A stretch of 64,000 nucleotides of DNA, taken from assembly GCF_003151075.1 (NCBI RefSeq), contig NZ_CP029482.1, positions 6,230,001 through 6,294,000 of the forward strand, given 5' to 3'. The notes below the pieces were generated by a model that ran no database searches, was not told the DNA's origin, and saw only the letters and a list, made by a program, of their open reading frames with translations. The position numbers and the translations under genes are program-made. Positions 1-64,000 of the stretch are shown in pieces (within the stretch, counting starts at the first letter, position 1; every line of letters begins with the position of its first letter). The stretch is from Pseudomonas sp. 31-12. Lineage in GTDB: Bacteria; Pseudomonadota; Gammaproteobacteria; Pseudomonadales; Pseudomonadaceae.

Positions 1-927
1 CAACTGACCAATCTGCACAGCAAGGTCAGTGACCTCGAAAGCATCACTCTGACCAAGAATGATAAGGGTTATACGTTCAACCGCATTACCGCCAAGCCTA
101 CCGTGCGCTCCGCCTACGTTCATGGCGTGATCAACAGCTCGCTGTCGCAGTCTGCCGCGCGCGCCGGCCTTTCCCACAGCCTGACCATGGACATGGCCAG
201 CGTGTTTGGCTATGACGTCGACTTCGCCCAGGATATTCGTAAGGGCGACGAGTTCGATGTGATCTACGAGCAGAAAGTCGTCAACGGCAAGGCTGTCGGC
301 AACGGCCCGATCCTTTCCGCACGTTTCACCAACCGCGGCAAAACCTACACCGCCGTGCGTTACACCAACAAACAAGGCAACAGCAGCTACTACACCGCTG
401 ACGGCAATAGCATGCGCAAGGCGTTTATCCGCACGCCGGTAGACTTCGCCCGCATCAGCTCGAAATTCTCCATGGGACGCAAACACCCGATCCTGAACAA
501 AATCCGCGCCCACAAAGGTGTCGATTACGCAGCACCACGCGGTACCCCGATCAAAGCAGCCGGTGACGGCAAAGTATTGCTGGCCGGTCGCCGTGGCGGC
601 TACGGCAATACCGTGATCATCCAGCATGGCAACACCTACCGTACGCTGTACGGCCACATGCAGGGCTTTGCCAAAGGCATCAAGACTGGCGGCAGCGTCA
701 AGCAAGGCCAGGTGATCGGATATATCGGCACAACCGGGCTCTCCACCGGCCCGCACTTGCACTATGAGTTCCAGGTCAATGGCGTGCACGTCGACCCACT
801 GGGCCAGAAAGTTGCGATGGCCGATCCAATCTCCAAAGGGGAACGCGCACGCTTCCTTGCGCAGAGTCAGCCGTTGATGGCCCGCATGGATCAAGAGAAG
901 TCCACTATGCTGGCTTCGAAGCGCTAA
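1..927 (+). CDS. M23 family murein endopeptidase, 5' end outside window
   Basis: The reading frame is open from base 1, so the gene starts upstream of the window. The visible 308 residues hold a complete LytM/M23 zinc peptidase domain, with the first ligand pair in HKGVDYAAPRG and the second in GPHLHYEFQVNG (HxH). Enzymes of this family cut peptide crosslinks in peptidoglycan and act in the periplasm; the missing N-terminus would normally carry a signal or membrane anchor and often a LysM domain. It ends three bases before anmK, so the two are likely one operon dealing with cell-wall turnover. An exact paralogue name (MepM-like) cannot be fixed without the N-terminus. Confidence 0.9.
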   Translation, partial: QLTNLHSKVSDLESITLTKNDKGYTFNRITAKPTVRSAYVHGVINSSLSQSAARAGLSHSLTMDMASVFGYDVDFAQDIRKGDEFDVIYEQKVVNGKAVGNGPILSARFTNRGKTYTAVRYTNKQGNSSYYTADGNSMRKAFIRTPVDFARISSKFSMGRKHPILNKIRAHKGVDYAAPRGTPIKAAGDGKVLLAGRRGGYGNTVIIQHGNTYRTLYGHMQGFAKGIKTGGSVKQGQVIGYIGTTGLSTGPHLHYEFQVNGVHVDPLGQKVAMADPISKGERARFLAQSQPLMARMDQEKSTMLASKR

Positions 928-2022
<1,095 letters not shown>

Positions 2023-2038
2023 ATGCCACACAGCAAAA

Positions 2039-2066
2039 CGCCGCAAAGCCCTGAAGCCATGCGGCG
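2039..2066. terminator. possible terminator between convergent anmK and erpA
   Basis: A 7-bp inverted repeat, CGCCGCA and TGCGGCG, with a 14-base loop lies in the 67-base gap between the convergent genes anmK and erpA. Four A residues precede it (U-run on the minus transcript), but no good T-run follows on the plus strand, so it would serve erpA better than anmK. Confidence 0.35.
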
Positions 2067-2089
2067 CTTGGTAATGCGGTGAAGCGCGA

Positions 2090-2440
2090 TCAGATCGAGA
2101 ACGAAGAGCCGCAACCACACGTGGTGCTGGCGTTCGGATTCTTGATCACGAAACGCGAGCCTTCCAGACCTTCCTGATAATCCACCTCGGCGCCCGCCAG
2201 ATACTGGAAGCTCATTGGATCTACGACCAGACTCACACCTTCGCGCTCGACGATGGTGTCGTCATCGGCCACTTCTTCATCGAAGGTGAAGCCGTACTGA
2301 AAACCTGAACAACCGCCGCCCGTAACGAATACGCGCAGCTTCAAGCGATCATTCCCCTCTTCATCGACCAGGCTCTTCACCTTGTGCGCGGCACCGTGGG
2401 TGAATTGCAAAGCGGTGGGGGTGAAGGATTCGACGCTCAT
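2090..2440 (-). CDS. erpA: iron-sulfur cluster insertion protein ErpA
   Basis: A-type carrier that delivers Fe-S clusters to apoproteins such as the isoprenoid enzyme IspG. The 116-residue protein has the three conserved cluster-binding cysteines: C44 in [10 protein letters not shown], and C108 and C110 in CGCGSSF near the C-terminus. It is monocistronic and convergent with anmK. HesB/IscA family members look alike, but the length and the placement next to argC/anmK match erpA of Pseudomonas. Confidence 0.93.
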
Positions 2441-2563
2441 GCTGACTATCTCCCGGCGTTACGCCGCCATAATGCGTGATGACGCGCATTATCCGCTTCT
2501 CCTAGAAAATTGGTCAACTATTGTTACGGTATATCAATAAACCCGATTGCCGGTTCTAAATGC

Positions 2564-2590
2564 AAAAAGGCCCGTCAGACGGGCCTTTTT
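2564..2590 (-). terminator. rho-independent terminator behind argC
   Basis: A near-perfect hairpin with the stem AAAAAGGCCCGTC / GACGGGCCTTTTT, flanked by A-tract and T-tract on opposite sides, so it can work in both directions. It lies 19 bases past the argC stop on the minus strand and upstream of erpA, where it separates the two transcripts. Confidence 0.85.
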
Positions 2591-2608
2591 GCTGAACGGG
2601 GTAAAACC

Positions 2609-3643
2609 TTACGGCAGCATGCCGGCGTGGGACAGGCCCAAGCGCTCATCCAGCCCGAACAGAATGTTCAGGTTCTGCACCGCCTGACCCGACGCACCTT
2701 TGACCAGGTTATCGATCACCGACAAAACCACCACCAGATCACCGTCCTGCGGACGATGCACCGCGATACGGCAAACGTTGGCACCGCGCACGCTGCGGGT
2801 TTCCGGATGGCTGCCGGCCGGCATCACGTCGACGAACGGTTCGTTGGCGTAGCGCTTTTCAAACAACGCCTGCAGATCCACCGAGCGATCCACGACAGTC
2901 GCATACAGCGTCGAATGAATGCCGCGAATCATTGGCGTCAGGTGCGGAACGAAGGTCAGACCGACGTCCTTGCCCGCTGCGCGACGCAGACCTTGGCGGA
3001 TTTCCGGCAAGTGACGGTGACCTTTGACGGAATAGGCTTTCATGCTTTCCGACGTCTCGGAGTACAGCGAACCGACCGAAGCACCACGGCCCGCACCGCT
3101 GACACCGGATTTGCAGTCAGCGATCAAACGCGTGGTATCGGCCAGCCCGGCTTCGAGCAATGGCAGGAAACCCAATTGCGTAGCCGTTGGATAGCAACCC
3201 GGCACGGCGATCAGGCGAGCATCCTTGATCTGCTCGCGATTGACTTCCGGCAGACCGTAGACCGCTTCCTCCAGCAGCTCCGGCGCACCGTGCGGCTGGC
3301 CGTACCACTTGGCCCATTCAACCGAGTCTTGCAGGCGGAAGTCCGCCGACAGGTCGATGACCTTGGTCCCGGCCGCCAGCAATTCGCCAGCCAGCGCATG
3401 GGCAACACCGTGCGGCGTGGCGAAGAACACCACATCACAGGCGCCCAGCGTCTTGATGTCCGGAACGCTGAACGCCAGGCCGTCGTAGTGGCCTCGCAGG
3501 TTCGGGTACATGTCAGCGACGGCCAGACCGGCCTCGGATCGGGAAGTGATCACGACCACTTCAGCTTGCGGATGCTGTGCCAACAGACGCAGCAGTTCGA
3601 CACCGGTGTAACCCGTGCCGCCGACGATACCGACCTTGACCAT
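2609..3643 (-). CDS. argC: N-acetyl-gamma-glutamyl-phosphate reductase
   Basis: Third step of arginine synthesis: NADPH-dependent reduction of N-acetylglutamyl-5-phosphate to the semialdehyde. The 344-residue protein opens with the Rossmann motif GGTGYTG (residues 8-14), has the catalytic cysteine C150 in [10 protein letters not shown], and the C-terminal HLTPMIRGI segment typical of ArgC. A strong terminator follows. It is monocistronic and divergent from hemJ. Confidence 0.96.
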
Positions 3644-3778
3644 ATACCTGCCCTCAACGAACCCACTGGAAAGCCGTCGATAATAGGGGCCGCGCGGCCC
3701 TGCGACAACCGCTTAGGTGACGTGCGGACAGTCAAGCCTCTACTATTCGGGCTACCGTGAACCTGGGAATAACTAAAA

Positions 3779-4207
3779 ATGCTTTATCTGTGGCTCAAAG
3801 CGCTTCATATCATCAGCATGGTCTGCTGGTTTGCCGGCCTGTTTTACCTGCCGCGCCTGTTCGTTTATCACGCCCAAAGCGAGGATACCGTCAGCAAGGA
3901 ACGCTTCAGCCTCATGGAGCGCAAGCTGTACCGCGGCATCATGGGCCCGGCGATGATCGCCACGCTGATTTTCGGTATCGCGCTGATCTGGCTTAACCCA
4001 AGCATCTTCAGCCAGGGCGCCTGGATTCACGCCAAGCTGACGCTGGTGGTGATCCTGATCGGCTACCACCATATGTGCGGCGCGCAGGTGAAACGTTTTG
4101 CCCGTGGCGAAAACACCCGCAGCCATGTCTTTTATCGCTGGTTCAATGAAGTGCCGGTTCTGATATTGCTGGCTATCGTAATTCTGGTCGTTGTTCGGCC
4201 GTTCTAA
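3779..4207 (+). CDS. hemJ: protoporphyrinogen oxidase HemJ
   Basis: Membrane protein of 142 residues that oxidises protoporphyrinogen IX to protoporphyrin IX in haem synthesis; HemJ replaces HemG/HemY in many bacteria. Four hydrophobic spans are visible, starting with LWLKALHIISMVCWFAGLFY (the conserved His is in KALHI) and ending with VLILLAIVILVVV. The motif FYLPRLFVYH is typical of the family. It is followed after 27 bases by a nitronate monooxygenase gene and probably co-transcribed with it. Confidence 0.88.
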   Translation: MLYLWLKALHIISMVCWFAGLFYLPRLFVYHAQSEDTVSKERFSLMERKLYRGIMGPAMIATLIFGIALIWLNPSIFSQGAWIHAKLTLVVILIGYHHMCGAQVKRFARGENTRSHVFYRWFNEVPVLILLAIVILVVVRPF

Positions 4208-4234
4208 TAAGCACAACTCACCGGGGTACTTCCA

Positions 4235-5203
4235 ATGTCGCTGCCCGCTTTGCTCGAACAACGTTTGCGTCTGCCCGTGGTGGCAGCGCCGATGTTCCTG
4301 ATTTCCAATCCGCAATTGGTGCTCGCCTGCTGCCGTAATGGCGTGGTCGGCAGCTTTCCTGCACTGAACCAGCGTGAGAGCAGCGGCTTCAAGGCCTGGC
4401 TGGAAGAGATCGAAGCAGGACTGGCGACACTGGAAAATCCTGCGCCTTACGCCGTGAACCTAATCGTCCACAACAGCAACCCGCGGCTACAAGCGGACCT
4501 TGCGATCTGCGTCGAGCACAAAGTGCCGATCGTGATCACCAGCCTCGGCGCTGTGAAAGAAGTAGTCGATGCCGTTCACAGCTATGGCGGCCTGGTGTTT
4601 CATGACGTGACGACCCGTCGCCATGCCGAAAAAGCCGCCGAGGCCGGTGTGGACGGTTTGATCGCCGTGGCAGCAGGCGCCGGTGGACATGCCGGGACCT
4701 GGAGCCCGTTCTCGCTGATTGCCGAGATTCGCCAGTTCTTCGACAAAACCCTGCTGCTGGCAGGCTGCCTTAACCATGGTCACGAAATTCTTGCCGCGCA
4801 ATTGCTCGGTGCGGATCTGGCCTACTTCGGTACGCGATTTATCGGCACCACCGAAAGTCATGCCCCTGACGCCTACAAAGAGATGTTGCTGACGTCCAGA
4901 GCCGCGGACATCGTTCATACGCCAGCGGTGTCAGGCGTACCGGCAAGTTTCATGCGCCAAAGCCTGGAGGCCGCCGGTTTCGACATGGCGGCACTGCAAG
5001 GCAAGGGCAAAGTCGACTTCGGCTCCAAACTCAAGCCGATCAGCGATGAAGCCAAAGCCTGGAAAACCGTGTGGTCTGCAGGCCAGGGTGTCGGGGAAAT
5101 CGATGATTTGCCAAGCGTCGATCAACTGGTCGCTCGACTGGACGCGGAATATCGCAAGGCACTGGAACTGGCGGCACAGCTGCCTAAACGCTGGCCGCGC
5201 TGA
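4235..5203 (+). CDS. nitronate monooxygenase family flavoprotein
   Basis: FMN-dependent TIM-barrel enzyme of the 2-nitropropane dioxygenase / nitronate monooxygenase family, 322 residues. The N-terminal VVAAPMFLIS and the GAGGHAGTWSPF segment, which binds the FMN phosphate and has the likely catalytic His, are diagnostic. The family detoxifies alkyl nitronates such as propionate 3-nitronate, but many members have unknown substrates, so only the class is assigned. It sits 27 bases behind hemJ. Confidence 0.85.
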   Translation: MSLPALLEQRLRLPVVAAPMFLISNPQLVLACCRNGVVGSFPALNQRESSGFKAWLEEIEAGLATLENPAPYAVNLIVHNSNPRLQADLAICVEHKVPIVITSLGAVKEVVDAVHSYGGLVFHDVTTRRHAEKAAEAGVDGLIAVAAGAGGHAGTWSPFSLIAEIRQFFDKTLLLAGCLNHGHEILAAQLLGADLAYFGTRFIGTTESHAPDAYKEMLLTSRAADIVHTPAVSGVPASFMRQSLEAAGFDMAALQGKGKVDFGSKLKPISDEAKAWKTVWSAGQGVGEIDDLPSVDQLVARLDAEYRKALELAAQLPKRWPR

Positions 5204-5295
5204 GATGAAAGTTTGGCCAGCCCGCCCCGGCTGGCCTTACACTCCACGCCTGTAACATTTCCTCATTCAAAAACTCGCGACAAGGATGCCTCGCA

Positions 5296-6240
5296 ATGAG
5301 CGACAACCGTTTCAAGATCGTGTTCGACGGCGCTCTGCTGCCAGGCGTTGACGTCACCACCGCCAAACAGAAGCTGGCCGAGCTATACAAAAGTGAAGTC
5401 GCTGCCGTCGAACGATTGTTTACGGGCAAGTCGGTTACGCTCAAGAAAGGCTTGTCGCAGATCGACGCGCAAACCTACCTTCAGGAGCTGACGAAAACCG
5501 GTATCGATGCTCGCGTCGAAAGCGAATCGTCCATTGAACTGAACTTGGCCGAAGCCCACGAACACCGGCCTGTCGCCAGCCAACCGGTATTTGCCGACCC
5601 TGCCTCCCCTTACGCACCGCCCCGAGCCACCGTCGGCGAAAGCCTGCCCGCGTACGCTCCACTCAAGCCATTCAGCGTTGAAGGCCGCATCGGTCGTTTG
5701 CGCTATCTCGCCTGGACGATGGTCCTGACGCTGGTCACGCTGGCCGTCGGTTCGGTATTGGCCATTTTCGCCTTCGCCATCATCAGCGCCGATTCGACCG
5801 CAGGCCTGATTCTCGGTGGCCTGGTTGCGTTCTTACTGTTCATTGCCATGGCGGTCGTGAGCATTCAGATCAGCGTTCAGCGCCTGCATGACATCGGCTG
5901 GTCCGGCTGGCTCTGGCTGCTGAACCTGGTCCCGTTCGTGGGCAGCTTCTTCCCGTTCGTGATCATGATCGCCCCGGGCACCAACATCGCCAATCAATAC
6001 GGCGCGCCGCCTCCACCTAACACCACCGCGGTCAAAGTGCTGTCTTCGCTGTGGGTCGTGTTGATTGCCATCGTCTTTATTGGCGCACTGGCCGGAGGCT
6101 TGACGGCTATTCAGGAAGAATATGAAACCGCGGCCGAAACCAGCTACGACAGCAGCTCGGTGATTACCGAAGAAATTGAAGTCGAGCCGGCGCAAGAGGC
6201 GGAGCAAGCAGCGGATTCCGCAGAGGAAGAAGCCGAATAA
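5296..6240 (+). CDS. DUF805 membrane protein with extra N-terminal domain
   Basis: 314 residues in three parts. Residues 1-80 form a soluble domain starting MSDNRFKIVFDGALLPG that I do not recognise beyond its being common in front of such membrane proteins in Pseudomonas. Residues 115-265 are the DUF805 module, with about four hydrophobic spans and the hallmark RLHDIGWSGWLWLL. The last 40 residues are a very acidic tail rich in Glu and Ala. No function is known for DUF805. A start at 5296 has the purine-rich stretch AAGGATG upstream. It appears to be a single gene between the nitronate monooxygenase and an SDR gene. Confidence 0.75.
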   Translation: MSDNRFKIVFDGALLPGVDVTTAKQKLAELYKSEVAAVERLFTGKSVTLKKGLSQIDAQTYLQELTKTGIDARVESESSIELNLAEAHEHRPVASQPVFADPASPYAPPRATVGESLPAYAPLKPFSVEGRIGRLRYLAWTMVLTLVTLAVGSVLAIFAFAIISADSTAGLILGGLVAFLLFIAMAVVSIQISVQRLHDIGWSGWLWLLNLVPFVGSFFPFVIMIAPGTNIANQYGAPPPPNTTAVKVLSSLWVVLIAIVFIGALAGGLTAIQEEYETAAETSYDSSSVITEEIEVEPAQEAEQAADSAEEEAE

Positions 6241-6335
6241 GCCCCGGCCCCTGTAGACTCTGCGAAAGAATGAACAGCGCTCCCCGCCCGTGACACCCGC
6301 GTCGCCGGCGCGGAGCTGTTGCGATGGAGAACTGC

Positions 6336-7124
6336 ATGACCCGTTACGCTCTGATCACCGGCGCTTCCAGCGGCATCGGCCTGGCGATGGCCGAAGCGCT
6401 GGCCCGCCGTGGCCGCAGCCTGATACTGGTGGCCCGACAGCGTGATCAGCTGGAAAGTATTGCAATCGAATTGACCCAACGGTTTGGCGTGGAAGTGCTG
6501 TTCCGCGCCTGTGACCTCGGTGAACCGCTACGGCTGTCCGGGTTTCTGCTGGAACTGGAAGAAGGTGACCGGCAAATCGATTTGCTGGTCAACTGCGCGG
6601 GCATCGGCACCTGCGGGCCATTTCTGGCCCAGGACTGGATGACCGAGCAGGACCTGATCGAAGTGAACATCCTGGCCCTCACCCGCTTGTGCCATGCCAT
6701 CGGTAACAGCATGGCCTTGCAGGGTGGCGGGCAGATTCTGAACGTCGCTTCAATGGCGGCATTCCATCCCGGCCCGTGGATGAGCACCTATTACGCCAGC
6801 AAAGCCTATGTGCTGCACTTTTCCGAAGGGCTGCGCGTCGAGCTGAAGAAGTGCGCAGTCAAGGTCTCGGTGCTTTGCCCCGGCCCGACACGTACCGGCT
6901 TCTTCCGCACTGCGCAGTTGAACACCGGCAAACTGGCCGACAGCAACCTGCTGATGAGTCCAGAAGAGGTTGCGCTGTATACCGTGCGAGCCCTGGAGAA
7001 AAATCGGGCAATCATTATTCCGGGTCGGGGGAACCGCTGGCGTGCCTTCCTGCCGCGGCTCGGCTCTCGCTGGCTGAACCGGACAATCGCGGGCATGGTC
7101 AACAAGGCCTACTGTCCGCGCTGA
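6336..7124 (+). CDS. short-chain dehydrogenase/reductase
   Basis: Classical SDR of 262 residues with the cofactor motif TGASSGIG at residues 8-15, the NCAGIG segment, and the catalytic Y152-xxx-K156 in YYASK. The C-terminal part, ending in RWRAFLPRLGSRWLN, suggests an acyl- or lipid-acting subclass, but the substrate is unknown. I chose the ATG at 6336 because a GGAGA ribosome-binding site sits five bases upstream; an in-frame ATG at 6324 lacks one. Confidence 0.82.
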   Translation: MTRYALITGASSGIGLAMAEALARRGRSLILVARQRDQLESIAIELTQRFGVEVLFRACDLGEPLRLSGFLLELEEGDRQIDLLVNCAGIGTCGPFLAQDWMTEQDLIEVNILALTRLCHAIGNSMALQGGGQILNVASMAAFHPGPWMSTYYASKAYVLHFSEGLRVELKKCAVKVSVLCPGPTRTGFFRTAQLNTGKLADSNLLMSPEEVALYTVRALEKNRAIIIPGRGNRWRAFLPRLGSRWLNRTIAGMVNKAYCPR

Positions 7125-7205
7125 CCAGGCCTCAAGGTAAAAGGCTGGGCTCGGGGATAACCCATGAGTACACTCAGGCCAGCCCCAACAACGGAGAAAA
7201 CAGCT

Positions 7206-7544
7206 GTGGATACTCTGTTCACCAAGATCATCAACCGGGAAATCCCGGCAAAAATCATTTACGAGGACGACCAGGTACTGGCCTTCCACGACATCGCCCC
7301 ACAGGCACCGGTGCATTTTCTGGTCATCCCGAAAAAAGCGGTGCGCACCCTCAACGACCTCACCGAGGACGACAAGGCATTGGCCGGACATATCCTGTTC
7401 ACCGCCCAACGCCTGGCCCTGGAACTCGGCTGCGAGGAAGGTTTCCGTGTGGTCATGAACTGCAATGAACTGGGTGGACAGACGGTCTATCACATTCATA
7501 TGCATGTGCTGGGTCAGCGCCAGATGCACTGGCCGCCGGGCTGA
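7206..7544 (+). CDS. histidine triad (HIT) nucleotide-binding protein
   Basis: HINT-type purine nucleoside phosphoramidase, 112 residues. The active-site triad HIHMHVLG (HxHxHxx) is near the C-terminus and the fold starts with LFTKIINREIPAKI. The GTG at 7206 is preferred: GGAG lies nine bases before it and it gives the usual length, whereas the in-frame ATG at 7164 would add 14 residues absent from the family. The physiological substrate is not known. Confidence 0.88.
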   Translation: MDTLFTKIINREIPAKIIYEDDQVLAFHDIAPQAPVHFLVIPKKAVRTLNDLTEDDKALAGHILFTAQRLALELGCEEGFRVVMNCNELGGQTVYHIHMHVLGQRQMHWPPG

Positions 7545-7672
7545 TTGTGACTGAGGAGTTTGTGGCGAGGGAGCGCCTTCACCTCATACCCCTTTCCTGG
7601 AAATGACCCAGCGCAAACCTTCCCCGGCCGATTGGGTTAAACTGGCCGCCGAGATTCTTCCCGGAGGTCAGC

Positions 7673-8320
7673 ATGACTACCCAGCGTCACTACTCGCCGA
7701 TTGACCGCCTTCTGCTGCAAGCCGATGCCGCGATGCGTACCTTGCTGCCCTTCAGTGGCCAGCCGTACCGTCCGTCGCCCGCCATCGTGCAGCCGGATGC
7801 GCAAATGAGTGACGAAGACACCCGCCACGTTGCCGGGTTGATGCGCATCAACCATACCGGCGAAGTCTGCGCCCAGGCGCTGTATCAGGGTCAGGCCCTG
7901 ACTGCGAAGCTGCCGCATGTACGCGCCGCCATGGAACATGCTGCCGAAGAAGAAATCGATCACCTGGTTTGGTGCGAGCAACGCATCAAACAGCTGGGCA
8001 GCCACACCAGCATTCTCAACCCGCTGTTCTACGGCATGTCGTTCGGAATTGGCGCGGTGGCTGGATTGATCAGCGACAAGGTCAGCCTGGGTTTCGTTGC
8101 CGCGACCGAGCATCAGGTGTGCAAACACTTGAATGAGCACCTTGAGCAATTGCCGGAAGAAGATGAAAAGTCCCGGGCGATTCTTGAGCAGATGCGGATT
8201 GATGAAGAACATCATGCCGAGAGTGCGCTGGATGCCGGAGGTTTTCGTTTTCCGGCGCCGGTGAAATTCGGGATGAGTTTGTTGGCAAAAGTGATGACCA
8301 AGAGTACTTATCGGATCTGA
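7673..8320 (+). CDS. coq7: 2-polyprenyl-3-methyl-6-methoxy-1,4-benzoquinone monooxygenase (Coq7)
   Basis: Di-iron hydroxylase that installs the last ring hydroxyl in ubiquinone synthesis; it stands in for UbiF in pseudomonads. The 215 residues have the two ferritin-like motifs: [15 protein letters not shown] with EEEIDHL in the first half and [10 protein letters not shown] in the second, which supply the Glu and His iron ligands. AGGTCAGC precedes the ATG. It is convergent with speD, with a shared bidirectional terminator between them. Confidence 0.93.
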
Positions 8321-8344
8321 TAGATGCATTGCCTGACAAGGTCT

Positions 8345-8373
8345 CTTCGCGAGCAGGCTCGCTCCTACAGGGG
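8345..8373. repeat. single REP-like element
   Basis: A lone copy of the GC-rich palindromic core (CGCGAGCAGGCTCGC followed by TCCTACAGGGG) just downstream of coq7. Unlike the other copies in the window, no inverted partner is nearby. Confidence 0.7.
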
Positions 8374-8390
8374 ATTTTGCGACAGACAAG

Positions 8391-8426
8391 AAAAAGGCGA
8401 CTGCCGTGAGGGAGTCGCCTTTTTTT
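8391..8426. terminator. bidirectional terminator between coq7 and speD
   Basis: The stem AAAAAGGCGACT / AGTCGCCTTTTTTT with a ten-base loop and T-runs on both sides lies between the convergent genes coq7 and speD, 13 bases from the speD stop. Confidence 0.88.
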
Positions 8427-8439
8427 GTGCTCGAAAATC

Positions 8440-9234
8440 TTAGTTAGGCATGTTGCGCGCGTAGAAGATTTCCAGCATTTCGTGTTTCACACGGTCGGTT
8501 ACCTGAGCTCGCTGCTCGGAGGACAGGCTGTTGGTGGCGTCGCCAAACAAGTAGTTGTCCAGTTCGAAGTTCTTCAACAGCATCTTGGTGTGGAACAGGT
8601 TTTCCTGGTACACGTTCACGTCGGTCATCTGGTACGCGTCGCGGGTGTCGTCGGAGAGGTAGTTCTGAATCGAGTTGATCTCGTGATCGATGAAGTGCTT
8701 GTTGCCTTCCACGTCACGGGTGAAACCGCGCACGCGATAATCCACGGTCACGATGTCCGAATCGAACTGGTGAATCAGGAAGTTGAGCGCCTTGAGCGGT
8801 GAAATGACGCCACAGGTCGACACGTCAATGTCCACACGGAAGGTCGCAATGCCATCGTCCGGATGGATTTCCGGGTAGGTGTGCACCGTGATGTGGCTCT
8901 TGTCGAGGTGAGCCAGGATAATCTCGGGCAACGGGCCCGGCGACTCTTCGATCTGGCTGTCGGTCGGGGTTACCGGCTCTTCAGAGATCAGAATCGTGAC
9001 GCTGGCGCCCTGGGGTTCATAGTCCTGACTGGCAATGTTCAGGATGTTGGCACCAATGATATCGACAACTTCTGTGAGGATCTGCGTCAGGCGTTTCGCG
9101 TTGTACTCTTTATTGATGTACTCGACGTAAGCCTGTTGGTCTTGCGGGGTTTCCGCGTAGCAGATGTCATAGATGTTGAAGCTCAAGGTCTTTGTCAGGT
9201 TATTGAACCCGTGGAGCTTGAGTTTGCTTTTCAC
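8440..9234 (-). CDS. speD: S-adenosylmethionine decarboxylase proenzyme
   Basis: Supplies decarboxylated SAM for spermidine synthesis. The 264-residue E. coli-type proenzyme is cut autocatalytically before a serine to form the pyruvoyl cofactor; the site is K112-S113 in [11 protein letters not shown] chose the GTG at 9234, which gives [10 protein letters not shown] and the normal family length; the frame stays open 58 codons further up but that extension looks like leader sequence (low-complexity, Arg/Ser/Pro-rich). The 237-base gap to the next gene probably holds its promoter. Confidence 0.93.
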
Positions 9235-9458
9235 CGTTAAAAACTCTCTATGTATTGCGGCCCGGGCCGCGTGATCAAGCATGCCCGTCAGATGCGAACA
9301 ACGCAGCTGCGTAGGACGGTTAACACCTCTTCGCGATGGCGATTTTGGTTGTCTGTTCGGGTTTGCAGCCGTCGATGACGGACCACTACCCTGAAAAAAG
9401 TGGCGCATTATGCAGACGTCAGCTTGGGATCGCCAGAGTCTGCACTGCTTTTATGATA

Positions 9459-9476
9459 GTTGAATGTCGATTCAAC
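9459..9476 (-). terminator. inverted repeat over the stop of the OsmC gene
   Basis: GTTGAAT-GTCG-ATTCAAC forms a perfect 7-bp stem with a four-base loop across the stop codon of the OsmC-family gene. It could be a weak terminator or an RNA-end hairpin; the T-run behind it is poor. Confidence 0.35.
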
Positions 9477-9894
9477 CGAGTTCGATGATCTCGTAGTCGT
9501 GGGTAATCGCCACGCCAGCCGCGCCGAGCATGATCGACGCCGAGCAATACTTCTCCGCTGACAGTTCGATAGCGCGTTTGACCTGGGCTTCTTTCAGCCC
9601 GCGGCCTTTGACCACGAAGTGCATGTGGATCTTGGTGAAGACTTTCGGATCTTCGGTCGCACGCTCGGCTTCGAGGAAGGCTTCACAGCTTTCGACGGCC
9701 TGACGGGACTTTTTGAGGATGCTGACCACGTCGAAATTGCTGCAACCGCCAACACCCAGCAGGAGCATTTCCATCGGCCGGACACCCAGGTTACGACCGC
9801 CTGCATCGGGCGGACCGTCCATGACCACGACGTGACCGCTGCCGGATTCACCGAGGAACATGGCTTCGCCAGCCCATTGGATGCGTGCCTTCAT
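9472..9894 (-). CDS. OsmC family peroxide-reducing protein
   Basis: 140 residues of the OsmC/Ohr fold, which reduces organic peroxides with a pair of cysteines. Both are present: the one in VGGCSNFDVVSIL and the one in EKYCSAS. The ATG at 9894 (MKARIQWAGEAMF) is chosen because it matches the family N-terminus; 14 further codons upstream are open. This is the YhfA-like branch that neighbours crp/vfr in many gamma-proteobacteria. Divergent from vfr. Confidence 0.85.
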   Translation of the reverse strand: MKARIQWAGEAMFLGESGSGHVVVMDGPPDAGGRNLGVRPMEMLLLGVGGCSNFDVVSILKKSRQAVESCEAFLEAERATEDPKVFTKIHMHFVVKGRGLKEAQVKRAIELSAEKYCSASIMLGAAGVAITHDYEIIELG

Positions 9895-9997
9895 CGCCAG
9901 ACTCCACTGCTTAAAAAAGGGTCGCCAGCTTAGCACAGGGCCCCTGATCTACAGCGCCCTGCATTCGTAGGGCATAACCATCCGAACCGTAGGTAAT

Positions 9998-10067
9998 TTC
10001 TCGAATATTGCGAGAAGTGTCTGTTAAGCTGGCGCCAATTCGCTGGCGCATAGCCAGCTTTGCTGGC
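9998..10067 (+). promoter_or_regulatory. inverted repeats and alternative hairpins upstream of vfr
   Basis: TTCTCG-AATATTG-CGAGAA (9998-10016) is a perfect interrupted palindrome and a candidate operator. After it come four GCTGGC-type blocks: GCTGGC at 10028, 10042 and 10062 and GCCAGC at 10053. The single GCCAGC can pair either with the copy before it (loop GCATA) or the copy after it (loop TTT), so the two hairpins exclude each other. The vfr start is at 10129. Confidence 0.45.
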
Positions 10068-10128
10068 ATCCGTCGTCATCGACTCATAAAAAATCAAACA
10101 CACCGTGAAGTCTTTTCGGGATACAACC

Positions 10129-10773
10129 ATGGTTGCTATTGCCCCAACCCCCAAAATCAAGAACCTCGACAAGCTGTTGATGCATTGCCAGCGCCGTCGT
10201 TATGCGGCCAAGAGCAACATCATTTGCGCCGGTGATCGCTCGGAAACGCTGTTCTTCATCATCAAGGGTTCCGTCACGATCCTGATCGAGGATGACGACG
10301 GCCGCGAAATGATCATCGCCTACCTGAACTCCGGGGACTTTTTCGGCGAGTTGGGCCTGTTTGAACAAGCGGGGCTCGAGCAGGAACGCAGCGCCTGGGT
10401 ACGCGCGAAGATCGAGTGTGAAGTGGCGGAAATCAGCTACGCAAAATTCCGCGAACTATCCCAGCAGGATCCAGACATTCTTTACGTGCTCAGCGGACAA
10501 ATCGCACAACGTCTGCGTAATACCACGCGCAAGGTCGGCGATTTGGCCTTCTTTGACGTCACCGGCCGCGTCGCCCGTTGCCTGCTGGAACTGTGCAAAC
10601 AGCCGGACGCCATGACCCACCCGGACGGCATGCAGATCAAAGTCACCCGTCAGGAAATCGGGCGGATTGTCGGTTGTTCACGGGAGATGGTCGGTCGCGT
10701 GCTCAAGGATCTGGAAGAACGCAACCTGGTGGACGTCAAAGGCAAGACCATGGTGGTCTTCGGTACGCGCTAA
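10129..10773 (+). CDS. vfr: cAMP-binding global regulator Vfr (CRP family)
   Basis: 214-residue CRP homologue. The N-terminal cyclic-nucleotide domain includes the phosphate-binding segment [10 protein letters not shown]; the C-terminal winged helix contains [24 protein letters not shown], the recognition helix. In P. aeruginosa Vfr controls virulence, quorum sensing and twitching; in fluorescent pseudomonads its role is narrower. The ATG at 10129 ([11 protein letters not shown]) is preferred to a GTG eight codons upstream, with CGGGAT before it. The 3' end abuts the convergent lipoate-ligase-like gene, ten bases apart. Confidence 0.95.
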
Positions 10774-10783
10774 GCTTGAAAAC

Positions 10784-11485
10784 TCAAGCGGCGAGCATGT
10801 CCGCCAGCAGCTGGCGATAAAGCGCATCAAGCCGCCCGAGCGCATCGGGCGCGGCAAACTTCTCATGCAGGGCAATGTGGCTTTCGGCGCGCACCCGCTG
10901 CTCAAGACCGCACGCTTCGTTGAAGCGATTGACCGCAGCGACCATCGATTCACGCTCGTTATCCAGCAACAACGCACCGTGCACCAATCCAACTGGACGC
11001 GCTCCACCCTTACTCTGGCGCCAGCGCTGAGCGGTACCGACCATCTTACGGCCGTCGAGGTTGACGTTGAAACGGCCATCGCAGAACGCACCGTCGACTT
11101 CGCCCAAGGAAGATACGCCGCCCAGCTCATCGAGTAACTGACAGATCGGGTCGCAGAGACGGCGATAAGCGATTTCGATGCGGTTCTGGTCACCTTCGCT
11201 GCGAGGGGGTGCGTAGACCAGCGCGATATTGATAGTGGAAGCCGATTGCGGCACAGGCTCTCCACCGGTTTCACGCAGCAGCACTGGCCAACCGGCGGCG
11301 GCTGATACTTCACAGGCGGCTTCGAAACCTGGCAGGCGGTTCAGACGTCGGGGCATGACCAATGCGCGGTCGCTGGGTTGCCAGAACAATAAGCCGAAGT
11401 CTGAATCGCCGGTGCAGACATGGGCCAGCAGGTCTTGCTCGGCTTGCAGGCCGGCTTCGACGGTCAGATGGGTCGGCTGAGTCAT
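10784..11485 (-). CDS. lipoate-protein ligase A family protein
   Basis: 233 residues of the BPL/LplA/LipB cofactor-transferase fold. The signature GRKMVGTAQRWRQ carries the conserved lysine that contacts lipoyl/octanoyl-AMP, and LHGALLL-like HGALLLD follows. Such proteins attach or transfer lipoate or octanoate to carrier domains, but this branch is uncharacterised and its acceptor is unknown. It is downstream of trpGDC on the same strand, separated by a perfect REP doublet. Confidence 0.8.
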   Translation of the reverse strand: MTQPTHLTVEAGLQAEQDLLAHVCTGDSDFGLLFWQPSDRALVMPRRLNRLPGFEAACEVSAAAGWPVLLRETGGEPVPQSASTINIALVYAPPRSEGDQNRIEIAYRRLCDPICQLLDELGGVSSLGEVDGAFCDGRFNVNLDGRKMVGTAQRWRQSKGGARPVGLVHGALLLDNERESMVAAVNRFNEACGLEQRVRAESHIALHEKFAAPDALGRLDALYRQLLADMLAA

Positions 11486-11530
11486 GGGCTACTCCACTAG
11501 GCGTAAAGTCTTTGGGAAATTTGAGGGCCT

Positions 11531-11604
11531 CTTCGCGAGCAAGCCCGCTCCCACATTAGAATTGTGTACACAGATCCAATGTGGGAGCGGGCTTGCTCGC
11601 GAAG
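11531..11604. repeat. REP doublet (REPIN)
   Basis: Two perfect 27-base inverted copies (11531-11557 and 11578-11604), each with the core GCGAGCAAGCCCGCTCCCAC, around a 20-base spacer. Located between trpC and the lipoate-ligase-like gene. Confidence 0.9.
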
Positions 11605-11631
11605 GGCGCGCAGCGGTTTGCCTGACTGCAC

Positions 11632-12468
11632 TCAGTCGAGCGTAGAACCGCTGACCGGACCGCCGCGCTCAGGAAAGAACAGGCGCTGCAACTCGGTGCC
11701 CGGGCTTTCGGCGCGCATAAACGCCTCGCCCACCAGAAACGCGTACACGTCACTGATTTCCATCAGCTCCACATCGGCCCGGTTGAGAATGCCGCTTTCC
11801 GTAATCACCAGGCGATCACGCGGGATGCGTGGCAACAGGTCGAGCGTGGTTTCGAGGCTGACGTCGAAGGTGTGCAGGTTGCGGTTGTTCACGCCAACCA
11901 GCGGTGTGTCGAGGGTTTTCAAGGCCCGCTCCAGCTCGTCGCCATCGTGGACTTCCACCAGCACGTCGAGGCCGACGCTTTTGGCCACGGCCGCCAGTTC
12001 GGCCATCTTCAGGTCATCCAAGGCGGAGACGATCAACAGCACGCAGTCAGCGCCCAACGCGCGGGCTTCGACGATCTGGTACGGATCGATCATGAAATCC
12101 TTGCGGATCACCGGCAGGTTGCAGGCCGCCCGCGCCTGCTGCAGATATGCATCGGCGCCCTGGAAGTAATCGATATCGGTCAGCACCGACAAGCACGTCG
12201 CGCCGCCCTTCTCGTAGCTTTTGGCGATGTCGGCAGGAACGAAGTGCTCGCGGATCACGCCTTTGCTCGGCGAGGCTTTCTTGATTTCGGCAATGACGGC
12301 CGGCTGTTTCAGCTTGGCCTGAGCAATCAGTGCCTTGGCAAAACCACGGGGTGCATCGGCCGCCTTGGCCAGGCTTTCCAGCTCCGCCAGACTCACACGG
12401 GCGCTACGCTCGGCAACTTCCTGGACTTTGCGGGCCAGAATGTTTTCCAGAACCGTCGGTACACTCAT
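11632..12468 (-). CDS. trpC: indole-3-glycerol-phosphate synthase
   Basis: Closes the indole ring from carboxyphenylamino-deoxyribulose phosphate. 278 residues as a monofunctional TIM barrel. [15 protein letters not shown] contains the catalytic Lys, and [19 protein letters not shown] and ITESGI are typical. Its start overlaps the trpD stop by four bases (ATGA), so it is translationally coupled in the trpGDC operon. Confidence 0.97.
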
Positions 12469-13514
12469 CCCTCATTCTCCACTTTGAATACCGCGGTAAA
12501 TGCACCCAACTCCTCAAGTTTTTCCCGAGCGAGGCCTGTGTGCAGCGCATCGTGCGCCAGGGCAACGCCTTCTTTCAAACTGGTTGCCAGGTCGGCGGCG
12601 TACAGCGCCGCACCGGCATTGAGCACGATCATCTCGGCGGCTTTCTGACCGCTTTCGGTCTTGCGCTTGCCCAGAGCATCGCGAATCAACTCAAGGGACG
12701 CCGCCGGGCTTTCCACCGCCAGGCCGTGCAGACTCTGGCTCTTCATGCCCAGGTCTTCCGGCTCGACCCAATATTCAGTGATCTGGTCATTCTTCAGTTC
12801 TGCCACGTAGGTTGGCGCCGCCAGACTGAACTCGTCCAAGCCATCCTTCGAATGCACCACCAACACGTGCTTGCTGCCCAGGCGCTGCAAGACTTCGGCC
12901 AACGGTCGGCACAACGCCTGACTGAACACGCCCACCACCTGATGTTTCACGCCGGCCGGATTCGTAAGCGGGCCGAGCATGTTGAACAGGGTACGCAGGC
13001 CAAGATCCTTGCGCGGGCCGGCTGCGTGCTTCATGGCACTGTGGTGGGTCTGGGCAAACATGAAACCGATGCCGACGTTATCGATGCAACGTGCAACCTG
13101 GACTGGCGTCAGGTTCAAATAGATACCCGCTGCCTCCAGCAAGTCAGCGCTGCCGCTTTTGCCCGACACCGCACGGTTACCGTGCTTGGCCACGGTGCAT
13201 CCGGCCGCTGCCACCACGAAAGAGGAAGCGGTCGATACGTTAAAGATGTTCGCACCGTCACCACCGGTGCCGACCACGTCGACGACGCCGTCAAGGGTCT
13301 TGAGTTCGACCTTGTCCGCCAGCTCGCGCATGACCGACACCGCGCCGACGATCTCGTCGATGCTTTCACTCTTCATGCGCATGGCCATCATGAACGCGCC
13401 GATCTGCGCATCCGTGCATTGCCCGGTCATGATCTCGCGCATGACATCGCGCATCTCATCGGTGCTGAGGTCGAGGTGATCGACGATACGGCTCAGGGCT
13501 GTCTTGATATTCAT
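12465..13514 (-). CDS. trpD: anthranilate phosphoribosyltransferase
   Basis: Transfers phosphoribose from PRPP to anthranilate. 349 residues with the PRPP/pyrophosphate motif [14 protein letters not shown] and [18 protein letters not shown]. Nine bases separate it from trpG and it overlaps trpC by four bases. Confidence 0.97.
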
Positions 13515-13523
13515 GAAAAGTCC

Positions 13524-14117
13524 TTAGCGCGTGCCGCCGGTTTGTTTGAGGAAGTTAGCGAACAGCTCGTGGCCCTGCTCGGTGAGAATAGACTCGGGGT
13601 GGAACTGCACACCCTCGATGTTCAATGTCTTGTGGCGCAGGCCCATGATTTCGTCGACCGAGCCGTCTTCGAGCTGGGTCCAGGCGGTCAGCTCCAGGCA
13701 ATCGGGCAGGGTTTCGCGCTTGACGATCAGCGAGTGATAACGCGTCACCGTCAGCGGACGATTCAGGCCTTCGAATACGCCCTTGTCCTCGTGGAATACC
13801 GGGCTAGTCTTACCGTGCATGACCTGCCGGGCGCGGACCACATCACCGCCAAAGGCCTGACCGATGGATTGGTGACCGAGGCAGACACCAAGAATGGGCA
13901 GTTTGCCGGCGAAATGCTTGATCACATCGATCGAGACTCCGGCTTCGGTCGGGGTGCAAGGGCCGGGGGACACGACGATACGCTCAGGGTTGAGCGCTTC
14001 GATTTCGGCAACGGTGAGCTCATCGTTGCGCACGACTTTGACCTGGGAGCCGAGCTCACCGAGGTACTGCACAACGTTGTAGGTAAAAGAGTCGTAGTTA
14101 TCGATCATCAGCAACAT
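13524..14117 (-). CDS. trpG: anthranilate synthase glutamine amidotransferase subunit
   Basis: Class I glutaminase of 197 residues that gives ammonia to TrpE. The nucleophile is C79 in [15 protein letters not shown]; the His-Glu pair is in [10 protein letters not shown]. In many pseudomonads this subunit also serves PabB in folate synthesis, which would fit its being separated from trpE here. First gene of the trpGDC operon; a Trp-rich leader peptide lies 163 bases upstream. Confidence 0.95.
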
Positions 14118-14198
14118 GGCGGTTGGAACCTCTTGAATTCACTGACTTTAAATACAGCCTTCGAATGATTACCCGCAACGTCCTGCGCTTTGTCAGTC

Positions 14199-14270
14199 GC
14201 CGGGTGCGCCGGCAAAGCGGTATGTCATACGGGTGAAGAAGGCAAATCGGTACAGGTCCGGCGGAGCCGG
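14199..14270 (-). promoter_or_regulatory. trpGDC leader hairpins (putative attenuator)
   Basis: Directly after the leader-peptide stop on the minus strand come two GC stems made of the same blocks: CCGGC-GGA-GCCGG at 14258-14270 and GCCGG-GTGCG-CCGGC at 14199-14213. Because all arms are GCCGG/CCGGC they can swap partners, as needed for attenuation. No run of T follows the second stem, so a classical intrinsic terminator is not evident. Confidence 0.5.
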
Positions 14271-14279
14271 CAAAAGAAT

Positions 14280-14366
14280 TCAGGCGCGCCAACGCCAGCG
14301 GGCGTGTGCCTTGATGACTTGATCCAGAAGTTTGCTGATGATCAACACGGGGAAGGTCTCATTCAT
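14280..14366 (-). CDS. Trp-rich leader peptide of trpGDC
   Basis: A 28-codon frame starts at the ATG at 14366 and ends with the residues KAHARWRWRA and a TGA. The two nearly adjacent Trp codons close to the end, the position 163 bases before trpG, and the hairpins that follow are what an attenuator leader peptide looks like. The last 24 bases (GCC codon to TGA) are identical to the 3' end of gph in front of trpE, and the preceding amino acids are also related. Attenuation of trpE and trpGDC is known in Pseudomonas; that this frame is the leader is inferred. Confidence 0.7.
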   Translation of the reverse strand: MNETFPVLIISKLLDQVIKAHARWRWRA

Positions 14367-14403
14367 ACGTCTCGGCACAGTAACTTAGCTGGGCAGAGCG
14401 TGC

Positions 14404-14434
14404 AATATAGCCGGCGTGACTGGCCGCGAAACAA
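14404..14434 (-). promoter_or_regulatory. possible promoter for the trpGDC leader transcript
   Basis: On the minus strand TTGTTT (14434-14429) and TATATT (14409-14404) resemble -35 and -10 boxes, but with a 19-base spacing, longer than optimal. They would start a transcript about 30 bases before the leader peptide. Confidence 0.35.
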
Positions 14435-14522
14435 TTGAACGGTTCGCGACCGATGGCAAAAGGCCGGAAGTTTTTGGTACTGTCGTTTCGTTCACTACAA
14501 CAATAAATAAACGGACTTGCTC

Positions 14523-16433
14523 ATGATCAAACAGACGTTGTTTGTACCGCTCGCAGGATGCTTGCTCGCCATGGCCTGCGCCCAGGCGATCGCCGCGCCT
14601 AATCCTTACTCCAACTTCGTCGTCTTCGGTGACAGTCTCAACGATGCCGGGACCTTTGCCGACACGGGCGGGCCTGCCGGTTCGACCCAGCGCTTTACCA
14701 ACCGGACGGGGCCGGTTTACCTGGATGGCAGCGGCGAAGTCCGCTCGCTCAATTCCACACAGATTCTTGGCGGAAAACTAGGCTTCTCGGCGGATCAGAC
14801 CGCCTCATCTTCCTCGGCGGTACGCGCCAACAATGGCCAGCCCGATGGCAACAACTGGGCCGTCGGCGGTTATCGCACCGACCAGATTCTCGATTCGATC
14901 ACCAGCACCTCCGCCACGGGCGATCGCACCCGAGCAGGCTATCTGCCGTCGAACAATTTCCGCGCCGACCCGAACGCGCTGTATTACCTGTCGGGCGGTG
15001 GTAACGACTTCCTGCAAGGTCGCGTGACCAGCCTGCCTCAGGCCAGCGCCGCCGCCGATCGCCTGGTCAGCAGCGTGCAAACCCTTCAACAGGCCGGTGC
15101 CCGCTACATCATGGTCTGGTTGCTGCCAGACATCGGCTTCACCCCGGCCTTCAACGGCACACCACTGCAAGCGTTCACCTCCCAACTCAGCACCCAGTTC
15201 AACACTGAACTGGTGAGCCAGCTGCAGAACGTCAATGCCAACGTCATTCCGCTGAACATCCCGGTTCTGCTTAAGGAGACGTTTGCCAACCCAGGGCAGT
15301 TCGGCCTGGCCACCGATCAGAACCTAAGCGCCACCTGCTTCAGCGGCAGCAGCTGTACGGAAAACGCCCGTTACGGCATCAACAGTGCGACGCCGGACCC
15401 AACCAAACTTATCTACAACGACTCGGTGCACCCGACCGAAGCCGGGCAACGCCTGATTGCCGATTACGCCTACTCGCTGCTGGCCGCGCCATGGGAAGCC
15501 ACCCTGTTGCCACAAATGGCCCAAGGGACTTTGCGTTCTCATCAGGATGAGTTGCGCAACCAGTGGCTGGCTGATTGGGAAAACTGGCAAGGCGTGGGTC
15601 AATGGCGGGCGATTGTCGCCGGCGGCGGCCAACACCAGGATTTCGATAGCCAGCGCAGTGGCGCCAGTGCTGACGGCAACGGCGCCAACCTGAATATCGG
15701 CGGCAGCTACCGGCTCAATGACGCATGGCGTGTAGGTTTGGCGGCGGGCTTCTACAATCAGAAGCTCGAAGCAGGCGATCACGACTCGGAATACAAGCTC
15801 AACACCTACATGGGTACGGCATTCGCCCAGTACCAGCAAAACCGTTGGTGGGGTGACGCGGCAGTGACCGCCGGGCATCTGGACTACGACAGCCTCAAAC
15901 GCAAATTCCAGTTGGGGGTCAACGAACGCGCAGAGAAAGGCGACACCGACGGTTACCTGGTCGCTATCAGTGGCCGCCTGGGGTATGACATCGCGCCAGA
16001 GGCCAGCAGCCCGTGGCACCTGTCGCCGTTCGTGAGTGCTGATTTCGCCAAAGTCGAAGTCGACGGTTACTCGGAAGACGGTGCCGATTCCACCGCATTG
16101 ACCTTCGATGATCAGTCGCGCATCTCCCGGCGTCTTGGTCTCGGCATCCAGGGCAAGTACCAGATCACTTCGCAGACCCAGGTGTTCGGCGAACTGGCTC
16201 ATGAGCGTGAGTACAACGACGATACCCAGGATGTGACGATGAACCTCAACAGCCTGCCGAACAATCGCTACTCCCTGGCCGGCTACACCCCGCAATCTCA
16301 CCTGAACCGCTTGAATCTGGGGGTAAGCCACAACCTCACCAAGGATCTGGCATTGCGGGCCAGCTACGACATTCGCAAGGATGACGACTTTACCCAGCAA
16401 GGCATTAACGTAGGCGTTGCGCTGGACTTCTAA
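14523..16433 (+). CDS. estA: autotransporter esterase EstA (GDSL family)
   Basis: 636-residue outer-membrane esterase. A signal peptide ends near AQAIAA; the passenger starts with the GDSL motif FGDSLNDAG, with nucleophile S38, and has the catalytic Asp/His in [13 protein letters not shown]. From about residue 350 to the end lies the 12-stranded autotransporter barrel, finishing in an aromatic residue (VALDF) as outer-membrane proteins do. EstA of P. aeruginosa affects rhamnolipid production and motility. The ATG at 14523 is chosen over a TTG two codons upstream. It is the only gene between trpG and trpE. Confidence 0.95.
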
Positions 16434-16442
16434 ACATCAGGC

Positions 16443-16481
16443 AAAAAAAACGCGGCGCCCTCACAGGCGCCGCGTTTTTTT
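16443..16481. terminator. strong bidirectional terminator after estA
   Basis: Eight A, stem CGCGGCGCC / GGCGCCGCG with loop CTCACA, then seven T, starting nine bases behind the estA stop. It is symmetrical, so it can also stop transcripts from trpE. Confidence 0.92.
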
Positions 16482-16495
16482 ATGCTGAATGCACA

Positions 16496-16616
16496 TTGTG
16501 GCGAGGGGGCTTGCCCCCGTTCGGCTGCGAAGCAGTCGCAAATCCATGTGACTTGGTGGACCTGAAGAACCAAGGGCCGCTTCGCGCCCCAACGGGGGCA
16601 AGCCCCCTCGCCACAA
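16496..16616. repeat. REP doublet of a second sequence type
   Basis: Perfect 26-base inverted copies at 16496-16521 and 16591-16616 with the core GGCGAGGGGGCTTGCCCCCG. The core differs from the other REPs in the window, so it belongs to another subfamily. It lies between the estA terminator and the trpE stop. The spacer also has AGTCGCAA/TTCGGCTGCG remnants but no gene. Confidence 0.88.
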
Positions 16617-16630
16617 AGGCTTGTGTGAAC

Positions 16631-18112
16631 TCAGGTATCCGGGGTTTGTTCGGCCAGGGCCACGGCGCGGAACATCGCACGGCGCTTGTTCAGGGTTTCT
16701 TCCCATTCCAGCGCCGGCACCGAGTCGGCGACGATGCCGCCACCGGCCTGCACGTGCAGTTCACCGTTCTTGATCACTGCGGTGCGGATCGCAATCGCGG
16801 TGTCCATGTTGCCGTTCCAGGCAAAGTAGCCCACTGCCCCGCCGTAGACGCCACGCTTGACCGGCTCCAGTTCGTCGATGATTTCCATCGCGCGAATCTT
16901 CGGTGCGCCCGACAACGTACCCGCTGGCAGAATCGCCCGCAGTGCGTCCATCGCCGTCAGTCCAGCCTTCAATTGGCCGGTAACGTTGGACACGATGTGC
17001 ATCACGTTGGAATAACGCTCGATGACCATTTTCTCGGTGAGTTTCACCGAACCGATCTCCGACACCCGACCGGTGTCGTTACGGCCCAGGTCAATCAGCA
17101 TCAAGTGCTCAGCGATTTCCTTGTCGTCCGACAGCAGGTCTTTTTCCAGCGCCAGGTCCGCCTCTTCGTTGGCCCCGCGTGGGCGAGTGCCGGCAATCGG
17201 GCGCACGGTGATCAGGTTGTCTTCGACCCGCACCAGCACTTCCGGCGAACTGCCGACGACGTGGAAGTCGCCGAAGTTGAAGAAGTACATGTAAGGCGTC
17301 GGATTGAAGCAACGCAGCGCCCGGTACAGATCGATCGGCGCCGCCTTGAAGTCGATCGACATGCGCTGGGACGGCACGACCTGCATGCAGTCACCGGCCA
17401 GGATGTATTCCTTGATAGTGTCGACGGCTTTTTCGTAATCATCCTGGGTGAAGCTCGAGCGGAATACCGGATCAGCCGACTGTTGCTTGCTGAAATCCAG
17501 GCCACGGCGCGGGGTGATCGGCTGGCGGAGTTTTTCCAGCAGCTCTTCCAGACGGGCCTGACCTTGCTCGAAGGCATCTTCCTTTGAGGGGTCAGCCAGC
17601 ACAATCGCGTGCATCTTGCCGGCGAGGTTGTCGAACACCACCACGGCGTCGGAGACCATCAGCAGAATGTCCGGCACGCCCAGCGGATCAGGGTTCGGGC
17701 ACTTGCCCAGACGCTTCTCCACATAGCGCACGCAGTCGTAACCGAAATACCCCACCAGACCGCCATTGAAGCGCGGCAGGCCAGGGATGGTCGGCACGTT
17801 GTAGCGGGCTTTAAAGGTTTCGACAAAGGCCAGAGGATCTTCGACCTCGTGGCTTTCGATCTCGACGCCGTCGTGGGTCACGCTCACCTGATGATCATGA
17901 ACCCGCAGCACGGTGCGGCACGGCAGGCCGATGATCGAATAACGGCCCCACTTCTCCCCGCCTTGCACCGATTCCAGCAGGTAGGAGTTCGGCTCGTCGG
18001 CCAGTTTCAGGTAGATCGACAGCGGGGTATCGAAGTCGGCCAGGGTTTCGCAGGCCAACGGGATACGGTTATAGCCGGCAGCGGCCAAACGCAGGAATTC
18101 TTCGCGGATCAT
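16631..18112 (-). CDS. trpE: anthranilate synthase component I
   Basis: Makes anthranilate from chorismate with TrpG. 493 residues. The N-terminal feedback-site segment contains [15 protein letters not shown] (Trp-binding region), and the C-terminal chorismate domain has [21 protein letters not shown] and AGGGIVADS. Located 71 bases behind gph in an apparent rpe-gph-trpE operon; the gph 3' end appears to serve as its Trp-rich leader. Confidence 0.97.
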
Positions 18113-18159
18113 GGGGTAGCCTCGTGGCTTGAGGTGCTAACAGTCAGGTATGCAAACGC

Positions 18160-18230
18160 GCCGGAAAGCCGGCCAGAATCGAGTCAGGCGCGCCAACGCC
18201 AGCGGGCCAGGGCCTTGATGACTTTCATCC
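18160..18230 (-). promoter_or_regulatory. trpE leader region overlapping the 3' end of gph
   Basis: The gph reading frame ends in [14 protein letters not shown], nearly the same as the trpGDC leader peptide. An internal ATG at 18228 in this frame would give a 14-residue peptide beginning MKVIKAL. Behind the stop comes the stem GCCGG-CTTT-CCGGC (18173-18160 on the minus strand) followed by GCGTTT. This is the mirror of the arrangement before trpG, and points to an attenuator for trpE built on the gph coding end. Confidence 0.6.
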
Positions 18231-19002
18231 AGAGTTTGCGAGTGACCACCACGATGGCGTTTCCAGAAGGGGGTTGAGCTACGTCGGGCAACGTTATCTC
18301 AGCGGCTGAATCCAGGCAACCGGGAATTAGCTTGCGCAGATCGTCGATCACCAGCGTCGGCGACTCTTCCGAAATAGGCCGGCCATGGTTGTAGCCATAG
18401 CTGAGGGCCACGCACTTGACCCCCGCCGCTTTCGCCGCCAGCACGTCGCTGCGCGAATCGCCGACAAACAGCGATTGCGAGGCCGGAATATTGGCCATTT
18501 TCATCACGAAAAACAGCGCGGCCGGATCAGGCTTTTTCTGCGGCAGGGTGTCGCCGCCGATAATCCACTTGAAGTAACGGCCGATTTTCATCTGATCCAG
18601 CAGCGGCGCGACGAAGCGCTCCGGCTTGTTGGTGATCAGTGCCATCTCGACACCCTGCTTGTGCAGCCATTTGAGGGTGTCACGCACGCCTGGATAGACC
18701 ACGGTCAAGTCATGGCTCTCGCTATAAGCCTCCATGAAAATCGCCAGTGCGCCCTCGGCTTCACCGTCGTCGACCGTCGAATGGTCGATGCCACCGGCCA
18801 GCGCACGGCGAACCAGCACCGGCGCGCCGTTGCCGACCCACTCGCGCACCGACTCGAGGCCGGCGGGTTGACGCCCGAGTTTGAGCAGCATGTTATCCAC
18901 AGCCAGGGCGAGGTCGGGGACCGAATCGATCAGCGTGCCATCCAGATCGAACATCACCAGCCGCGGCAGACGCCCCGGGAACAGCTGCTCAAAGCCACTC
19001 AT
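18184..19002 (-). CDS. gph: phosphoglycolate phosphatase with Trp-rich C-terminal tail
   Basis: HAD-family phosphatase that clears 2-phosphoglycolate. 272 residues with the nucleophile motif DLDGTLIDS near residue 20, the cap domain, and [15 protein letters not shown] as the metal-binding motif. The HAD fold should end near residue 225; the last 45 or so residues are an added tail ending [10 protein letters not shown], which resembles the trpGDC leader peptide. The start overlaps the rpe stop by four bases. 71 bases before trpE. Confidence 0.93.
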
Positions 19003-19673
19003 GGACGAGCCAACGCCAGTTCGGAACGCATCTTTTCAATCACCTCATGGTAGTTCGGTGCATTGAAGATCGCGGAACCGGCGACGAAGGTGTCGGCGCC
19101 AGCCGCTGCGATTTCACGAATGTTGTTCACGTTGACGCCGCCGTCGATTTCCAGGCGGATGTCACGGCCGGAGGCATCGATCAGCGCGCGCGCTTCACGC
19201 AGCTTGTCGAGGGTGCCGGGGATGAACTTCTGCCCACCGAAACCCGGGTTGACGCTCATCAGCAAGATCATGTCGACCTTGTCCATCACGTACTTGAGCA
19301 CGTCCAGCGGCGTTGCCGGGTTGAACACCAGGCCCGACTTGCAGCCGCCTTCGCGGATCAGTTGCAGGGAACGATCGACGTGCTGCGAGGCTTCCGGGTG
19401 GAAGGTGATGTAGGTCGCACCAGCCTCGATGAAGTCACCAACGATGCGGTCCACCGGGCTGACCATCAGGTGAGCGTCAATCGGCGCGGTCACGCCGTAC
19501 TTGCGCAGCGCGGCGCAGACCATCGGGCCGATGGTCAAGTTCGGTACGTAGTGGTTGTCCATGACATCGAAGTGCACGAAGTCGGCGCCGGCGGCCAGGA
19601 CGTTGTCCACTTCTTCACCCAGGCGGGCAAAGTCGGCGGAGAGAATCGACGGAGCAATGACGAAGGGCTGCAT
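18999..19673 (-). CDS. rpe: ribulose-phosphate 3-epimerase
   Basis: Interconverts ribulose-5-P and xylulose-5-P. 224-residue TIM barrel with the metal ligands in [12 protein letters not shown] and IDAHLMV, and the phosphate loop in [10 protein letters not shown]. The ATG at 19673 ([14 protein letters not shown]) gives the family length; the open frame goes 22 codons further up without support. Overlaps gph by four bases. Confidence 0.96.
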
Positions 19674-19789
19674 GACGCACCTTTTTTGAGCAGAATCACG
19701 ATGGCGCGCATTGTATACCTCATGCTTTGACGCGCGCACTGTGACCGCGATGATTGGGCCTGCCTTCGATCAATAAGTCGCCGCAGGCT

Positions 19790-20938
19790 CTAGAACGCCG
19801 CTCGGTAGATCTTCTCGATATCGATGGCGCTCAACTTACGTGGATTGTTGCGCATCAGGCGCTCGATCCCCGCGGCTTCCACGGCCATGGCCGGGATCGC
19901 GTCCTCCGGAACACCGAAGCTGCGCAGGCCCGGCGGGATTTCTACCGCGGCGCACAATTCGGTCATTGCCTCCACGGCTTTGTCCGCCGTTTCGTTGGCG
20001 CTCAAGTGAGCGGTCTTCACTCCCATGGCCTCGGCAATATCCTGCATACGCTCGACGCAGGCCATCTTGTTCCAGGTCATGACATACGGCAGGAGCAAGG
20101 CGTTGCTGACGCCGTGGGCAATGTTGAAACGCCCGCCCAACGGATACGCCAGCGCATGCACCGCGCCGACTCCGGCATTACCGAAGGCCATGCCGGCCAT
20201 CAGGCTGGCGGTGGCCATGTCTTCGCGGGCTTGCAGGTTGGACGGGTTGGCGTAAGCCTTGGGCAGCGCTTTGGCGATCAGCTTGATGGCGCCAATGGCC
20301 AGGGCATCCGTGATCGGCGAGGCGTTGACCGACAAGTAGGATTCGATGGCATGCACCAGCGCATCAACGCCACTCGCGGCAGTGACACTGCGCGGACAGG
20401 TCAGGGTCATTTGCGGACTGACCAACGCCACGTCCGGCAATAGATAGTCGCTGACAATGCCCTTCTTCAGTTGCGCGACCTTGTCGGAGAGGATGGCGAC
20501 GTTGGTCACCTCCGAGCCGGTGCCGGCCGTCGTCGGGATGGCAATCAGCGGTGGGCCTTTGCGTGGCACCTGATCGACGCCGAACAAATCCTCCAGCGCA
20601 CCGTGGTAACCGGCGTAGGCCGCGACGCTTTTGGCGATGTCGATGGCGCTGCCGCCGCCGAGTCCGATCAGACCGTCATGCCCGCCCTCGCGGTATACCC
20701 GCATGCAGTCCTCGACGATGGCGATTTCCGGGTCTGGCAGCACACGGTCGAAAATCTCGTAGGATCGATCGCCCAACTGCGCCAGCGCCAGCTCGACCGT
20801 GCCGGACTTGACCAGGGCAGCGTCGGTGACGATCAGCGGGTTGTCGACATCCAGGCGGGTGAGTTCGGCGGCCAGTTGCTCGATGGCACCTGCGCCGGTG
20901 ATCAGTTTGTGAGCGATTTTGAAAGAGGAAAGACTCAT
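19790..20938 (-). CDS. iron-containing alcohol dehydrogenase
   Basis: Group III (Fe-type) alcohol dehydrogenase, 382 residues. GGGSAIDIAK binds the NAD(P) phosphates; the metal ligands lie in SGVDALVHAIESYLS (Asp, His) and in HALAYPLGGRFNIAHG (two His). The substrate is not known; relatives act on ethanol, propanediol or long-chain alcohols. The ATG at 20938 (MSLSSFKIAH) fits the family; a start twelve codons up is less likely. Single gene between rpe and the agt operon. Confidence 0.87.
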   Translation of the reverse strand: MSLSSFKIAHKLITGAGAIEQLAAELTRLDVDNPLIVTDAALVKSGTVELALAQLGDRSYEIFDRVLPDPEIAIVEDCMRVYREGGHDGLIGLGGGSAIDIAKSVAAYAGYHGALEDLFGVDQVPRKGPPLIAIPTTAGTGSEVTNVAILSDKVAQLKKGIVSDYLLPDVALVSPQMTLTCPRSVTAASGVDALVHAIESYLSVNASPITDALAIGAIKLIAKALPKAYANPSNLQAREDMATASLMAGMAFGNAGVGAVHALAYPLGGRFNIAHGVSNALLLPYVMTWNKMACVERMQDIAEAMGVKTAHLSANETADKAVEAMTELCAAVEIPPGLRSFGVPEDAIPAMAVEAAGIERLMRNNPRKLSAIDIEKIYRAAF

Positions 20939-21048
20939 CGTGCGCAGCCTCTTATAAATAGGGGAGCTGGGCACAATAGTAGCTGGGGATTGGGGTTTGT
21001 CTGCTATTCAGCCTGTGAATGACACAACATCCCGGAAACACCTCAAAT

Positions 21049-21144
21049 CCCTGTGGGAGCGAGCCTGCTCGCGATAGCGGAGTATCAGTCGACATCAATA
21101 TTGAATGTCAGTCCGTCATCGCGAGCAGGCTCGCTCCCACAGGG
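21049..21144. repeat. REP doublet (REPIN)
   Basis: Perfectly complementary 27-base ends (21049-21075 and 21118-21144, core GGGAGCGAGCCTGCTCGCGA) around a 42-base loop that includes ATCAGTCGACAT, shared with the doublets near 25.9 and 61.3 kb. Lies between agtD and the alcohol dehydrogenase. Confidence 0.9.
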
Positions 21145-21158
21145 GATGGTGTGTGGGT

Positions 21159-21983
21159 TTAGACCTGGGCGGTGCGCAGTTTTTCGCTGCGGCCGCGCAG
21201 CCACTCGAGGGTCAGCAACAGGATCACCGAGAAGGCGATCAGCAGCGTTGCTGCAGCAGCAATCGTCGGGCTGAGGTTTTCGCGGATACCGCTGAACATC
21301 TGCCGAGGCAAGGTCGCTTGTTCCGGGCCGGCGAGGAACAGCGTCACCACTACTTCATCGAACGACGTCGCGAAGGCAAACAGCGCACCGGAGATCACAC
21401 CCGGCGCAATCAGCGGCAACGTCACCCGGCGGAACGCCGTCAGCGGCGAAGCTCCCAGGCTGGCAGCGGCGCGCACCAGGTTATGGTTGAACCCCTGCAA
21501 GGTCGCCGACACGGTAATGATCACAAACGGCACACCCAGCACCGCATGCACCACGATCAGCGAGAAGAAGCTGTTGCCCAGGCCCAGCGGCGCAAAGAAC
21601 AGGTAGCTCGCCACACCGATGATCACCACCGGCACCACCATCGGCGAAATCACCAGCGCCATCACCAGCGCCTTGCCCGGGAAATCGCCCCGCGTCAGGC
21701 CGATCGCCGCCAGCGTCCCGAAGATCATTGCCAGTACCGTCGCCGCCGGGGCAACGATGATGCTGTTCTTCAATGCCCGCATCCATTCCGCCGAGGTGAA
21801 GAAGTCCTGATACCAGTGCAGCGAGAAGCCTTGCAGCGGATACACCAGGAAACTGCCCGAGTTGAACGACAGCGGAATGATCACCAGCACTGGCAGAATC
21901 AGGAACAACAGAATCAGGCCGCAGAGAATCCGCAAGCTGTAGAACCACACCCGCTCCACGGGCGACATATAAGGACTCAGCAT
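21159..21983 (-). CDS. agtD: ABC transporter permease (AgtD-like, PotC type)
   Basis: 274 residues with six hydrophobic spans and the coupling motif LVRAAASLGASPLTAFRRVTLPLIAPGV-type EAA loop. Second permease of the agt importer, which in P. aeruginosa takes up 4-aminobutyrate and 5-aminovalerate. It follows agtC after 12 bases and is last in the operon. Substrate is inferred from gene order and the AgtSR-like system upstream. Confidence 0.82.
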   Translation of the reverse strand: MLSPYMSPVERVWFYSLRILCGLILLFLILPVLVIIPLSFNSGSFLVYPLQGFSLHWYQDFFTSAEWMRALKNSIIVAPAATVLAMIFGTLAAIGLTRGDFPGKALVMALVISPMVVPVVIIGVASYLFFAPLGLGNSFFSLIVVHAVLGVPFVIITVSATLQGFNHNLVRAAASLGASPLTAFRRVTLPLIAPGVISGALFAFATSFDEVVVTLFLAGPEQATLPRQMFSGIRENLSPTIAAAATLLIAFSVILLLTLEWLRGRSEKLRTAQV

Positions 21984-21995
21984 TTCATTCTCCCC

Positions 21996-23243
21996 TTAGC
22001 TCAGGCGCAGACGACTGGCGCCCACCAGCCAGTTGTAAATCAGATAAAGCACCACGGTCGCCAACAGCAGCAACCCACCGAGTGCGGTTGCCATGCCCCA
22101 GTTGATGCTGGTGTTGGTGTAGAAGGCGACGAAGTAGCTGACCATCTGATCGTTCGGGCTGCCCAGCAACGCCGGGGTGATGTAGTAGCCGATCGCGAGG
22201 ATGAACACCAACAGGCAACCGGCGCCGACACCGGCATAGGTCTGCGGGAAGTACACCCGCCAGAAACTGGCGAACGGGTGGCAGCCAAGGGAAATCGCGG
22301 CGCGCATGTAGGTCGGCGAGATGCCTTTCATCACGCTGTAGATCGGCAGGATCATGAACGGCAGCAGGATGTGCACCATCGAGATGTAAACCCCGGTGCG
22401 GTTGAACACCAGCTCCAGCGGCTTATCGATAATGCCCATCGCCATCAGGCCGCTGTTGATCAGCCCGCCCGATTGCAGCAACACGATCCACGCGGCAACC
22501 CGCACCAGGATCGAGGTCCAGAACGGCAGCAACACCAGAATCATCAGCAGGTTGCTTTGGCGTGACGGCAGGTTCGCCAGCAGGTAGGCCAACGGATAAG
22601 CCAGCACCAGGCAGATCACGGTGATGATCAGGCCCATCCAGAACGTGCGGGCGAAGATGTCGAGGTAGATCGCCTGGTCGGGGGTGGCCGGGGCGATTTC
22701 GCCGAGGTCGTCGATGCGATGATCGACGGACGCCAGCAGGTAGTACGGCGTAATACTGCTGGTGTTGCGACGCACCGCTTGCCAATAGGCCGGGTCACCC
22801 CAACGCTCGTCGAGGCCTTCCAGCGCTTCTTTATAAGAGGCCGGTTCGGTGGCGAACGGCAAGGCGCGGGCGGTTTTGGTCAGCAGGCTGCGGTAGCCGG
22901 CCAACTCCATGTTCAAGCGTTTGGACAGATCGCCCAGGGTCTGATTTTTGCGCGCTTCAGCGAGGTCTTCGCTGGCCGCCTTGTAAACCGGTTCAGCGGG
23001 CAGGCCGCGGCCGTCCCAACTGGCGATGGCCTCCACGGTGCGCGGCATGCCGCCGACCACTTCCGGGTTACCAACGCTTTTGTAGAGCAGCGCCACGATC
23101 GGCACCAGGAACACCAGCAACAGAAACAGCACCAACGGCGCGATCAAGGCTTGTGCCTTCCAGCGGTTGATCCGCTCGGCGTGCTTGAGCCGCTGCTTCA
23201 AGGTGGGGTCAGTGCCCGCGTTCAGGGGAATGGCGGTGGCCAT
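21996..23243 (-). CDS. agtC: ABC transporter permease (AgtC-like, PotB type)
   Basis: 415 residues. TM1 spans about residues 31-53; an unusually long stretch of about 140 hydrophilic residues follows before TM2 near 202-222, as in other permeases of this long PotB subgroup. The EAA loop reads MRAAISLGCHPFASFWRVYFP. The ATG at 23243 has CCGGAG six bases before it; an open extension of 15 codons upstream is not supported. Confidence 0.82.
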   Translation of the reverse strand: MATAIPLNAGTDPTLKQRLKHAERINRWKAQALIAPLVLFLLLVFLVPIVALLYKSVGNPEVVGGMPRTVEAIASWDGRGLPAEPVYKAASEDLAEARKNQTLGDLSKRLNMELAGYRSLLTKTARALPFATEPASYKEALEGLDERWGDPAYWQAVRRNTSSITPYYLLASVDHRIDDLGEIAPATPDQAIYLDIFARTFWMGLIITVICLVLAYPLAYLLANLPSRQSNLLMILVLLPFWTSILVRVAAWIVLLQSGGLINSGLMAMGIIDKPLELVFNRTGVYISMVHILLPFMILPIYSVMKGISPTYMRAAISLGCHPFASFWRVYFPQTYAGVGAGCLLVFILAIGYYITPALLGSPNDQMVSYFVAFYTNTSINWGMATALGGLLLLATVVLYLIYNWLVGASRLRLS

Positions 23244-23288
23244 GGCGTACTCCGGAAATCTTTGATCATTGCAGAGGCATACAAACAA

Positions 23289-23383
23289 CCTGTGGGAGCT
23301 GGCTTGCCTGCGATGGCGCCATCAGATTCAACATCTCTGTTCTCTGACACACCCTCATCGCGGGCAAGCCCGCTCCCACAAGG
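23289..23383. repeat. REP doublet inside the agt operon
   Basis: Inverted REP copies at 23289-23314 and 23357-23383 between agtB and agtC. The left copy is degenerate (GCTGGCTTGCCTGCGAT), the right one intact (GCGGGCAAGCCCGCTCCCAC). Since it lies within an operon, it may shape mRNA ends and make agtB more abundant than the permeases. Confidence 0.85.
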
Positions 23384-23445
23384 ATTGCGGTGTTCAAACC
23401 CTTAACTGACCGGCATTGGGCAAAGCCTATGCCACAGGGTCGTGC

Positions 23446-24489
23446 TTACTTCGCAGCCCAGGAATTGAAGCGCTGTTCCAGTTGCTCGCCGTTGTCAGCC
23501 CAGAAGCTGACGTCGATTTGCACTTGGTTGGCGATGTTTTCCGGGGTGGTCGGCATGTCTTTCAGGACATCCTTGGACAACAACGGTACGGCTTGAATGT
23601 TGGCCGGGCCGTAAGCGATGTTTTCCGAGTAAGTCTTCTGCTGCTGCGGAGCCACCGAGAATGCGATGAATTTCTTCGCCGCTTCGGCGCGCTTGGCGTC
23701 CAGACCTTTCGGAATCGCCCATGCGTCGAAGTCGTAGATACCGCCGTTCCACACGACTTTCAGGTTGCTTTCTTTCTGCACGGCGGCGATCCGGCCGTTG
23801 TAGGCCGAGCTCATGACCACGTCACCGGACGCGAGGTATTGCGGCGGTTGTGCACCGGCTTCCCACCACTGAATGCTTGGCTTGAGCTCATCGAGTTTCT
23901 TGAATGCGCGATCCTGGCCATCTTTGCCGGCCAGCACTTTATAGACGTCTTTCGGCGCAACGCCGTCGGCCATCAGTGCGAATTCCAGGGTGTACTTGGC
24001 GCCTTTGCGCAGGCCGCGCTTGCCCGGGAATTTCTTGGTATCCCAGAAATCTACCCAGCTGGTCGGTGCGGAGGCCAGTTTGTCGGCGTTGTAGGCCAAC
24101 ACGGTCGACCACACGAAGAAACCTACGCCACAAGGCTGGATAGCACCCTTGACGTAATCTTCGGATTTGCCGAACAGCGCAGGGTCAAGTTGCTCGAACA
24201 TGTCTTCGTCGCAACCGCGAGACAGTTCTGGCGATTCAACTTCCACCAGGTCCCAGGACACGCTCTTGGTGTCGACCATGGCTTTGACCTTGGCCATCTC
24301 ACCGTTGTATTCGCCTGCCACGATCTTGCCGTTGCCAGCCGCTTCCCACGGTGCATAGAACGCTTTGGCCTGCGCGGCCTTGTTCGCCCCGCCAAAGGAC
24401 ACCACGGTCAAATCCGGGCCCGCCGCCATCGCGTGTGCCGCACCGATCATGCCCATGACCAAAGCGGTGAATTTCAGGGATCTCAACAT
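23446..24489 (-). CDS. agtB: periplasmic substrate-binding protein of the agt importer
   Basis: 347-residue type II solute-binding protein of the spermidine/putrescine-like class. The signal peptide MLRSLKFTALVMGMIGAAHAMAA is followed by DLTVVSFGGANKAAQ, and the C-terminal half has the WAIPKGLDAKRAEAAKKFI pattern of PotD relatives. A 60-base gap separates it from agtA; a REP doublet follows. Likely binds 5-aminovalerate/GABA, judged by synteny with P. aeruginosa. Confidence 0.83.
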   Translation of the reverse strand: MLRSLKFTALVMGMIGAAHAMAAGPDLTVVSFGGANKAAQAKAFYAPWEAAGNGKIVAGEYNGEMAKVKAMVDTKSVSWDLVEVESPELSRGCDEDMFEQLDPALFGKSEDYVKGAIQPCGVGFFVWSTVLAYNADKLASAPTSWVDFWDTKKFPGKRGLRKGAKYTLEFALMADGVAPKDVYKVLAGKDGQDRAFKKLDELKPSIQWWEAGAQPPQYLASGDVVMSSAYNGRIAAVQKESNLKVVWNGGIYDFDAWAIPKGLDAKRAEAAKKFIAFSVAPQQQKTYSENIAYGPANIQAVPLLSKDVLKDMPTTPENIANQVQIDVSFWADNGEQLEQRFNSWAAK

Positions 24490-24537
24490 TTATTGTTCTC
24501 TCCACGTGCAGGGTTGGTGTTGGTGTAGCCGGGGCGA

Positions 24538-25662
24538 TCAATGCGCCTCTAGAAGTGGGTCGAGCGCGCGAACGTGTTCGACCTGCCAGCCAAGCGGTAC
24601 CACATCGCCGACGGCGAGCGCGGGATCGAGCTCGGCAATCGGTTGTTTCACGAAGAAGTCGGTCTTGCCGCAGACTTCCAGGCGAACCCGGACGTGGTCG
24701 CCCAGATAGATGAATTCCGCCACCCGCCCTGAGAAGCGGTTGACGCAGGATTCGCTGGAGCCGTTGAGGCTTACGCGTTCCGGACGAATCGACAGCGTGA
24801 CCGGTTCGCCGGTTTTGCCGACGTTGACCGCCAGGGCTTCAACCTTTTCACCGCGACCGAGTTCGACGATGCAACGATCGCCGGTCTGGCTGTGCAAGCG
24901 GCCGTTGAGGCGGTTGTTCTCGCCGATGAAATTGGCGACGAAGGTGTTTTTCGGCTCTTCATAGAGGGTGCGCGGCGCAGCGATCTGCTGGATCTCGCCC
25001 TGATGGAACACCGCCACACGGTCGGACATGGTCAGGGCTTCACCCTGGTCGTGAGTCACGTAGACCACGGTCACGCCGAGGCGCTGGTGCAGGTGTTTGA
25101 TTTCCATCTGCATGTGTTCGCGCAGTTGTTTGTCCAATGCGCCGAGGGGTTCGTCCATCAGCACCAGTTGCGGTTCGAACACCAAGGCGCGGGCCAGGGC
25201 CACACGCTGTTGCTGGCCGCCGGACAGTTGCGCCGGATAGCGCTGGGCGAAGGCGTCGAGCTGAACCATGCTCAGGACTTTTTTGACCTTGTCACTGACG
25301 TCGCTCTTGTTCAAACCGCGCACGGTCAGCGGAAACGCCAGGTTCTCGGCGACGGTCATGTGCGGGAACAACGCGTAATTCTGGAACACCATGCCGATGT
25401 CGCGCTTGTGCGGCGGCACGTTGTTGATGGAGCGCCCGGCCAGTAGGATTTCGCCGGCAGTCGGCGTTTCGAAACCGGCGAGCATCATCAGGCTGGTGGT
25501 CTTGCCGGAGCCGGACGGCCCGAGCAAGGTGAGGAACTCGCCTTTGCGAATTTCCAGGTTGAGGTCTTTGACGATCAGGTTCTCGCCGTCGTAGCTTTTT
25601 TGCACTCCACGAAAGCTGACCAGAATGTCACTGGCCCCTGCGTTTGAATCGACCTGGCTCAT
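24538..25662 (-). CDS. agtA: ABC transporter ATPase of the agt importer
   Basis: 374 residues. Walker A GPSGSGKTT, signature LSGGQQQRVALARAL and Walker B LVLMDEPLGALD are all in place; the C-terminal part is a TOBE domain (LSIRPERVSL). First gene of agtABCD. The ATG at 25662 has AAGG upstream; a GTG two codons earlier is the alternative. A perfect GTAGGG/CCCTAC palindrome lies about 110 bases upstream. Confidence 0.85.
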   Translation of the reverse strand: MSQVDSNAGASDILVSFRGVQKSYDGENLIVKDLNLEIRKGEFLTLLGPSGSGKTTSLMMLAGFETPTAGEILLAGRSINNVPPHKRDIGMVFQNYALFPHMTVAENLAFPLTVRGLNKSDVSDKVKKVLSMVQLDAFAQRYPAQLSGGQQQRVALARALVFEPQLVLMDEPLGALDKQLREHMQMEIKHLHQRLGVTVVYVTHDQGEALTMSDRVAVFHQGEIQQIAAPRTLYEEPKNTFVANFIGENNRLNGRLHSQTGDRCIVELGRGEKVEALAVNVGKTGEPVTLSIRPERVSLNGSSESCVNRFSGRVAEFIYLGDHVRVRLEVCGKTDFFVKQPIAELDPALAVGDVVPLGWQVEHVRALDPLLEAH

Positions 25663-25772
25663 ACCCACACCTTTTTTGTTGATGACTGCTGTGGACTAAG
25701 CCTAGTGGACGGTGGGGAGCGCGCAAATCGGGGCGCAGGAGAGAATCGCCTCAGCGGGATGGAAGGTTGGGG

Positions 25773-25788
25773 GTAGGGATTGCCCTAC
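25773..25788. promoter_or_regulatory. palindromic candidate operator upstream of agtA
   Basis: GTAGGGATTGCCCTAC is a perfect 6+6 inverted repeat with a four-base centre, 110 bases upstream of the agtA start. The size and symmetry fit a dimeric NarL/LuxR-type response regulator such as the AgtR encoded next door. Confidence 0.5.
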
Positions 25789-25895
25789 ACGGATGGCGGG
25801 GATGGGTAGGTGCGGCGGCGGCTTGAAGCTGCAAGCCGCGGGAATGGGCAAAAGCGGGTTAGTAAGCATGTCGCAAATGGACATCCCACCGCGGA

Positions 25896-25991
25896 CCTGT
25901 GGGAGCGAGCTTGCTCGCGATTGCGGAGTGTCAGTCGACATATGCTATGAATGTTCCACCGTCATCGCGGGCAAGCCCGCTCCCACATGGG
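25896..25991. repeat. REP doublet (REPIN)
   Basis: Inverted copies GTGGGAGCGAGCTTGCTCGC and GCGGGCAAGCCCGCTCCCAC around a loop containing GTGTCAGTCGACAT. Lies just behind the agtR stop. Confidence 0.88.
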
Positions 25992-26004
25992 GCTGCGGGG
26001 GGGC

Positions 26005-26634
26005 TTAGAGGAGTTTGTGTTCCATCGCGTACTTCACCAGTTCCGCCAGGGAGGTGATGTTGAGCTTTTGCATCAGCCGCGCCTTGTGAGTGCTGATGGT
26101 TTTGCTGCTGAGGGCCAGTTGCTGCGCGATGTCGTTGACGTTGGCGCCCTGGGCCAGGCGTTCGAACACCGAGAACTCACGCTCCGATAGCAACGAATGC
26201 AACGGCCGCGAATCGGTCAGGCCGACTTCGAAGACCATGCGGTCGGCCAGGTCCGGGTCGATGTAACGACCGCCCGCCGCGACTTTGCGAATCGCCGTCA
26301 GCAGCAGTGCCGGATCGCTGTCCTTGGTCGCGTAACCCGCAGCGCCGACTTTCAGCGCCCTGGCGGCCATTTGCGCTTCGTCGTGCATCGACAGCACCAG
26401 AATGGCCGGCGGATTGTTCAGCGCACGAATCCGCGGAATCGCTTCCAGACCATTGACGCCCGGCATGGAGATGTCCAGCAATACCACTTCGCAGGGAACA
26501 TGCCGCAGGGTCTCGAGCAACTGCTCGCCATTGCTCGCCTCCCCTACCACCAGTAAGTCCTTGGCCAAGCCAATCAACTGCTTGATGCCTTCACGGACGA
26601 TGGTGTGGTCTTCGGCTACCAGTACACGGATCAC
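26005..26634 (-). CDS. agtR: NarL-type response regulator (AgtR-like)
   Basis: 209 residues. The receiver domain has the phosphoacceptor D54 in VLLDISMPG with acidic pocket AEDH; the C-terminus is a LuxR-type helix-turn-helix (LSEREFSVFERLAQG and SSKTISTHKARLMQKL). The GTG at 26634 is favoured by GGAGA six bases upstream; an ATG four codons earlier (26646) is possible. Partner of the kinase just upstream. In P. aeruginosa AgtSR controls agtABCD and the response to peptidoglycan fragments. Confidence 0.84.
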   Translation of the reverse strand: MIRVLVAEDHTIVREGIKQLIGLAKDLLVVGEASNGEQLLETLRHVPCEVVLLDISMPGVNGLEAIPRIRALNNPPAILVLSMHDEAQMAARALKVGAAGYATKDSDPALLLTAIRKVAAGGRYIDPDLADRMVFEVGLTDSRPLHSLLSEREFSVFERLAQGANVNDIAQQLALSSKTISTHKARLMQKLNITSLAELVKYAMEHKLL

Positions 26635-26670
26635 AGTCTTCTCCATTTTTCTTGTTTCAGAGCCAAGATC

Positions 26671-26748
26671 ATTCGCGGGCAAGCCACGCTCCCACAGGGT
26701 TTTGCGTTGTTCACACTATCCCTGTCGGAGCGAGCCTGCTCGCGAAGG
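26671..26748. repeat. REP doublet between agtS and agtR
   Basis: Inverted copies at 26671-26699 and 26720-26748, slightly diverged from one another (GCCACGCTCCC; CTGTCGGAGCG). It splits an otherwise co-transcribed kinase-regulator pair. Confidence 0.85.
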
Positions 26749-26773
26749 CTTCAGTACAGACACCACAAATACT

Positions 26774-29170
26774 TCAGGCCTCATTCACCGGCACTCGCAC
26801 ACTCAACGTCGTGCCCTCCCCCGGCTCACTCTCCAGCGACAACCGCCCACCCATGATCAACACCCGCTCACGCATGCCGACCACCCCGAAGGACGTCGCC
26901 CTGCCGGTGGCGGGAACAAATCCTACGCCATCATCGCTAACCGTCAGACACAACTCGTCGCCTTCCAGCGTCAACGTCAGTTCGACAGTATGCGCCTGGG
27001 CATGGCGCATGACATTGGTCAGCGCTTCCTGAAGGATCCGGAACAGCCCAATGGCCTTGGCGTCACTGAGCACCGGCAGATTCTCCGGCACCTGCACCAG
27101 ACACGGAATCTGCGTGCGCGCCTCGAAGCGCCGGGCCTGCCACTCGATGGCGGACGCGATCCCGGCATCGAGAATCGGTGGTCGCAGCGCCGTCGCCACA
27201 TCGCGCACCAACTGGAACAGCTGCGCAATCAGGCGTTTCATGCTGTTCAATCGCTCATTCAGACCCGGGTCGAGTTGGGCATAGGCCAATTCGCACATGG
27301 AGGTTTCCAGCTTGAGCACGGTCAACATCTGACCCAACTCGTCGTGAACTTCCCGGGCGATGCGGGCTTTTTCCTCTTCGCGCACGCTCTCCAGGTGAGC
27401 GGACAGCTCACGCAGCTGCTCGCGGGAGCTGGCCAGTTCCAGTTCGATGCGCTTGCTCTCGCTGATGTCCCAGACAATTCCGTCCCAGACATACGCGCCG
27501 TCCTCGAGTCGACGGGTGATGGCCTTGATCTCGGCCCAGCGCTGTTCGCCTGAACGGGTAAGAATCCGCCCCTGCCACGACCAGTCACTGTCCGTATCCA
27601 GCGCATGGTCCTGAGTCTGGTGATAGCTGGCCTTGTCGTCCGGATGCACCAGACTGCGCAGGCCTTTGTCGCGATGGGCCAGAGTCGCCGGCGAGTAGCC
27701 CACCAGACTCTCGCTGCCTTCACTGATGTAGGCAAAATCGATCTGCCCTGTCACCGGCGCCCGCTCCAGGCGAAAGACCAATCCCGGAACGTTGGCGGCA
27801 ATCCCCTGCAACCGTGCTTCGCTTTCCTGCAACGCCGCAAGGGCACGACGACGCTCAGTGACGTCGTTGAGGTAAACCACCAGGTATTCACCCCCGCGAA
27901 AGCGCATGAAGCTCAACGAGACATCGGTCGGCAGGATGCTGCCATCGGCTCGTACACAGTTGGTTTCGAAACTTTGCGGCCCCTCTTCGCTGGCCCGGGC
28001 GCGCTTCCACAGGTTTAACCAGCGGTCCATGTGCAAGCCCGGCTCGAAGTCGATCAATGGCCGATCAATGATTGCACCGGACGGATAGCCGAGCATGGTT
28101 TCAGCGGCGCGGTTGGCATAGCGCACGTGACTGTCCCAGTTGACCCAGAGGATGCCGACGGTGCTTTGATCGATGGAGAACTGCGTCAGGCGCAACGCCT
28201 CTTCACTGGCCTCGCGCAGGGCAATGTCCTCGCGCGCCGCCAATAGACGCTGCTCCAGACTGTGTTGTTGGCGGCGCTGCCAGAACACGATGGCCATGCT
28301 GCTCAGCATCAATACCGCCATCAGCAGGCAGAGGTTTTGCCAGAATCCCCGGGATTCGGTCAGGCGTGGGTATTTGGGTTGCAGCCATTGGTTGTGCAGT
28401 TGTTCAAGGTCTTTGGCCGGGATTGCCCGCAGTGCGCTTTCGACGATGCCGGCCAGTTCCGGCTGGTCTCGACGTGTGGCGACCCGCAGCAATTGCGGCA
28501 AGCCGATGTCACCCACCACGACCAGCCCGGAGAACTCAGGCTCCACGGATAAACGTCCCAACTGCGCTTCATCGACCACGGCGTAACCAGCCTGCTGGCT
28601 CAGCAACAGCTGCAACGCCTGGCGCTCGATCGGTACGCCTTGCAGGTTCAGGTGGGGATAGTTGCCGCGAAGGTAATCGGCCGTCGCGCTGGGCATGCGC
28701 ACGGCGACGCGGGTCTGGCTGTCGAGTTTCTCCAGCTCCACCACACCAGCGCTTTTCTGATCGCTGACCACCAGTTGCGGCACTCGCATGTAGGGGTCAG
28801 AGAACTGCCAGAACCGCAGGCCGGCGGGGGTTTGGGTCAGCCCGGGGGCAATGTCGATTTCACCCTCGCGCGCGGCGGCTTCCAGTTGCGCGAGGTCGGG
28901 GAAATTACGCCAGCTCAGTTCGACCTTGAGGGCCTTGGCCAGCCATTTCATCAACTCGACGTTGACCCCGGACAAGCGCTGCAAGCGGCGATCGTATTGC
29001 GCGTAAGGCGCCTGCAACACCAGCCCCACGCGCAATTCGCCGTGTGCGGCCAGCCACTGTTGTTGCTTGGGCGACAAGGGCGCGACGTGCGCCGGTGGCG
29101 CGGAAGCCGCCCAACTCATCAAGGGAAACCACAAACAGCCGATAACCCACAGGCAGCGAAAACGCATCAT
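26774..29170 (-). CDS. agtS: hybrid-input sensor histidine kinase (AgtS-like)
   Basis: About 798 residues. A signal sequence precedes a periplasmic SBP_bac_3-type amino-acid-binding domain (about 30-265, beginning WLAAHGELRVGL). One TM span lies near 279-297; two PAS domains follow, and a HisKA_3 dimerisation domain with the phospho-His in AREVHDELGQ near residue 608, then a HATPase with DDGVGF near 747. The ATG at 29170 is preferred; a TTG seven codons upstream is weaker. The fused binding domain suggests direct ligand sensing, which fits 5-aminovalerate/GABA. Confidence 0.82.
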   Translation of the reverse strand: MMRFRCLWVIGCLWFPLMSWAASAPPAHVAPLSPKQQQWLAAHGELRVGLVLQAPYAQYDRRLQRLSGVNVELMKWLAKALKVELSWRNFPDLAQLEAAAREGEIDIAPGLTQTPAGLRFWQFSDPYMRVPQLVVSDQKSAGVVELEKLDSQTRVAVRMPSATADYLRGNYPHLNLQGVPIERQALQLLLSQQAGYAVVDEAQLGRLSVEPEFSGLVVVGDIGLPQLLRVATRRDQPELAGIVESALRAIPAKDLEQLHNQWLQPKYPRLTESRGFWQNLCLLMAVLMLSSMAIVFWQRRQQHSLEQRLLAAREDIALREASEEALRLTQFSIDQSTVGILWVNWDSHVRYANRAAETMLGYPSGAIIDRPLIDFEPGLHMDRWLNLWKRARASEEGPQSFETNCVRADGSILPTDVSLSFMRFRGGEYLVVYLNDVTERRRALAALQESEARLQGIAANVPGLVFRLERAPVTGQIDFAYISEGSESLVGYSPATLAHRDKGLRSLVHPDDKASYHQTQDHALDTDSDWSWQGRILTRSGEQRWAEIKAITRRLEDGAYVWDGIVWDISESKRIELELASSREQLRELSAHLESVREEEKARIAREVHDELGQMLTVLKLETSMCELAYAQLDPGLNERLNSMKRLIAQLFQLVRDVATALRPPILDAGIASAIEWQARRFEARTQIPCLVQVPENLPVLSDAKAIGLFRILQEALTNVMRHAQAHTVELTLTLEGDELCLTVSDDGVGFVPATGRATSFGVVGMRERVLIMGGRLSLESEPGEGTTLSVRVPVNEA

Positions 29171-29243
29171 TGAAGTCTCACACACTGACAAATACTGACC
29201 AACCCATTAGGCTGCCGGAATAACTTCTGGCCTGGAATATCCG

Positions 29244-30236
29244 ATGCCCCCTGTCTACCGCCTGGCATTGCCAGCATTGTGCCTGTCGCTGATCCTGCCT
29301 TGCGCCTTTTCCGTCGAGGCGGCCGATCCTGCGCCTGCTGCCGCGGAAAAACCCGCAGAAGAAAAACCGGTCGAACGCCAGCCACTGCTTGAGCGTAGTC
29401 AGGAAGAAGCGACAGCACTCGAGCGACAAATCCCTGCGCAGGAACAGCAACAACTGCAAGCCGGCGCCGACACCTTTCTTGCGTTGTGGAAACCGGCCAA
29501 TACCGCCGAGCCCAAAGGTGCGGTGATTATCATCCCGGGCGCCGGCGAAACCGTTGACTGGCCGCAAGCAATCGGCCCGTTGCGCAACAAATTGCCCGAC
29601 GCCAAGTGGAGCAGCCTGAGTATCACCTTGCCGGACGTGCAAAGCGATGCCATCGCACCACGCGTCATGGAAATGCCACCAACGCTCAAGGCGCCGGAAA
29701 CCGGCAGCAAGGACTCGACTACGGCAGCCCCCATCGAGCAAGCGGCCGGTGGTGAAGCGGAAGTTGCCGACAAGGCCATCGCCGAAACCACCGAGGAGCA
29801 AGCCAAAGCCAATGCCGAGCGCATCTTTGCTCGCATTGATGCGGCTATTGCCTATGCCGAACAACAAAGCGCTCGCAGCATCGTGGTATTGGGCCATGGC
29901 ACCGGTGCTTATTGGGCCGCGCGTTATCTGAGCGAAAAGCAGCCGTCGCAAGTGGAGAAATTTGTGATGGTCGCGGCACAGACACCTGCCGCGGCGAAGC
30001 CCGAGCTGGTTGAACTGACGCCGACACTGAAGCTGCCGACGGCGGACATCTTCTATATGGACAAGCCGCTGGATCGCAACGCAGCGCTGGCACGGATGCA
30101 GGCCAGCAAGCGCTTGAAGACTTCGGCGTTCAGCCAGGTGTCGCTCAAGGCGCTGCCCGGTAATGCAAAGGCCGAGCAAGAGCAACTCGTGCGGCGGGTG
30201 CGTGGTTTGTTAAATCCGCAGAAGGCGGCGGACTGA
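29244..30236 (+). CDS. DUF3530 family alpha/beta-hydrolase-like protein
   Basis: 330 residues. A signal peptide (LALPALCLSLILPCAFS) precedes a low-complexity Ala/Glu/Pro-rich stretch (residues 28-75, and again about 155-190). The fold resembles an alpha/beta hydrolase, but the usual nucleophile elbow GxSxG reads GHGTG, without serine, so enzyme activity is doubtful. Exported and of unknown role. Divergent from agtS, with 73 bases between the starts. Confidence 0.75.
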   Translation: MPPVYRLALPALCLSLILPCAFSVEAADPAPAAAEKPAEEKPVERQPLLERSQEEATALERQIPAQEQQQLQAGADTFLALWKPANTAEPKGAVIIIPGAGETVDWPQAIGPLRNKLPDAKWSSLSITLPDVQSDAIAPRVMEMPPTLKAPETGSKDSTTAAPIEQAAGGEAEVADKAIAETTEEQAKANAERIFARIDAAIAYAEQQSARSIVVLGHGTGAYWAARYLSEKQPSQVEKFVMVAAQTPAAAKPELVELTPTLKLPTADIFYMDKPLDRNAALARMQASKRLKTSAFSQVSLKALPGNAKAEQEQLVRRVRGLLNPQKAAD

Positions 30237-30251
30237 CAGACCGCGTCGCTC

Positions 30252-30346
30252 CATTCGCGGGCAAGCCCGCTCCCACAGGTTTACATGTCGATAGCAAAAA
30301 TTGCGTACGACTCAAATCCTGTGGGAGCGGGCTTGCTCGCGAAGGC
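30252..30346. repeat. REP doublet (REPIN)
   Basis: Inverted copies with core GCGGGCAAGCCCGCTCCCAC and GTGGGAGCGGGCTTGCTCGC around a loop of about 38 bases, between the convergent DUF3530 gene and the DjlA-like gene. Confidence 0.9.
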
Positions 30347-30375
30347 GACATCACTGACGGCACATATCTTTGCCG

Positions 30376-31143
30376 CTACCGAAAATCCCGCCGCTCACGA
30401 ATCAACGTGTAGGCCGTATGCAGTTCACGAGTCTTGTCGGTCGCCTCACGCACCTGCAACGCCGTTGCACCGCTGCCGGCAATCTTGTCCGGGTGATGGC
30501 GACTGAGCAGGCGTCGATAGGCACGCTTGATCTGCGCCGGCTCGCTGGTCGCCGACACCCCCAACAGCCGCAAGGCATCCTGATACGTCAGGGTGCTGCT
30601 GACCTGCGGTCGCTTGTGCTGATCGTAGTCGGCCGCCAGCGCCAGTACTTGTTGCGGCGTCCAGCCCAGCCACTTGCCCCACTGGGCCAGCAGTTCGCGC
30701 TCATTGTTCCCCGCTCGCCCATCGGCCCAGACCATCCGCCAACAGGCGCGCAACACGCCTTCGGCAGCATGAGGCTGGGCACTCAAGCGCCGTAGATATC
30801 CGCGCAAGCGGTCATTGCCCGACTTGCCACGATTGAACGCGGCAATGGCACGACGCTGCGCCGACTCGGTCATTTCCAGCGAGCGCATTTCCTGGCGGGC
30901 CTGCTGGATGTGGCCTTCAACCACTCGTCCATCGCTCTTGGCCAACCGTCCCAGCAACACGAACAACAGTTCATCGTTGCGCAGCATCGGACGACCGCCG
31001 AGCTTTTCCCGCAAATGCCCCCAGCTCTGCAGGTGCAAACGCCGATCCAGCGCCTGTCCCAACAAAGCGCCGAGCATGGCCCCCGGAATGCTGGCTATGG
31101 CAAAGCCCGCTCCGGCTCCAATCAGAGTCCCTGGCCACAGCAT
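30376..31143 (-). CDS. djlA: DjlA-like membrane-anchored J-domain co-chaperone
   Basis: 255 residues. The N-terminus is one glycine-rich span (GTLIGAGAGFAIASIPGAML), followed by a TerB-like domain (about 60-170) and a C-terminal J domain with the HPD motif in RRLLSRHHPDKIAG, which stimulates DnaK ATPase. Starts one base behind the murU stop, so it is the third gene of amgK-murU-djlA. Confidence 0.87.
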   Translation of the reverse strand: MLWPGTLIGAGAGFAIASIPGAMLGALLGQALDRRLHLQSWGHLREKLGGRPMLRNDELLFVLLGRLAKSDGRVVEGHIQQARQEMRSLEMTESAQRRAIAAFNRGKSGNDRLRGYLRRLSAQPHAAEGVLRACWRMVWADGRAGNNERELLAQWGKWLGWTPQQVLALAADYDQHKRPQVSSTLTYQDALRLLGVSATSEPAQIKRAYRRLLSRHHPDKIAGSGATALQVREATDKTRELHTAYTLIRERRDFR

Positions 31144-31144
31144 G

Positions 31145-32832
<1,688 letters not shown>

Positions 32833-32962
32833 TGCAAGGGTCTCCGACGGCGCTAGCCGTCAAGCGGGTCATGCTTTATTATCCAGCATCTTTTTCAGAC
32901 CATCGAGAGGCGTGCGGCCCACACCGCGGGCAGATGGCACGCAGGAAGCCCGGACTAATAAG

Positions 32963-35761
32963 ATGGCATTGAAATCCCCCGCGTTTCGTAAAAAATTTCC
33001 GTTGTTGGTTACCGGCAGTCTGCTGGCCCTGCAACCCCTAGCCACCTCATTCGTGGTCGCCGCGGAACAGTATGACTGCTCAGTCTCTGCTTCGGGTGCC
33101 TGGGACTGTGCGCCAAAAGCGCCAGCGGCGGCATTGCCACCGCGTCCCGTCCATGAAGGCAGCGCAGTTTCCGCCACCGGCGAAGCTGCGACCGAGAGTG
33201 GCACCAGCGAAGACACCGGCGCCAAGCCTGTGCTGGTTACCGAGTCCAAAGGCCGCGGCCTGAAGTCGCGTAGTGCAGACTACAGTCACCTCGACTGGGT
33301 TCCGCGCGAGAACCTCACGGCGGCACAACTGGCCGAGACCGGTCCTTACTGCTCTGGTTCCTATATCGAACCGATTCGTCCTGGCATGAATGACAAGACG
33401 GATAAAAGTGACGCACCGACCTTTATCGGCGCGAAAGCCTCCCGCTATAAGCAGGAAGAGCAAGTCGCGACCCTGGCCGGTGACGTCGTCATGCGCCAGG
33501 GCAGCATGCAGGTCGAAGCCGACGAAGCGAACCTGTACCAGGCCGAGAGCCGTGGCGAACTGAGCGGCAACGTGCGCATTCGCGACAACGGCGCGCTGAT
33601 CGTGGGCGACCACGCCGACGTGCAGCTCGATACCGGTGAAGCCAAGGTCGATAACGCCGAATACGTGATGCACAAGTCGCGTATCCGCGGTAACGCGCTG
33701 TACGCCAAACGTGCCGAAAACGCGATCATCCGCCTCAAGGACGGTACGTACACCACGTGCGAACCGAACAGCAACGCCTGGCAGCTCAAGGGCAACAACA
33801 TCACCTTGAACCCGGCGACCGGTTTCGGTACCGCAACCAACGTGACTCTGCGGGTCAAGGACATTCCTGTTCTGTACACGCCGTACATCTATTTCCCGAT
33901 CGATGACCGTCGCCAGTCCGGCTTCCTGCCGCCGACTATCGGCACGGGCAGCGATACCGGCTTCATGCTGGTCACACCGTATTACTTCAACCTGGCGCCG
34001 AACTACGACGCCACGTTGTACCCGCGTTACATGAGCAAGCATGGCTTGTTGATGGAAGGTGAATTCCGCTACCTGACCCCGTCCAGCGAAGGTCAGTTCG
34101 GTGCCGCGTACCTCAACGACGAAGATACCGATCGCAGCAAGCAGACCGACTACCAGAAAAACCGCTACATGTATAACTGGCAGCACAAGGGTGGTCTGGA
34201 TTCGCGGGTACTGACGCAAGTCGACTACACCAAGATCAGCGATCCGTATTACTTCCAGGATCTGCAGACTGACCAGATCGGCGTGAAAAGCGCTGACTAC
34301 GTTAACCAGCAGGGTTCTGTCAGCTATCGTGGCGACAGCTACACGGCTCGTTTGAATGCCCAGGCTTATCAGCTGGCGACCGTTTCGAACATCACACCGT
34401 ATGATCGTTTGCCGCAGATCACGTTCAATGGCGCTCTGCCGTATCACCCAGGCGGACTGGATTTCAGTTACAACACTGAAATCGTGCGATTTGATCGCGA
34501 CCTGAAAGACGGCACCTTCACTGATGAAGATGGCAATGAGTCTCCACGCCTGGACACAAACGTTTTCGGATTAGCCCGCGCAAACGGTGATCGCCTGAAC
34601 GTCGCCCCGGTTGTCAGCTATCCGATGAATGCCAGCTATGGTTTCCTGAAGCCATCCTTGAAGTACCAGTACACGCAGTACCAACTGGATCTGGACGGCA
34701 AGGGTAAAACTGACATTGCCAACCAGGGACCGGAAGGTGACCGCCTCAACGGTACCTTCGGTAGCAACCAGAATCGCGGCGTACCAATCGCCAGCATCGA
34801 CAGCGGCCTGTACTTCGATCGCAATACCCAATGGTTTGGCAAAAACTATCGCCAGACCCTTGAGCCGCGCCTGTACTACCTCTATGTCCCCGAGAAGGAT
34901 CAGGAAGACATTCCTGTCTTCGACACCGGCGAATACACCTTCAACTATGCGTCGCTGTTCCGTGACAACCGGTTCTCTGGCTCCGACCGCGTCGGTGACG
35001 AAAACAAGCTGTCGCTGGGTATAACCAACCGCTGGATCGAAGACAACGGTTTCGAGCGTCAACGCATCAGCGTCGGTCAGGCCTTGTACTTCAAGGACCG
35101 CGAAGTCCAGTTGCCGGGTATCGATGCAAAAACCCGCGACGATGCACACGCCAACGTGTCGCCTTATGCGCTGGAATACGAATACCGCTGGAACCGCGAT
35201 TGGCGTACCACGGCCGACTACAACTGGGACCCGGACAGCCGCAGCCCGCGTTCGGGTAGCGCGATGTTCCACTACCAGCCTGAAGATAATCCGAACAAGA
35301 TCATCAACGCCGGCTATCGCTATCGCAACGACCAGGTCCGTTACGACCAGAACACCGGTAAATGGTCGGTGGGCGGTGGTGACTACGGCACCCCTGGCCA
35401 GCCTGGCTATGTGAAGGACTACTACAAGATCCAACAGCACGACCTCTCGGTGATGTGGCCGATCGTGCCGCAATGGAACCTCATCAGCCGCTGGCAGTAT
35501 GACTACAACCGCAACCGTACCCTGGAAGCCTTCGGTGGTTTCGAGTACGACAACTGCTGCTGGAAACTGCGCCTGATCAATCGTTACTGGGTTTCGTATG
35601 ACGAATTCAGTCAGAACGCCCCGGAAAACGAAAAAGGCGACCATGGCATCTTCCTACAAATCGTTCTGAAGGGTCTCGGCGGCCTCACCGGCGCCAAAGT
35701 AGAGAGCTTCCTCGACAAAGGCATCCAAGGTTATCGTGAACGTGAAGACCAAGCTTTCTGA
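32963..35761 (+). CDS. lptD: LPS-assembly protein LptD
   Basis: 932-residue outer-membrane translocon that inserts LPS at the cell surface. A signal peptide ([19 protein letters not shown]) is followed by the OstA/LptA-like periplasmic beta-jellyroll domain (about 145-300) and the 26-stranded C-terminal barrel. The ATG at 32963 gives [12 protein letters not shown]; open sequence up to 32729 is upstream gap and antisense to amgK. The 3' end overlaps surA by 20 bases. Confidence 0.96.
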
Positions 35762-37058
35762 TTGTCTGCGCCCGCTAGTGCTGGGCGCGCTGTTCCTGGG
35801 TACCGCGGCCAACGCCGCGGTACAGTCCATCGATAAAGTGGTGGCCATCGTCGACAACGACGTGGTCATGCAGAGCCAATTGGACCAGCGCGTTCATGAA
35901 GTTCAGCAAACCATCGCCAAACGCGGCTCAGCGGTGCCGCCGGCCGGCGTGCTGGATCAGCAGGTGCTTGAGCGTCTGATCGTCGAGAACCTGCAGCTGC
36001 AGATCGGCGAGCGTTCCGGCATCCGCATTACCGATGAAGAACTGAACCAGGCTGTCGGCACCATTGCCCAGCGCAATAACATGTCGATTGATCAATTCCG
36101 CGCAGCCCTGACTCGCGACGGCCTCTCTTACGAGGACGCCCGGGAGCAGATCCGCCGCGAAATGATCATCAGCCGTGTGCGCCAGCGTCGTGTGGCCGAA
36201 CGCATCCAGGTTTCCGAGCAGGAAGTGAAGAACTTTCTGGCTTCCGACCTCGGCAAGATGCAATTGTCCGAAGAGTTCCGCCTGGCCAACATCCTGATTC
36301 CGACACCGGAAAGCGCTAACTCCGATGCGATTCAGAATGCTGCCAAGCAAGCGGACGCGGTGTACCAGCAGCTCAAGCAAGGCGCTGACTTCGGTCAGTT
36401 GGCAATCGCCAAATCCGCCAGCGAAACCGCACTGGAAGGCGGCGACATGGGCTGGCGTAAAGCCGCTCAATTGCCACCTCCATTCGATCGCATGCTGAGC
36501 ACCATGACCGTTGGCGACATTACCCAGCCAATGCGTACGCCGGGCGGCTTCATCATCCTGAAGATCCTCGACAAGCGTGGTGGTGAGACCCAGACGCGTG
36601 ACGAAGTGCACGTGCGTCATATCCTGGTCAAGCCAAGCCCGATCCGTGACGAAGCAAAGACCAAGGCCTTGGCTGAGTCGCTCTACACCCGGATCGAAGC
36701 GGGCGAAGATTTCGGCGAACTGGCGAAAAGCTTCTCGGAAGATCCGGGTTCCGCCCTCAACGGTGGCGACCTGAACTGGATCGATCCGAATGCATTGGTA
36801 CCTGAGTTCCGCGAAGTGATGGCCAAGACCCCGCAAGGTCAGCTGTCCAAGCCGTTCCAGACCCAATACGGCTGGCACGTTCTGGAAGTCCTTGGCCGTC
36901 GCGCCACCGACAGCACTAACCAGGCCCGTGAGCAGCAAGCGATGACCGTACTGCGTAACCGCAAATACGATGAAGAGCTGCAAACCTGGCTGCGTCAGAT
37001 TCGTGACGAAGCGTACGTAGAGATCAAACTCCCTGGTGCAGACCAGGCAGCGCAGTGA
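35742..37058 (+). CDS. surA: periplasmic chaperone/peptidyl-prolyl isomerase SurA
   Basis: 438 residues: signal peptide ending ANAAVQS, N-terminal chaperone domain, two parvulin domains (around 180-280 and 290-390, e.g. [16 protein letters not shown]). SurA escorts outer-membrane proteins, LptD above all. The GTG at 35742 gives [12 protein letters not shown]; another GTG two codons up is possible. Either start lies inside the end of lptD, so expression is probably coupled. Confidence 0.95.
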
Positions 37059-38044
37059 AACCCAAGCGTTTCGCGCTGACACCCGGCGAACCGGCCGGCA
37101 TAGGTCCCGACCTGTGCCTGCTGCTCGCCTCGCAAGCCCAGCCACACCCTCTGATTGCCATTACCAGCCGCGACCTGCTCCTTGAGCGGGCCGCGCAGCT
37201 GGGTGTGGTTGTCGATTTGCTGCCGGTAACGCCGGACAACTGGCCGGATGTACCGGCACCCGCCAACAGCCTGTATGTCTGGGACACCCCGCTCAATGCA
37301 CCGGTCAGCGCCGGGCAACTGGACAAGGCCAACGCGGCTTTCGTTCTGGAAACCCTGACCCGTGCGGGCCAAGGCTGCCTCGACGGGCACTTCGCCGGCA
37401 TGATCACTGCCCCTGTGCACAAGGGCGTGATCAATGAATCCGGGATTGCCTTCTCCGGGCACACCGAATTTCTCGCTGACCTGACCCACACCGCACAAGT
37501 GGTGATGATGCTTGCCACCCGCGGCTTGCGCGTGGCACTGGTGACCACTCACCTGCCCCTTCGCGAGATTGCCGATGCAATCACGCCGGAGCGTCTGGAA
37601 CGGGTCACACGGATTCTGCACACAGACCTGCAACAAAAATTCGGCATCGCCCGGCCACGCATCCTGGTTTGCGGGTTAAACCCGCACGCCGGTGAAGGCG
37701 GTCACCTGGGCCATGAAGAAATCGACATCATCGAACCTACATTAGAGCGCCTGCGCGGCGAGGGCATGGACCTTCGCGGCCCCCTGCCCGCCGACACTCT
37801 GTTTACCCCCAAATATCTGGAGCACTGCGACGCGGTGCTGGCGATGTACCACGACCAGGGCCTGCCTGTGCTGAAATACAAAGGCTTCGGCGCGGCAGTC
37901 AACGTGACCCTGGGCTTGCCGATCATCCGCACGTCAGTCGACCACGGCACCGCCCTGGATCTGGCCGGCAGCGGCAACATCGACACCGGCAGCCTGCAAG
38001 TCGCCCTGGAAACCGCCTACCAGATGGCCGAGACCCGTATATGA
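37055..38044 (+). CDS. pdxA: 4-hydroxythreonine-4-phosphate dehydrogenase
   Basis: Vitamin B6 synthesis. 329 residues starting [20 protein letters not shown] at a GTG that overlaps the surA stop by four bases. Conserved metal ligands sit in [24 protein letters not shown] and [11 protein letters not shown]. Confidence 0.95.
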
Positions 38045-38859
38045 CCGAGCATTACCAACACCGGGCGCGCAAGCGTTTCGGCCAGAACTTCCTGCACGAT
38101 GCCGGTGTTATCGACCGCATCCTGCGCTCCATTCACGCCAAGCCCGAAGACCGCCTGCTGGAAATCGGCCCGGGCCAGGGTGCGTTGACCCAAGGCCTGC
38201 TGGGCAGTGGTGCGCAACTGGACGTGGTGGAACTGGACAAGGACCTGATCCCGATCCTCAATCAGCAGTTCGCCGGCAAGAGCAACTTCAACCTGCATCA
38301 GGGCGACGCGCTGAAGTTCGACTTCAACAGCCTGAATGCAGCACCGGGCAGCCTTCGTGTCGTCGGCAACCTGCCGTACAACATCTCGACGCCGCTGATT
38401 TTTCACTTGCTGCATAACGCCAGCCTGATTCGCGACATGCACTTCATGCTGCAAAAAGAAGTGGTCGAGCGCATGGCGGCAGGTCCTGGTGGCGGTGACT
38501 GGGGTCGCCTGTCGATCATGGTTCAGTATCACTGCCGGGTCGAACATCTGTTCAACGTTGGCCCGGGCGCTTTCAACCCGCCACCGAAAGTCGATTCGGC
38601 CATCGTGCGCCTGGTGCCTCACGCGGTGCTGCCGCACCCGGCCAAGGATCACAAGCTGCTGGAACGTGTGGTGCGCGAAGCCTTCAACCAGCGTCGCAAG
38701 ACCCTGCGCAACACCCTCAAGTTGCTGCTGAGCAACGACGAAATCACCGCAGCCGGCGTTGACGGCAGCCTTCGCCCAGAGCAGCTCGACCTTGCCGCCT
38801 TCGTGCGCCTGGCCGACAAGCTCAGCGAACAAGTCCCGCCATCCCCCGCCGCCGACTGA
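38041..38859 (+). CDS. rsmA: 16S rRNA (A1518/A1519) dimethyltransferase
   Basis: KsgA/RsmA dimethylates two adenines near the 3' end of 16S rRNA in late small-subunit assembly. 272 residues with the SAM motif [11 protein letters not shown], catalytic NLPYNIST, and KRFGQNFL at the start. Overlaps pdxA by four bases. Confidence 0.96.
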
Positions 38860-38982
38860 CAGGCGACGAACGTCATCGGGTAGGACACCAGCGCCCATGT
38901 CTGGTTTACTACCCGATACTTGGCCTAGACTGAGTTCAATCAGCTACGCCCCGCGTCCCGCTTCGTTTTTAAGGCCTCTTGC

Positions 38983-39363
38983 ATGTCCGATCCTCGTTAT
39001 CAGGTCGACGTCAGCGTCGTCACCCGCTATCTGGCAGAACAATCGCAACCCGAGCACGACCGCTTTGCCTTCGCCTACACCATCACCGTGCAGAACAACG
39101 GCGAGCTATCGGCCAAGCTGCTGTCACGGCACTGGGTCATCACCGATGGCGACGGGCATGTCGAAGAGGTTCGCGGTGCGGGCGTTGTCGGCCAGCAACC
39201 GTTGATCGAACCAGGCAAGAGCCTTACCTACAGCAGCGGCACCGTCATGACTTCCAAGGTCGGCACGATGCAGGGTACTTACGAAATGGTCGCCGATGAC
39301 GGCAAACACTTTGACGCCATCATCGCGCCATTCCGCCTGGCGGTGCCCGGAGCCCTGCACTGA
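38983..39363 (+). CDS. apaG: Co2+/Mg2+ efflux-associated protein ApaG
   Basis: 126-residue single-domain beta-sandwich protein of the ApaG family, whose biochemical role is unsettled. The pattern [20 protein letters not shown] with GVVGQQP is typical. It overlaps apaH by one base (TGATG) and lies 123 bases behind rsmA. Confidence 0.92.
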
Positions 39364-40247
39364 TGGCGACGTACGCCGTCGGCGACCTTCAAGGCTGTCT
39401 TGAAGCCCTTCAATGCCTGCTCAAAAAAGTCGCGTTCGACCCGGCAAAGGATCGTCTGTGGCTGGTGGGTGATCTGGTCAACCGTGGCCCGCAGTCGCTG
39501 GAAACCTTGCGCTTTCTCTACAGCATCCGCGAATCGCTGGTGTGCGTGCTCGGCAACCATGACCTGCACTTGCTGGCGGCCGGGAAGAACATCGAACGGC
39601 TGAAGAAAACCGATACCCTTCGCGAGATTATCGAAGCCCCCGATTGCGCCGAGCTACTGGAATGGCTGCGCCAGCAAAAACTCATGCACTACGACGAGCA
39701 ACGTAACGTTGCGCTGGTGCATGCCGGCATTCCGCCGCAATGGTCGCTGCGCAAAGCACTGAAGTGCGCCGCCGAAGTCGAGACGGCGCTGCGCGACGAC
39801 AATTTGCTGCCACCCTACCTCGACGGCATGTACGGCAACGATCCGGCGAAATGGGACAGCGACCTCCAAGGCGTCACGCGTCTTCGGGTGATCACCAACT
39901 ATTTCACCCGCATGCGTTTCTGCACGGCCGAAGGCAAGCTGGACCTCAAGAGCAAGGAAGGCCTGGGCACTGCGCCACCCGGCTACAAACCCTGGTTCCA
40001 GCACAAGGAACGCAAAACCAAGGGTGTGAAAATCATTTTCGGGCACTGGGCTGCGCTTGAAGGCCAGTGCAACGAGCCGGGCATCTCTGCCCTCGACACG
40101 GGTTGCGTCTGGGGCGGTGCCCTGACGATGATGAATGTCGACAGCGGGGAACGCCTGTCCTGCAAATGCGACGAGCATGGCCATGCTGCCGCGCCACCAG
40201 TCGCCCCACTCACTTGCGAACAAACGCCAGCCAGCGCCCAGCGCTAG
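39363..40247 (+). CDS. apaH: symmetrical bis(5'-nucleosyl)-tetraphosphatase
   Basis: Hydrolyses Ap4A and decaps Np4-capped RNA. 294 residues with metallophosphatase motifs GDLQGC (7-12), GDLVNRG, GNHDLH and FGHWAALEG. The C-terminal tail of about 30 residues is an extension rich in Ala, Pro and Thr. Confidence 0.95.
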
Positions 40248-40280
40248 ACTGCGCTTTCAGCCGAGCCACCGGAGCCCGCC

Positions 40281-40610
40281 ATGAGCGAATTCAAACGCAT
40301 CCCCCCAGAACAGGCACAAGCCCTGCGCGAACAAGGCGCAGTGGTGGTCGATGTCCGCGACCCTGCAACTTTTGCCGCGCTGCACATCAGCGGCTCGAAG
40401 CATCTGGACAATCATTCACTGCATGCCTTTATTCAGGCTGCCGATCTGGATGCACCGACCGTAGTGGTCTGCTACCACGGCAATTCCAGCCAAGGCGCGG
40501 CCGCGTACCTGATCAGCCAGGGCTTTTCAGACGTGTACAGCATGGACGGCGGTTTTGAGCTGTGGCGTACGACTTACCCGGCGGAAACGGCGCAAGGCAC
40601 GTCCGAATAA
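40281..40610 (+). CDS. glpE: thiosulfate sulfurtransferase GlpE (rhodanese)
   Basis: Single-domain rhodanese, 109 residues, that moves sulfane sulfur from thiosulfate to cyanide or thiols. Active-site loop [11 protein letters not shown] with nucleophile C64; DVRDPATF near the N-terminus. Last gene of the apaGH run. Confidence 0.92.
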
Positions 40611-40906
40611 TTTTTTTGTAACGTGCAAGCCCCGGCCCCCGTGGGCTCGCGCGGTGGCAGACGAACGGTCTGCCACAACTAATTACGTATCTCGCCTTTA
40701 CCTCCCGAATAAGCAACTATCCTTAAGCGCAGGCCATCCAAAACAGGGGAGAGCCGGTACACCGGCGCGCGGGTCATCGGGAGTAGCTTTCGGGGTAGTC
40801 AGCCCTGAAAGAGTTCTGGGGGGTAAACAGCAACTGCATATCCGGTTGCTGCCAGCATCGACTGAATGATCCGGCGTCGGCTCCACGTATCGAGCGAGGT
40901 GACGTC
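40611..40906 (+). promoter_or_regulatory. structured leader and likely sigma-S promoter of prkA
   Basis: 296 bases without a gene. A strong hairpin GTGGCAGAC-GAACG-GTCTGCCAC (40654-40676) probably ends glpE transcripts, though without a T-run. CTATCCTTAA at 40717-40726 resembles a sigma-S -10 element. The RNA behind it can fold into several stems: GCCGG/CCGGC near 40755, CTTTC-GGG/CCC-TGAAAG near 40790-40815, and CAGCAAC/GTTGCTG near 40827-40850. Confidence 0.45.
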
Positions 40907-42829
40907 ATGAGTATCTTTAGCCACTTCCAACAACGCTTCGAGTCCACACGCCAGGAAGAACTCTCGCTGCAAGAGTATCTTGAGCTGTGCAAACAGGACC
41001 GCAGCGCCTATGCCTCCGCCGCCGAGCGTCTATTGCTGGCCATCGGAGAACCGGAGCTGCTCGACACCTCGACCAACTCGAGACTGTCGCGAATCTTCTC
41101 CAACAAGGTGATCCGCCGCTATCCGGCCTTTGAAGACTTCCACGGGATGGAAGAATGCATAGACCAGATCGTGTCGTATTTCCGCCACGCCGCTCAGGGC
41201 CTGGAAGAGAAGAAACAAATCCTCTATCTGCTCGGCCCCGTCGGTGGCGGTAAATCGTCCCTGGCCGAGAAGCTCAAACAACTGATCGAGAAAGTGCCCT
41301 TCTACGCCATCAAGGGCTCGCCGGTATTCGAGTCGCCTCTGGGTCTGTTCAACGCCACTGAAGATGGCGCGATCCTCGAGGAAGACTTCGGTATTCCACG
41401 GCGCTACCTCAATACCATCATGTCGCCATGGGCCACCAAACGCCTGGCCGAATTCGGCGGCGACATCAGCCAGTTCCGCGTAGTGAAACTCTATCCGTCG
41501 ATCCTCAACCAGATCGCGGTGGCCAAAACCGAACCGGGCGATGAAAACAACCAGGACATCTCCGCACTGGTGGGCAAGGTCGATATCCGCAAACTGGAAG
41601 AATTCCCGCAAAACGACGCCGACGCCTACAGCTATTCGGGCGCACTGTGCCGGGCCAACCAGGGCCTGATGGAATTCGTCGAAATGTTCAAGGCACCGAT
41701 CAAGGTGCTGCACCCATTGCTGACCGCCACTCAGGAAGGCAACTACAACAGTACTGAAGGCCTCGGGGCGATTCCGTTTACCGGGATCCTGCTCGCCCAC
41801 TCCAACGAATCGGAATGGCACACCTTCCGTAACAACAAGAACAACGAAGCCTTCATCGACCGGATCTACATCGTCAAAGTGCCGTACTGCCTACGGGTCA
41901 GCGACGAAGTGAAGATCTACGACAAGCTTCTGTTCAACAGCTCCCTGGCCAAGGCCCATTGCGCGCCCGACACCCTGAAAATGCTCGCCCAGTTCACCGT
42001 GCTCTCGCGTCTCAAGGAGCCGGAAAACTCCAACATCTACTCCAAGATGCGTGTGTATGACGGCGAGAATCTCAAGGACACGGATCCAAAAGCCAAGTCG
42101 ATCCAGGAATACCGTGATAACGCCGGTGTCGACGAGGGCATGAACGGTCTGTCGACCCGGTTCGCGTTCAAGATCCTGTCCAAGGTCTTCAACTTTGATC
42201 CGCACGAAATCGCCGCCAACCCGGTGCACTTGCTCTATGTGCTGGAACAACAGATTGAACAGGAACAGTTCCAGGCCGAGACCCGCGAACGCTATCTGCG
42301 CTTCCTCAAGGAGTACCTGGCGCCGCGTTATATCGAATTCATCGGCAAGGAGATCCAGACCGCCTATCTCGAGTCTTACAGCGAGTACGGCCAGAACATC
42401 TTCGATCGTTACGTGCTGTACGCCGACTTCTGGATCCAGGACCAGGAATACCGCGATCCGGAAACCGGCGAGATCCTCAACCGCGTCGCGCTGAACGAAG
42501 AACTGGAGAAAATCGAAAAACCGGCCGGTATCAGCAATCCGAAGGATTTCCGCAACGAAATCGTCAACTTCGTATTGCGCGCCCGGGCCAACAACAATGG
42601 CAAGAACCCGACCTGGCTCAGCTACGAAAAACTGCGGGTGGTCATTGAGAAGAAAATGTTCTCCAACACCGAGGACCTCCTGCCGGTCATCAGCTTCAAC
42701 GCCAAGGCCAGCAAAGAGGACCAGCAGAAACACAACGACTTCGTCACACGGATGGTCGAGCGGGGCTACACCGACAAACAGGTACGACTGCTGTCCGAGT
42801 GGTACCTGCGGGTCAGAAAATCACAGTAA
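40907..42829 (+). CDS. yeaG: PrkA family serine protein kinase (YeaG)
   Basis: 640-residue AAA+-type kinase with Walker A GPVGGGKSS (110-118) and a C-terminal PrkA kinase-like domain. In enterobacteria YeaG-YeaH act in nitrogen starvation and stationary phase under RpoS. It heads a conserved prkA-yeaH-spoVR cluster whose joint function is not established. Confidence 0.93.
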   Translation: MSIFSHFQQRFESTRQEELSLQEYLELCKQDRSAYASAAERLLLAIGEPELLDTSTNSRLSRIFSNKVIRRYPAFEDFHGMEECIDQIVSYFRHAAQGLEEKKQILYLLGPVGGGKSSLAEKLKQLIEKVPFYAIKGSPVFESPLGLFNATEDGAILEEDFGIPRRYLNTIMSPWATKRLAEFGGDISQFRVVKLYPSILNQIAVAKTEPGDENNQDISALVGKVDIRKLEEFPQNDADAYSYSGALCRANQGLMEFVEMFKAPIKVLHPLLTATQEGNYNSTEGLGAIPFTGILLAHSNESEWHTFRNNKNNEAFIDRIYIVKVPYCLRVSDEVKIYDKLLFNSSLAKAHCAPDTLKMLAQFTVLSRLKEPENSNIYSKMRVYDGENLKDTDPKAKSIQEYRDNAGVDEGMNGLSTRFAFKILSKVFNFDPHEIAANPVHLLYVLEQQIEQEQFQAETRERYLRFLKEYLAPRYIEFIGKEIQTAYLESYSEYGQNIFDRYVLYADFWIQDQEYRDPETGEILNRVALNEELEKIEKPAGISNPKDFRNEIVNFVLRARANNNGKNPTWLSYEKLRVVIEKKMFSNTEDLLPVISFNAKASKEDQQKHNDFVTRMVERGYTDKQVRLLSEWYLRVRKSQ

Positions 42830-42859
42830 CCCGCTGCCGGTCAGACCGGTTGTCGTCAG

Positions 42860-42901
42860 CCAGAGGCCTGTGTACGCATTTTCTGTTACACAGACCTCTG
42901 G
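42860..42901 (+). other. intercistronic hairpin between yeaG and yeaH
   Basis: CCAGAGG-C-CTGTGTA ... TACACAG-A-CCTCTGG forms a 14-bp stem with one internal C/A mismatch and a 12-base loop, 31 bases behind yeaG. No T-run follows, so it looks like an RNA processing or stabilising hairpin rather than a terminator. Confidence 0.6.
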
Positions 42902-43031
42902 AAGGTGTTCGAAAGTCGGTAGCGAGGTTCAGTCAGCGTCCAAAAGCGCTTGGGGGAGCGTGAACATCCCTTGGCACCGTCGATGCTGCATAACCGCTCG
43001 CCCCTTTCAGGACAGCTTCTAAGGAGCAGTC

Positions 43032-44303
43032 ATGAGCTATGTGATCGACCGACGTCTCAATGGCAAGAACAAGAGCACGGTAAACCGTCAGCGGTTTCTG
43101 CGGCGTTACCGTGATCACATCAAGAAGGCTGTCGAAGAGGCGGTCAGTCGGCGTTCCATTACCGATATGGAGCACGGCGAACAGATCAGTATCCCCGGCC
43201 GCGACATCGACGAGCCGGTGCTTCACCACGGACGCGGTGGCAAGCAGACGGTCGTGCACCCCGGCAACAAGGAATTCACCAGCGGCGAACACATCGCCCG
43301 TCCACCAGGCGGTGGTGGCGGCCGGGGCCCGGGCAAGGCTGGCAACTCGGGCGAAGGGATGGACGAATTTGTCTTCCAGATCACCCAGGAGGAATTTCTC
43401 GAATTCATGTTCGAGGACCTCGAACTGCCAAACCTGGTGAAACGCAACCTCACCGGCACCGACACCTTCAAGACCGTACGCGCGGGTATCAGCAACGAAG
43501 GTAACCCGTCGCGGATCAACATCATCCGAACCTTGCGCTCGGCCCATGCCCGGCGAATCGCCCTGTCTGGCAGCAGCCGGGCAAAATTGCGCGAAGCCAA
43601 AGAGGAACTGCTGCGACTCAAGCGAGATGAACCGGACAACTTCGGCGATATTCAGGAGATCGAAGCAGAAATCGAGAAACTCAGTGCGCGCATCCATCGC
43701 GTACCCTTTCTGGACACCTTTGACCTCAAGTACAACCTGCTCATCAAGCAGCCGAACCCAAGCTCCAAAGCGGTGATGTTCTGCCTGATGGACGTATCTG
43801 GCTCCATGACCCAGGCGACCAAGGACATCGCCAAGCGCTTCTTCATCCTGTTGTACCTGTTTCTCAAGCGTAACTACGACAAGATCGACGTCGTGTTCAT
43901 CCGCCACCACACCAGCGCTCGCGAAGTGGACGAGGAAGAGTTCTTCTACTCCCGGGAAACCGGCGGCACCATCGTCTCCAGCGCCTTGAAACTGATGCAG
44001 GAGATCATGGCCGAGCGTTATCCGAGCAATGAGTGGAACATCTACGCGGCCCAGGCCTCCGATGGTGACAACTGGAACGACGATTCGCCGATCTGCCGCG
44101 ACATTCTGATCAACCAGATCATGCCATTCGTGCAGTACTACACTTACGTTGAGATTACCCCGCGCGAACATCAGGCCTTGTGGTTCGAGTACGAACGCAT
44201 TGCCGAAGCCTTCTCTGACACTTTTGCCCAGCAGCAACTGGTCTCGGCCGGGGATATCTATCCGGTCTTCCGTGAACTCTTCCAGCGCAGGTTAGTGACA
44301 TGA
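43032..44303 (+). CDS. yeaH: DUF444 VWA-like protein (YeaH)
   Basis: 423 residues. The N-terminal part is basic and glycine-rich; the C-terminal half is a von Willebrand A-like domain with the metal-site motif DVSGS at residues 254-258. Works with the YeaG kinase by an unknown mechanism. Overlaps spoVR by four bases. Confidence 0.9.
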
Positions 44304-45862
44304 CCGCCAAAGAGCAGAAGCGCCAACCCATTTCCACCGGCTCCGAATGGACGTTCGAGCTGATCCAGGCCTACGACAAGGAAATCAGTCGCCTGGCGGC
44401 TCGTTATGCCCTGGACACCTACCCCAACCAGATCGAAGTGATCACCGCCGAGCAGATGATGGACGCCTACGCCTCCGTCGGCATGCCGCTGGGTTATCAC
44501 CATTGGTCCTACGGCAAACACTTCCTTAGCACCGAGAAGTCCTACAGCCGTGGGCAGATGGGACTGGCCTACGAGATCGTGATCAACTCGGACCCGTGCA
44601 TCGCCTACCTGATGGAAGAAAACACCATCTGCATGCAGGCCCTGGTGGTCGCTCACGCGTGCTACGGCCACAACAGCTTCTTCAAGGGCAATTACCTGTT
44701 CCGCACCTGGACCGATGCCAGTTCGATCATCGATTACCTGGTTTTTGCCAAGCAATACATCATGCAGTGCGAAGAACGCCATGGCATCGACGCGGTGGAG
44801 GACTTGCTGGATTCCTGCCACGCCCTGATGAACTACGGGGTTGATCGCTACAAACGTCCGTATCCGATTTCGGCTGAAGAAGAACGCCGTCGGCAAAAGG
44901 ACCGGGAAGAGCATCTGCAAAAACAGATCAACGATCTGTGGCGGACCATTCCAAAAGGCGCGGACAAGTACAGCGACAAGGACAACGCTCGCTTCCCCGC
45001 CGAACCTCAGGAAAACATCCTGTACTTCATCGAAAAACACGCGCCGTTGCTGGAGCCCTGGCAGCGGGAAATCGTGCGCATCGTGCGCAAGATCGCCCAG
45101 TATTTCTACCCGCAACGCCAGACCCAGGTGATGAACGAAGGTTGGGCCACGTTCTGGCACTACACGCTGATGAACGACCTGTATGACGAAGGCCTCGTCA
45201 CCGACGGCTTCATGATGGAGTTTCTGACCTCCCACACCAGTGTGGTCTACCAACCCGGCTTCGACAGCCCCTACTACAACGGCATCAACCCCTACACCCT
45301 GGGTTTTGCCATGTACCGGGACATCCGCCGCATGTGTGAACACCCGACCGAAGAGGACTACCGCTGGTTCCCTGAGATTGCCGGCACCGACTGGCTGTCG
45401 AGCATCAAGTTCGCCATGAGCAGCTTCAAGGATGAAAGCTTCATCCTGCAGTACTTGTCACCCCAGGTTATCCGCGACCTGAAGTTGTTCAGCATCCTCG
45501 ATGATGACCAAAAGGACGATCTGCTGGTCCCGGCGATTCACGACGAAGGGGGCTACCGCATCATTCGCGAAACCCTGGCCGCGCAGTACAACCTGGGAAA
45601 TCGCGAGCCCAACATTCAGATCTACAGCATCGACCGACGCGGCGACCGCTCCCTGACCTTGCGTCACCAGCAGCACGACCGCAAACCGTTGGGCGAGTCC
45701 ACCGAAGAAGTGCTCAAGCATCTGCACCGACTGTGGGGCTTCGACATTCATCTGGAAACGCTGCAAGGCGACCAGGTCATGAAAGTTCACCATGTTCCGC
45801 CCAGAAGCGAACACAGCGAGGGGGATTACGGCCGGCTGGACCTGGCTGTCATTCATCTTTGA
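44300..45862 (+). CDS. spoVR: SpoVR family protein (YcgB)
   Basis: 520 residues, alpha-helical SpoVR domain over most of its length ([35 protein letters not shown]). In Bacillus SpoVR affects the spore cortex; in proteobacteria it is a stationary-phase gene of unknown activity. It is translationally coupled to yeaH. Confidence 0.92.
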
Positions 45863-45925
45863 TTCTGTTTCTGCCTCCGGAAGTTCGACGCAAAGGTTAT
45901 TCTGTCGAGCTAACGGAGGTTTTTT

Positions 45926-47155
45926 ATGCGGATTTATAAAGTCGGCGGCGCGGTACGCGATCGCCTGCTGGGCAAGCCGGTCACCGATATCGACTGGGTC
46001 GTGGTCGGTGCCAATACCGAAGAAATGCTCGCCAAGGGTTTTCGCCCGGTAGGCGCTGATTTCCCGGTATTTCTTCACCCCAAGAGCGGTGAGGAATACG
46101 CCCTCGCCCGTACCGAACGCAAAAGCGGACGCGGTTACGGCGGCTTCACCTTCCATGCCAGCCCCGAGGTCACCCTCGAAGAAGACTTGATCCGTCGCGA
46201 CCTGACGATCAACGCCATGGCCGAGGACGATCAGCAGAACCTGACGGACCCGTACCACGGCCAACGCGACCTTGAAGCTCGCGTGCTTCGCCACGTTTCC
46301 CCCGCTTTCGCCGAAGATCCACTCCGTGTCCTGCGCGTTGCCCGCTTCGCAGCTCGATACGCCGGGCTGGGTTTCACCGTCGCGCCTGAAACAATGGGCC
46401 TTATGCGGCAACTCAGTGAGTCAGGTGAACTGGAGGCGCTGACTGCCGAACGCAGCTGGAAGGAAATTTCCCGCGCACTGATGGAAGATCAGCCACAGAT
46501 ATTCATCGAAGTGCTGCGCGAATGTGGCGCGCTCAAGGTATTGATGCCGGAAGTCGACGCCCTGTTCGGCGTGCCACAACCGGAAGCCCATCACCCTGAG
46601 ATCGACACGGGCGTGCACACCCTGAGCGTGCTCGAGCAAGCGGCTCTGCACAAACAACCGCTGACTGTGCGTTGGGCGTGCTTGCTGCATGATCTGGGCA
46701 AAGGATTGACGCCCCAGGAAGAATGGCCGCGCCACATCGCCCACGAACACACGGGCCTGAAGCTGATCAAAGCGGTCAACGAACAGTTCAAGGCACCGAA
46801 GGATTGCCAGGAATTGGCATTGCTGGTGGGCCAGTATCACACCCACGGCCACCGCGCCCTGGAGCTGAAGGCCTCGACTCTGCTGGAGTTGCTGCAGAGT
46901 TTTGACGTGTACCGTCGTCCGCAGCGGTTTGAAGAGTTCATTGCAGCGTGCGAGATGGATGCGCGCGGGCGCAAAGGGCTGGAGCAGAGAAGTTATCCAC
47001 AGGCGGATTATTTGCGCGGCGCGGCGACTGCAGCCCGGAGCGTGGCAGTTCAGCCGTTGCTGGAGAAGGGATTCAAGGGGCCGGAGCTGGGCGAGGCGAT
47101 CAAGCGTGAGCGGCTAAAAGCGCTCAAGGCCTACAAAGAGGCAGAGTCTGCCTGA
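45926..47155 (+). CDS. cca: multifunctional CCA-adding tRNA nucleotidyltransferase
   Basis: 409 residues. N-terminal class II nucleotidyltransferase with [12 protein letters not shown] and the DxD metal pair in [19 protein letters not shown] as the second motif; C-terminal HD domain ([11 protein letters not shown]), which gives phosphatase/phosphodiesterase activity in long Cca forms. Adds or repairs the CCA end of tRNAs. GGAGG lies before the ATG. Confidence 0.95.
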
Positions 47156-47159
47156 AAAG

Positions 47160-47226
47160 CTTCGCGAGCAAGCCCGCTCCCACAGTTTCAGTGTAAATCC
47201 CTGTGGGAGCGGGCTTGCCCGCGATT
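47160..47226. repeat. REP doublet (REPIN)
   Basis: Closely spaced inverted copies, cores GCGAGCAAGCCCGCTCCCAC and GTGGGAGCGGGCTTGCCCGC, separated by only about 14 bases. Sits between the convergent genes cca and folK and may act as their terminator. Confidence 0.9.
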
Positions 47227-47238
47227 GCGTCAGTCAGA

Positions 47239-47757
47239 TCACAGCAAATTCGAAGGCGTCAGCTGCTCACCGCGCCACTCGAACGCCACTGGCGCCAACA
47301 CCTGATCGATCTGCGCTTCACCCCACAAGGTCGCAAAGCTTTTGCCTACGCCCGGATGCACACGATCCGGCGCAATCAGCGACAACGGCCACAGTACAAA
47401 GGCGTTTTTCAGAATCTCTGCCCGCGGCAGGATCAACCCATCGAAATTGCCCACCAGATCGCCAAACAAAAGCACATCGATATCCAGCGGCAGCCCCTTG
47501 CGGTCAGGCGCATAACGGCCATTGTCCGCCTCGATGAATTTCAATCGACGGTCCAGCTCCATCAGCGGCAAATCGGTGTACGCCGAGACCACGAAATTAA
47601 AGAACGGCCCGCTCTTGATCCCCACTGGCTGGCTTTCGAACACCGCCGAGCAACGGATATCCACGAGAAAATCCGCCAGGGCTTCGAGCCCGGCATGCAA
47701 ATGGGTTTCGCGCTCGATATTGCTACCGAGCCCGAGATACACCTGAGTCAGCGACAT
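47239..47757 (-). CDS. folK: 2-amino-4-hydroxy-6-hydroxymethyldihydropteridine diphosphokinase
   Basis: Pyrophosphorylates hydroxymethyl-dihydropterin in folate synthesis. 172 residues with GLGSNIERE at the N-terminus and the catalytic/metal DxD in LPLDIDVLLFGD. Its ATG lies ten bases inside the end of folB. Confidence 0.93.
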   Translation of the reverse strand: MSLTQVYLGLGSNIERETHLHAGLEALADFLVDIRCSAVFESQPVGIKSGPFFNFVVSAYTDLPLMELDRRLKFIEADNGRYAPDRKGLPLDIDVLLFGDLVGNFDGLILPRAEILKNAFVLWPLSLIAPDRVHPGVGKSFATLWGEAQIDQVLAPVAFEWRGEQLTPSNLL

Positions 47758-48104
47758 CCGCGCTCGATCTCCACACCCACACCACCGGTGGCCGCCGGGA
47801 CCGCGCCAGGCTTGGTCAGCTTGAGGCGCATCCAGGTGATGTTGAATTCGCTCATCAACACTTCGACCAGACGCTCGGCAAAAGTCTCGACCAGCTGGAA
47901 CTGCGCCTGCTCGGCAAACGCCTGAATGCGCGACGAAACGCTCGCGTAGTCGAGCGCCAGGGTCAGGTCGTCCCCTGCAGCGGCCGGACGATTGTCCCAG
48001 GCGAAGCTCAGATCAAGTCTCAGGCACTGTCGGATGCCTCGCTCCCAGTCGTAGGCACCGATCACGGTGTCGACTTCCAGGCCCTCGATAAACACTCTGT
48101 CCAA
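47748..48104 (-). CDS. folB: dihydroneopterin aldolase
   Basis: 118 residues of the FolB tunnel fold ([17 protein letters not shown], catalytic Lys in LKLTKPGAV). The TTG at 48104 is chosen: GGAG lies eight bases upstream and it gives the family N-terminus; an ATG eight codons earlier lacks a comparable site. Overlaps folK by ten bases. Divergent from plsY. Confidence 0.9.
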
Positions 48105-48178
48105 GCACTTTTCTCCGCTGCACGACAAGGGCGCAATGCGCCGTTAGAATCAGGGCGTCCTCGCCCGGAATAGTTAGC

Positions 48179-48748
48179 ATGTTTTGGTTATTGGCGACCC
48201 TCGCCTACCTGCTCGGCTCTCTGTCCTTCGCCATTTTGCTCAGCCGCCTGACCGGTAACCCCGATCCGCGAATGAGTGGCTCGGGCAATGCCGGCGCCAC
48301 CAACATGTTGCGTCTGGCCGGCAAAAAACTCGCCATCCTGACGTTGATCGGCGACCTCTGCAAAGGCCTGCTGCCAGTATTAATCGCCGGCTTTGCGGGT
48401 CTTTCCCTACAAGAACAGGCCTGGATCGGCGTTTGTGCCGTCATCGGTCACCTGTTCCCGCTGTACTTCCGCTTTCGCGGCGGCAAGGGCGTCGCCACTG
48501 CGGCCGGCATGCTGCTTGGCCTGTATCCGCCTGCAGCACTGCTGGCGGTCTGCGCCTGGCTGCTGACGTTCTACCTGACCCGCACCAGCTCACTCGCCGC
48601 GTTGATCGCCACGCCGTTGACCCTGCCACTGCTGGCCTGGCAAGAACCGGCGGCACTGCTGCCCATGAGCGCACTCACGGGGCTGATCGTCTGGCGTCAT
48701 CGCGGCAATCTACGCGACCTGTTTGCCGGGCGCGAACGGCATTTTTAA
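48179..48748 (+). CDS. plsY: glycerol-3-phosphate acyltransferase PlsY
   Basis: Acyl-phosphate-dependent membrane acyltransferase, first step of phospholipid synthesis. 189 residues, five hydrophobic spans, and the three conserved loops [11 protein letters not shown], a [18 protein letters not shown] stretch and the C-terminal IVWRHRGN. Confidence 0.94.
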
Positions 48749-48771
48749 ATACCGGACATGAGCACCGCTCA

Positions 48772-49797
48772 TTACAGCGCCGACAGCTGCTCCATCGGCC
48801 AGCGCGCCTGCACGCTGATCGCCAGGCTTTCGTGCTGACCGGCCTGCAAGCGCTGGCAACCGGCAAACGCGATCATCGCGCCATTGTCGGTGCAGAACTC
48901 CGGGCGGGCATAAAACACATCGCCTTTCATGTCGCCGAGCATTTTTTCCAGTGAAGTGCGCAGTGCCTTGTTGGCGCTGACGCCTCCAGCGATCACCAGG
49001 CGCTTCATGCCCGCCTGTTTCAGGGCGCGCTTGCACTTGATGGTCAAAGTCTCCACCACGGCCTGCTGGAACGCCAGCGAGATGTCGCAACGGGCTTGCT
49101 CGCTGTCGTCCCCGGCGCTGACGCTCTGTTGCCAGGTGTTCAGGGCGAAGGTTTTCAAGCCGCTAAAGCTGAAGGCCAAGCCCGGGCGGTCGCACATCGG
49201 ACGCGGAAAGGTGAAACGTCCTGAAACGCCCCGCTCAGCCAGTTTGGCGATTTCCGGACCGCCTGGATAATTGAGGCCCATCATCTTCGCAGTCTTGTCG
49301 AACGCTTCACCGGCGGCATCGTCGAGTGTCTCGCCCAACAGCGTGTAATGGCCGATTCCGTCGACCTGAACGAGCTGCGTATGACCCCCCGACACCAACA
49401 AAGCGACGAACGGGAATTGCGGCGGTTGCGGCTCCAGCATTGGCGCCAGCAAATGCCCTTCCATGTGGTGCACACCGAGCGCCGGAATGCCCCAGGCAAA
49501 CGCCAGCGCCTGCGCGCAGGAGGCGCCCACCAGCAAGGCACCGACCAGGCCGGGACCCGCGGTATAAGCGATGGCATCGATCTCGGTCGGCACACAGTCA
49601 GCTTCGGCCAACACCTGACGAATCAAGGGCAGCATGCGTTTGACGTGGTCGCGCGAGGCCAGCTCCGGCACCACACCGCCATAGGCGCGGTGCAGGTCGA
49701 TCTGACTGAACAGCGCGTCGGCCAGCAGGCCGCGTTCACTGTCATATAATGCGACACCGGTTTCGTCGCAGGAGGTTTCTAATCCCAGTACTAGCAT
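48772..49797 (-). CDS. tsaD: tRNA N6-adenosine threonylcarbamoyltransferase
   Basis: Catalytic subunit of t6A37 synthesis. 341 residues with [16 protein letters not shown] at the start, the metal-binding HxxxH in [10 protein letters not shown], and [11 protein letters not shown]. Divergent from rpsU, as usual in gamma-proteobacteria, and convergent with plsY. Confidence 0.96.
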
Positions 49798-49996
49798 GGG
49801 TTTGCGCCTTGTTTAGGCTGAATTCGAAGGCGCGCATAATAGTCGCCATCGGATGCCCCGACTAGCGGTTTTCGATCAGAGGCTTTGCATTCCGGTCGAT
49901 GAGGAGTTAACATCCGCAACCCTTAAAAACCGACGTCTTCAAGTGCTCTTTTGCCGCGAGGATGTTGACCCCGGTAATGAATGAAGGTAGCTCTGG

Positions 49997-50212
49997 ATGC
50001 CAGCCGTCAAAGTAAAAGAGAACGAACCCTTCGACGTAGCTCTGCGTCGTTTCAAGCGCTCCTGCGAAAAAGCCGGTGTACTGGCTGAAGTTCGTAGCCG
50101 CGAATTCTACGAGAAGCCTACTTCTGAGCGTAAGCGCAAAGCAGCAGCCGCTGTTAAGCGTCACGCGAAGAAAGTTCAGCGCGAACAGCGCCGCGCCGTT
50201 CGTCTGTACTAA
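49997..50212 (+). CDS. rpsU: 30S ribosomal protein bS21
   Basis: 71 very basic residues ([20 protein letters not shown] at the start, lysine/arginine-rich end). bS21 assists early initiation complexes. First gene of the rpsU-dnaG-rpoD macromolecular synthesis set. Confidence 0.97.
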
Positions 50213-50694
50213 TACACAGACGTTCGTAGCAAGCTTCTGCCAAGCCCGGCCCTCAGCCGGGCTTATGGCATTTGCGGAAAACGCTTGATGCTTCACCGTC
50301 AAAGCCGCAGACGCGACCGAGACAAACCTGCTTCACAGCGTCAGACCTGGCTCTTTTGCCAGCGGTGCACGTCTTTTCTGACGAGCCTTCCAAGGCTACT
50401 GACGAGCACACCCACTGATTCCTCTCACGACGATCAGCCCAAGGCACCTTCTTGCGTGCCCGCTTATGAGCTATCCGAGGCCCTCGACTGGCCGCAGCGG
50501 ATTTCAGCGCAACACTTTCAAATAGTCGAATACTGATTGGTACTAACGTCAGTGGATTTTCGGCAGATACACTTCCCGACAGCGATTACGCAGACGACAC
50601 CGGTCGAGCCGCACATTTTGCGTGCCTCAAACAACGACCCGCGTTCGGCAGCTCATCGTTTTGGGTCCATTAAAGCGCAGATGACGAGAACGCC
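50213..50694 (+). other. 482-base gap between rpsU and dnaG
   Basis: Contains the attenuator-like hairpin behind rpsU and otherwise no recognised gene. An 83-codon frame (50285-50536) is open on the plus strand but has no ribosome-binding site, no known motif and an ordinary shadow-like composition. A small gene that occupies this gap in P. aeruginosa is not seen. Confidence 0.5.
50242..50264 (+). terminator. attenuator-like hairpin between rpsU and dnaG
   Basis: AAGCCCGGC-CCTCA-GCCGGGCTT, nine perfect pairs and a five-base loop, 30 bases behind rpsU, followed by ATGG rather than T-rich sequence. The E. coli operon has a partial terminator at the same place that sets the high rpsU to low dnaG ratio. 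Confidence 0.65.
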
Positions 50695-52674
50695 ATGGCC
50701 GGGCTAATTCCCCAGAGCTTCATTGACGACCTTCTGAACCGCACCGACATCGTCGATGTGGTCAGCTCGCGCCTGCAAATGAAAAAGGCCGGCAAGAACT
50801 ACACCGCCTGCTGCCCTTTTCATAAAGAGAAAACCCCGTCTTTCAGCGTCAGCCCTGATAAACAGTTCTATTACTGCTTCGGCTGCGGCGCTGGCGGCAA
50901 CGCCCTCGGTTTCATGATGGACCACGACAACCTGGACTTCGTCCAGGCTGTTGAAGAACTGGCCAAAGCCGCCGGCATGGAAATCCCCCGCGAAGAAAGC
51001 GGTCGGCCGCACAAACCGCGGCAACCGACCGATTCGCCGCTGTACCCGCTGCTGACTGCGGCCGCCGATTTTTACCGCCAGGCCCTGAAAAGTCATCCAT
51101 CGCGCAAAGCCGCTGTGGATTATTTGAAAGGTCGCGGGCTGACCGGCGAAATCGCCCGGGACTTCGGCCTCGGTTTCGCCCCGCCCGGCTGGGACAACCT
51201 GTTCAAGCACCTCAGCAGCGACACCCTGCAACAGAAAGCCATGGTCGACGCCGGCCTGCTGATCGAGAACGCCGAAACCGGCAAGCGCTATGACCGCTTT
51301 CGCGATCGCGTAATGTTCCCGATCCGCGACAGTCGAGGGCGCATCATCGCTTTCGGTGGCCGGGTATTGGGCGATGACAAGCCGAAATACCTGAACTCAC
51401 CGGAAACCCCGGTATTCCATAAGGGCCAGGAACTCTACGGCCTTTATGAAGCACGCAAGAATAACCGCAACCTCGACGAAATCATCGTCGTCGAAGGCTA
51501 CATGGACGTCATCGCCCTCGCTCAGCAAGGCTTGCGCAACGCCGTCGCGACCCTGGGCACCGCCACCAGCGAAGAGCATATGAAGCGGCTGTTTCGCGTC
51601 GTGCCCAACGTGCTGTTCTGCTTCGACGGCGACCAGGCCGGCCGCAACGCCGCGTGGCGCGCACTGGAAGCCACCCTGCCCTGCCTGCAGGACGGGCGGC
51701 GCGCACGCTTTCTGTTCCTGCCTGAGGGCGAGGACCCGGATACGCTGGTCCGCTCAGAGGGCACTGACGCGTTTCGCGCGCGAATCAACCAGCATGCCCA
51801 GCCATTGGCGGATTATTTCTTTCAGCAACTGACCGAGGAATCGGACCCGCGCTCGCTCGAAGGCAAGGCCCACATGGCCACCCTCGCCGCGCCGCTGATC
51901 GACAAGGTACCGGGCGCGAATCTACGTATCCTGATGCGTCAACGCCTGACCGAAATTACCGGCCTGAGCGGTGAAGCCGTGAGCCAGTTGGTGCAGAGCG
52001 CTCCACAGGATGCGCCGCCGGCGTACGACCCAGGCATCGATTACGACGCCATGCCGGATTACAGCGACTACCATCAGCCGCAGGCACAAGAGATGTACGT
52101 GCCGCAGCAGGAGTGGACGCCGAAGAAACCCGGTGCAGGCGGCAAGAAGTGGGACAAGAAGCCCTGGGACAAGAATGGCAAGCGTGGTGGTGATCGCGAT
52201 CAACCGAGCGCCCCACGCACACCGATTGCGGTGGAAGCCCCGACCCTGATTGCACTGCGCACACTCATCCATCACCCGGATCTGGCTGGCAAGGTAGAAA
52301 CCGCCAACCATTTCGCCAATGAGAGCAATACCTACGCTCAGCTGCTGGTAGCTCTGATCGAGGCCGTGCAAAAAAATCCTAAGCTAAACTCAATTCAGTT
52401 AATGGCCCGGTGGCACGGGACCGAACAGGGTCGCTTGCTCAAGGCTTTGGCGGAAAAGGAGTGGCTGATTGCGGGTGACAACCTTGAACAACAGTTTTTA
52501 GACACCATTACTAGGTTATCAGCCTCTCAACACACCGATAGCCTGGAAGCACTAATCAGAAAAGCAAGGCAGCCAGGACTGACCGCGGAGGAAGCAAATC
52601 AGATCGCAAATCAGATGCGCGACCTATTAAAACGCAATATGGCTGTATCAACCCCGACCTCAACTGGCGCGTGA
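50695..52674 (+). CDS. dnaG: DNA primase
   Basis: 659 residues. N-terminal CHC2 zinc ribbon (CCPFHKEKTPSF ... YYCFGCG), the catalytic core with TOPRIM motifs (IIVVEGYMDVIAL and CFDGDQAGRNAAW) and a C-terminal helicase-interaction domain. A linker of about 90 residues rich in Pro, Gln, Lys and Tyr separates core and C-terminus. Confidence 0.97.
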   Translation: MAGLIPQSFIDDLLNRTDIVDVVSSRLQMKKAGKNYTACCPFHKEKTPSFSVSPDKQFYYCFGCGAGGNALGFMMDHDNLDFVQAVEELAKAAGMEIPREESGRPHKPRQPTDSPLYPLLTAAADFYRQALKSHPSRKAAVDYLKGRGLTGEIARDFGLGFAPPGWDNLFKHLSSDTLQQKAMVDAGLLIENAETGKRYDRFRDRVMFPIRDSRGRIIAFGGRVLGDDKPKYLNSPETPVFHKGQELYGLYEARKNNRNLDEIIVVEGYMDVIALAQQGLRNAVATLGTATSEEHMKRLFRVVPNVLFCFDGDQAGRNAAWRALEATLPCLQDGRRARFLFLPEGEDPDTLVRSEGTDAFRARINQHAQPLADYFFQQLTEESDPRSLEGKAHMATLAAPLIDKVPGANLRILMRQRLTEITGLSGEAVSQLVQSAPQDAPPAYDPGIDYDAMPDYSDYHQPQAQEMYVPQQEWTPKKPGAGGKKWDKKPWDKNGKRGGDRDQPSAPRTPIAVEAPTLIALRTLIHHPDLAGKVETANHFANESNTYAQLLVALIEAVQKNPKLNSIQLMARWHGTEQGRLLKALAEKEWLIAGDNLEQQFLDTITRLSASQHTDSLEALIRKARQPGLTAEEANQIANQMRDLLKRNMAVSTPTSTGA

Positions 52675-52688
52675 GGTCATAGCTCAGG

Positions 52689-52694
52689 TATAAT
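52689..52694 (+). promoter_or_regulatory. likely -10 box of an rpoD promoter
   Basis: A perfect TATAAT in AGGTATAATCC lies 47 bases before the rpoD ATG, in the 67-base dnaG-rpoD gap. No good -35 box is present at 16-18 bases, so it may need an activator or be weak. Confidence 0.45.
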
Positions 52695-52741
52695 CCTCGG
52701 CTTGTTTTTTGCCCGCCAAGACCTTCAGTGGATAGGGTGTT

Positions 52742-54592
<1,851 letters not shown>

Positions 54593-54600
54593 TCACAGAA

Positions 54601-54624
54601 CCCCCGGCCCAGGCCGGGGGTTTT
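54601..54624 (+). terminator. rho-independent terminator of rpoD
   Basis: CCCCCGGCC-CA-GGCCGGGGG stem followed by TTTTGC, eight bases behind the rpoD stop. Confidence 0.88.
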
Positions 54625-54713
54625 GCTTTCTACAGATAAAATCCCCCGTACCTCCCCCCCGCCGAATTGCCCGTCTACACTCGAAACATTCCCCGAGCCA
54701 TAACGAGACCGTT

Positions 54714-57700
54714 ATGCCCAGACTGCCGACCGTGCTTTTTTTGCTGTCGCTGATGACCTGGACCGCAACGGCTGGCGCGCTGACTCTGACCGACGAAGAA
54801 CGTAGCTGGCTGGCGGCTCACCCGGACTTGCGCCTGGGTGTCGACGCGTCTTGGCCGCCGTTTGAATTTCGTGACGACCAAGGCCGCTATCAGGGCCTGG
54901 CGGCGGACTACATCAACGTGATCCGTCAGCGGCTGGCCGTCAAACTGACGCCCATCGAACCGATCAGTTGGACCGAAGTCCTGCAGCAGGCCAAGCAAGG
55001 TAAGCTGGACGTCCTGCCGGGCATCATGTCGACCCCTGAACGCCAGTCGTACCTGTCATTCACTCGCCCCTATCTGGACTTTCCGATTGTCATCCTCGCC
55101 CATGTCGGCGGCCCCCAGCCGCGCAAGCTCGAAGACCTCTACGGGCTGAAGATCGCGGTGGTGGAAAACTATGCGCCCCACGAACTGCTGCGCACGCACC
55201 ATCCCGACCTGAATCTGGTAGCGATGCCCAATGTCAGTTCGGCCTTGCAAGCGCTGGCCACCGATGAAGTGGACGCGGTCGTGGGCGATCTCGCCTCCAG
55301 CGTCTGGAGCCTGCGCCAGCTCAAGCTCGACGGCCTGTATGTCAGCGGTGAAACGCCCTACCGCTATCAATTGGCGATGGCCGTGCCCCCAAACAACAAA
55401 ATGCTGGTCGGTATCCTGGACAAAGTTCTGGCGGATATGAGCTCAAGTGAAATCAGCGCCATTCAGGAGCACTGGATCGGTAACGTCCTGGATCATCGAA
55501 CTTTTTGGTCGGATCTGCTGGTTTACGGTCTGCCAGGGCTGCTGTTTCTGATGATCATGCTGGCAGTGGTCATCCGGATCAACCGCCGCTTGAGTTCGGA
55601 AATTGCCCGGCGAGTCGATCTGGAACAAGAGCTACGCAGCAGCGAATATCATTACCGCGGGCTGGTGGAGAGCCTTTCCGCGATAGCCTGGGAAGCGCGA
55701 ATCAGCGATTTCACCTACAGCTATGTGTCACCGCATGCCGAAGAACTCCTTGGCTATCCCCTTTCCCACTGGCTGATTCCGGGCTTCTGGCGCAACATCA
55801 TCCACCCTGCGGACCTGACCCGGGCCCAGACCTTCTGCGATCACGAAGTGCTGGCCGGCCGCGATTACAGCGTCGATTACCGGGTCATCACCGCCGACGG
55901 CCGCTGCCTGTGGGTACGCGATATCGTCAGTCTGATCGAGCACGGGCATGAGCCGGTGATGCGCGGACTGATGATCGACATCAGCGACGCCAAGCGCACG
56001 GAAGAGGCGCTGAGCCTGTCCGAGCAAAAATTCGCCTCCGTGTTTCAGCAATGCCCGGACATCCTGGTGATTGCGCGGCTTTCCGACGGCTGCCTGCTGG
56101 AAGTCAACAAAGCGTTCGAGGAACAAATTGGTCTCAGGGCCGAAGACGTTATTGGCCAGACCGCTACGGACCTGAACATCTGGGGCATTCCCGGCGTCGG
56201 TCCGGGTTTGCTGCAGCGCCTTCAGGCCGGCAGCATCCGCAACCTGGAGATGCCCTTTCGCCGCAACAACGGCCAGGTGTTTACCGGCCTGATTTCCGCC
56301 GAACCCTTCGATCTCGATACGACCCCTGCCTTGGTCGTCGTCGTGCGCGATATCAGTCAGCTCAAGGAAACCCAGCAACAACTGCAAACCTCTGAAGAAA
56401 AGTTCGCCAAGGCCTTCCACGCCTCCCCGGATGGCCTGTTGCTGTCGCGGCAGAGCGACGGGTTGCTGCTGGAGGTCAACGAGGGTTTCAGTCGCATCAC
56501 AGGCTTCAACAGCGCGATGTCGGTGGATCGTTCGGCCCTGGAGCTGGGGATATGGGTCAATCTCAACGAGCGCAAACAGATGCTCGATTTGCTGCACCGG
56601 GATGGCTTCGTTCGCGACTTCAGTTGCCATATCCGCCGCAGTGACGGGCAGATCCGTCTCTGCGAGGTGTCCAGCCGTCCGCTGCCCATCGGCGACGAAG
56701 ACTGCATGTTGACCATTGCCCGGGACATCACCGAGCGGCATTTGATGCAGGAAAAACTGCAACAGGCCGCCACGGTGTTCGAGAGCACCGCCGAAGGTGT
56801 ATTGATCACCGACACCCAACAACACATCAGCGCGGTCAACCGTGCGTTTACCGAGATCACCGGCTACAGCGAGAGCGAAGCACTGGGCCACACCCCTCGC
56901 CTGCTCGCCTCGGGCCTGCACGACAGCGCGTTTTATGCGGCGATGTGGCATCAACTGACCGATGAAGGTCATTGGCAAGGCGAGATTTCCAACCGACGCA
57001 AGAATGGCGAGCTCTACCCGAGCTGGCTGACCATCAGCGCCGTGCGCAACCGGGAAAAATTCATCACTCACTTCGTTGCGGTGTTCGCGGACATTTCCAG
57101 CCTCAAGCACGCGCAGGCCAAGCTCGACTACCAGGCGCACCACGACCCACTGACGGGCCTGCCAAATCGCACGCTGTTCGAGAGTCGACTGCTGACCGCA
57201 CTCAATACCCAACAGGAAAACGGCGGTCAGGGCGCAGTGTTGTTCCTCGACCTGGACCGCTTCAAACACATCAACGACAGCCTTGGCCACCCGGTCGGTG
57301 ACTTGCTGCTCAAAGGCATCGCCGTGCGCCTCAAAGAGCAGCTGCGCGATATCGATACCGTTGCGCGCCTGGGTGGCGACGAATTCATCATCCTGCTGCC
57401 CGGCCTGCAGCAGTCCAGCGATGCCGACAACATCGCCACCAAACTGCTCAATTGCTTCGCCGCACCGTTCCAGGCCGGCGAGCACGAGTTCTTCATCAGC
57501 GCCAGCATTGGCACCAGCCTGTATCCCAAGGACGGCTGCGACGTTGCCACGCTGGTCAAGAACGCCGATGCCGCGATGTATCGCTCCAAAGCCAAGGGCC
57601 GCAATCGGGTGGAAAGCTACACCCGCGACCTTACCGCCCAGGCCAGCGAGCGCGTGGCGCTGGAACATGAACTGCGGCGCGCCATCGAGCGCAACGAGCT

Positions 57701-58460
57701 CTATCTCTACTACCAACCGAAAATCAGCCTCGCCGACCATCGACTGGTCGGCGCCGAAGCGCTCATTCGCTGGCATCACCCGACCTTCGGTGCGGTACCG
57801 CCGGAACACTTCATTCCCTTGGCCGAAGAAAACGGCATGATCCTGCAAATCGGCGACTGGGTACTGGAGACCGCCTGCCGACAAATGTTTGAGTGGAACC
57901 AGGTCTATGAGTGCCTCGGCCCGCTGTCGGTCAACCTCGCCGGCGCTCAACTGCGCCAGCCGAATCTGCTCGGGCGGATCGAACAACTGCTCAAGGACAA
58001 CGGCCTGGCACCCGGTTTTCTGCAACTGGAAATTACCGAAAACTTCATCATGAGCCAGGCCGAAGAAGCGCTGGCCGTGTTGCACCAACTCAAACACCTG
58101 GGCGTGCAATTGGCGATAGACGACTTCGGTACGGGCTACTCGTCCCTGAGCTACCTCAAGCGCCTGCCGCTGGACATCCTCAAGATCGACCAGTCCTTCG
58201 TCCGCGGCCTGCCTGACGATCCGCACGATGTGGCGATTGTTCGCGCAATTATCGCCTTGGGGCGCAGCATGCAATTCACCATCATTGCGGAGGGCGTCGA
58301 GACCCTGGCGCAGCAACAATTCCTGGCCGAAGAAGGCTGCGAACAGATCCAGGGCTACATCGTCAGCCTGCCCCTTCCCCCCGATGAATTCGCCGCGACG
58401 TTTCTTCGTATAGCCGTATCGGATTTTTCGGATAGCACAGCCGAGAAACCATCGTTATAA
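54714..58460 (+). CDS. rmcA: RmcA-type GGDEF/EAL c-di-GMP regulator with four PAS domains
   Basis: 1248 residues. Signal sequence, periplasmic SBP_bac_3 domain (about 25-260, starting RSWLAAHPDLRLGVD), TM span near 265-290, four PAS domains (about 305-800), GGDEF with intact motif at 887-891, EAL with intact motif at 1015-1017 and IDDFGTGYSSL. By length, architecture and its place after rpoD this is the orthologue of P. aeruginosa RmcA, a phosphodiesterase that responds to redox state/phenazines and affects biofilm structure. The frame is open back to 54501, inside rpoD; the ATG at 54714 follows ACGAGA and a signal peptide. Confidence 0.92.
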   Translation: MPRLPTVLFLLSLMTWTATAGALTLTDEERSWLAAHPDLRLGVDASWPPFEFRDDQGRYQGLAADYINVIRQRLAVKLTPIEPISWTEVLQQAKQGKLDVLPGIMSTPERQSYLSFTRPYLDFPIVILAHVGGPQPRKLEDLYGLKIAVVENYAPHELLRTHHPDLNLVAMPNVSSALQALATDEVDAVVGDLASSVWSLRQLKLDGLYVSGETPYRYQLAMAVPPNNKMLVGILDKVLADMSSSEISAIQEHWIGNVLDHRTFWSDLLVYGLPGLLFLMIMLAVVIRINRRLSSEIARRVDLEQELRSSEYHYRGLVESLSAIAWEARISDFTYSYVSPHAEELLGYPLSHWLIPGFWRNIIHPADLTRAQTFCDHEVLAGRDYSVDYRVITADGRCLWVRDIVSLIEHGHEPVMRGLMIDISDAKRTEEALSLSEQKFASVFQQCPDILVIARLSDGCLLEVNKAFEEQIGLRAEDVIGQTATDLNIWGIPGVGPGLLQRLQAGSIRNLEMPFRRNNGQVFTGLISAEPFDLDTTPALVVVVRDISQLKETQQQLQTSEEKFAKAFHASPDGLLLSRQSDGLLLEVNEGFSRITGFNSAMSVDRSALELGIWVNLNERKQMLDLLHRDGFVRDFSCHIRRSDGQIRLCEVSSRPLPIGDEDCMLTIARDITERHLMQEKLQQAATVFESTAEGVLITDTQQHISAVNRAFTEITGYSESEALGHTPRLLASGLHDSAFYAAMWHQLTDEGHWQGEISNRRKNGELYPSWLTISAVRNREKFITHFVAVFADISSLKHAQAKLDYQAHHDPLTGLPNRTLFESRLLTALNTQQENGGQGAVLFLDLDRFKHINDSLGHPVGDLLLKGIAVRLKEQLRDIDTVARLGGDEFIILLPGLQQSSDADNIATKLLNCFAAPFQAGEHEFFISASIGTSLYPKDGCDVATLVKNADAAMYRSKAKGRNRVESYTRDLTAQASERVALEHELRRAIERNELYLYYQPKISLADHRLVGAEALIRWHHPTFGAVPPEHFIPLAEENGMILQIGDWVLETACRQMFEWNQVYECLGPLSVNLAGAQLRQPNLLGRIEQLLKDNGLAPGFLQLEITENFIMSQAEEALAVLHQLKHLGVQLAIDDFGTGYSSLSYLKRLPLDILKIDQSFVRGLPDDPHDVAIVRAIIALGRSMQFTIIAEGVETLAQQQFLAEEGCEQIQGYIVSLPLPPDEFAATFLRIAVSDFSDSTAEKPSL

Positions 58461-58461
58461 T
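58456..58461 (+). promoter_or_regulatory. -10 box of the tRNA gene over the rmcA stop codon
   Basis: TATAAT overlaps the TAA stop of rmcA and is followed by the GC-rich discriminator CCGCGGCC, as in stringently controlled stable-RNA promoters. Transcription would start a few bases before the tRNA. The -35 box is poor. Confidence 0.5.
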
Positions 58462-58475
58462 CCGCGGCCTACTGA

Positions 58476-58552
58476 GGGCCTATAGCTCAGTTGGTTAGAG
58501 CAGAGGACTCATAATCCTTTGGTCCACGGTTCAAGTCCGTGTGGGCCCACCA
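58476..58552 (+). tRNA. tRNA-Ile2 (CAU anticodon, lysidine type)
   Basis: 77 bases with CCA encoded. Acceptor GGGCCTA/TGGGCCC, D stem GCTC/GAGC, anticodon stem GAGGA/TCCTT with loop CTCATAA, T stem CACGG/CCGTG. The anticodon CAT alone would suggest Met, but the C4-G69 and C5-G68 pairs are those recognised by TilS in tRNA-Ile2 and differ from elongator tRNA-Met, so it probably reads AUA after lysidine modification. Confidence 0.85.
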
Positions 58553-58558
58553 AACAAG

Positions 58559-58586
58559 AAAGCCGCGCAAATGCGCGGCTTTTTTT
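58559..58586 (+). terminator. terminator of the tRNA gene
   Basis: AAGCCGCGC-AAAT-GCGCGGCTT followed by a run of T, seven bases behind the tRNA CCA end. Confidence 0.9.
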
Positions 58587-58612
58587 CTGCGACTAACGTT
58601 TGGCCTAAGAGA

Positions 58613-58798
58613 TCAGACCAGCCGAACCACCAAGGCAACAGCAACAATAGTCACGAGCGCCAGCGCGGCACCGAGTCCAAACGGCAGTAGGATTGCTCGG
58701 GTCGCGATGGGGGATGGGCTACGCATGTCTTCGGCCAAGGCGGCCACGTCACGGTGTAACTGTTCAATGCTGGCTTGAATCGTAGGAGGTGTGGACAT
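58613..58798 (-). CDS. small single-span membrane protein, unknown
   Basis: 61 residues: a polar N-terminal helix (IEQLHRDVAALAEDM) and one C-terminal span (LLPFGLGAALALVTIVAVALVV) ending Arg-Leu-Val. The ATG at 58798 has AGGA nine bases before it. It has the same plan as the next gene upstream on the same strand. Function unknown; placed in the variable stretch behind the tRNA. Confidence 0.6.
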   Translation of the reverse strand: MSTPPTIQASIEQLHRDVAALAEDMRSPSPIATRAILLPFGLGAALALVTIVAVALVVRLV

Positions 58799-58923
58799 AC
58801 TGCGTCTTCCTGCAGGGATCACGGGTCACGCCTAATGCGCTAACCCTTGTTAGATAAGGTGGGCTGCTAAGCGGTAAAACTCAAGCACCTCCGATCATTG
58901 GTCGCTTCCGTGTGTTAGGGATT

Positions 58924-59118
58924 TTAAAGCTTGGACCACAATCCGACGGCGGCGACAACGGCGGTCACTAGACCGGCGCCTACTGCGAACGGATACCAAA
59001 AAGCCTCCTGCCTAAGCTTGCTTTCTTCGGCCATAAACTTGCGGGTTTCAGCAATGAATCTCCGGATTTCGACTTGAAGCTTATCGAGCTCCAGATTTTT
59101 GCGGTCATTTTGTAGCAT
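58924..59118 (-). CDS. small single-span membrane protein, unknown
   Basis: 64 residues: a strongly charged helix (KNLELDKLQVEIRRFIAETR, coiled-coil-like) followed by one span (YPFAVGAGLVTAVVAAVGLW) and a short SKL end. AGGA sits seven bases before the ATG. 125 bases upstream of the other small membrane protein. The architecture occurs in small phage- or island-borne membrane proteins, but no family is recognised. Confidence 0.65.
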   Translation of the reverse strand: MLQNDRKNLELDKLQVEIRRFIAETRKFMAEESKLRQEAFWYPFAVGAGLVTAVVAAVGLWSKL

Positions 59119-59565
59119 CAGTCATCCTGTCGGGGCTCGGGTCGCGTCCTGTGCGCTGCTCCGCGGCGGGACATGCGTTTTTTCCTGTCTGCCGTCTAGG
59201 TTATATTTTGCGCTGACGTGAGGTTATCGGATGACGTCTGCCATGGTTGTAGGCAAACTCCGAGAATTGCGTAATGGGTGCGTTTAGGCACTTTGCCGCC
59301 TTGTTGGCGTTCTCTTCGACGGGATACTCTCCGGACGTCGCTGCAAATGCAGCGATCGGGTGTGGTAACCCGGGAACCAGCGCAACAGTGCACTCATCAC
59401 GAAGATAGGCAGTTTTTTATGCCTGTGATCTCGATATGGCAGCTGTGCGTGGGACGCCTTCGGGCGTGCCGGTTTCCTTGGTTCCCGGTTTACCACCCTG
59501 CGTACAGCTGCCACCCTTTCGTGTGGTAACGAAAGTGGCAGCTCCTCGAACCCAGGAGTTATATC
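59119..59565. other. 447-base region with complex inverted repeats
   Basis: No protein gene is convincing. It holds a 17-base inverted motif pair (59362-59378 with 59480-59496), a 17-bp RNA-type stem with an internal UUCG hairpin, and the DUF3077 leader proper. Base composition is visibly poorer in GC than the core genes. It separates the divergent small-protein gene and the DUF3077 gene. Confidence 0.6.
59362..59558 (+). promoter_or_regulatory. switch-like structured leader of the DUF3077 gene
   Basis: Three segments compete: TGGCAGCT (59437), AGCTGCCA (59506), TGGCAGCT (59536). Segment 2 can pair with 1 in a 17-bp stem (59437-59453 with 59497-59513) with three G-U pairs, enclosing a five-pair ACGCC-TTCG-GGCGT hairpin. 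Or it pairs with 3, extended by CTTTCGT/ACGAAAG around loop GTGGTA. Segment 3 runs into CTCCT (59542-59546), which can cover the ribosome-binding AGGAG (59554-59558). Pairing 2-3 should thus free, and 1-2 should hide, the start site. Confidence 0.6.
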
Positions 59566-59871
59566 GTGAACAAAACAAATCCGTCCGCAATTTCAGACCT
59601 GAAAACCATCGGTTTCACCCCACTCATCTACTGCTCGGATCAGGCGTTGTTCAACGTCCGCGCCGGCGTCCCCATCGTTGATGCATTGTCACAAGCCTCC
59701 GATCTGCTGTTCCTCGCCAAATCATTTGCCGAGGACGCAGCCTACGCAAGAGACACCGACCGCCACGCCTGGGCCGCGCATTATCTGACGGCGATGGGTA
59801 AGGCGGTAATTGATGATGTGGTGAAGGTGCTTACACCAAGGCCTCCCCGGACAGCGACGGAGTCCGAGTAA
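59566..59871 (+). CDS. DUF3077 family protein
   Basis: 101 residues with the DUF3077 pattern: PLIYCSDQALFNVRAGVPIVDALSQASDLLFLAKSF and a conserved Trp/His-rich centre (RHAWAAHYLTAMGKAVIDDV). A mostly helical cytoplasmic family found in many copies in Pseudomonas, function unknown. GTG start with AGGAG seven bases upstream. Preceded by a long structured leader. Confidence 0.75.
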   Translation: MNKTNPSAISDLKTIGFTPLIYCSDQALFNVRAGVPIVDALSQASDLLFLAKSFAEDAAYARDTDRHAWAAHYLTAMGKAVIDDVVKVLTPRPPRTATESE

Positions 59872-59897
59872 TAGCGCGGCTTTTCCCGTTGTAAGGC

Positions 59898-59917
59898 GCC
59901 CCGATTATTCGGGGCTT
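59898..59917 (+). terminator. terminator behind the DUF3077 gene
   Basis: GCCCCGA-TTAT-TCGGGGC followed by TT, 27 bases past the stop. Confidence 0.65.
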
Positions 59918-59958
59918 CCGAATCGTGATCGGGCGTGCATTACGCGCCTGCAATGTCG

Positions 59959-60639
59959 TTATTTCCTGAATGGATCGGCATCACTACAGCTGCCAGCCCC
60001 GACGCCCAACGCCGGAATCGCCCGCACCACCCCCATCCGCTCAAGCACCTCCCTCGTCAACACACCCTCATACGTATCCGCCGCCCTGCCCCATTGCTCC
60101 ACGATACCCATGCCATCAACCAACGTCTCGCCCAACCCAATAATCGTATCGGCCAGCTGCTCAACGATTGTTTGAGTCCGTAACCACAGGCGATCCGTAA
60201 TCTCTTTCAGCTCGGCGGTTACGCGATCAGGCGAAGCCGGATCCGTATCGGGGTAGGTGATGTTACGCAGCAAGTGCCGTAACTCCCTGATTTTTGCGTA
60301 GTCCTGTTCTGCCCCAAGTTCTCCCCTCAGGATGGCGGCCGCTTTCGGCTTATCGACGCGTTTGCCGGGCGAACGCTTTGAAGCCAATGACTGCGCCATG
60401 GCGCCCGCAAAGAGGACCATCATTCGGGCTTGCAGATGCTCCTTCATTGCCTCAATCGTCGTAATTGAACGCGCCAAGGTAATGGAAGCGCCCGCTTGAT
60501 GCCTCAAGTCCATGGTCACTGTCAGGCTCACATCACCCGTTTCAAACCCCAAGACTCGGGCAACGACGTAGTGACCCATTTCGTGATTGGCAATCTGCAC
60601 TGCGTGATCCCGGACAGCGGGAGGCATGTTCTTTGTCAT
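59959..60639 (-). CDS. stand-alone M41 (FtsH-type) zinc peptidase
   Basis: 226 residues with the metal motif HEMGH at 19-23 and a third ligand candidate D113 in GAEQDYAKIRELRHLL, which matches the position and context of the third ligand of FtsH peptidase domains; LFAGAMAQSLA matches the family helix between them. No AAA ATPase domain and no membrane span are present. The ATG at 60639 follows GAGGTG. Most likely a soluble metalloprotease with partner or substrate unknown. Convergent with the DUF3077 gene; in the accessory region behind the tRNA. Confidence 0.7.
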   Translation of the reverse strand: MTKNMPPAVRDHAVQIANHEMGHYVVARVLGFETGDVSLTVTMDLRHQAGASITLARSITTIEAMKEHLQARMMVLFAGAMAQSLASKRSPGKRVDKPKAAAILRGELGAEQDYAKIRELRHLLRNITYPDTDPASPDRVTAELKEITDRLWLRTQTIVEQLADTIIGLGETLVDGMGIVEQWGRAADTYEGVLTREVLERMGVVRAIPALGVGAGSCSDADPFRK

Positions 60640-60795
60640 TTTGATCACCTCGCATCCCTCGATTTCTCATTCGACTATGACTGACAGCTGGTGTCCATCC
60701 TGTCTTCCGCGCGCCGTCTGACGTTCTCAGACATCCGCCGTGCCAGCCGTGCTGTAACATGCCAAGCCACTGATTTGTGTTGCCGGAGACGCCCC

Positions 60796-61257
60796 TTGCC
60801 TGACACCCGCCCACCCGTTCTTGACGAAATCGACCGCCAACTCATCGCGGCCTTACAGATCAACGCGCGTGAGAGCGTGGCCATGCTCGCTCGCCAATTG
60901 GGCATCGCACGGACCACGGTGACTTCACGTCTGGCGCGGCTGGAAAAGGCCAAAGTCATCACCGGTTACGGCGTGCGGTTGGGTCAACGGGTGGTGGATG
61001 GCGGATTGCAGGCGTACGTCGGGATCACGGTGCAACCGCGCTCGGGCAAGGAAGTGCTGCGTCGGCTCAGCGCCATGGCCCAGGTGCAGCAGTTGTGTGC
61101 GGTGAGTGGCGAATTTGATTATGTGGCGTGGTTGCGCACTGAATCGCCGGAGCAACTGGATCAGTTGCTGGATCAGATTGGCAGTGTCGATGGGGTGGAG
61201 AAGACTACGACATCGATCATCTTGAGTAGCAAGATTGATCGGGGGCAGCCGGTTTAA
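60796..61257 (+). CDS. AsnC/Lrp family transcriptional regulator
   Basis: 153 residues: N-terminal helix-turn-helix (DRQLIAALQINARESVAMLARQLGIARTTVTSRLARLE) and C-terminal RAM ligand-binding domain. The TTG at 60796 has GGAG eight bases before it and gives the family length; the frame is open 35 codons further upstream without support. Next to davBA, it is a likely regulator of lysine breakdown. Confidence 0.87.
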   Translation: MPDTRPPVLDEIDRQLIAALQINARESVAMLARQLGIARTTVTSRLARLEKAKVITGYGVRLGQRVVDGGLQAYVGITVQPRSGKEVLRRLSAMAQVQQLCAVSGEFDYVAWLRTESPEQLDQLLDQIGSVDGVEKTTTSIILSSKIDRGQPV

Positions 61258-61267
61258 ACGCGGTCCA

Positions 61268-61359
61268 GGGTGGGAGCGGGCTTGCTCGCGAAAAGGGAGT
61301 GTCAGTCGACATCTCTGCTGTCTGGCCCACCGCATTCGCGAGCAAGCCCGCTCCCACAC
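61268..61359. repeat. REP doublet (REPIN)
   Basis: Inverted copies at 61268-61292 and 61335-61359 with cores GGGAGCGGGCTTGCTCGCG and CGAGCAAGCCCGCTCCC, loop containing GTGTCAGTCGACATCT. Between the AsnC-type gene and davB. Confidence 0.9.
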
Positions 61360-61517
61360 TGGTCAGTGCGTAGCGATTGATCGTCATAGTGATCGAGTAA
61401 TTGGCAAAACGACGACACATTGCGTCTTATTAACGTGTTCTACGCTCTCTAGAATGGCTGCCATCTTTTCCTATACTCAGATGCGCATTCCGCGTCGGGT
61501 CGCCAGTAAGGTCAGTC

Positions 61518-63200
61518 ATGAACAAGAACAATCGCCATCCTGCAGACGGTAAAAAACCAGTCACCATTTTCGGCCCGGACTTTCCTTTCGGCTTTGACGA
61601 CTGGATCGAACACCCGGCCGGCCTGGGCAGCATTCCAGCACACAATCATGGCGCTGAAGTGGCGATTGTCGGCGCGGGCATCGCCGGCCTGGTGGCCGCC
61701 TATGAACTGATGAAACTGGGCCTCAAGCCCGTCGTCTACGAAGCCTCGAAGATGGGCGGTCGTCTGCGTTCCCAAGCGTTCAACGGGACCGATGGCATCG
61801 TCGCCGAACTGGGCGGCATGCGCTTCCCGGTGTCGTCCACGGCGTTTTACCACTATGTCGACAAGCTCGGTCTCGAGACCAAACCCTTTCCCAATCCGCT
61901 GACGCCTGCCTCTGGCAGTACCGTGATCGACCTGGAAGGCAAAACCCACTACGCACAAAAGCTGGCGGATCTTCCTGCACTGTTCCAGGAAGTGGCTGAC
62001 GCGTGGGCGGATGCGCTGGAGGCCGGCTCGCAGTTTTCCGATATCCAGCAAGCGATCCGCGACCGCGATGTTCCACGCCTCAAAGAGCTGTGGAACACCC
62101 TGGTTCCGCTGTGGGACGACCGCACCTTCTACGACTTTGTCGCCACCTCCGAAGCCTTCGCCAAGCTCTCGTTCCATCACCGCGAAGTGTTCGGCCAGGT
62201 CGGTTTCGGCACCGGCGGCTGGGACTCGGACTTCCCGAACTCGATGCTGGAAATCTTCCGCGTCGTGATGACCAACTGCGACGATCATCAACATCTGGTC
62301 GTCGGCGGCGTCGAACAAGTGCCACAAGGCATCTGGCGTCATGTGCCGGAACGTTGCGTGCACTGGCCCGAAGGCACCAGCCTCAAGTCGCTGCACAGAG
62401 GCGCGCCACGCTCCGGGGTTAAAAAAATCGCTCACGCCCCGGACGGCCGTTTTGCGGTCACCGATAACAACGGCGACACCCGCGAATACGCCGCGGTGTT
62501 GACCACCTGCCAGAGCTGGCTGCTGACCACCCAGATCGAATGCGACGAAACCCTGTTTTCGCAAAAGATGTGGATGGCCCTCGACCGCACCCGCTACATG
62601 CAATCGTCGAAAACTTTCGTGATGGTCGACCGCCCGTTCTGGAAGGACAAGGATCCGGAAACCGGCCGCGACCTGATGAGCATGACCCTCACCGATCGCC
62701 TGACCCGCGGCACCTATCTCTTCGATAACGGCGACGACAAACCAGGCGTTATTTGCCTGTCGTACTCGTGGATGAGCGACGCGTTGAAAATGCTCCCGCA
62801 CCCGGTGGAAAAGCGCGTGAAACTGGCGCTGGATTCATTGAAAAAGATCTACCCGAAAGTCGACATCGCCGCGCGGATCATCGGCGACCCGATCACCGTG
62901 TCGTGGGAAGCCGACCCGCATTTCCTCGGCGCCTTCAAAGGTGCCTTGCCCGGTCACTATCGCTACAACCAGCGCATGTACGCGCACTTCATGCAGGACG
63001 ACATGCCGGCCGAACAACGCGGGATTTTCATCGCCGGCGACGACGTTTCGTGGACGCCGGCGTGGGTCGAAGGCGCGGTGCAGACCTCGCTCAACGCGGT
63101 GTGGGGCATCATGAAACACTTCGGCGGTGAAACTCACGCCGAGAACCCGGGTCCAGGTGATGTGTTCAACGAGATCGGTCCGATCGCCTTGCCCGAGTAA
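61518..63200 (+). CDS. davB: L-lysine 2-monooxygenase
   Basis: 560-residue flavin monoamine-oxidase-type enzyme. VAIVGAGIAGLVAAYELMKL (FAD dinucleotide motif, about 47-66), GGRLRS and the C-terminal GDDVSWTPAWVEGAVQTSLN form the FAD site. Oxidative decarboxylation of L-lysine to 5-aminopentanamide. By recall the sequence closely resembles P. putida DavB along its length. It is followed after 12 bases by davA. Confidence 0.92.
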   Translation: MNKNNRHPADGKKPVTIFGPDFPFGFDDWIEHPAGLGSIPAHNHGAEVAIVGAGIAGLVAAYELMKLGLKPVVYEASKMGGRLRSQAFNGTDGIVAELGGMRFPVSSTAFYHYVDKLGLETKPFPNPLTPASGSTVIDLEGKTHYAQKLADLPALFQEVADAWADALEAGSQFSDIQQAIRDRDVPRLKELWNTLVPLWDDRTFYDFVATSEAFAKLSFHHREVFGQVGFGTGGWDSDFPNSMLEIFRVVMTNCDDHQHLVVGGVEQVPQGIWRHVPERCVHWPEGTSLKSLHRGAPRSGVKKIAHAPDGRFAVTDNNGDTREYAAVLTTCQSWLLTTQIECDETLFSQKMWMALDRTRYMQSSKTFVMVDRPFWKDKDPETGRDLMSMTLTDRLTRGTYLFDNGDDKPGVICLSYSWMSDALKMLPHPVEKRVKLALDSLKKIYPKVDIAARIIGDPITVSWEADPHFLGAFKGALPGHYRYNQRMYAHFMQDDMPAEQRGIFIAGDDVSWTPAWVEGAVQTSLNAVWGIMKHFGGETHAENPGPGDVFNEIGPIALPE

Positions 63201-63212
63201 GAGGAATCCAAA

Positions 63213-64000
63213 ATGCGCGTAGCCCTTTACCAATGTCCACCGTTGCCCCTGGATGTCGCCGGCAACTTGCAACGCCTGCATCAATTGGCGCTGGAAGCCA
63301 AGGGCGCAGACTTGCTGGTGCTGCCGGAGATGTTCCTGACCGGCTACAACATCGGCATTGATGCCGTCAGCGTGCTGGCGGAGGTGCACAACGGTGAGTC
63401 GGCGCAGCAGATCGCGCGCATCGCCAAGACGGCCGGGATCGCCATTTTGTATGGCTACCCCGAGCGCACCGAGGACGGGCAGATCTACAACGCCGTGCAG
63501 TTGATCGACGCCAACGGTGAGCGCCTGTGCAACTACCGCAAGACTCACCTGTTCGGCGACCTCGATCACTCGATGTTCAGCGCCGGGCAGGATGATTTTC
63601 CGTTGGTGGAACTCAATGGCTGGAAGCTCGGCTTTCTGATCTGCTACGACCTCGAGTTCCCGGAAAACGCCCGACGCCTGGCCTTGGCCGGCGCCGAGCT
63701 TATCCTGGTGCCGACGGCGAACATGATTCCCTTCGACTTCGTTGCCGATGTCACCGTGCGTTCCCGCGCCTTTGAAAACCAGTGCTATGTGGCGTATGCC
63801 AACTACTGCGGACAGGAAGGCGAGATCAATTACTGCGGCCAGAGCAGCATCGCCGCGCCGGATGGTAGCCGCATCGCCCAGGCTGGCCTGGATGAAGCGC
63901 TGATTGTCGGTGAGCTCGATCGTCAGTTGATGGTCGATTCCCGTGCTGCCAATCGTTACTTGATCGATCGCCGTCCCGAGCTTTACGGCGACCTTAACAA
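63213..64000 (+). CDS. davA: 5-aminopentanamidase (nitrilase family), 3' end outside window
   Basis: 262 codons visible, no stop reached, very near the expected end (about 264 residues). Carbon-nitrogen hydrolase with the Glu-Lys-Cys triad: the Glu in LPEMFLTGYN, the Lys in YRKTHLFGDL, and the Cys in LICYDLEFPE. Converts 5-aminopentanamide to 5-aminovalerate. Starts 12 bases after davB. Confidence 0.93.
   Translation, partial: MRVALYQCPPLPLDVAGNLQRLHQLALEAKGADLLVLPEMFLTGYNIGIDAVSVLAEVHNGESAQQIARIAKTAGIAILYGYPERTEDGQIYNAVQLIDANGERLCNYRKTHLFGDLDHSMFSAGQDDFPLVELNGWKLGFLICYDLEFPENARRLALAGAELILVPTANMIPFDFVADVTVRSRAFENQCYVAYANYCGQEGEINYCGQSSIAAPDGSRIAQAGLDEALIVGELDRQLMVDSRAANRYLIDRRPELYGDLN

Follow-up and report, generated by a model that had tools for sequence, protein, structure and literature searches.

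The DUF3077 gene near the end of the window (the whole 64,000-nt stretch of the Pseudomonas sp. 31-12 chromosome analysed here) is preceded by a leader in which one segment can pair with either of two others, which raises the question of what kind of RNA this leader is and what it does to the gene behind it. A sequence-only reading had taken it for a three-state switch and had known of no described RNA family of this shape. The comparison with Rfam overturned the latter statement: the leader is a C4 antisense RNA with its c4-a1b1 target, and both families were matched above their gathering scores (Table 1). No riboswitch was found among the window's three Rfam matches at gathering score, and a match to isrK (RF01394) at 59337-59418 reached 38.2 bits, below the cut-off of 50 for that family. 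The leader has the P1 stem with the P2 (UUCG) and P3 hairpins, supported by covariation, the upstream a1/b1 target, and the downstream sites a2 and b2, with b2 at the ribosome-binding site. These downstream sites are supported class-wide (z of 19.8 and 21.7); in the window module the longest Watson-Crick run is 7 at a2 and just 5 on the SD side. Against our own model R1, which was built from 50 sequences with the window C4 among them, the window C4 scored 95.9 bits.

The C4 of P1 and P7 is alike in its fold, its core of about 77 nt, the order a1, b1, c4, a2, b2 and start codon, and the distance of about 50 nt from C4 to the start. The P1 record is annotated with a1, b1, a 77-nt c4, a2 and b2, with 50 nt from c4 to the icd start. 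In the window, the GTG is separated from 59513 by 52 nt and from 59515 by 50 nt; the latter would be the mature end according to a by-eye alignment with P1, which places the mature C4 RNA at about 59438-59515. In contrast, the cargo of the P1/P7 immI operon is the icd-ant antirepressor, whereas the cargo in the window is DUF3077 and the module is chromosomal, with about 50 copies.

The segment with two partners is AGCTGCCA at 59506-59513, and its complement TGGCAGCT occurs both upstream, at 59437-59444, and downstream, at 59536-59543. Both partners claimed earlier are present, at 61 nt upstream and 22 nt downstream instead of the approximate 50 and 30 that had been given. The upstream pairing had been described as 17 bp long with three G-U pairs and an internal UUCG hairpin, and this is what the window contains: 59437-59453 pairs with 59497-59513, and two hairpins lie inside this stem, ACGCC-UUCG-GGCGU at 59454-59467 and another whose loop is 12 nt long. 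The downstream partner had been said to overlap a hairpin that masks the AGGAG of the gene; the arms CTCCT (59542-59546) and AGGAG (59554-59558) are indeed there, and the partner overlaps the 5' arm. The 149-nt piece from 59432 had a fold z of -5.1 and the 256-nt leader a fold z of -6.9, and in neither case was any of 200 dinucleotide shuffles equally stable.

Table 1. Features of the C4 module in front of the DUF3077 gene (window positions).
Feature	Position	Strand	Basis
Candidate promoter (TTGTTG, 18 nt, TACTCT)	59301..59330	+	Read from sequence; putative
c4-a1b1 target leader (RF03163), putative upstream target or decoy of C4	59324..59376	+	Rfam, 52.8 bits, gathering cut-off 46.7
Site a1 (GTGGTAA), complements C4 junction strand 59490-59496	59362..59368	+	Sequence; class-wide own vs swapped z 17.0
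Site b1 (GGGAACCA), complements C4 59479-59486 (P3 loop and flank) except one end base	59372..59379	+	Sequence; class-wide z 14.2
T-run at the place of an IsrK-type terminator	59413..59418	+	isrK match 59337-59418; predicted fold
C4 antisense RNA (RF01695)	59432..59518	+	Rfam, 86.1 bits, gathering cut-off 45
P3 loop of C4 (b' in P1), private address directed at the SD	59473..59484	+	51 distinct loops in 51 modules; own vs swapped z 21.7
C4 junction strand (a' in P1 naming), TTACCAC	59490..59496	+	z 19.8 against the site after C4, 17.0 against the leader
Segment AGCTGCCA of the sequence-only reading, 3' arm of C4 stem	59506..59513	+	Predicted upstream pairing, P 0.91 if RNA starts at C4; downstream with leader
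Site a2 hairpin (CTTTCG-TGTGGTAA-CGAAAG)	59516..59535	+	Fold P about 1; place of the annotated P1 a2
Downstream partner TGGCAGCT, overlaps 5' arm of SD hairpin	59536..59543	+	30 of 51 modules at or below 5th shuffle percentile
SD hairpin CTCCT/AGGAG, site b2 in loop and 3' arm	59542..59558	+	Predicted P 0.99 when RNA starts at C4
DUF3077 gene, GTG start, 101 aa, presumed regulated cargo	59566..59871	+	PF11275, 109 bits, cut-off 21

A stretch like the candidate promoter also precedes the paralogs L021 and L059, and a start from this promoter would be expected at 59337, the first position of the sub-threshold isrK match. A consensus scan gave no sigma-70 match for the stretch, and we therefore regard the promoter as putative. 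The activity of the T-run as a terminator is doubtful because it sits in a hairpin loop. The sequence TATGG at 59435-59439 is a candidate GG site for processing by RNase P. When own halves were compared with swapped halves, coevolution was weak for both the SD hairpin (z -2.8) and the a2 hairpin (z -2.2); family-wide, own SD hairpins averaged -6.53 kcal/mol and swapped ones -5.70 kcal/mol, with 59 of 20000 swaps as low.

Selection at the level of RNA had been claimed for this leader, and covariation bears the claim out. We aligned 50 of the genome's 55 C4 matches (excluding L032 and L066-L069), in which 94.8% of the cells are paired, 14 pairs are changed on both sides and 127 cells carry both-side changes. 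None of 500 shuffles, which related sequences can beat, reached the covariation score, and the slid controls agree in direction: the true partners scored 0.411, and partners slid by 1 to 3 columns at most 0.128. A second alignment, which was fitted to the model, was drawn from 79 named Pseudomonas loci that carry DUF3077 relatives and comprised 80 matches in 61 distinct rows; pairing was seen in 99.0% of its cells, and again 0 of 500 shuffles reached its score. The sequence-only reading had named a lack of compensatory base changes in homologous leaders as the finding that would speak against it. Such changes are present in both alignments, so this objection does not hold.

The module is not alone in its genome. 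The 6.73-Mb chromosome has 55 C4 matches, 52 of them above the cut-off and 24 and 31 on the two strands, which is a lower bound with 150 of 1903 first-look candidates scored. The same chromosome has 49 a1b1 matches (18 above the cut-off), and 48 of the 55 C4 matches have one 25-64 nt upstream. A start codon, in some cases set by hand, follows 46-56 nt downstream of 51 of the 55. The proteins of 51 modules were scanned (L035, L066, L067 and L069 were excluded, and some frames were chosen by rule and may be wrong, e.g., L060): 33 are DUF6124, five are DUF3077 and three are Bro-N, with the remainder being none of these. The genome has six DUF3077 matches, of which five follow a C4. The sixth is a weaker match at chromosome positions 2565520-2565705, inside a 372-codon open frame, with no C4.

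Throughout the genus, a C4 above the cut-off was found in 137 of 149 genomes (this one included), and 91 and 33 of the 149 have at least 10 and at least 27 matches, respectively. Elsewhere in the class, a C4 above the cut-off was found in 6 of 184 genomes, in one to three copies; the copy numbers per genome are lower bounds, because at most 27 candidates per genome were scored inside the genus and at most 22 outside it. Across 40 genomes, the copy number of DUF6124 followed that of C4 (rho 0.84, with the C4 counts being lower bounds). Of the 80 related named DUF3077 loci, 79 have a C4, with 31 to 151 nt from its end to the matched stretch, and L129 is the sole DUF3077 locus of the 80 without one. 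At L070 (positions 3001-3330), an a1b1 leader is immediately followed by a DUF6124 gene, and no C4 was found in between; this is possibly a deleted module or the target of another C4. A CTACA motif recurs upstream of many modules (e.g., L017, L023, L041 and L056), and many DUF6124 modules have a long common stretch before the leader; these could be a regulator site or a trace of module spread.

In order to compare own with non-cognate targets, we used 51 of the 55 modules, with several starts set by hand; L066 and L069 are degenerate, and L035 and L067 have no usable start. Duplex energy was rejected as a cognate test, with the own target ranking first in 5, 7, 16 and 4 of 55 in four comparisons. 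The energies separated own from other targets badly, since the GC-rich ends of the stems can pair with any target rich in GC. The measure adopted was the longest Watson-Crick run in defined segments. The P3 loops are all distinct (51 of 51), and their mean longest run against their own SD was 6.90 bp compared to 3.93 bp when swapped (z 21.7), which none of 20000 swaps reached. The junction strand matched the site directly after its own C4 with a z of 19.8. On the leader side, the own match gave a z of 14.2 for the loop and 17.0 for the junction (51 modules, 20000 swaps).

With both gene-side sites combined, in a comparison that covered the module leaders of the genome, the own gene was the best target for 47 of the 51 C4s and uniquely so for 46; an equal or better non-cognate module target was found for five C4s (L021, L031, L037, L041 and L043). 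A combined score of at least 12 was reached by 92.2% of own pairs vs 0 to 7% of non-cognate pairs, the 7% figure belonging to 86 ordered pairs of C4s with an alignment score of at least 0.8. When the set was thinned to 12 dissimilar modules, the own target was uniquely best in 12 of 12. The same held in Pseudomonas fluorescens FW300-N2E3, where the own target was best or tied for 26 of 27 C4s and unique for 22, and 30 loop-distinct DUF3077 modules gave a cognate pairing z of 8.7. The loop-SD match of the window is among the weaker ones, with a longest run of 5 where a non-cognate SD reaches 6 (the loop-leader run is 7); once the two sites are taken together, no other module target equals that of its own gene. 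Each of the approximately 50 modules has its own recognition words, and so most C4s address their own gene best. Taken together, these computations establish the family membership, the architecture, the covariation and the cognate specificity of the module.

The variable loops also bear on a ligand-sensing riboswitch, an explanation whose sole point in favour is that alternative pairings lie over an SD. Instead of a conserved pocket, the module has an unpaired P3 loop that is hypervariable and matches RNA targets by complementarity, and the Rfam matches of the window at gathering score include no riboswitch; we find this explanation scarcely credible. Our preferred reading, to which we give a probability of about 0.85, is that the locus is an antisense module of the C4 type which came from a phage, has been retained in the Pseudomonas chromosome and holds its own DUF3077 gene off. 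The a1b1 leader, the C4 and the gene would be made as a single transcript, from which the C4 would be cut out, as it is by RNase P in P1. The junction strand of the C4 would then pair with a2, the hairpin loop directly after the C4, and the P3 loop with the SD region (b2), and translation would be blocked both in cis and in trans. The upstream a1/b1 copy could pair with the same two stretches of the C4. In the long transcript, a1/b1 is predicted to open the C4 stem; the freed 3' arm would move to the downstream GTGGCAGCT and pull the SD hairpin apart, giving an anti-antisense ON state according to an equilibrium prediction. We infer for this locus transcription, processing, repression, the ON state and the action of the small protein.

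The proposed ON state rests on fold predictions with and without the leader. For a window RNA that starts at the C4, the stem has a predicted probability of 0.95, and the SD hairpin masks the AGGAG with a probability of 0.99. With its own leader, which is predicted to pair with the C4 loop and junction, the stem falls from 0.95 to 0.00, the downstream pairing score rises from 0.10 to 0.99 and the predicted SD exposure goes up from 0.19 to 0.55 (to 0.31 when less of the coding sequence is included, and to 0.52 in a further fold). Over the 51 modules, the mean C4 stem probability was 0.88 when no leader was present; own leaders lowered it to 0.40 and swapped ones to 0.82, and the downstream pairing in these three settings was 0.11, 0.40 and 0.14, respectively. 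SD exposure showed no overall rise in these modules (0.38, 0.38 and 0.35), with own exceeding swapped in 33 of 51 (p 0.01). The same comparison in 77 of the 80 related modules gave 0.90, 0.44 and 0.69 for the C4 stem, 0.10, 0.46 and 0.26 for the downstream pairing, and 0.35, 0.39 and 0.34 for SD exposure. With the own leader, a stem below 0.5 is predicted in just 30 of 51 and 40 of 77 modules, so many modules keep their C4 closed. The leader is predicted to open the C4 in the window (stem from 0.97 to 0.00), but not in P1 (0.81 and 0.82).

The complementarity between the C4 3' arm and the downstream segment exceeds chance: 30 of 51 modules lie no higher than the 5th percentile of their dinucleotide shuffles, compared to 3 of 51 for a control segment. 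This pairing coevolves weakly, with a z of 2.2 to 3.8 in the 51 modules, 1.8 to 3.0 in the DUF3077 modules and 0.8, no better than swaps, in P. fluorescens FW300-N2E3. Of the three-state switch proposed earlier, the exclusive pairings are plausible, with the downstream complementarity above shuffles in 30 of 51 modules and C4 predicted to be opened by own leaders; the weak coevolution (z of 0.8 to 3.8), the flat SD exposure of the 51 paralogs and the P1 leader speak against it. We read the downstream pairing as a probable alternative pairing that is real and used by part of the family, and a mutually exclusive pairing is plausible from the predicted folds.

These predictions could be taken to favour a conformational switch in cis only, in which leader, C4 and SD region swap partners and transcription speed, a terminator or the ribosome decides the outcome. 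Own leaders do open the stem more than swapped ones (0.40 vs 0.82) with more downstream pairing (0.40 vs 0.14), the 77 related modules show the same direction, and the downstream complementarity beats shuffles in 30 of 51. However, the coevolution is strongest between the C4 loop and junction and the gene-side sites: antisense pairing with the SD region and the preceding hairpin is a far stronger signal (z about 20) than the exchange helix (z of 0.8 to 3.8). In addition, the C4 of P1 is described as trans-acting in the accounts available. We consider a switch in cis only quite unlikely.

A different division of labour is known from IsrK/orf45/anrP of Salmonella Gifsy-1 (RF01394). According to the available text of PMC4825925, that system is alike in having a leader RNA, a read-through mRNA, alternative structures over the ribosome-binding site and a stable processed downstream RNA that shares complementary sequence with the leader; in contrast, it is a single locus, whereas the cargo here is another one and the isrK score is 38.2 of 50. 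The window switch thus resembles the two-structure logic of IsrK without being identical to it. In such an arrangement, the short leader RNA would be the active regulator that turns on translation of the long transcript, and the C4 would be a by-product or an opponent. The isrK match over the leader points this way, as does a T-run of five or longer in the last 100 nt before the C4 in 44 of 80 DUF3077 modules, compared to 2.6 expected from mononucleotide shuffles, and in Gifsy-1 the short IsrK is described as raising anrP translation (PMC4825925, text as available). However, the match stays below the isrK cut-off, a T-run is found in just 16 of the 51 own-genome modules, and the T-run of the window is inside a hairpin loop. 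We think it unlikely that the leader RNA is the active regulator; such logic is nevertheless compatible with our preferred reading and does not exclude it.

The cargo and the surroundings of the modules bear on where they came from. Three of the 51 cargo proteins have matches to Bro-N and to anti-repressor PHROGs, and phrog_36471, a PHROG of unknown function, was matched by all five DUF3077 proteins. PADLOC gave no defence-family match among the 51 cargo proteins, and NCBIfam gave no convincing match for the cargo. In 50,697 phage records, DUF3077 had no match at E 0.01 and DUF6124 had one match, near the end of a record. In viral contigs of IMG/VR, seven DUF3077 and 31 DUF6124 loci were found, with a C4 upstream in 37 of the 38, and the viral fold library contains a phage protein named DUF3077. 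On plasmids, there was one DUF3077 match (40% identical) and no DUF6124 match. At least one of the IMG/VR loci, L178, looks chromosomal, and by eye a potassium-transporter-like gene adjoins it. Other modules on viral contigs lie in accessory regions with HicAB and an HTH protein (L180), Abi_2 (L181), an AAA ATPase (L182) or a RelA/SpoT-domain protein (L201), settings typical of defence or addiction hot spots. Insertion linked to tRNA genes was rejected: of the 53 modules scanned (L066 and L069 excluded), just 2 had a tRNA no more than 3 kb away, and one tmRNA was found in addition. We take the module to be a phage immunity cassette with exchanged cargo, in which the small proteins may act on repressors, on growth or against phages.

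Profile comparison of DUF3077 with DUF6124 gave a probability of 20% over 64 co-linear columns, and the predicted models of both (mean pLDDT 79.2 and 74.2; pTM 0.66 and 0.46) end in a long two-helix hairpin at a corresponding place, which is suggestive only of a remote kinship. The third cargo group (A5) showed no relation to DUF3077 or DUF6124. No solved-structure relative of the cargo was found by sequence, and the DUF3077 model had no match at E 0.001 or better in the PDB or the viral library; this search says nothing on function, because long helix hairpins match many things. In three own-genome DUF3077 modules (L016, L018 and L059), the start at the usual distance from the C4 belongs to a short ORF of 28, 38 or 34 aa, and the DUF3077 start lies 83 to 113 nt further on, a layout reminiscent of icd-ant in P1.

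The large upstream and downstream neighbours of the window module were found in 15 and 19 of the 80 related loci, respectively (flanks of at most 2 kb each), which suggests that the locus is at least partly inherited in place. Two small ORFs on the minus strand of the window, at 58613-58822 and 58924-59118, have a charged N-terminal part, a hydrophobic C-terminal end and no Pfam match, with relatives in just 3 and 2 of the 80 related loci. A protein encoded at 59959-60648 on the minus strand has weak, sub-cut-off similarity to peptidase families M50 and M41, with relatives in 19 of the 80. A decayed prophage remnant without present function would fit the phage origin of the family and the broken or degenerate modules (L035 and L067 lack a usable start, and L066 and L069 were excluded as degenerate). 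Yet structure and cognate pairings are kept despite hypervariable loops, and the C4 stands before the gene in 79 of the 80 related loci, so that we regard a mere remnant as very unlikely.

The preferred reading, an antisense module that holds its own gene off, has relatives among known systems. In one Acinetobacter baumannii genome, the available text of PMC5320573 reports 21 Group 1 C4-like sRNAs that are expressed and apparently processed. These are alike in being multi-copy, chromosomal and variable in the specificity loop; in contrast, that text names no cognate genes and leaves the targets open, whereas here 51 of 55 have a start codon and matching sites. The CI RNA of P4, with seqA and seqC, is similarly described, in the sources at hand, as a processed antisense RNA between two complementary sites of its own transcript, but acts on transcription termination; no match of this type was among the window's Rfam results, if Rfam holds that family. 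In the portions of the literature accessible, c4 and c4-a1b1 are reported in Proteobacteria and phages (Weinberg et al. 2010), isrK and C4 occur in one transcription unit in Burkholderia cenocepacia, and DUF3077 appears as a mutated pseudogene of Pseudomonas putida. No description of a Pseudomonas C4 repertoire was found in the literature searched, which was without subscription papers and supplements. The C4 family itself is already known; its multi-copy private repertoire in Pseudomonas is little-studied.

We tentatively suggest, as a possibility that we hold well short of probable, that Pseudomonas chromosomes and prophages carry a set of dozens of C4 switches, private to one another, in which every switch guards its own small protein (DUF6124, DUF3077, Bro-N or unnamed kinds), with two-part recognition words that may have been driven apart against cross-talk. 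The leader would be a built-in anti-antisense, and a matching RNA, e.g., from an invading relative, could turn a module on, which would make it a self/non-self or anti-phage sensor. C4 has been known chiefly as an immunity RNA that phages carry in one copy, and here approximately 50 are found in one chromosome, most with their own code. They are natural orthogonal antisense pairs, in which the base pairing of regulator and target can be read from coevolution, and for DUF3077 and DUF6124, both families of unknown function, C4 provides a regulator that can be put to the test.
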